Shown here piece by piece: positions 1-33,544 of a stretch of 33,544 bases of DNA. The notes below the pieces were generated by a model. It was not told the origin of the DNA. It searched no databases and saw nothing but the letters and a program-made list of their open reading frames with translations. Location: the NCBI GenBank assembly GCA_903834825.1, contig CAILKQ010000068.1:1-33544 (forward strand). Reading direction: 5' to 3'. Source of the stretch: an uncultured bacterium. Lineage in GTDB: Bacteria > Bacteroidota > Bacteroidia > Chitinophagales > Chitinophagaceae. The translations under genes were made by a program, and so were the position numbers. Numbering within the stretch: the first letter of the stretch is position 1; each line of letters opens with the position of its first letter.

Positions 1-1
1 A

Positions 2-1165
2 AAAGATCCTATGGCCCTTCAGCGGTTGAAAGAAGCTTCTGAAAAGGCAAAAGTTGAACTTTCAGGTTCATCTGAAACAGAAATTAACCTCCCTTATGTT
101 ACCGCCATTGATGGTGTTCCCAAACACCTGGTTAAAAAACTGACCAGGGCAAAGTTTGAGCAACTCGCTGACAAATTGTTTGAGCGCTGCTTGAAGCCTT
201 GCGAGCAGGCGTTGAAAGATGCTGGCATGAACGTGAGTGAAATTGATGAGGTTATCCTTGTTGGAGGATCTACCAGGATTCCTAAGGTGCAGGAGATCGT
301 TGAAAAGTTCTTTGGCAAAAAGCCCAACAAGAGCGTTAACCCAGATGAAGCTGTAGCCATTGGTGCAGGCGTACAAGGTGCTGTACTCACGGGTGAGGTA
401 AAGGATGTGTTGCTGCTTGATGTAACCCCATTGAGTTTGGGAATTGAAACCCTTGGAGGAGTAATGACCGTTTTGATTCCTTCCAACACCACCATCCCTA
501 CCAAAAAGTCTGAAAGCTTCTCTACTGCTGCTGATAACCAGCCTGGTGTTCAGATCCATGTTATTCAGGGAGAAAGGCCAATGGCCAACCAGAACAAGAC
601 CCTTGGTATTTTCAACCTAGATAATATTCCTCCAGCACCAAGGGGTGTACCTCAAATTGAAGTCACATTTGATATCGATGCCAATGGTCTGATCAATGTT
701 AGTGCAAAAGACAAAGGCACTGGCAAGGAACAGAAGATCCGCATTGAAGCAGGAAGTGGGTTGACCAAAGAGGAGATTGAAAAAATGAAGGCCGAAGCAA
801 AAGCCAACGAGGCAACCGACAAGGAAGCCCGTGAAAAAATTGAGAAAATCAATGCCGCTGATGCCCTTATTTTCCAAACAGAAAAACAAATCAAAGAGTT
901 TGGTGAGAAGATTCCTGCAGAGAAAAAAGCAGTCATCGAATCAGCCCTTTCTAAACTCAAAGAAGTGCATAAGTTGCAGGATCTCACCTCAATCGAAGCG
1001 GCAACCAAAGAACTGAATGATGCATGGATGGCTGCAAGTCAGGACATGTACAATGCCACACAAAGTGCAGACCAGGCCGGACCTCAACCCAACGGACAAG
1101 AAGCGGGTGGAGCCAAAGCATCTGCAGACAATGTTACTGATGCAGAATTTGAGGAGGTTAAATAG
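2..1165 (+). CDS. dnaK: Molecular chaperone DnaK (Hsp70), 3' portion; 5' end outside window
   Basis: Reading frame is open from base 2 ([12 protein letters not shown]...); [31 protein letters not shown] and [20 protein letters not shown] are Hsp70 signatures. Confidence 0.98.
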
Positions 1166-1179
1166 CAAAAAAGAACATA

Positions 1180-1211
1180 AAAAAAGGGGATCCAAAAGAT
1201 CCCCTTTTTTT
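1180..1211. terminator. Bidirectional intrinsic terminator between convergent dnaK and the DUF2452-like gene
   Basis: Near-perfect inverted repeat AAAAAAGGGGATC-CAAAA-GATCCCCTTTTTTT. Confidence 0.85.
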
Positions 1212-2001
1212 ATGCCAGTTCCATCCAGGTATGGTCTGCCAGCAGTTTAACTGCTGCGGCACATTTTTTGAATGGTCCGGAAGATCCCCATTCTCTGGGG
1301 CTGACAAGAGAAAGAAAATGGCTTCCATCTTTTTTCTCGTAGAGGTAATATTGTTGACCTATCACCGGAGTGAAATTCAATTTTGCACTGTAGATCAATA
1401 CAGACAACTCTTTTCTTCTTTGAATTTCCTGGGCTTGTAATGCCAGCAACTCAATTTGCTGCCTGATTTGGGTCAGTTGCATATTGGTCTGTTCTTCCAT
1501 GGCCGTCAGGGATTTGTGTCTGATCATTCCTTCCTCAGTGGGCCTGATCACAGCGCCGGAAACAGAGGTTGAATAGGGGAGCACACTCATTTGCTTGTGG
1601 TAATAGGAAATGTTCTGGTAGGCGTTTCCTTCTTGATTTGTGCTTTGCTCAGTGACTTTCAAATAACCATTGGGCTGGATTTCATGGAAAATGCGAAGCG
1701 TCTCTTCATCTGTGATCAGCAACAAAATCTCAAAACTGATGCTGTCTATGAACTGTACCTTGGCTTTTTCAGCTACTCCTTGGTCTGTCATGGAATGAAA
1801 ATCTCCATCTGCTTCCAGTACATAATCGGAAGAAAAGGCCTGGTTTTCCAATGTAACCCAATTCATCTCTACACTGAGGTTGTTTCGCTCTCCGGAAGCA
1901 CTCAACTTGTAGATGCCGGATTTGGGCCTTTCCCCTTTTTCATAAATTCCTTTTTCAGGGAAAAGTTGCCATGAGTATAAAAAGTTATATGCCTGAATCA
2001 T
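1210..2001 (-). CDS. Hypothetical protein with DUF2452-like C-terminal region
   Basis: 263-aa ORF; C-terminal MEEQTNMQLTQIRQQIELLALQAQEIQRRKELSVLIYSAKLNFTPVIGQQYYLYEKKDGSHFLSLVSPREW resembles DUF2452 proteins from memory; family name not verified. Confidence 0.7.
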   Translation of the reverse strand: MIQAYNFLYSWQLFPEKGIYEKGERPKSGIYKLSASGERNNLSVEMNWVTLENQAFSSDYVLEADGDFHSMTDQGVAEKAKVQFIDSISFEILLLITDEETLRIFHEIQPNGYLKVTEQSTNQEGNAYQNISYYHKQMSVLPYSTSVSGAVIRPTEEGMIRHKSLTAMEEQTNMQLTQIRQQIELLALQAQEIQRRKELSVLIYSAKLNFTPVIGQQYYLYEKKDGSHFLSLVSPREWGSSGPFKKCAAAVKLLADHTWMELA

Positions 2002-2052
2002 GTCCCTTTAACAAAATTTATCCCTGATGGTTCTAAAAAATATTATTTTGAA

Positions 2053-2081
2053 TTGGCATTCAATGAATTGACTTAATTTTG
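2053..2081 (+). promoter_or_regulatory. Bacteroidetes-type promoter for prfB (TTG ... TAATTTTG)
   Basis: TAATTTTG (2074-2081) matches TAnnTTTG; TTG at 2053-2055 upstream; ATG at 2088. Confidence 0.5.
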
Positions 2082-2087
2082 CATTGT

Positions 2088-3183
2088 ATGACCATTGAAC
2101 AAATAAAGAGTATGAGAGACCGCCTATCCGTCTTGAGGAGGTTTCTTTGACGTCGAAAACCGACGATATAAAATCAATGAGGACAAGCTAAAGTCACAAT
2201 CTCCCGGATTCTGGGACGATAACAAGCGTGCTACGGAGATCCTCAAAACCATCAAACTTAATGAATACTGGCTCAACCTTTATACGTCAACTGATGCTGC
2301 TGTAGAAGACCTGGTGGTATTGTTTGAATTCTGGAAAGAAGGTGAATGCTCCGAAGAAGAAGTAAAACTGGCGAATGACAAGGCCATAGCATCCTTGGAT
2401 GAAGCTGAGTTTAAGAGTACCCTGAACCAACCCGAAGATGAACTTCCTGCTGTGCTACAGGTCAACAGTGGTGCTGGTGGAACAGAAAGCCAGGACTGGG
2501 CCGAGATGTTGGTCCGAATGTACAGGATGTACGGTGAAAAACAAGGTTGGACTGTTACAGAATTGGATTGGCAGGATGGAGATGGTGCAGGTATAAAATC
2601 CGCAGTTTTGCAGTTTGAAGGTCCTTTTGCCTATGGTTTTTTGAAGGCAGAAAATGGCGTTCACCGGTTGGTAAGGATTTCTCCTTTTGATAGCAATGCC
2701 AGGCGTCATACTTCTTTTGCTTCAGTTTATGTGTATCCGCTGGTAGATGATTCCATTGAGATCGAAGTCAATCCTGCTGATTTGGTATGGGATTTTTACC
2801 GCTCGGGTGGAAAGGGTGGACAAAATGTAAACAAGGTAGAAACGGCAGTAAGGCTAAAACATACACCCAGTGGTATAATTGTTGAATGTCAACAAGCGAG
2901 GACCCAGGGTGAGAACAGGGAAAAAGCCCTCAAGATGCTCAAGAGTAAATTGTACGAAGAGGAAATGAGAAGGCGAGAAGAACTCAAAAATGCCAACAAC
3001 GCCTCCAAGAAAAAAATTGAGTGGGGAAGTCAGATCCGCAGCTATGTTTTCCATCCTTATAAAATGATCAAAGATCACAGAACCGACCATGAAGTGGGTA
3101 ATATCCAACCGGTAATGGACGGTGACCTTGATGGTTTTATCAAGGCTTATCTTATGATAGAAAAAGAGAATGTTTCAACTTAA
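2088..3183 (+). CDS. prfB: Peptide chain release factor 2 with programmed +1 frameshift
   Basis: Zero frame ATG 2088 ... TTG AGG AGG TTT CTT TGA (stop 2148-2150); +1 frame continues GAC GTC GAA AAC CGA... into the 2314-3183 ORF, which contains the GGQ motif ([25 protein letters not shown]). Confidence 0.97.
2136..2151 (+). promoter_or_regulatory. prfB: RF2 programmed frameshift element AGGAGG-TTT-CTT-TGA-C
   Basis: SD-like AGGAGG, 3-nt spacer, slippery CTT and in-frame TGA C, the same layout as the known bacterial prfB site. Confidence 0.96.
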
Positions 3184-3194
3184 AATTACCATAA

Positions 3195-4826
3195 ATGAAC
3201 AACGGTCATTACAGTTTGCCTATTCCTGCCAATGAACCCATCTTAACATACGTGCCAGGTTCAACAGAACGAAACAGGTTGAAAGAGGTCATCAATGAGC
3301 TGAAATCCACCAGTATTGATGTACCCATGTACATTGGTTCCAGAGAAATCAGAACCAACAATAAAGTAGCCATGCGTCCTCCGCATGAACGCAAGCACGT
3401 ATTGGGATATTTTCATGCAGGTGAGGCCAAGCATGTAAAAATGGCCATTGATGCAGCATTGGCTGCAAAAAATGACTGGGAAGCCATGCCATGGGAAAGC
3501 AGGGCTGCAATCTTTTTGAAAGCGGCAGACCTTATCGCAACACGCTACAGGCCTTACATCAATGCAACCACCATGTTGGGGCAAAGCAAAAATGTTTTTC
3601 AGGCAGAAATTGACAGTGCATGTGAACTCATTGATTTTTTGAGGTTCAATGTTCATTTCCTGGGAGAAATATACCAACAACAACCCGTGAGTGCACCGGG
3701 CATTCACAACAGGCTTGAATACCGTCCGCTGGAAGGATTTGTTTTGGCCATCAGTCCATTCAATTTCACTGCCATCGGTGGAAATTTGCCGGCTTCAGCA
3801 GCACTTTGTGGCAATACCGTAGTTTGGAAATGTGCCAACACACAGGTTTACTCAGCCCAAATGTTCATGCGCATCATGAAAGAGGCTGGCTTGCCAGATG
3901 GCGTCATCAACCTGATTTACGTAGATGGACCTACGTTGGGTGGTGTATGTTTCAGCCATCCAGCATTTGGAGGGGTTCATTTTACCGGTTCAACAGGTGT
4001 TTTCAACCAGATGTGGAAAACCATTGGTGAGAACATTGCCAAATACCGTTCTTACCCAAGAATTGTAGGTGAGACCGGAGGAAAAGATTTTGTCATGGTG
4101 CATCCTTCTGCTGATCCTGATGTTGTGGCCACTGCCTTGCTCAGGGGAGCATTTGAATTCCAGGGACAAAAATGTTCAGCTGCTTCAAGGGCCTATATTC
4201 CTTCCAACCTTGCCGCTGCAGTAAGGAAAAGACTGATTGCGGGCATCAAAAGCTTTAAAATGGGTTCTGTTGAGGACTTCAGCAATTTTATTACTGCAGT
4301 CATTGACGAAAAATCTTTCAACAACATCAAATCCTATATCGATAAGGCAAAAAGATCTTCTAAGGTGAAAGTGATTGCAGGCGGTAACTGCGACAAATCG
4401 ATTGGTTATTTTATCGAGCCAACCGTTATTGAAACAACCGACCCAAAATATGTGACCATGTGCGAGGAAATTTTTGGGCCTGTACTAACCATGTATGTTT
4501 ACCCCGAACGAAAGTTCAGTGAAACGCTTGAGTTGCTTGACCAGACCTCACCGTATGCCCTTACAGGTTCCATCATTTCTCAGGACAGGGCAGCCATTGT
4601 GGAAGCAACCCATATATTGAGAAATGCTGCCGGCAACTTCTACATCAATGATAAACCAACAGGAGCAGTAGTTGGACAACAACCATTTGGTGGTGCAAGG
4701 GGTTCTGGAACAAACGACAAGGCTGGCTTTTCCATCAATCTATACCGGTGGTTGAGTGTAAGGACTATCAAGGAAACATTTGATCCTCCCAAGGATTACC
4801 GGTATCCTTTCATGCAGCCAGAATAA
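3195..4826 (+). CDS. pruA: L-glutamate gamma-semialdehyde (1-pyrroline-5-carboxylate) dehydrogenase
   Basis: 543-aa ALDH; FTGSTGVFNQMWKTIG, RIVGETGGKDFVMVHPSAD, GAFEFQGQKCSAASRAYIP catalytic Cys motif. Confidence 0.95.
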   Translation: MNNGHYSLPIPANEPILTYVPGSTERNRLKEVINELKSTSIDVPMYIGSREIRTNNKVAMRPPHERKHVLGYFHAGEAKHVKMAIDAALAAKNDWEAMPWESRAAIFLKAADLIATRYRPYINATTMLGQSKNVFQAEIDSACELIDFLRFNVHFLGEIYQQQPVSAPGIHNRLEYRPLEGFVLAISPFNFTAIGGNLPASAALCGNTVVWKCANTQVYSAQMFMRIMKEAGLPDGVINLIYVDGPTLGGVCFSHPAFGGVHFTGSTGVFNQMWKTIGENIAKYRSYPRIVGETGGKDFVMVHPSADPDVVATALLRGAFEFQGQKCSAASRAYIPSNLAAAVRKRLIAGIKSFKMGSVEDFSNFITAVIDEKSFNNIKSYIDKAKRSSKVKVIAGGNCDKSIGYFIEPTVIETTDPKYVTMCEEIFGPVLTMYVYPERKFSETLELLDQTSPYALTGSIISQDRAAIVEATHILRNAAGNFYINDKPTGAVVGQQPFGGARGSGTNDKAGFSINLYRWLSVRTIKETFDPPKDYRYPFMQPE

Positions 4827-4871
4827 TAAAAAGAATTGAATTGCATATATTTACATTAAGTCAACTGAACA

Positions 4872-5402
4872 ATGAAAGGAGTCAATACCATCATGGAAGA
4901 AGATCAACTCAAACTGACCTTAAAAAGGTTGGCCCATGAATTGATTGAAAACCATTATCCTTTTACAGATACTTGTATCATCGGTATTCAGCCAAGAGGT
5001 ATTGCCATCAGTGATTTCATCACGCAGTATATCCAAACCATTCATCCGGAAGTCAGCATTCATTATGGAAAATTGGACATCACTTTTTACCGGGATGATT
5101 TCAGGGGGCAGATTCATATTCCCAGCATAACGGATCTTCCTTTTTCCATTGAAGGGAAAAAAGTGATCCTGATTGATGATGTACTCTATACTGGCCGAAC
5201 CATCAGGGCAGCAATGGATGCCTTGTTAGACAATGGCCGCGCCCAGAAAGTGGAACTGTGTATTTTGGTAGACCGCAAGTTCAGCAGAGAACTCCCGATT
5301 CAACCTGATTATGTTGGAAAATCGATTGATTCCATCGTTACACAGAAAGTGAAAGTGATGTGGGGAGATGAAAAAAGGGTGATTTTATATGATAGCATTT
5401 GA
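4872..5402 (+). CDS. pyrR: Bifunctional pyrimidine operon regulator/uracil phosphoribosyltransferase PyrR (alternative start at 4893)
   Basis: PRPP-binding VILIDDVLYTGRTIRAAMDAL, LDITFYRDDF, ELCILVDRKFSRELPIQPDYVGK. Confidence 0.93.
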   Translation: MKGVNTIMEEDQLKLTLKRLAHELIENHYPFTDTCIIGIQPRGIAISDFITQYIQTIHPEVSIHYGKLDITFYRDDFRGQIHIPSITDLPFSIEGKKVILIDDVLYTGRTIRAAMDALLDNGRAQKVELCILVDRKFSRELPIQPDYVGKSIDSIVTQKVKVMWGDEKRVILYDSI

Positions 5403-5443
5403 TACCGCTCAAAAATTTGTCGGAAAAATATAACTGTATACTT

Positions 5444-5451
5444 TAAATTTG
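5444..5451 (+). promoter_or_regulatory. Candidate -7 element TAAATTTG upstream of pyrB
   Basis: TAnnTTTG match only 7 nt before the pyrB ATG (5459); possible -33 TTTG at 5416-5419. Confidence 0.4.
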
Positions 5452-5458
5452 CTTCCTA

Positions 5459-6394
5459 ATGCAACTAAGCTCAAAACACTTGCTCGGCATTAGAGACCTC
5501 CTTCCGGGAGATATCCAGCTTATTTTAGACACAGCCCGTCAATTCAAGGAAGTACTTCAAAGGCCCATAAAAAAGGTTCCATCTCTTCGAGACATCACCA
5601 TTGTTAACCTTTTTTATGAGAATTCAACAAGAACAAGGATTTCTTTTGAGTTGGCAGAAAAAAGATTGAGTGCAGACACCATCAATTTTGCTGCAAGTGG
5701 TTCTTCGGTTTCAAAAGGTGAAACACTGTTAGATACCGTCAACAACATTTTATCCATGAAGGTGGATATGGTGGTGATGCGCCACAGTGCAACAGGTGCT
5801 CCTCATTTTTTAGCGAAACATATTCCGGCTGCCATTGTCAATGCAGGGGATGGCATCAATGAGCATCCTACCCAAGCATTGCTGGATGCATTGTCCATCA
5901 CAGAAAAATTGGGAGATTTAAAAGGTAAAAAGATTGCAATCATTGGAGACATCATGCATTCCAGGGTGGCTTTGAGCAATATCTACCTGCTGACCAAAAT
6001 GGGTGCAGAAGTAACCCTTGCAGGCCCGCCCACCTTGATTCCCAAGCATATCAAGGATGCATTTGGTGTAAACGTTACCTACAACGTAAAAGAGGCCCTT
6101 GAATGGTGTGATGTTGCGAATGTGTTGAGAATACAGTTGGAACGCCAGAACCAGGTGCTGTTCTCTTCACTGCGCGAATACAACCAGGCCTATGGTATCA
6201 CCAGGCGATTGCTTGATTCACTTCATAAAGAAGTGTTGATCATGCACCCAGGACCGATCAACAGAGGCGTGGAGCTTGATTCTGATGTGGCCGATAGCAA
6301 ACAGTCTATCATACTTGATCAGGTTGAAAATGGTGTAGCCGTAAGAATGGCCGTATTGTATCTTTTATCAGGAAGAAAAGAATCAACACCTTAA
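5459..6394 (+). CDS. pyrB: Aspartate carbamoyltransferase catalytic subunit
   Basis: FYENSTRTRISFELAEKRL, HPTQALLDALSI, MHPGPINRGVELDSDVAD. Confidence 0.98.
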   Translation: MQLSSKHLLGIRDLLPGDIQLILDTARQFKEVLQRPIKKVPSLRDITIVNLFYENSTRTRISFELAEKRLSADTINFAASGSSVSKGETLLDTVNNILSMKVDMVVMRHSATGAPHFLAKHIPAAIVNAGDGINEHPTQALLDALSITEKLGDLKGKKIAIIGDIMHSRVALSNIYLLTKMGAEVTLAGPPTLIPKHIKDAFGVNVTYNVKEALEWCDVANVLRIQLERQNQVLFSSLREYNQAYGITRRLLDSLHKEVLIMHPGPINRGVELDSDVADSKQSIILDQVENGVAVRMAVLYLLSGRKESTP

Positions 6395-6403
6395 AAAAAA
6401 ACC

Positions 6404-6880
6404 ATGCAAAAAATTTGTCTTTTTCCTGGCACATTCGATCCGATTACACTGGGTCATGTGGATGTGATCAAAAGAGCATTGCCCTTGTTCGACAAAATCA
6501 TCGTTGCTGTGGGAAATAATTCCGGGAAATCTTCTATGTATAGTCCTGAGCAAAGGAAATCATGGATAGATGAGATTTTTAAAGATGAGGACAAGGTTTA
6601 TGCCGCCGTCTATGAGGGCCTGACTGTGAATTTTTGTAAAGAAGTTGATGCCCAATATATTCTAAGGGGTATCCGGTATGTGAGTGATTTTGAATATGAA
6701 AAGACCATTGCTGATGCCAACAGAACCTTGGATCCTCGTATAGAAACTTTTTTCCTTACCTGCGAGCCCAAATACACTTCCATCGCCTCAACCATCGTGA
6801 GAGACATCATCCGAAATGGGGGAGATGCCTCCCTGTTTTTGCCAGAGGTGGTTTCGAAATCAATACAGAAACACCCATAG
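6404..6880 (+). CDS. coaD: Phosphopantetheine adenylyltransferase
   Basis: FPGTFDPITLGHVDVIKRAL, YILRGIRYVSDFEYEKTIADANRTLDPRIETFFL. Confidence 0.97.
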   Translation: MQKICLFPGTFDPITLGHVDVIKRALPLFDKIIVAVGNNSGKSSMYSPEQRKSWIDEIFKDEDKVYAAVYEGLTVNFCKEVDAQYILRGIRYVSDFEYEKTIADANRTLDPRIETFFLTCEPKYTSIASTIVRDIIRNGGDASLFLPEVVSKSIQKHP

Positions 6881-6898
6881 TTACTATGTTTAACCTGG

Positions 6899-7378
6899 CT
6901 ACAGGTAATATTTTTCAACCATTTCTCTGATGGAAGGAAAAGCTATTTGTGCCAATTCGGCAGCTTCAACTTTATCCACCCACCGCAACTCAGTGATGTC
7001 CTCTTCTGTTTGAGGAACCAATTCTTCATTTCCGGAATATTCCATTTTGTACCAATGTGATGGCTTGAGTGCGGGTTTACCATGGAAAGAATAGGTATGG
7101 TAGGTTGTCTGTAATTTGCTACAAAGCTTCAGGTTAGAAATACCCGTTTCTTCCTCCACTTCTCTTAGTGCACAGGCTTCTATGGTTTCGCCCTCATCCA
7201 GTTTCCCTTTGGGCATATCCCATTGGCCACGCCTTAACATCATCAACAATTCACCTTTGGGGTTGAAAACCATTCCCCCGCCAGCTTCAATGATCATTTT
7301 ATCAGCTAAAAATGACTGCCATTCCTTCTCTTTTGTGAAGACGACTGGGCCGGTTGGTTCGTGAACAATGATGTACAT
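6899..7378 (-). CDS. NUDIX domain hydrolase
   Basis: Nudix box GKLDEGETIEACALREVEEETGI. Confidence 0.93.
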   Translation of the reverse strand: MYIIVHEPTGPVVFTKEKEWQSFLADKMIIEAGGGMVFNPKGELLMMLRRGQWDMPKGKLDEGETIEACALREVEEETGISNLKLCSKLQTTYHTYSFHGKPALKPSHWYKMEYSGNEELVPQTEEDITELRWVDKVEAAELAQIAFPSIREMVEKYYL

Positions 7379-7421
7379 AACTTAATTTTCTTTTCTGATG
7401 AGCTTGATTCAATTTTGCTAT

Positions 7422-8051
7422 ATGACAAACGAAAAAACAGTTGCTGAAAAACTGCTACAAGTTAATGCAGTGAAGTTGAATCCCAAAGAACCTTTTACTT
7501 GGGCATCAGGCTGGAAAAGTCCGATTTACTGCGACAACCGTAAACTCCTTGGATATCCCTATGTAAGGGATTTCATCAAAAGTGAATTGTGCAACGTGAT
7601 TTTTGAAAAATTCCCTGATGCTGAACTGCTCGCCGGTGTTGCGACTGCTGGTATTGCATGGGGCGCAATGGCTGCTGATCAGCTAAAACTTCCTTATATC
7701 TATGTGCGTCCGAAACCCAAAGAGCATGGATTGGGCAACCAGATTGAAGGGGATTATGAAAAAGGCATGAAAACAATCATCATCGAGGACCTCATCTCTA
7801 CAGGCAAAAGCAGTTTACAGGTAGTTGATGTAGTGAGAAATGCTGGTCTTGATGTAATAGGCATGGTATCCATTTTTACCTACGGATTTGAGGCTGCAGC
7901 AAACGCCTGTTCTGCAGCAGGTGTTCCAACGATTTCCCTGACCAATTATCCTACCTTAATTGAATTGGCCGTTGAAAAAGGAACCATCGATCCTGAAGAT
8001 CAAAATACATTGTTAAACTGGAGCAAGAACCCTTCAGAATGGGGGAGATAA
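7422..8051 (+). CDS. pyrE: Orotate phosphoribosyltransferase
   Basis: FTWASGWKSPIYCDNRKLLGYP, TIIIEDLISTGKSSLQVV; start ATG 7422 (MTNEKTVAEK) preferred over the upstream 7398 ATG. Confidence 0.97.
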   Translation: MTNEKTVAEKLLQVNAVKLNPKEPFTWASGWKSPIYCDNRKLLGYPYVRDFIKSELCNVIFEKFPDAELLAGVATAGIAWGAMAADQLKLPYIYVRPKPKEHGLGNQIEGDYEKGMKTIIIEDLISTGKSSLQVVDVVRNAGLDVIGMVSIFTYGFEAAANACSAAGVPTISLTNYPTLIELAVEKGTIDPEDQNTLLNWSKNPSEWGR

Positions 8052-8079
8052 CCTTAATTTACAAACAAAATTAATCCAA

Positions 8080-8418
8080 ATGAAAAAAGCAATTTTATCT
8101 ATACTGGTCCTTTTTATAGCCTTGGCATCAAGCGCCCAACAAAAAAAACCAGTTACTGTCAAAATCAACACGCCTAGCGTTCAATGTGAGATGTGCAAAA
8201 AAAAGATTGAGGAATACCTGATGTATGAGGAAGGTGTCACCAAAGTGCTTGTGGATTACAAGCAGAAAAAAACAACTGTTACTTACCTGACAGATAGGAC
8301 AAACCTCGATAACATCAAGACAGCCATTGCCAATACGGGTTATGATGCTGAAGAAGTCAAGGCTGCAGAAGATGCCTATGACAAGCTTCCCAAATGTTGC
8401 AAAAAACCTGCAAAATAA
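8080..8418 (+). CDS. Secreted heavy-metal-associated (HMA) domain protein
   Basis: Signal peptide; CEMCKKKIEEYLMYEEGVTKVLVDYKQKKTTVTYL matches the HMA fold with a CxxC motif. Confidence 0.85.
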   Translation: MKKAILSILVLFIALASSAQQKKPVTVKINTPSVQCEMCKKKIEEYLMYEEGVTKVLVDYKQKKTTVTYLTDRTNLDNIKTAIANTGYDAEEVKAAEDAYDKLPKCCKKPAK

Positions 8419-8419
8419 C

Positions 8420-9046
8420 TTGTTAAGCATTGAACTTCAATATTTTCCATGCATCAACGCAATGAGGGATATAGTTGATTGCAAATTGGTTTTTTTTGAC
8501 AATGATCTTTTATTTCGGCGGTCCAGTTTCCGTAACAGAATGATACTCCCCGGAGGCAATGGCCTGGTTTCCATGACTATTCCAGTCGTTGGTGGAAGGT
8601 CGGTCAAGCTGCCATTCAAAGCTGTTGAAATCGATTATACCAGCAACTGGCAACGCAATCATTTTCGCAGCATGGAAACCATCTACGGTAACTCGCCTTT
8701 TTATTTCCAATACAGCGCTTCGCTCATGGAAATTTATGAACAGAAACCACAATACTTGGTTGATTGGAACAGTATCTGTCTTGATTGGGTAGTCAAAAAA
8801 ATGAAAATCAACCTGATTTTGCTTAAAGATGCCAACCAATTAACCGAAAACCAGGAAAAAAAGGAAAGAATTGATTATTATTTGCCGTCTAACCATGATA
8901 ATTCTGGAAAAGGGCCATTCATCAAATATCCTCAATTGTTTGAGGACAGGATTGGTTTTAAGCCCAATGTATCCATTGTAGACCTATTGTTTACCCTTGG
9001 ACCTGATGCGCTAAAGAAAATCACCAATCCTACTAAACCTCTTTGA
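8420..9046 (+). CDS. WbqC family protein (probable TTG start)
   Basis: IELQYFPCINAM... and WQRNHFRSMETIYGNSPFYFQY...LVDWNSICLDW are WbqC-like; homology begins right after the TTG at 8420. Confidence 0.8.
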   Translation: MLSIELQYFPCINAMRDIVDCKLVFFDNDLLFRRSSFRNRMILPGGNGLVSMTIPVVGGRSVKLPFKAVEIDYTSNWQRNHFRSMETIYGNSPFYFQYSASLMEIYEQKPQYLVDWNSICLDWVVKKMKINLILLKDANQLTENQEKKERIDYYLPSNHDNSGKGPFIKYPQLFEDRIGFKPNVSIVDLLFTLGPDALKKITNPTKPL

Positions 9047-9109
9047 GAATCAATGGTCTAAGAGTTTGTACTTATTCAAATTTTCACTATTTTTCCATTT
9101 AGCCAAACA

Positions 9110-12100
9110 ATGTTCATGAGAAGACTGGTTGTTGTTTTTGTTTTGACTTTTTTTGGGACATTTTCCCATGCACAGGATTTTTCCAACAAGGGGAAGGAGT
9201 TTTGGGTTGGCTATGGCAGCCATGTCGCGATGTACAATGCCAATGGAACAGTTGACGCAGGGGGCGGAGCACAGGATATGGTTTTGTATTTTACATCGGA
9301 TCGAAATGCAAATGTTACAGTAAGCATTCCCTCGTTAGGGTGGACTAACACCTATACCGTAGTTGCAAATGCAGTAACCACATCAGCACGTTTACCAAAG
9401 ACAGGAGCACAAGATTCCAGAATTACTAATGAGGGCAAAACTGCTAAAGGAATCCATATAACCTCCGATGTACCCATTATTGCATATGCTCACATTTATA
9501 ACGCTTCGGTATCCGGTGCCACTTTGTTGTTTCCTGTAAACACTTTGGCACGTGAATATTATTCCATCAATTACAAGCAAGTCTCAAATCAGAATTATTC
9601 CTATTGTTTTTCTTATGTTATTGCAACTGAAGATGATACCAATATAGAAATCATTCCAAGCGCAAGAACAATACTAAATAATGCTGGGGACACCATCAAG
9701 GTTAACCTCAACAAAGGAGAGATTTACAATATCCTTGGGAGGTTGAATACTGCATCCAATCCGTTTTTGGGAGAAGACCTGACTGGAACAAAAATCAGAT
9801 CAGTTGCCACCCCCACAAGTCCATGTAAACGGATCGCTGTTTTTTCAGGATCTGGTAAATTGAGCATCTCCTGCAACAATGGATCAGGAAGTGCTGATAA
9901 CTACATGCAACAAGCATTTCCATCCAATGCCTGGGGTAAAAAATATCTTACCGTTCCAACCTTGAGAATGCCAAATAATTTTTTTCGTGTTGCCATCAGC
10001 AAGCCTGGTACTGTGGTAAAAAGAAATGGCACAGCGCTTACAGGCTTACAAGGTGGTTTTTATTACGAATACCAAAGCAACACACCGGATCTCCTGGAAT
10101 CTGATCAACCTATAATGGTTGCCCAATATATTACCACTGCAAACAGCTGTGGCAATACCCAAATTGCTGGCAATGGCGATCCTGAAATGATATACATCAG
10201 TCCTATTGAGCAAACAATAGATAAGGTAACAGTAAACTCCACACCCAATGCGGGGATAAACCAGCACTATATCAATATTGCCATTCACAAGAATGGGGTA
10301 AGTTCTTTAAAAATTGATGGTGTCGCTCCAGTGATAGTATCAACTGTTCATCCACAGGAATCTAATTATGCCTATTACCAAGTTCAGGTGGGGGCAGGCT
10401 CGCATACCATTCAAGCTGATTCTGGTTTCAATGCCATTGCATATGGTTATGGTGGTGCTGAAACCTATGGCTATAACGCCGGGGCTAACGTGAAGGATCT
10501 TTACCAGACCCTGACCACCAACAATAAATTTGCAACAGTAAAACTGCCTGCTACTTGTAAGGGAACACCTTTCAATATTGCTATTACTTTACCTTATGAG
10601 CCACTTTCCCTTGAATGGAAGGTTCCCAATTATCCGGCAATTCCTAAAGACAATGCTCCAAAATATGATTCAACATATTTGGTCAGTGGTAAACGTATTT
10701 ATAGCTATTCATTGAAAGGAACTTATATTTATAATACGATCAGCACCTATAATATCCAAGTAATTGCCAACAACCCAACCACAGATGGATGTACTGGAGA
10801 ACAGCAAATTGATTTTGATTTGCAGGTTTTTGAACCACCCAAAGGAGGGTTTAAGTTTACATCATCGAATTGCATCACTGATTCAATCGCATTTGTTGAT
10901 ACAACTACGTCTACTGCCAGGCCGGTTATTGGCTATTCATGGGATATGGGTGACGGAAACTTCTCTGCACTGAAAAATTTCAGTTATAAGTACAAGAATC
11001 CTGGGAAATATACAGTCAAGTATTTTGCCTACACGGATGTAGGTTGTTTGACAGATACCATCTCACAAGATGTATATGTAGACAGCGTTCCAGTTGCTAA
11101 TTTTTCCATCCTTGGTCAAACCTGCCAAAACAAAGATGTCACGTTCGTTGATGCTTCCCGTGTTGGGGGAGGATCAAAAATAGTAAAGTGGTTGTGGGTA
11201 ACTAATAATTCATTTACCAATGCTACCAATGCATCAGTAGTGGAGAAATTTACGGGTTTGCAACAATACAACGTACAATTGAGGGTCGTCACAGAATATG
11301 GTTGTTTTAGCCCAACCAAGTCATTACTGTTTTCAAACAACCCCAACCCATCTGTAGATTTCAGTTTACCCAAAATCTGCTTGCCTGATGGTATGGGAAC
11401 CTTTAATGACCTAAGCACCATCGTTGATGGAAGCCAGGCCTCATTTATCCGCAACTGGTCTTTTGGAGATCCAAATGCATCTCCAACCAATCCTGATACT
11501 GCGATTAATCGTATTTCACCTACACATAAATATACTGCTGTAGGTCCTTATACAGTTAAATTAATCATCAGATCCAACAATGGTTGCGTAGATAGTTTGA
11601 GCAAACAATTGACCCAGGTGTTTGCACAGCCAAAGGCTGAATTCACCGTTACTCCTGAAGTTTGTTTAAGGGAAAATACAAAAATGAATGACCAGACCAA
11701 TCCGCAGGGAAGAACCATGTTCAAATGGAATTGGACCTTATCCAATGGATTGAAAGATACCCTCCAAAATCCATTGTTCACACTCACAACAGCAGGTACT
11801 TATACAGCGAAATTGGTTGGCTTTACAGCAGATGGTTGCATCAGCGATACTGCTACAAAATCGTTTGTTGTTCATCCATTGCCTGTTGCCAATTTTAAGG
11901 TCATAGATCCGGCTTGCGAAACCGAAACCGTTTCATTTGAGCAGTTGTCAACCGCAAATGTAGGAACTTTAACAAGGTGGAATTGGCGATTGGGCAATGC
12001 AACAACTCCCCAAGATTTTACCAATGCCAATCAGGTAACAAAAACCTTTGCAGTCTGGGGTGACCAGGTGATCAAGTTGATGGTCGAGAACAGCAAAGGG

Positions 12101-14257
12101 TGCAAAAGTGATACTACAACCAAAACAATTCGGATTCATCCTAAACCAGTCGTCAACAACAGCATACCCGAAGTGTGCTTGAACGACGCATTTGCAGAAT
12201 TCTCAGACAGCACTAAAATTGCAGATAACAGTACAGGTTTTGCGCATCTTTGGAGATTTGGTGATGCCAATGCCATCCCTTCAAATCCTGATAGCTCAGT
12301 ATTGAAAGACCCAAGACACAAATACACAGCTGCTGGCACATACACCATGTCTCACAGGGTAACCAGTCTTGCGGGTTGCGTCTCTACTAAATCAACATCT
12401 TTTATTGTAAGTGGTGCAGTACCTAAATCCAACTTTGTGGTTTTGTTGCCAGATTCACTTTGTAGCAACGATACCGTAAGGATAAAAAATCTGTCTACCG
12501 TAGACTTTGGATTTATCGGTAAACTTGAAATCTATTGGGATTACGACAATAATCCAACGGTTAAGGATATCGACCAACTTCCGGATTCAGGAAAGATATA
12601 CAAACATGTTTATCCAAAGTTTTCCAATCAGCCGCTTAAGCCTGTCAGAATTGTGGTTCGCGCATTTTCTGGTGGTAGCTGCTCTGATGATGAAAATAGT
12701 CAGGTAAAATTGTTGGGAAGCCCTGCTGTACAATTTGATTCAATCCCAGGCATTTGCCTTGAAGCAACACCACGACAAATTACCCAAACAAAATATACTG
12801 ATGTAACAGGAATTGCACCTGGCGATTCAGTCTTTACCGGTAAAGGAGTTAATACAAAAGGTTTATATTCCCCTTTGATTGCCGGTGCAGGTACATATTT
12901 TTTACAATATACTTTCACCGCTTCCAATGGTTGCAAGGATACAGCAAGCAAAAGCATCATTGTTTGGCCCAGACCAACAGCAGATTTTGTTTTTAGCACC
13001 TTGAATTGTGAAAAAAACCCAATCACGTTCACCAGTAAATCAATTCCTAATACTGGTACACTGGTGAAATGGAACTGGAACTTTGGAGATGGTTCGCCCA
13101 TTCAATCCACAGGAAATGCCAGTCCTTTGAACTATGTTTATTCTTTATACAAAACCTACAATGTTAGCCTGGATGTTGTAACCAATAACGGATGTACAAG
13201 TCAACCGAAAATACTTCCTGTGTTGGTTCATCCGCTCCCCCTGCTGAATTTTGATCTTCCAAAAGTTTGTCTACCAGAAGGGAAGGCCTTGTTCACCAAC
13301 AATACCACCATACCAGATGGATCTGGCTCGCTACTCACATATTTATGGAATTTTGGCAATCCCAACAATACCAATCCAGCTGTTACCAAAGATGGTACAC
13401 ACAATTATCTTTCTTTAGGAAGTTACAGTGTAAAATTGGTAGCAACAAGCAACAACAATTGTAAAGATTCACTGACCAGGCTGCTGGTTGATGTATTTCC
13501 CCAACCCAAAGCAATCTATACAAGCCTTGATTCTGTATGCCTGGGAAAAGACATTCAATTTAGTGACAAAAGCAATGGATTTGTAAGACCCATCACAGCG
13601 TGGAACTGGGATTTTGGCAATGGCAATGTAGATAAGACAAAAAATCCGCTCTATTTATACAGGGCTACTGGAACCTTCAATGTTAGCTTGTTTGTAGTTA
13701 GTGCTGAAGGTTGTGTCTCTGACACGGCAGTAAAATCCATTACCATCCATCCTTATCCGAAAATATCTGCCGGACCCGACATGTATGTATTGGATGATGG
13801 TCAAAAAACAATTGTTGCCACAGCTACGGGGAACTCCCTCACTTATGCCTGGTCACCAGCGACTTATCTCAATTTTACCGATATTCTTCAGCCTTTGGTT
13901 GTAAAGCCGCAAGACGATATTGTATATACCCTCAGTGTTACGGGTAGGGGTAATTGTACAAGCACGGATGATATTGCTATTACAGTTCTGAAACTTCCAA
14001 AGCCCCCCAATACTTTCACCCCCAATGGTGATGGCATCAATGATCTATGGGATATCAAATACCTGGATCAATATCCAGGTTGTATCTTAGAGGTGTATTC
14101 GCCCCAGGGCCAACTTGTTTTCAGGTCTGAAGGATATGCAAAACCTTGGGATGGAACGTACAAAGGAAATGCATTGCCAACTGGCACATATTATTTTGTG
14201 ATTGATCCGAAATCTGGCAGAAAGAAAGTTGCTGGATATGTAACCATTTTTAAATAG
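9110..14257 (+). CDS. Large secreted PKD-repeat protein with IgGFc-binding-like N-terminal domain and gliding motility-associated/T9SS C-terminal domain
   Basis: Signal peptide; FSNKGKEFWVGYGSH N-terminus; repeated PKD motifs (WDMGDGNFS, WSFGDPNAS, WNWNFGDGSP, WNWDFGNGNV); C-terminus PNTFTPNGDGINDLWDIKYLDQYPGCILEVYSPQGQLVFRSEGYAKPWDGTYKGNALPTGTYYFVI. Confidence 0.93.
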   Translation: MFMRRLVVVFVLTFFGTFSHAQDFSNKGKEFWVGYGSHVAMYNANGTVDAGGGAQDMVLYFTSDRNANVTVSIPSLGWTNTYTVVANAVTTSARLPKTGAQDSRITNEGKTAKGIHITSDVPIIAYAHIYNASVSGATLLFPVNTLAREYYSINYKQVSNQNYSYCFSYVIATEDDTNIEIIPSARTILNNAGDTIKVNLNKGEIYNILGRLNTASNPFLGEDLTGTKIRSVATPTSPCKRIAVFSGSGKLSISCNNGSGSADNYMQQAFPSNAWGKKYLTVPTLRMPNNFFRVAISKPGTVVKRNGTALTGLQGGFYYEYQSNTPDLLESDQPIMVAQYITTANSCGNTQIAGNGDPEMIYISPIEQTIDKVTVNSTPNAGINQHYINIAIHKNGVSSLKIDGVAPVIVSTVHPQESNYAYYQVQVGAGSHTIQADSGFNAIAYGYGGAETYGYNAGANVKDLYQTLTTNNKFATVKLPATCKGTPFNIAITLPYEPLSLEWKVPNYPAIPKDNAPKYDSTYLVSGKRIYSYSLKGTYIYNTISTYNIQVIANNPTTDGCTGEQQIDFDLQVFEPPKGGFKFTSSNCITDSIAFVDTTTSTARPVIGYSWDMGDGNFSALKNFSYKYKNPGKYTVKYFAYTDVGCLTDTISQDVYVDSVPVANFSILGQTCQNKDVTFVDASRVGGGSKIVKWLWVTNNSFTNATNASVVEKFTGLQQYNVQLRVVTEYGCFSPTKSLLFSNNPNPSVDFSLPKICLPDGMGTFNDLSTIVDGSQASFIRNWSFGDPNASPTNPDTAINRISPTHKYTAVGPYTVKLIIRSNNGCVDSLSKQLTQVFAQPKAEFTVTPEVCLRENTKMNDQTNPQGRTMFKWNWTLSNGLKDTLQNPLFTLTTAGTYTAKLVGFTADGCISDTATKSFVVHPLPVANFKVIDPACETETVSFEQLSTANVGTLTRWNWRLGNATTPQDFTNANQVTKTFAVWGDQVIKLMVENSKGCKSDTTTKTIRIHPKPVVNNSIPEVCLNDAFAEFSDSTKIADNSTGFAHLWRFGDANAIPSNPDSSVLKDPRHKYTAAGTYTMSHRVTSLAGCVSTKSTSFIVSGAVPKSNFVVLLPDSLCSNDTVRIKNLSTVDFGFIGKLEIYWDYDNNPTVKDIDQLPDSGKIYKHVYPKFSNQPLKPVRIVVRAFSGGSCSDDENSQVKLLGSPAVQFDSIPGICLEATPRQITQTKYTDVTGIAPGDSVFTGKGVNTKGLYSPLIAGAGTYFLQYTFTASNGCKDTASKSIIVWPRPTADFVFSTLNCEKNPITFTSKSIPNTGTLVKWNWNFGDGSPIQSTGNASPLNYVYSLYKTYNVSLDVVTNNGCTSQPKILPVLVHPLPLLNFDLPKVCLPEGKALFTNNTTIPDGSGSLLTYLWNFGNPNNTNPAVTKDGTHNYLSLGSYSVKLVATSNNNCKDSLTRLLVDVFPQPKAIYTSLDSVCLGKDIQFSDKSNGFVRPITAWNWDFGNGNVDKTKNPLYLYRATGTFNVSLFVVSAEGCVSDTAVKSITIHPYPKISAGPDMYVLDDGQKTIVATATGNSLTYAWSPATYLNFTDILQPLVVKPQDDIVYTLSVTGRGNCTSTDDIAITVLKLPKPPNTFTPNGDGINDLWDIKYLDQYPGCILEVYSPQGQLVFRSEGYAKPWDGTYKGNALPTGTYYFVIDPKSGRKKVAGYVTIFK
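11090..13755 (+). repeat. Degenerate coding supra-repeat of about 0.8 kb (three-domain A-B-C PKD cassettes)
   Basis: Three cycles start at about 11090, 11882 and 12971 with matching domain order and motifs (e.g. FSLPKICLPDG / NSIPEVCLNDA / FDLPKVCLPEG). Confidence 0.7.
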
Positions 14258-14259
14258 AA

Positions 14260-15282
14260 ATGATGAGAAGATTGTTTTTGTTGATTGTCTGTTTTGTTTT
14301 TGTGAATGTATCCAATGCACAACAAAGGCCACACTATACCCAGTACATCATGAACAATTATATTGTCAATCCTGCCATTGGGGGTATTGAGAATTATGTT
14401 GATGTAAAACTCAGTGCCAGAAATCAATGGATTGGCATTGAAGGTGCCCCAAAAACTTTTTATGCCACCATTCATGGGGCAATAGGTAAATCTGACTACC
14501 GAGAATCAGCCAACTCTTTTGACATGAAAGGGCAAAACCCCAGAGGAAAAGAGTATTGGGCCAATTATACTTCAGCCCCTCCACATCATGGGTTAGGGTT
14601 TACCGCAGTCAATTACTCTACAGGCTATATCAACCGCATGACCACCTACGCAACCTATTCCTATCATGTAGGCCTTACTGCTACAACAAGTCTTGCAGCT
14701 GGTTTTGGTGCAGGATTTTCATCCATCAATGTCAACAAAAGCAAGATCACACTTGCAACAGCATTTGACCCGGCAATTGGTACATCAGTCAATGATATCA
14801 GCAAAATCAAGCCAGAGTTGAATGCAGGCTTATGGTTGTATTCTTCCAATTATTTTGCAGGTCTTTCCGCCCAACAAATCATTCCTGTACGGTTCAATCT
14901 GGTTGACAGCGCTGCCTATAAATCAACACTCGTTCCACATTTGTTTGCCACGGCTGGTTACCGTTTTTTCCTCAGCCAGGATATAACGGTATTGCCTTCT
15001 GTGATGTTGAGGTATATTGCTGCCACACCCTTGGCCGTTGACGCTAATGCCAAGATGCAGTTCAGGGATCTTATGTGGATCGGTGCCAACTACAGGATGG
15101 GGGATGGATTCGCAGGTATGGTTGGACTCAATGTTGCCCATACCTTCAATATCAGTTATGCATATGATCTCAACAAGGGAAAATATCTCTTAAGTACCAT
15201 GAACCGTGGCACCCATGAAATTGTACTCGGTTTCACCCTGAACAATGCATATGGAGATCTTTGTCCAAGGAATGTTTGGTAA
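14260..15282 (+). CDS. PorP/SprF family type IX secretion system membrane protein
   Basis: Signal peptide then QQRPHYTQYIMNNYIVNPAIGGIENYVDVKLSARNQWIGIEGAPKTFYATIHGAIG, a typical PorP/SprF N-terminus. Confidence 0.94.
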   Translation: MMRRLFLLIVCFVFVNVSNAQQRPHYTQYIMNNYIVNPAIGGIENYVDVKLSARNQWIGIEGAPKTFYATIHGAIGKSDYRESANSFDMKGQNPRGKEYWANYTSAPPHHGLGFTAVNYSTGYINRMTTYATYSYHVGLTATTSLAAGFGAGFSSINVNKSKITLATAFDPAIGTSVNDISKIKPELNAGLWLYSSNYFAGLSAQQIIPVRFNLVDSAAYKSTLVPHLFATAGYRFFLSQDITVLPSVMLRYIAATPLAVDANAKMQFRDLMWIGANYRMGDGFAGMVGLNVAHTFNISYAYDLNKGKYLLSTMNRGTHEIVLGFTLNNAYGDLCPRNVW

Positions 15283-15319
15283 TCCCTCAAATCTGCTTAA
15301 TTTTATAAAAATTCAAAAC

Positions 15320-15754
15320 ATGTTCAATCGGTCCTTGGCTTTTTCATTGATGATGGTGGTTTGTTTGACCATTTCATGTACCAAAAAAACTACACCCACC
15401 CCAATACCTCCCACACCACCACCACCTGTAGTTGAAGTGGAAGACAATATACTATTTTCATTGGACCCAGATCCAGGAACCACTACAGCTACAGCCTTGT
15501 CTGGTATTTATTCCTTCAAGGTAATTTTGAGTTCTAAAATGCCAACGACAGGCATCAGCATTGACATTACAACAAAAGCTGATCCTTCAGGAACATTGCT
15601 GGAAAGCCAAAATGTGAAATCTACTGTTGCCTCCACTGAAATTTCTACTGGTACATTGGTTTCAGGCTCCCTTTACAGTGTTACTGTTGCTGTAACCAGT
15701 CAAAAGACTGCAAGCAATACTTTAACCAAAACATTCAAAGTTGCCAGGAAATAA
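15320..15754 (+). CDS. Putative lipoprotein with proline-rich linker
   Basis: ATG 15320: MFNRSLAFSLMMVVCLTISC (lipobox) followed by TKKTTPTPIPPTPPPP. Confidence 0.7.
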   Translation: MFNRSLAFSLMMVVCLTISCTKKTTPTPIPPTPPPPVVEVEDNILFSLDPDPGTTTATALSGIYSFKVILSSKMPTTGISIDITTKADPSGTLLESQNVKSTVASTEISTGTLVSGSLYSVTVAVTSQKTASNTLTKTFKVARK

Positions 15755-15787
15755 ACAATCTGAATTTTCCTTAAATACATTCGTACA

Positions 15788-15821
15788 TAAAAAATCCCCT
15801 TCATTTGAAGGGGATTTTTTT
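15788..15821. terminator. Bidirectional intrinsic terminator between the lipoprotein gene and hppA
   Basis: Inverted repeat AAAATCCCCTTCA-TT-TGAAGGGGATTTTTTT between convergent genes. Confidence 0.88.
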
Positions 15822-15841
15822 ATTGCTCATATTCACAAACA

Positions 15842-18235
15842 TTATTTGGTAACTGCTTTCTCATCAATTTTAATCAGTACTTTATCACCTTTTATCATTG
15901 ATCTGTATTTTTCAGCATCAACAATCTTGCCATTTACCTTTAGTATATCTTCTTCAAACTCAATGGTATTTGAACCCTCACCAATCAAACCGTCCGCTTT
16001 CAACGCCTGAATAAGGCCTTGATCAGGACCTTCCATCATGCTGATTTCAGCATTCGCAGTGTCAGTATTGATGATTGAGATCTCAACATTCTTTTGGATC
16101 TTGGAAGTTCCCGTTGGGTGCATTTGGGCAAGGGTAGGGGCGATCACCAATGAAACAATCGACATCAATTTGATGAGGATGTTCATGGATGGGCCAGAAG
16201 TATCCTTGAATGGATCTCCAACAGTATCTCCAGTTACAGAAGCCTTATGGGGTTCAGATTTCTTGTAAAAAACTTCTCCATTGATCTCAACACCTTTCTC
16301 AAAGCTCTTTTTGGCATTGTCCCAGGCACCACCAGCGTTGTTCTGGAAAATACCCATCAACACACCACTGACAGTAGCACCAGCCAAAAATCCACCCAAT
16401 GCTTCTGGTCCTAAAATGAAGCCAATGAGCAAAGGAGAAACAATGGTGATAGCACCGGGCAACATCATCTTTTTAAGGGATGCTTCCGTTGAAATGGCCA
16501 CACATTTGTCATATTCTGGCTTTCCTGTACCTTCCATGATTCCAGGAATGGTACGGAATTGGCGGCGAACTTCTTCAACCATGGCCATGGCGGCTTCACC
16601 AACAGCGCGGATGGCAAGAGAGGAAAATATAAAAGGGATCATTCCACCAATAAACAAAGAAGCGAGTACATTTGCCTTGTAAATATCGATGTGTTGATTA
16701 TCCGGCATGGCTACCCCTACAAAGGCAGCAAACAAGGCAAGAGAGGTCAAAGCTGCAGAAGCAATGGCAAATCCTTTTCCGCTGGCTGCAGTAGTATTAC
16801 CCACCGCATCAAGGATGTCTGTTTTCTCACGAACCTCGCTGGGCAATTCACTCATTTCAGCAATACCACCTGCATTGTCTGCAATAGGACCGAATGCATC
16901 AATGGCCAACTGCATGGCAGTAGTGGCCATCATACCTGCTGCAGCGATGGCTACACCATACAAACCTGCACAAGCAAATGAACCATAAATACCACCAGCC
17001 AATACCAATATGGGCAAGAAGGTACTTTCCATGCCTATGGCCAGTCCACCGATGATGTTGGTTGCATGACCAGTAGCTGATTGGCGAATGATGCTCATCA
17101 CAGGACGTTTGCCCATGGCAGTATAATATTCTGTAATAATACTCATGAGGGCACCTACCACAAGACCTACTGCAATAGCACCGATAACACCATTGCGTGT
17201 AAATGCTAATCCACGCAGTATCATTGTTTCTGGCAAAATAGCGTTTACGATAAAATATGCTGCGATGGCTGTCAGGATCATGGAACCCCAGTTACCCATG
17301 TTGAGGGCTTTCTGTACAGCATGTGTACTTGCACCAGCAGAATCACTCACCCTAACAAACAAGGTACCAACAATCGATAAAAGAATACCTACGCCAGCAA
17401 TGACCATTGGCAACAAAATAGGGGCAATGCCACCAAAATTGTCAACTGAAATGGTTTCCTGACCAAGTACCATTGTTGCCAATACAGTTGCCACGTAGGA
17501 GCCAAACAAGTCAGCACCCATACCAGCAACGTCTCCAACGTTATCTCCTACATTGTCTGCAATGGTGGCTGGATTACGGGGGTCATCCTCTGGGATACCC
17601 GCTTCAACCTTACCCACCAAATCAGCACCTACGTCAGCCGCTTTGGTATAAATTCCACCACCAACACGTGCAAAAAGAGCGATGCTCTCTGCTCCAAGTG
17701 AAAAGCCAGTAAGCACTTCAATGGTGCGCAACATGCCTTCAGCATTTCCATCGGGAGCGAAAAAATGTTTCAATATGATGAACAAGCCACCCAATCCTAA
17801 AACGGCCAATCCAGAAACACCGAGGCCCATCACAGCACCACCAGTGAAGGATACATTGAGTGCTTTGCTGAGGCTTGTTTTGGCCGCTTCAGCAGTACGG
17901 ACATTGGCTTTGGTAGCAACTTTCATGCCTATATACCCTGCGGTTGCACTGAAAACGGAACCAATAACAAAAGAAATGGCAATACTCCAATGGCTACCTG
18001 CATTGCTCTGTGCCATGAATCCCAGCAAAAGGGCCACTATGGCTACAAAATAGCCAAGAATTTTCCACTCAGCCTTCAAAAAGGCCATGGCTCCTTCAGC
18101 AATATAAGTGCTGATTTCTTTCATTCTTTCAGATCCGGCATCCTGCTTTGATACCCAGCGAAATTTGATAAGTGTGTAAAGCAGTCCGACAACTCCCATC
18201 ATGGGAACGAGATAGATCAAATTTTCCATAAACAA
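15842..18235 (-). CDS. hppA: Membrane-bound (ion-translocating) pyrophosphatase, K+-dependent-type, with C-terminal extension
   Basis: [65 protein letters not shown]; last TM followed by about 80 aa hydrophilic tail. Confidence 0.96.
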
Positions 18236-18288
18236 TTTTAGTGCGTTTGGTTATTGAACGAAACAGTTTTTTACTGACTTAGGGGCAG

Positions 18289-18296
18289 CAAAAATA
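18289..18296 (-). promoter_or_regulatory. Candidate -7 element TATTTTTG upstream of hppA
   Basis: TAnnTTTG match on the minus strand about 50 nt before the hppA start. Confidence 0.35.
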
Positions 18297-18375
18297 GACA
18301 AAATCTGATGAAAAATGAAGGTTTTTTGCCGAATCATTTTTACCTTTTGGGATTAGATAATTCCGGTATTGACCT

Positions 18376-19548
18376 TTATTCATCATCATCAGACTGGATG
18401 CCATATCCTTTGAATATTCCGGCTATTTTTTTGGACTGATAAATGCTTCTGTTGAACTTGTTTCCCAAGACAATGATGGCGGTAGAATCATCCGGAAGCC
18501 TGCTGAAAACGGTATTGTTTCCATGCCACCAGCCGTTGTGGTAGATGATTTTCTTTCCTGTTGGCATTTCAACAAGTCTCCAGCCCAGTCCATAGTTGCG
18601 GGTACCCCTTCTTTCATAACTATATCCCTTAAAAGCCTCTTCCAGCGTTTTTTCAGCAAAAAGCTGGTCTTTTGAGAGCGCAAAATCCCATTTCATCATG
18701 TCTCTTGGGGTACTGTAGATGTTTTTATCGCCATAAATGGCATCAAGAAACATTATCGGTTCCCTTTGATTGTTAAATCTATAGGATGGGAGTACCGATT
18801 CTGCCATGTCTATTGAAAAGACAAAACTATTGTTCATTCCAAGGGGCTTGAAGAATACCTTGTTGAGGTAGTCAGAAAAACTCATCTGACTCACTTTTTC
18901 AACAATCAAGGCCAAAAGGGCATAATTGGTATTGCAGTAGTCAAAATAGGCATTGGCCCTACCAGGTCTAAGCTTATCTGCATTGTCAATCAATAATTGT
19001 AAAATATCGGTGTTGGTAACAAATCGATGCGTATCCCACCCCATTTTTTCAACAAAATGGACATAATTGGGCAGTCCGCTGCGGTGACTGAGCAGGTTCC
19101 TGATTGTAATCAATGGAAATGGAAAGCCCTCCAAGTATTTTGTTATGGGATCGTCCAGCAGCAATGCGGCATTTTCCCATAGTTTAAGGATGGCCATAGC
19201 AGTAAAGGTCTTTGAAACCGAAGCCAAGTGAAAAGCAGTATTGGAGTCAATGGGCTCACCGCTCAATACATTTTTAAGTCCTTGGTACTGTTCAAAGATT
19301 ATTTTACCATTCCTGGCAACAAGTATGCCGCCATTGAACCTTGATCGAAGCAATGTTTGGTCAAAAAAATGCTGGCTTGAATTCCTGAGTTCTTGGTCAA
19401 TCGCTGTGAATGCAGTATTTCGTGGTAAATTGATGGTTGTTATGGATTCTTTCAGTTTGAGTGGGCTTTGCTTTCTGTATCGATCAAAAACATAAAATAG
19501 CGCCGAAAAGGCGATAAACAAAATAAGGAACAGTTTAAGTTTCTGCAT
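18376..19548 (-). CDS. Serine hydrolase, beta-lactamase (class C/PBP4*) family
   Basis: SVSKTFTAMAILKL (SxxK), YCNTNYALLALIVEKVS (YxN), YHNGWWHG. Confidence 0.9.
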   Translation of the reverse strand: MQKLKLFLILFIAFSALFYVFDRYRKQSPLKLKESITTINLPRNTAFTAIDQELRNSSQHFFDQTLLRSRFNGGILVARNGKIIFEQYQGLKNVLSGEPIDSNTAFHLASVSKTFTAMAILKLWENAALLLDDPITKYLEGFPFPLITIRNLLSHRSGLPNYVHFVEKMGWDTHRFVTNTDILQLLIDNADKLRPGRANAYFDYCNTNYALLALIVEKVSQMSFSDYLNKVFFKPLGMNNSFVFSIDMAESVLPSYRFNNQREPIMFLDAIYGDKNIYSTPRDMMKWDFALSKDQLFAEKTLEEAFKGYSYERRGTRNYGLGWRLVEMPTGKKIIYHNGWWHGNNTVFSRLPDDSTAIIVLGNKFNRSIYQSKKIAGIFKGYGIQSDDDE

Positions 19549-19561
19549 TGCTTTGCTTAAA

Positions 19562-19592
19562 TTGGAAACGGAACAATAAGTTGCTAATTTTG
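19562..19592 (+). promoter_or_regulatory. Bacteroidetes-type promoter for serA (TTG-N20-TAATTTTG)
   Basis: TTG 19562-19564, TAATTTTG 19585-19592, ATG at 19616. Confidence 0.5.
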
Positions 19593-19615
19593 TTTAAATC
19601 TACAGAAAAAAAATA

Positions 19616-20854
19616 ATGGTTAATACTAACAAAACCAGCTACCCCAAAGATAAGATCAAGATCTTAATGCTTGAAAATATAAGTGATGCTGCCATCAAAG
19701 TTTTCAAAGATGCCGGCTATGCAGACATCAAGAAAATTTCGGGTGCCCTTTCAGAAGATCAACTGATCAATGAGATCAAACAGGTACACATGGTTGGCAT
19801 CAGGTCAAAAACACAGATTACCGAAAAGGTATTGCAGCATGCTGAAAAACTTCAGGCAATTGGTTGTTTTTGTATAGGCACCAACCAGGTAAACCTTCAG
19901 GCAGCCCGTAAAAAAGGAATTGTTGTGTTCAATGCCCCATACAGCAATACCCGGTCAGTGGCAGAGTTGGTCATCGGGGCTTCTATCATTCTTATCCGGA
20001 AAATACTGGATAAAAACAAAGCTGCCCACGAAGGACAATGGAACAAGGATGCCAAGGGGAGTTTTGAAATAAGGGGTAAAACCCTTGGAATCATCGGATA
20101 TGGCAATATTGGTTCACAGGTAAGCATTCTTGCAGAGTCATTGGGGATGAAAGTTATATTTTATGACAATGTCACCAAATTACCACTTGGTAATGCATCA
20201 TCCAGAAAGACACTCAAGGAGGTTGTTTCAAAGGCTGACGTCATTACCCTTCACATTCCTGAAACGCAACAGACCAAAAATCTGATCAATAAAACCCTGC
20301 TCAAACACTTTAAAAAAGGTTCAATCCTGATCAACTTTGCGAGGGGAGAAGTGGTAGATCTTGATGCTTTGGCCACAGCCCTCAGAGCCGGACATTTGTC
20401 TGGCGCTGCCATTGATGTTTTCCCTATTGAACCGGAGAAGAACGGGGATCCCTTTTCATCACCCCTTCAACATATCCCTAATGTTCTCCTCACTCCACAT
20501 GTTGGTGGATCTACAGAAGAAGCACAGCATAATATAGGGGAGGATGTGAGTGCCAAATTGTTGCAATATCTTGAAATGGGGGCCACTACTGGATCCCATA
20601 CCGTTCCTGAAATAAGCCTTTCCCCGCAGGAAGGCACGCACCGCATTTTGCATATTCATACCAATGTTCCTGGGGTTTTGTCTGAGATCAACACGACTTT
20701 GTCTGAAAATAAAATCAATGTGCTCGGTCAATACCTCAAAACCAATGATGCTATTGGTTATGTAGTCTTGGATATCGATAAGAAGCTTTCTAAAAATGCG
20801 GTTGAGCTGCTTAGAAAAGTAAAAGGTTCCCTTAAAGTAAGGCTCTTATATTGA
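19616..20854 (+). CDS. serA: D-3-phosphoglycerate dehydrogenase with C-terminal ACT domain
   Basis: AIGCFCIGTNQVNLQAARKKGIVVFNAPYSNTRSVAELVIG, GIIGYGNIGSQVSILAESLGM, VLLTPHVGGSTEEAQHNIGEDV; C-terminus closely resembles E. coli SerA. Confidence 0.97.
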   Translation: MVNTNKTSYPKDKIKILMLENISDAAIKVFKDAGYADIKKISGALSEDQLINEIKQVHMVGIRSKTQITEKVLQHAEKLQAIGCFCIGTNQVNLQAARKKGIVVFNAPYSNTRSVAELVIGASIILIRKILDKNKAAHEGQWNKDAKGSFEIRGKTLGIIGYGNIGSQVSILAESLGMKVIFYDNVTKLPLGNASSRKTLKEVVSKADVITLHIPETQQTKNLINKTLLKHFKKGSILINFARGEVVDLDALATALRAGHLSGAAIDVFPIEPEKNGDPFSSPLQHIPNVLLTPHVGGSTEEAQHNIGEDVSAKLLQYLEMGATTGSHTVPEISLSPQEGTHRILHIHTNVPGVLSEINTTLSENKINVLGQYLKTNDAIGYVVLDIDKKLSKNAVELLRKVKGSLKVRLLY

Positions 20855-21888
20855 TTTCTATGATTGGTAACCATATCTTATACCAGTATTTTTCTGATGC
20901 AGTTGATTATCATATTGCCTTGTTTGGCAATGGACTCATCCATAAAACATATACTGTATCAAGAGCATCCGTCCCAGCATACATCCTGCAAGAGGTCAAT
21001 ACAGCTGTATTCAAAACCCCCTTGGATATTGCCTCCAATCTTGATGCCTTGTCTCAGTTCCTTAAAGAAAACAAAAAAGAAATCTTCTTTCCAACTCCAA
21101 TCTCCACGAAAAATGGGGATCCTTATGCAATAGCGTCCAACGCATATTTTAGGTTAACGCCATTTGTTGAAGGAACACATTCTTTAGATGCTTGCTCTAC
21201 TGCTGATCAGGCCTATGAAGCAGCCCTTCAATTTGGAAAATTCACTGCAGCGTTTAAAGGCATGGATGTGAGTATACTCAAACCTACGATTCCCCGTTTT
21301 CATGACCTGGCATTCAGGTGGCAACAGTTTACTGAAGCAATGCAGCATGGAAACAAGGATAGAATTCAACAAGCCTCAACAGTTATTGATCAAATACAAA
21401 ATGATTTTACCATCGTTTCAAGGTTTCAATCCATCATCTCTTCATCGCATTTCTTGCAACGTGTTACCCATCACGATACAAAAATTAGCAATGTTTTGCT
21501 GAATGAACAGGGTAAAGGTGTTTGTGTGATTGATCTTGACACAGTAATGTCTGGTCTTTTGATCAGTGATTTGGGAGATATGTTCAGGACTTATCTTTCT
21601 CCAGGAAATGAAGAGGAAACAGATCTCTCACAGGTATTTGTGAGGCCTGATTTTTACAAGGCAATTATTGCCGGATACCTTGAACACATGAATGATGTGT
21701 TGAACAAGGAAGAATTGGACGCTATCAATTATGCCGGACAATTCATGATCTATATGCAGGCCTTGAGGTTTCTGACTGATTTTCTGAATGACGATACCTA
21801 TTATGGTATAAAATATCCGCTGAACAATTACGACAGAACGATCAATCAATTGGCCTTGCTTGACCATTACAAAGCTGTCACGCTGTAG
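20851..21888 (+). CDS. APH-fold small-molecule kinase, N-acetylhexosamine 1-kinase (NahK)-like (start TTG 20851 or ATG 20860)
   Basis: FGNGLIHKTYTV, YILQEVNTAVFKTP, TIPRFHDL, THHDTKISNVLL (HxDxxxxN), VIDLDTVMSGLLISDLGDMFR. Confidence 0.82.
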   Translation: MISMIGNHILYQYFSDAVDYHIALFGNGLIHKTYTVSRASVPAYILQEVNTAVFKTPLDIASNLDALSQFLKENKKEIFFPTPISTKNGDPYAIASNAYFRLTPFVEGTHSLDACSTADQAYEAALQFGKFTAAFKGMDVSILKPTIPRFHDLAFRWQQFTEAMQHGNKDRIQQASTVIDQIQNDFTIVSRFQSIISSSHFLQRVTHHDTKISNVLLNEQGKGVCVIDLDTVMSGLLISDLGDMFRTYLSPGNEEETDLSQVFVRPDFYKAIIAGYLEHMNDVLNKEELDAINYAGQFMIYMQALRFLTDFLNDDTYYGIKYPLNNYDRTINQLALLDHYKAVTL

Positions 21889-21891
21889 AAT

Positions 21892-23286
21892 TTATTCTGC
21901 TTTCTTGACAAAGATGGTATCTGTAATGACCGATTTCATTGAATCACCAAAGTATAGATTAGCATTGGTTTTTATTGATTCCAATGCAAGCCTTTCATCA
22001 GTTGTTATTTTAATTCCCTGCAGATAAATCATTTTCAAATTCGGCAGATTCATCAGGTTTTTTACACCACCGGCAGTTGTCTTTGTATTTACAATGTTCA
22101 GGTATCCCAGATTATTCAATGCCGTAACCTGCTTCAATGCATTGTCTGAAATGTCAGTATGGTCCAGCCAAAGCTTCTCAAGGTTGATGAATTGATTGAG
22201 ATTTTTCAGGTCATTGTCCTTCAATGCTGAAAAGGATAATTTCAATTCTATAACATGCTCACTGATTTCAGCTGCTGCTACCAATGCATCATTAATTGTC
22301 CCCTCAATATTATAACCAATCAGTCGAATATGATTGTCATCTAATGATATAGTTGAGACAACCCATCCCATTTTTTCAAGCCTTTTCTTTATTTGCTCAT
22401 CAAGTTTATCGATGGGTTCCCTGGTTTTCACGATGGTTTTTTCTTGTATTTGGTTCTCCGCTTTAAAGGATGCCAATGCCTTGATCACCTTTGCATCTGG
22501 TGATAATGCTGCTACAGATTTATCAAAAGAGGCACCTGCATTGATCCACCATTGGAAAATGACCAGTTCTGCATCTGTGAGCTGTGTTTTTTCTTTAGGA
22601 GGCATGTGGTGCTCGTCAATATCATCCAACAAAATCCTTTTGATCAATTCTCCATCAGATGGATCTGTGGTATTGATCAAATTGCCATTCTTACCTCCCG
22701 CTTTTATCCAGCTAAGGTCATCCAAGCGTAATTTTCCTTTTTGTTTTTTACTGCCATGGCATTGAACACATTTCTGGTTCAGGGTATACTGTACCAGGTC
22801 CTTGTAAACCAGGGCTTGGTTGATGTCTTTGATGTCCAACGGCGCTGCCGTGATTGTTTTGGCATCAAGGGTTCCTTCAGTTAAAAATCCTTCTCCATGG
22901 GTAAGTGAACCTCCCTGGTGACCTGTCCAGGCCAGCATAACAAGCAATAAAAGTAGTGTATAGGTATGGGCAAGTCGCTTGGCCATTAATTTTTGCCGCA
23001 AGAAATAATATATAGTAAAGAGGGCAGTGGTTCCAATCGCCGTCCACTGGTGATTATCCACCAAATCTTGGTTGTTGATCCCTTCCAGAGAAAGGGTATA
23101 TCCTGTGACAAGGGAAAGGATAGCAGACAGTATTCCTATTCCCAGGATCAGGCGAATCGAAGCAGAGAGATATGTAAATTTATCAAACCTCGTTAGTCCA
23201 TCCATGACAATAACCAACACAAAAATACCAATGGGTAAATGCACCAAAACGGGATGAAAGCGGCCAATCAATTCTATCAGGTTCAT
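21892..23286 (-). CDS. Membrane protein with DUF2231-like TM domain, planctomycete-type cytochrome c domain and leucine-rich-repeat-like C-terminus
   Basis: MNLIELIGRFHPVLVHLPIGIFVLVIV; heme motif CVQCHGSKKQKGKLRLDD...DGELIKRILLDDIDEHHMPP; LEKLWLDHTDISDNALKQVTALNNLGYLNI repeats. Confidence 0.88.
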   Translation of the reverse strand: MNLIELIGRFHPVLVHLPIGIFVLVIVMDGLTRFDKFTYLSASIRLILGIGILSAILSLVTGYTLSLEGINNQDLVDNHQWTAIGTTALFTIYYFLRQKLMAKRLAHTYTLLLLLVMLAWTGHQGGSLTHGEGFLTEGTLDAKTITAAPLDIKDINQALVYKDLVQYTLNQKCVQCHGSKKQKGKLRLDDLSWIKAGGKNGNLINTTDPSDGELIKRILLDDIDEHHMPPKEKTQLTDAELVIFQWWINAGASFDKSVAALSPDAKVIKALASFKAENQIQEKTIVKTREPIDKLDEQIKKRLEKMGWVVSTISLDDNHIRLIGYNIEGTINDALVAAAEISEHVIELKLSFSALKDNDLKNLNQFINLEKLWLDHTDISDNALKQVTALNNLGYLNIVNTKTTAGGVKNLMNLPNLKMIYLQGIKITTDERLALESIKTNANLYFGDSMKSVITDTIFVKKAE

Positions 23287-23295
23287 GCGATGGTT

Positions 23296-24204
23296 TTAGC
23301 TGTATCTTTTTCTTATTGTTTCCATCATGTACTTGTTGATGGCCCATTGATCAGCAACAGGTTGACTAGAGAAAGGAAGGGTCTGCAGATAATTGGGCGG
23401 ACCAAATTCAGTGAGGAACGTGATGGATTGCCCTTCAATTTTTTTTCTCTCAATGACCTTATCCCACCAATCAAAATGTGCCTTGACCTCATTTTTCCAT
23501 TCTGGTGCTCGTGGATCATTTACTTGTGGACCCTCAGCATGACCAATCCTCGCATGGATATGTTCTGTTCTTGCCAAAGCCACATCAACACTGATTTGTT
23601 GATCTGCTAATAAACCCTCATGTACATTGCACCAGTGCGAAATATCAAGGGTCAGTTTAAGTTCTTTGAATCGATCGATGAAACCCCTGGAAACATGGGC
23701 AGCAAAAAGCATCCTGCCCCGGTGGGTTTCATGGTAGATGGGCACGCCTGAAGCATCAGATTGTTTAATGGTCATGGCCACCATTGCTGCATTGTCATCA
23801 AAACTAAAATAGTCTTTACCTGAATGACAATTGATATAAAGGGGTTTCAAAGAGATGGCTCGTTCAATTGCATCAGAAAACTGTTTTTTGTGCAATGTGG
23901 GGTTGGAATCATGTCCGCCTGCCAGCAGTCCAAGTTTAAGTCCCGCTTTACCGACGGCTTCACTCAATGCATTCATCTCAGCAATAGAGCCCGGAACCCA
24001 TACTTCTATGCCATCATATCCATCTTTTTTGGCTGCTGCACAGAATTCCACAAGATTACCATTGAACCCCCAGTTGGTTGCCATGATGATCAGATTTGCG
24101 GCTGGCAACTTGATTGCAGGGGTTGCAAACGCATCAAGTTCTGTAGAAAGCAAAGAACCAGCCATCAATGATCCGGTCTTCAGAAAATTTCTTCTGTTGT
24201 TCAT
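23296..24204 (-). CDS. Exported sugar phosphate isomerase/epimerase-like TIM-barrel protein
   Basis: Tat-like NRRNFLKTG signal; DGYDGIEVWVPG, LKLTLDISHWCNVHEG, EHIHARIGHAEGPQV. Confidence 0.85.
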   Translation of the reverse strand: MNNRRNFLKTGSLMAGSLLSTELDAFATPAIKLPAANLIIMATNWGFNGNLVEFCAAAKKDGYDGIEVWVPGSIAEMNALSEAVGKAGLKLGLLAGGHDSNPTLHKKQFSDAIERAISLKPLYINCHSGKDYFSFDDNAAMVAMTIKQSDASGVPIYHETHRGRMLFAAHVSRGFIDRFKELKLTLDISHWCNVHEGLLADQQISVDVALARTEHIHARIGHAEGPQVNDPRAPEWKNEVKAHFDWWDKVIERKKIEGQSITFLTEFGPPNYLQTLPFSSQPVADQWAINKYMMETIRKRYS

Positions 24205-24212
24205 GGTTTGAT

Positions 24213-25703
24213 TTAAGCGATAATGGGATCTATGGGTTTTCCAAAAACGTCTGTAAGCCGGAATGGCCTACCCTGGAATTGATAGGTCAATTGCTCATGG
24301 TCAAACCCAAGCTGTTTCAATATGGTGGCCTGTACATCATAAACGGAAACCTTTCCTTCAATGGCATTGTATCCAATTGGATCTGTTTCTCCATAGCTGA
24401 ATCCAGCTTTGATGCCGCCTCCTGCCATCCACATGCTGAAAGCTTCGGAATGATGATCACGGCCTTTGAAGCTGTTTTGTTTGCCATCCCTGTTTTCCTG
24501 CATGGGTGTTCTTCCGAACTCTCCACCCCAAACCACCAGGGTCTCTTCCAGCAAACCCCTTTGCTTCAAATCCAGCAGCAAAGCCGAAACAGCCTTGTCT
24601 GTCTGCAAACATTTGCCAATGAATCCTTTGTCTAGGGCAGTGTCTTCCCCAGTGCCATGGCTGTCCCATCCCCAATCGAAAAGTTGAACAAAGCGTACAC
24701 CTTTTTCAACCAGTTTTCTGGCAAGCAGGACATTGTTGGCAAAAGACTCTTCACCAGGTTTTGTACCATACATTTCATGAATATACGCCGGTTCATCAGC
24801 GATGCTCATGACATCTGGCACAGCAATCTGCATTTTGAAAGCCATCTCGTATTGAGAGATCCTCGCTAATATTTCAGGATCCTTGTATTCGTTGTAGGAA
24901 AGTTCATTTACATTGTTGATGGCTTCAATCGATGCTTTCCGCATATCCCTGTCAAAGCCATTGGGGTCTTCCAAAAATAATACAGGATCGCCCTCAGACC
25001 TGCATTGAACACCCTGGTAAACGGATGGCAGAAAACCACTTCCCCAGATGCTTTTTCCTGCATCCGGATTTCTTCCCCCAGAAGTCAATACCACAAAGCC
25101 AGGCAGGTTGCTATTTTCTGAACCCAGCCCGTAGGTTACCCATGAGCCCATGCTTGGTCTTCCTAACCTTGGTGTACCACAGTGCATCAGCAATTGTGCA
25201 GGGGCATGGTTGAATTGATCTGTATTGACAGCCTTCAGAATGGTTACATCATCAATGACCTGTTGAAAGTGGGGGAGGTTATCAGACAGCCACAAACCAC
25301 TTTGTCCATATTGTTTGAAACTGGCCTGAGGACCCAATAATTTGGGGACGCCACGGATGAAGGCAAATTTCTTTCCCTGAATGAATGAATCAGGACAATC
25401 GAGGCCATCCATTTTTTGAAGTTCAGGCTTGTAGTCAAACATCTCCAGTTGAGAAGGAGCCCCAGCCATGTGAAGAAAAATCACTGATTTCGCTTTTCCC
25501 TGAAAATGAGGAGCGCGGGGAGAGAGGGGATTCGACACCAATGAGCCATCTGCATTGTTGCCGGAGAACAGGTTGCAGCTGTCCAATACTGAACCCATTG
25601 CCATCATTCCCATACCAGTCCTGCATTTCCCTAGAAAATGTCTTCTTGTTTGATAGGACAGGGCGGTTCTTTGTGCCTCCAGTTGTATTTTTTCTTTTGT
25701 CAT
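24213..25703 (-). CDS. DUF1501 domain-containing protein
   Basis: RRHFLGKCRTGMGMMAMGS; KSVIFLHMAGAPSQLEMFDYKPEL; VVWGGEFGRTPMQENRDGKQNSFKGRDHHSEAFSMWMAGGGIKAGFSYGETD. Confidence 0.94.
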   Translation of the reverse strand: MTKEKIQLEAQRTALSYQTRRHFLGKCRTGMGMMAMGSVLDSCNLFSGNNADGSLVSNPLSPRAPHFQGKAKSVIFLHMAGAPSQLEMFDYKPELQKMDGLDCPDSFIQGKKFAFIRGVPKLLGPQASFKQYGQSGLWLSDNLPHFQQVIDDVTILKAVNTDQFNHAPAQLLMHCGTPRLGRPSMGSWVTYGLGSENSNLPGFVVLTSGGRNPDAGKSIWGSGFLPSVYQGVQCRSEGDPVLFLEDPNGFDRDMRKASIEAINNVNELSYNEYKDPEILARISQYEMAFKMQIAVPDVMSIADEPAYIHEMYGTKPGEESFANNVLLARKLVEKGVRFVQLFDWGWDSHGTGEDTALDKGFIGKCLQTDKAVSALLLDLKQRGLLEETLVVWGGEFGRTPMQENRDGKQNSFKGRDHHSEAFSMWMAGGGIKAGFSYGETDPIGYNAIEGKVSVYDVQATILKQLGFDHEQLTYQFQGRPFRLTDVFGKPIDPIIA

Positions 25704-25713
25704 TGTTGTTGTT

Positions 25714-28470
25714 CTAGTTCTTGGTGATTACTTCATCGAGGTTTAAGATGGCATTGGTAACGACAGCAAATGCTGCCAATTCCTTGCCTTGTTTTCTGTA
25801 AACAGAATCGGATAGCATTCCCAAAATTTTCTCTTTCTCCTTTTCAAGTTTTTGAAAACTGGAGGTGTAAAGCTGTTGAAATGCTTTGGTTTTTTGTTCG
25901 TTGATGGGGTGCCCTGTTGCCAAAGCATATCCTTTGCCAATTCTTTGCTCAAGAGAAAGTGATTTGTCTTTGAGCAGGTTTTGGGCAAGTTTAACGGAAA
26001 GATCCCAATACGTTGAATCATTGAGCAAGGTCAGTGCCTGCAATGGTGTGTTTGTTCTTATGCGCCGTGTGGCACATACTTCCCTGGCTGATCCGTCAAA
26101 ACTGATCATAGATGGATATGGGCTGGTTCGTTTCCAATAGGTGTAAATAGCCCGTCTGTATTGGTCTTCTCCATCACTTTGTTTCCATTTTCGGCCATCA
26201 TAAGGTGATCTCCAGATTCCGTCAGGCTGATAAGGCATCACACTGGGCCCATACATTTTATCGCTGAGGGCACCACAAATGGCCAGTGCCTGATCCCTTA
26301 CTTGCTCAGCACTCAGCCTTACCCTTGGGGCATGGGAATAATATTTATTGAGGGGATCCTTATCTTTTGCCTTGCCCGTGGTTTTTGAGGATTGACGGTA
26401 AGTGGCAGACATGACCATCCTCTTCAACGTTTTTTTGACACTCCAATTGTCATCGTTCATGAATAGATAAGCCAAATGATCCAGCAATTCTGGGTGTGTC
26501 GGGTTGGCTCCCTGAGAACCCAGGTCTTCCAGTGTTTCCACCAATCCCTGTCCAAACAACTGCTCCCATAGCCTGTTGACCATTGTTCTGGCAGTGAGGG
26601 GATTTGTTTTTGACGTCATCCACTGGGCCAATCCCAACCTGTTCCTGAGCTGTATGTCTTTGTCATTGACAAACAATTCCGGTAATCCGGCCTCCACTTG
26701 TTTTGTCTTGAGCAACCAGTTTCCCCTTTCAAAAACATAAGTTTTGCGCTTCATGTCCGCAGGATTGTCGAGCATGATGGGCGTGAATTCAGCATCCGGT
26801 CTGTTCAAGGTCTGGATAAAAAGATCATGGTACGTTGTGAAATCTTTTTGATCTTTTCCTGGAAAACTGGGGGTAAATGCAAACCAGTCAAAGCGCATTC
26901 CATTGTCATCTTTAGACTTCAACTTGCTGTTTTCATAATTCAGGTAAAGGTCATGAACTCCAGTTGAGCCTGGTGGAAGATCTACCTCAAGCATGGACCA
27001 CCCACCTTTGCTCTTGTCTACCTTAATTTTTAAATAGGGTTTGGCACTGGTAGAATCCAACCGGATGGTCAGTTGTCCATTGTCATTACCAGAGCCATAC
27101 CGGATGAGCAAAGTTGACTTGTTGGTCAGGCTGATGGCTTTCATCCTTGCCCAAGATGATTTGCGCAACATCAGAAATTTGGTATCACCCAGCGCCGCAT
27201 TGATCATGGAGTCAGCCAACAAGCTGTTGATGCACTGCTGCCCTGTTTTAAGCAACCTGGAATAATAAGTTTTGAGGTCATTGTTGCCATAAAGGTTGAT
27301 CCAGGTCATTACAGAATCATATTGGCTGATGCTCTTGTTGCGAAACTCGCGCAACAGCGGATAATCGTCGTAGGTGTCCTCATCCCTGGAATTGTTGAAA
27401 TAAGCCATGAACTTATAATATTCCTCATGTTTGAAGGGATCATATGGGTGGCTATGGCACTGAACGCAGGCAAAACTGGTTCCCATCAGGGTCTCCCAGG
27501 TCGTATTGACCCTGTCAATGATGGCAGCTGTCCGGAATTCTTCATTATCAGTACCCCCTTCATCATTGGTCATGGTATTGCGGTGAAATGCGGTTGCAAT
27601 GAATTGTTCATCAGTGGCATTGGGCAAGAGGTCTCCCGCGAGTTGTTCTGTCAGAAACTGGTCATAGGGTTTATCCTGGTTGAATGATTTGATCAGCCAG
27701 TCGCGATACCGCCAGATGGACCTGATATAATCCCTTTCATAGCCTTTCGTATCAGCGTATCTTGCAAGGTCCATCCACAAGGATGTCCATCGTTCGCCAT
27801 AATATTTAGAGGCAAGAAGATCATCAATCAGGTGCTCATATGCTTTGTTTGATGGGTCAGAAAGGTATTTTTGAGCAATGCTATCAGGGGCAGGTATACC
27901 TATAATATCAAGTGAGGCTCTTCTCAGAAGAGATTGTTTATCAGCCATATCTGAACGTGATAAATTATTCTCATCTAGTTTTTTATCGATAAAAAGATCA
28001 ATGTCATTCTCATCATCATTGTCAAAAAAAGAAAAGAATCCTCCGCCTGGAATCTTCTGTGGCTGGACAGATTTATACGCCCAATGGGTTTCAAATTTGG
28101 CTCCTTCATCAATCCAACGGGTAAGGAGTTTAATTTCCTGTTTTGAAAGTGGTTCTTCCTTGTAAGGCATTCTTTCTTCAAGATCCTTGTGGTACAATCG
28201 CCTGATCATTTCACTGTTTTTTGCATCGCCTGGAATGATGGCTGGTTTTCCAGAAGCAGTGGGAGAGAGCGCCTCATCCCTAAAAAGCAGGCTGAAACCT
28301 CCTTTTTGCCTCACTCCACCATGGCAGGAAATGCATTTCTGGTTGATGATAGGTTTGATTTCAGCATTATAGTCTACTGGCTCATCTGTCAGGAAGAAAT
28401 AATATCCCGTTAGGCCAAGTGTTAATCCAAGGATGGTAAGGAAAAGCGGAGATTTTATAATTGATGGCAT
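25714..28470 (-). CDS. PSD1-type protein: PSCyt1 cytochrome + DUF1549 + CBM6-like insert + DUF1553
   Basis: CISCHGGVRQKGGFSL; RWTSLWMDLARYADTKGYERDYIRSIWRYRDW; SFACVQCHSHPYDPFKHEEYYKFMAYFNNSRDED; RLWEQLFGQGLVETLEDLGSQGANPTHPELLDHLA; start ATG at 28470 preferred. Confidence 0.94.
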   Translation of the reverse strand: MPSIIKSPLFLTILGLTLGLTGYYFFLTDEPVDYNAEIKPIINQKCISCHGGVRQKGGFSLLFRDEALSPTASGKPAIIPGDAKNSEMIRRLYHKDLEERMPYKEEPLSKQEIKLLTRWIDEGAKFETHWAYKSVQPQKIPGGGFFSFFDNDDENDIDLFIDKKLDENNLSRSDMADKQSLLRRASLDIIGIPAPDSIAQKYLSDPSNKAYEHLIDDLLASKYYGERWTSLWMDLARYADTKGYERDYIRSIWRYRDWLIKSFNQDKPYDQFLTEQLAGDLLPNATDEQFIATAFHRNTMTNDEGGTDNEEFRTAAIIDRVNTTWETLMGTSFACVQCHSHPYDPFKHEEYYKFMAYFNNSRDEDTYDDYPLLREFRNKSISQYDSVMTWINLYGNNDLKTYYSRLLKTGQQCINSLLADSMINAALGDTKFLMLRKSSWARMKAISLTNKSTLLIRYGSGNDNGQLTIRLDSTSAKPYLKIKVDKSKGGWSMLEVDLPPGSTGVHDLYLNYENSKLKSKDDNGMRFDWFAFTPSFPGKDQKDFTTYHDLFIQTLNRPDAEFTPIMLDNPADMKRKTYVFERGNWLLKTKQVEAGLPELFVNDKDIQLRNRLGLAQWMTSKTNPLTARTMVNRLWEQLFGQGLVETLEDLGSQGANPTHPELLDHLAYLFMNDDNWSVKKTLKRMVMSATYRQSSKTTGKAKDKDPLNKYYSHAPRVRLSAEQVRDQALAICGALSDKMYGPSVMPYQPDGIWRSPYDGRKWKQSDGEDQYRRAIYTYWKRTSPYPSMISFDGSAREVCATRRIRTNTPLQALTLLNDSTYWDLSVKLAQNLLKDKSLSLEQRIGKGYALATGHPINEQKTKAFQQLYTSSFQKLEKEKEKILGMLSDSVYRKQGKELAAFAVVTNAILNLDEVITKN

Positions 28471-28471
28471 A

Positions 28472-29212
28472 TCAAAGCGTTGAGTGAAAATGTGTGACAA
28501 GATTATTTTTGAGGTGTTTTACTTCTGTTCCATCCAATGACACCTGAACCAGGTTCTCTTTCATATCGTTGTTGAGGTATTGCATTTGGCTTTCAAGTGT
28601 TTTTCTTGCTGAACTATGAAAGCATGTCGCGCCGGTATCCTTGGCAAGCTGAATGATATTTTCAGCCCGTACTCCTGATCCGGGCATAATCTTGATTCTT
28701 CCATTTGCCTGCGATACAAGTGTCTTGAGCAAGGTAATTCCTTCAATTGCAGTAGGTTTTAAACCGCTCGAAAGTATTCTTTTACAACCTATTGCAATTA
28801 TTTGCTCAAGTGATATGAGAGGTTCTTTGACCCTGTCAAAAGCCCTGTGAAAAGTCACTTCCATCTTACCTGCCAATGCTACCAATTCCTGGCATTTTTC
28901 GACATCAACACTTCCGTCATTTTTTAATATACCTATTACAACTCCTTCACAACCATTATCTTGTGCACATTTAATATCTTCCTTCATGGTCTCAAATTCT
29001 TCTTGAGTATACAAAAAGTCTCCACCGCGGGGACGAATGATAGGGAATACCTGTATATGGGTTGATTTCCTGGCCGCTTTCATCATGCCATACGATGGGG
29101 TAGTGCCGCCTTCATGAGGATTTGCACAAAGCTCTATCCTGTCGGCGCCGTTCTCAGCAGCCAATTGACAGGATAGAATATCAAAGGCAATGACTTCTAG
29201 TTCAAATTTCAT
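28472..29212 (-). CDS. cutC: CutC family protein
   Basis: MKFELEVIAFDILSCQLAAENGADRIELCANPHEGGTTPSYGMMKAA, VIRPRGGDFLYT, VTFHRAFDRV, RILSSG. Confidence 0.94.
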   Translation of the reverse strand: MKFELEVIAFDILSCQLAAENGADRIELCANPHEGGTTPSYGMMKAARKSTHIQVFPIIRPRGGDFLYTQEEFETMKEDIKCAQDNGCEGVVIGILKNDGSVDVEKCQELVALAGKMEVTFHRAFDRVKEPLISLEQIIAIGCKRILSSGLKPTAIEGITLLKTLVSQANGRIKIMPGSGVRAENIIQLAKDTGATCFHSSARKTLESQMQYLNNDMKENLVQVSLDGTEVKHLKNNLVTHFHSTL

Positions 29213-29213
29213 G

Positions 29214-30230
29214 TCAGTTAAAATAACTTTCACCAGGAATAACAATCTCTTCATTGGCAGATTTTACCGCATAAGAGAAACCTTTTTGAAGGGCATAAGC
29301 ACCATAATTACCTTCTTTATCCATGGCAAGAAAGCCAATCTGTATTTTTTTTGCTTTTTCAGGATCTCTTTTGGCAATTCTTTCAACCACTTTTTTACAG
29401 GCTTCTCTTGGTGAATTTCCCTGTCGCATATATTCCACAACCAAGTGAGAACCAACGCACCTGATGACTTCTTCTCCAACACCAGTAGAGGTAGCCGCTC
29501 CAATTTCACCGTCTACAAAAAGCCCGGCTCCAATGACAGGAGAATCTCCAACACGACCATGCATTTTGAAAGCCATGCCACTGGTGGTGCATCCGCCACT
29601 TAAATTACCCTGTGCATCCAGGGCCAGCAGCCCAATGGTATCATGGTTATCGATGCTTCCAGGGAACATGTCGGTATCGGGCTGTTGTTGGTATTGTTTG
29701 TTCTCGATGTTCATTACCGGCTCATAGTTTGCTTTTTTCAGCCAGTTTTTCCATGCTTCTTCGCTATCTGGGGTAAGTAAATTCTCTTTTTTAAATCCAT
29801 TGGCAAGGGCAAATTGAAGCGCACCGTCACCAACCAGGATCACATGGGGGGTCTTTTCCATGACCATCCTGGCTACTGAAATCGGATGTTTGATGTATTC
29901 CAGGCACATGACAGCGCCGCAATTTCCTTTTTCATCCATGATGCAAGCATCCAGGGTTACACGGCCATCACGATCTGGATAGCCGCCATATCCAACCGTT
30001 TTATTGCTTTCATCGGCTTCAGTGACGCGCGCACCTTTTTCAATGGCATCCAAGGCCCGTCCATTGGCTGCCAAAACTTTCCAGCCTTCAGCATTGGCTG
30101 CACGGCCAAAATTCCATGTAGAAATGATGATTGGTTTTGTAGGTTTGTTTGTCTGAATGGGCTCAGGAGTTACTGATGAAATTACAGGTAAACTAAGCAA
30201 TGAATTTTTCAGGAAATCTCTACGAATCAT
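29214..30230 (-). CDS. Glycosylasparaginase / N4-(beta-N-acetylglucosaminyl)-L-asparaginase (Ntn hydrolase), Tat-like signal
   Basis: NHDTIGLLALDAQGNLSGGCTTSGMAFKMHGRVGDSPVIGAGLFVDGEIGAATSTGVGEEVIR. Confidence 0.93.
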   Translation of the reverse strand: MIRRDFLKNSLLSLPVISSVTPEPIQTNKPTKPIIISTWNFGRAANAEGWKVLAANGRALDAIEKGARVTEADESNKTVGYGGYPDRDGRVTLDACIMDEKGNCGAVMCLEYIKHPISVARMVMEKTPHVILVGDGALQFALANGFKKENLLTPDSEEAWKNWLKKANYEPVMNIENKQYQQQPDTDMFPGSIDNHDTIGLLALDAQGNLSGGCTTSGMAFKMHGRVGDSPVIGAGLFVDGEIGAATSTGVGEEVIRCVGSHLVVEYMRQGNSPREACKKVVERIAKRDPEKAKKIQIGFLAMDKEGNYGAYALQKGFSYAVKSANEEIVIPGESYFN

Positions 30231-30346
30231 TCTTTATTTTTATACCTCAATTTACTCTAAAGTTTAAATACTTTGGCTGATTGTTCATTTAAAATATCAA
30301 CAGCTCAAGGATTAATGATTTATTTAATTCACTTATAATTTATATT

Positions 30347-31357
30347 ATGTTAAATAGTATTTTGTTCAGAATCAATCAAATGAGATTAAGCTTTAGTTGG
30401 TCAACCTCTACATTCGTACTTTCTCATTATCTATTTATTGCTGGCTTGTTCTTGTGTTCTATTGCACAAGCTCAAACCAAGTGGAAAGATGTATCCAATG
30501 ATTTTGGAAAGCTTCCGGCGAGCATCAAAGTTTTGAAGTCTGATGAGTTATTGGACGGATCGCCATCTATCATGTACGTCGCCACCATCAAAGCAAAAGA
30601 TCATGCAAAACAATTTTTTGTTGATACTGCCTCCCGCAGACGCCTGACACCCAGCCAGTATTTTACCCGCAATGGTCAACCTCTTGTTGTGGTCAATTGC
30701 TCCTTTTTTGAATTTGTTCAAAACCGAAATGTAAACTTGATTGTACAAAACAGCAAGATGGTCGGATTTGACACACCTGCTGTATCCAGAAAAGGCAGGG
30801 ATACCATGACCTATGTTCATACCCTTGGCAGTGCATTTGGCATTTTCAAAAACGGAAAGATGGACATTGCGTTCAATTATAATGATTCTGGTATGGCTGT
30901 ACCCTTTGTGATGCAGTCAGTGTATACGCCCATGATTGATTCTGTAAGAAGATTAAAAATCAATCATCCTAGTTTGGCAGGGCTGAAACCGTGGAAAGTG
31001 AAACATGCTTTTGGTGGTGGCCCTGTCTTGGTACAAGATGGTCAGGTAAAAATATCGAACAATGAAGAAAAGAAGTTTGCTGGAAAAGCGATTGCAGACA
31101 AGCATCCTCGGACGGCTATTGGCTATACCAGGGACGGTACCATGATCATTTTGGCCATACAAGGAAGGATGAAGGGTTTGGCAGAGGGTGCTACCCTGCC
31201 ACAAATGGCAAAAATCATGGTAGATCTTGGCTGTGTTGAAGCCATGAACCTGGATGGTGGGGGCAGTTCCTGTATGCTAATCAATGGAAAAGAAACCATC
31301 AAGCCTTCTGATCCCAATGGACAAAGACCTGTACCGGCAGTATTGGTGATCAAATAA
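30347..31357 (+). CDS. Phosphodiester glycosidase (NAGPA-like) family exported protein
   Basis: HPRTAIGYTRDGTMIILAIQGR, GATLPQMAKIMVDLGCVEAMNLDGGGSSCMLINGK. Confidence 0.9.
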   Translation: MLNSILFRINQMRLSFSWSTSTFVLSHYLFIAGLFLCSIAQAQTKWKDVSNDFGKLPASIKVLKSDELLDGSPSIMYVATIKAKDHAKQFFVDTASRRRLTPSQYFTRNGQPLVVVNCSFFEFVQNRNVNLIVQNSKMVGFDTPAVSRKGRDTMTYVHTLGSAFGIFKNGKMDIAFNYNDSGMAVPFVMQSVYTPMIDSVRRLKINHPSLAGLKPWKVKHAFGGGPVLVQDGQVKISNNEEKKFAGKAIADKHPRTAIGYTRDGTMIILAIQGRMKGLAEGATLPQMAKIMVDLGCVEAMNLDGGGSSCMLINGKETIKPSDPNGQRPVPAVLVIK

Positions 31358-31422
31358 CATATAAAACAGTTGATCTGGTCATTATGCTAATCAGCATCAT
31401 GAAATATAAAGAAAAAGTTTGA

Positions 31423-32517
31423 TTACAACCTCACCATAATTCCTATGTTGATAAGGTAATCAGCAAAAGCTGCATCTCCTTTGAAATAAGTACCAGTTTT
31501 TTGGGTTCTGATCTTGTCCGGGACACTTTGGGTTCTGTTGCGCTGCATCGCAATAGGAAGATTGAAAAAGAATGTGGATTTTCTGCTTTGATAGGCGATC
31601 CCTGGTTCTGCTGATACCACATATCCAGGCCTTCTGAATCCTCCGCTTTCCCCAATGAGATCTTCTGAAGGAATCCCTTCCTTGCGAATACCCATGCTTA
31701 CTGTCCACTTCCCTTTCATGTAATTCATGCCTGCACGGTACATGTATTGATCCGGAACACTCATGACGTTGCTTCCGTATTGCAACTGTGCTGTTGTAGA
31801 CACGCCACCACGGGCAGTGGAAACACCATTCTGTTCGCGGGGATTGGAAAGATAGAAGAAATTAGCATACATAGACAAATCATGTGAGAAAGCATAATAC
31901 CCATTCAATTCCAATGTTATACCAGTTCCACCATCGCCTATCTGAATGGACTGATCCACTGGCCCAAGGGTTCTGGTAGTATCATTGCGGTAAAAGTAAT
32001 CCTGGTAACGATAATCACCAGAAGGCAGCTTGATTCCCAAACCTGCTTGCAGGTTAAATTTCTTTCTTTTGGAAGGATCCAACAACCAATAGTAAACCGC
32101 ACCCCGGATATCTCCGATCCCAAATGAATGGGTTGTCTTCCTCGCTGATGCTCCGCTTGTATTGCCACCATGTTCATACAAGGATGAGCGGGCATTGGAA
32201 ATCAATGGAAGATTAATACCGATGCTAATGCGGTTGTTGAAATGCTTCTGGAAAAAAAGATCGAGTCCAAAGGTATGGTTGATGACTTCCGTGCCCAACT
32301 CTACTCTTTCTTTTTGTTCCACCATCCCTACAAAATGTTTGTAAGACTTGAAATAACGGGAATTGGCCGTAAGCGTCCAACCTGAAGAATCTTTGATATC
32401 TTCTCCATTACCACAAGAATAGGCTCCTAAGCCGCGAATGGCCACACAACCTTGTGCATGAGAATGTTGAGCAAAATTAATTGAGATTATTGCTATCAGT
32501 ATGATTGATTTTTTCAT
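31423..32517 (-). CDS. Outer-membrane beta-barrel-like protein of unknown function
   Basis: Signal peptide ending in HAQ; alternating amphipathic strands; C-terminal LINIGIMVRL. Confidence 0.6.
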   Translation of the reverse strand: MKKSIILIAIISINFAQHSHAQGCVAIRGLGAYSCGNGEDIKDSSGWTLTANSRYFKSYKHFVGMVEQKERVELGTEVINHTFGLDLFFQKHFNNRISIGINLPLISNARSSLYEHGGNTSGASARKTTHSFGIGDIRGAVYYWLLDPSKRKKFNLQAGLGIKLPSGDYRYQDYFYRNDTTRTLGPVDQSIQIGDGGTGITLELNGYYAFSHDLSMYANFFYLSNPREQNGVSTARGGVSTTAQLQYGSNVMSVPDQYMYRAGMNYMKGKWTVSMGIRKEGIPSEDLIGESGGFRRPGYVVSAEPGIAYQSRKSTFFFNLPIAMQRNRTQSVPDKIRTQKTGTYFKGDAAFADYLINIGIMVRL

Positions 32518-32671
32518 TTTTATTTCTTAAATCCTATTTCTCTTATCCGCTCCCTCAAAAATTTCCCATTCAACAAGTTATCATCTTTGTACCTGCAATA
32601 TTTCAAGAATGTAGATTAAAAATAATGAATGCTTCCAAAATTTTGACTTCCGAGATGCAGTGAAAGAGGAT

Positions 32672-33271
32672 TTATTTGAAGCTCCCCTGGTGTGCAATGA
32701 TAAAATCAACCAGTGTTTCAAGGCTGACTTCGGCCCTTTCGCAAGCATCGCGGATATCCTCCCTGCTCACATTAGCAGCAAAGGTTTTTTCTTTGATGCG
32801 TTTCATGGCCCCTTTCCGTTCCATTCCTTCATAGCCATTGGGGCGCATCAAAGAATAAGCATGCATCAATCCGGATAGTTCATCAAAGGCATAAAGCATT
32901 TTGTCCATTCTCGTAACTGGCTCAACACCAAAATGAATGTGTCCATGTGAAGCAATGGCCCTGATGAGTTCAGGGTCAATATTCAAAGATTCCAGGTGCT
33001 CAATGATTTTTTTACAATGCTGGTCTGGCCATTGATCCCAATCTGCATCATGCAGTAAGCCTGCCATTTTCCATCTCCAGGCATCGGTTTCACTAAGATT
33101 TTCGACTTTTTTTGCCCAGGCTCCCATCAAACCTCCTACCTGCAACATATGCAATTTCAGCCTTTCATTCAAAACCCACTCGTTCAGCAAAGTTGAAACT
33201 TGTTCTTCGGTAAGCACATTGCCTGCGTTTTTAATGTCTCCGAATGTTTTTCGTCCAAGGTGAAGTGACAT
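32672..33271 (-). CDS. HD-domain (phosphohydrolase-like) protein
   Basis: ERLKLHMLQVGGLMGAWAKK...WKMAGLLHDADWDQWPDQH...IRAIASHGHIHFG. Confidence 0.8.
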   Translation of the reverse strand: MSLHLGRKTFGDIKNAGNVLTEEQVSTLLNEWVLNERLKLHMLQVGGLMGAWAKKVENLSETDAWRWKMAGLLHDADWDQWPDQHCKKIIEHLESLNIDPELIRAIASHGHIHFGVEPVTRMDKMLYAFDELSGLMHAYSLMRPNGYEGMERKGAMKRIKEKTFAANVSREDIRDACERAEVSLETLVDFIIAHQGSFK

Positions 33272-33342
33272 AAAATTGAATTTAAAAAAAGAGTTTGTTT
33301 GGAGGAGGAAAGATATAGACTAGAACTAATATTTCCGATATA

Positions 33343-33544
33343 CTAATGCAGTAGACGCTCTATCACTAATGTTCCAACTTTCTTCCCTGCAACATTACCT
33401 GAATCCAGATCAAATCGGTAATGGATTCCTCCATATAGTCTGGAAATACTGGCTTCTTGAGCTGCCTGGCGGAAAGATTTGATCTCACGGTTGGCAATGC
33501 CAAATTCCAACAAGGAGGTATCAGTAAACGATAATTGATCACCA
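33343..33544 (-). CDS. Vanadium-dependent haloperoxidase / PAP2-family protein, C-terminal fragment (continues beyond window)
   Basis: Manual minus-strand translation to TAG at 33345-33343: GDQLSFTDTSLLEFGIANREIKSFRQAAQEASISRLYGGIHYRFDLDSGNVAGKKVGTLVIERLLH*; SRLYGGIHYRxDxxxGxxxGxxVG is typical. Confidence 0.8.
   Translation of the reverse strand, partial: GDQLSFTDTSLLEFGIANREIKSFRQAAQEASISRLYGGIHYRFDLDSGNVAGKKVGTLVIERLLH

Follow-up and report, generated by a model that had tools for sequence, protein, structure and literature searches.

A CBM6-fold domain within a class of diheme PSCyt1-PSCyt2-PSD1 cytochromes of Bacteroidota

The cytochrome gene and its neighbours

The window (the whole 33,544 nt stretch of DNA that was analysed) carries on its reverse strand a cluster of four genes, one of which encodes a diheme c-type cytochrome with an additional domain between its PSCyt2 and PSD1 parts. 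The features of the cluster, with neighbour counts taken over 80 wider loci (the 20 closest loci were left out, and the counts are minima because some contigs end early), are as follows:

21892..23286, reverse strand: DUF2231 membrane protein with a PSCyt1 heme domain and an LRR-like tail (Pfam; at least 60 of 80 loci)
23296..24204, reverse strand: AP_endonuc_2 TIM-barrel protein, sugar isomerase/epimerase-like (Pfam; at least 53 of 80 loci)
24213..25703, reverse strand: DUF1501 partner (Pfam; at least 78 of 80 loci)
25714..28500, reverse strand: PSCyt1-PSCyt2-[CBM6-like]-PSD1 diheme c-type cytochrome, 928 aa from TTG (open reading frame, Pfam)
28165..28335, reverse strand: PSCyt1 domain of the cytochrome, residues 56-112, heme motif CISCH (Pfam)
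27385..28002, reverse strand: PSCyt2/DUF1549 domain, residues 167-372, heme motif CVQCH at residue 345 (Pfam, coordinates)
26869..27231, reverse strand: CBM6-like beta-sandwich domain, residues ~424-544 (CBM_6 HMM, AlphaFold, Foldseek, homologues)
25870..26643, reverse strand: PSD1/DUF1553 domain, residues 620-877 (Pfam)

The presence of PF07635, PF07583 and PF07587 in this order makes the cytochrome a member of the PSCyt1/PSCyt2/PSD1 proteins, and its two CXXCH motifs (residues 56 and 345) have counterparts in all of the class members examined, with two such motifs in 100/100 sequences. The first description of PSCyt2/PSD1 proteins was from Planctomycetes; the proteins are also present in Verrucomicrobia, and our analysis adds parts of the Bacteroidota. 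The literature on DUF1549, DUF1553 and DUF1501 was sparse, with no function for PSCyt2/PSD1 proteins in the papers searched, and nothing usable on links to 3-keto-sugar pathways in titles and abstracts. The open frame from TTG (25714-28500) overlaps the end of the CutC gene at window positions 28470-28500; close relatives, when compared with the window frame, start at the codon that matches the ATG at 28470, which suggests that this ATG is the start of the cytochrome.

Searches of solved structures and Foldseek with the whole protein detected no structural analogue for the PSCyt2/PSD1 part, since FoxE was a weak sequence match over the cytochrome part (E = 0.0016), a single fold match to 9qwu was improbable and was discarded, and the significant matches otherwise fell on the CBM6-like domain. 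The full-length model had low confidence in the heme-bearing part. A strongly hydrophobic N-terminal segment was found in 97/100 sequences and a lipobox was absent from 88/100, from which we infer that the cytochrome probably sits in the inner membrane and faces the periplasm.

Within this genome, a DUF1501 gene adjoins each of the five PSD1 genes. One paralogue (L058:4254-6806, on contig 33 of the window's genome, G000) fuses DUF2231, PSCyt1, PSCyt2 and PSD1 in one chain, as opposed to the two separate genes of the window cluster, and this fusion speaks for a link, physical or functional, between the two cytochromes of the cluster. Neither the TIM-barrel protein nor the DUF1501 protein had a significant relative among solved structures, the latter giving a weak arylsulfatase match (E = 0.35). 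Both proteins (23296-24204 and 24213-25703) begin with Tat-like RR segments, RRNFLK and RRHFLG respectively. Upstream of the cluster, the CutC and asparaginase genes of the window recur in only two of the wider loci, and the 95 upstream genes scanned across the class were mixed, without a common enzyme and with the commonest families reaching 5/95; carbohydrate genes among them included four fucosidases, four putative glucoamylases and two SusD-like genes. At 29214-31357 of the window, the gene for the Asparaginase_2-family protein adjoins a divergent gene for a NAGPA-family phosphodiester glycosidase.

Limits, fold and family of the inserted domain

The earlier note on this sequence had proposed a CBM6-like insert between DUF1549 and DUF1553, and this was borne out, as the peptide quoted there matches residues 455-544 exactly (26869-27138, reverse strand) and is flanked by the Pfam domains PSCyt2/DUF1549 (167-372) and PSD1/DUF1553 (620-877). 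As an isolated segment it scored 34.0 bits against Pfam CBM_6 (E = 4.1e-8, cut-off 28.9); the score was 32.8 bits in a six-frame search of the genome, again above the cut-off, and 28.5 bits within the whole protein, 0.4 bits under it. The limits given previously (26860-27140) do enclose the peptide, but not the start of the domain, which lies ~30 residues before the peptide (residue ~424, position 27231), as judged from a conserved KTxQPxINSLxADxxxN...RN block and from strands beginning at residue 429.

An AlphaFold model built on a 20-sequence alignment showed a beta-rich domain of eight strands (mean pLDDT 86), with strands 1 and 2 (residues 429-438 and 442-457) mostly preceding the start of the quoted peptide, and in Foldseek almost all of its best matches were CBM6 domains of solved structure (TM ~0.7, lowest E 1.6e-8). 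A profile of 20 orthologous segments likewise retrieved CBM6-bearing chains among solved structures, and a profile of 95 sequences matched solved CBM6 domains more strongly (BH0236 CBM6, E = 4.1e-9). The profile search and structure prediction suggested in the earlier note thus both led to CBM6, and of the two families it had named for the beta-sandwich, CBM35 was rejected as the better one, since sequence and fold matches rank CBM6 first. Taken together, the HMM, the solved-structure profile, the predicted fold and the Foldseek matches confirm the observation and show that the inserted segment truly has the CBM6 fold and is longer than first described (~424-544).

The domain shares an HMM match with the CBM6 (PF03422) domains of BH0236 (1w9s), C. 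cellulolyticum (2v4v), CtCBM6 (1gmm/1uxx) and P. saltans GH43 (8hcj), as well as the eight-stranded beta-rich fold and the motif order IHLDS...GvHDLYf...FDWF; it differs from them in lying inside a cytochrome rather than being appended to a glycoside hydrolase. Of the folded parts, the body of the domain varies most among the 20 closest relatives: its mean column conservation is 0.52, as against 0.82 (PSCyt2) and 0.75 (PSD1). The N-terminal block of the domain (residues 418-454), by contrast, is well conserved at 0.72. A weaker second CBM_6 match in the same genome (contig 180:15951-16253, 26.4 bits, under the cut-off) lies in a 1142-aa open frame.

Distribution of the class and residues of the sugar site

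CBM_6 was matched by 86 of 95 non-redundant homologous domain sequences (E ≤ 0.01), and an even sample of the phylum contained a match to the class at E ≤ 1e-12 in 5 of 118 genomes, including the window's own and one partial match; the class is therefore patchy, yet stable where present. In named genomes, the 80 best loci match the class over the greater part of its length; going by the record titles, most belong to Bacteroidota (Chitinophagaceae, Pedobacter, Niabella, Cyclobacteriaceae, Saprospiraceae and others). Two loci, titled Williamsia sp. (L082) and Beijerinckiaceae (L104), share their cluster with the Bacteroidota loci, and their record titles possibly reflect mislabelling or contamination. 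In four loci (L068, L069, L079 and L107), tandem copies of the class precede one DUF1501 gene.

The insertion site is not always occupied in the same way. Two paralogues of ~780 aa from the same genus group (L055 and L061) have no domain there, and three others (L056, L057 and L059) have a Laminin_G_3 domain, which is likewise a lectin-like beta-sandwich, though of another fold family. In the topology of a PSCyt2 plus PSD1 core tree, support values aside, the 20 CBM6-like sequences cluster and the Laminin_G_3 types form two other branches. The contents of the paralogues and the core tree thus argue that this site has received different beta-sandwich domains.

In CtCBM6, the ligand residues are Tyr34, Trp92 and Asn120 (PMC10284105), and in CBM6 and CBM35 the Asn at the base of the site is invariant and the Trp usual (PMC9843283). 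Alignments with solved CBM6 domains (two profiles) place these three positions at residues 450, 501 and 536 of the window protein, the placement of the Trp being ambiguous in the 1w9s alignment. Residue 501 is aromatic in 86/95 sequences, but an aromatic (W, Y, F or H) at 450 occurs in 12/95 and Asn at 536 in 5/95, and the three residues, which are the typical cleft set and not a formal definition of CBM6, never occur together (0/95). Position 450 is mostly S, V or T in the 95 sequences, and 536 is free to vary. The window protein itself has W450, W501 and R536, thus keeping two aromatics with Arg in place of Asn; W450 is found in its own clade, and in an adjoining loop N533, which could replace the site Asn, is kept in 16 of 20 close relatives.

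Other positions are well conserved, with D430, N434, R452, H516, D538 and W539 retained in 81 to 92 of the 95 sequences. The structural calcium site of BT0996-C consists of two N-terminal Glu and a C-terminal Asp (PMC9843283); of the positions that may correspond to it here, D430 (91/95) and D538 (81/95) are kept, and residue 428 is rarely acidic. The residue comparison hence indicates that the fold is conserved and the usual CBM6 site degraded across the class, which argues against ordinary polysaccharide targeting.

Two reported domains depart from the typical set. In BT0996-C both the Trp and the Asn signature are missing, yet it binds polygalacturonic acid (PMC9843283), so that an unusual site can be functional. 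The HhXyn5A CBM6 has no equivalents of Tyr34, Trp92 and Asn120, and the catalytic domain alone shows no detectable activity (PMC10284105), a precedent by which an unusual CBM6 may be required for activity; its host is a xylanase and not a cytochrome, however, and most members of the class described here keep an aromatic at the Trp92 position.

Possible roles of the CBM6-like domain

The presence of CBM_6 in PSCyt genes is itself already known. Genes of this type in freshwater Verrucomicrobia encode CBMs including pfam03422 (CBM_6) and pfam13385, and He et al. 2017 (PMC5615132) proposed a role of PSCyt in carbohydrate metabolism and, as the proteins were predicted to be periplasmic or cytoplasmic, an action on mono- or oligomers. 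What is new here is the single Bacteroidota class in which the CBM6-like domain is fixed, together with its conserved gene cluster and the comparison of site residues.

We propose that one PSCyt1-PSCyt2-PSD1 class in Bacteroidota has the CBM6-fold domain as a fixed component, passed down together with the rest of the cytochrome. The N-terminal hydrophobic helix would anchor the cytochrome facing the periplasm, where its partners would be the DUF1501 protein and the membrane cytochrome DUF2231/PSCyt1; together they would probably pass on the electrons of a small substrate, which in view of the TIM-barrel neighbour may be a sugar derivative. The CBM6-like domain would pack against the PSCyt2/PSD1 core or a partner, and would probably shape or lid the substrate entrance or dock a partner protein. 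That the domain is such a built-in accessory, in a diheme cytochrome whose redox chemistry acts on a small carbohydrate-like substrate, has in our judgement an even chance of being correct. The stronger version, that in this class CBM6 has become a structural or docking element that does not bind sugar, within a membrane redox complex that also contains DUF1501 and DUF2231/PSCyt1 proteins, is put forward tentatively, as falling a little short of that.

Alternatively, the domain may still function in glycan binding through a site that has changed; it would then hold periplasmic oligosaccharides via W450/W501 together with polar residues, R536 and N533 among them, and present the substrate to a heme or to the PSD1 active site. 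This is a real possibility, albeit on balance a doubtful one: the residues of the window protein allow for such a site, the Trp92 position is aromatic in most sequences, W450 recurs within the window's clade, BT0996-C provides a precedent, and the fucosidases, glucoamylases and SusD-like genes upstream would fit; a specific site should nevertheless be kept in close relatives, in which respect the S, V or T at 450 and the variability of 536 count against it, and the upstream carbohydrate genes are few and mixed. Anchoring of the cytochrome on a polysaccharide of the cell wall or outside the cell, the targeting function assigned to the domain in the earlier note, appears unlikely. It would agree with CBM6 membership by both sequence and fold, with the Laminin_G_3 inserts as CBM-type domains at the same site in paralogues, and with He et al., who took the CBMs of PSCyt genes to hint at carbohydrate metabolism; it is disfavoured by the absence of the site Asn in 90/95 sequences and of a Tyr34-type aromatic in 83/95, by the N-terminal hydrophobic anchor usually lacking a lipobox, and by the periplasmic or cytoplasmic location predicted by He et al. 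The related expectation that the domain would hint at the substrate is not supported either, as no single polysaccharide-degrading neighbour recurs. Finally, an unrelated beta-sandwich with a chance resemblance to a CBM is very improbable: the whole-protein score just under the CBM_6 cut-off would allow for it, and it was rejected because Foldseek, the solved-structure profile with CBM6 chains first (E = 4e-9) and the 86 matching homologues all contradict it. An integral structural or substrate-positioning role is thus more likely than polysaccharide targeting.

For these cytochromes, the CBM6 label taken alone is no indication of a polysaccharide, and recognising this guards against a wrong choice of substrate; the conserved four-gene cluster and the fused paralogue offer a better starting point for experiments. 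If the domain does have a non-sugar-binding structural or docking role, the CBM label on these cytochromes would be misleading.
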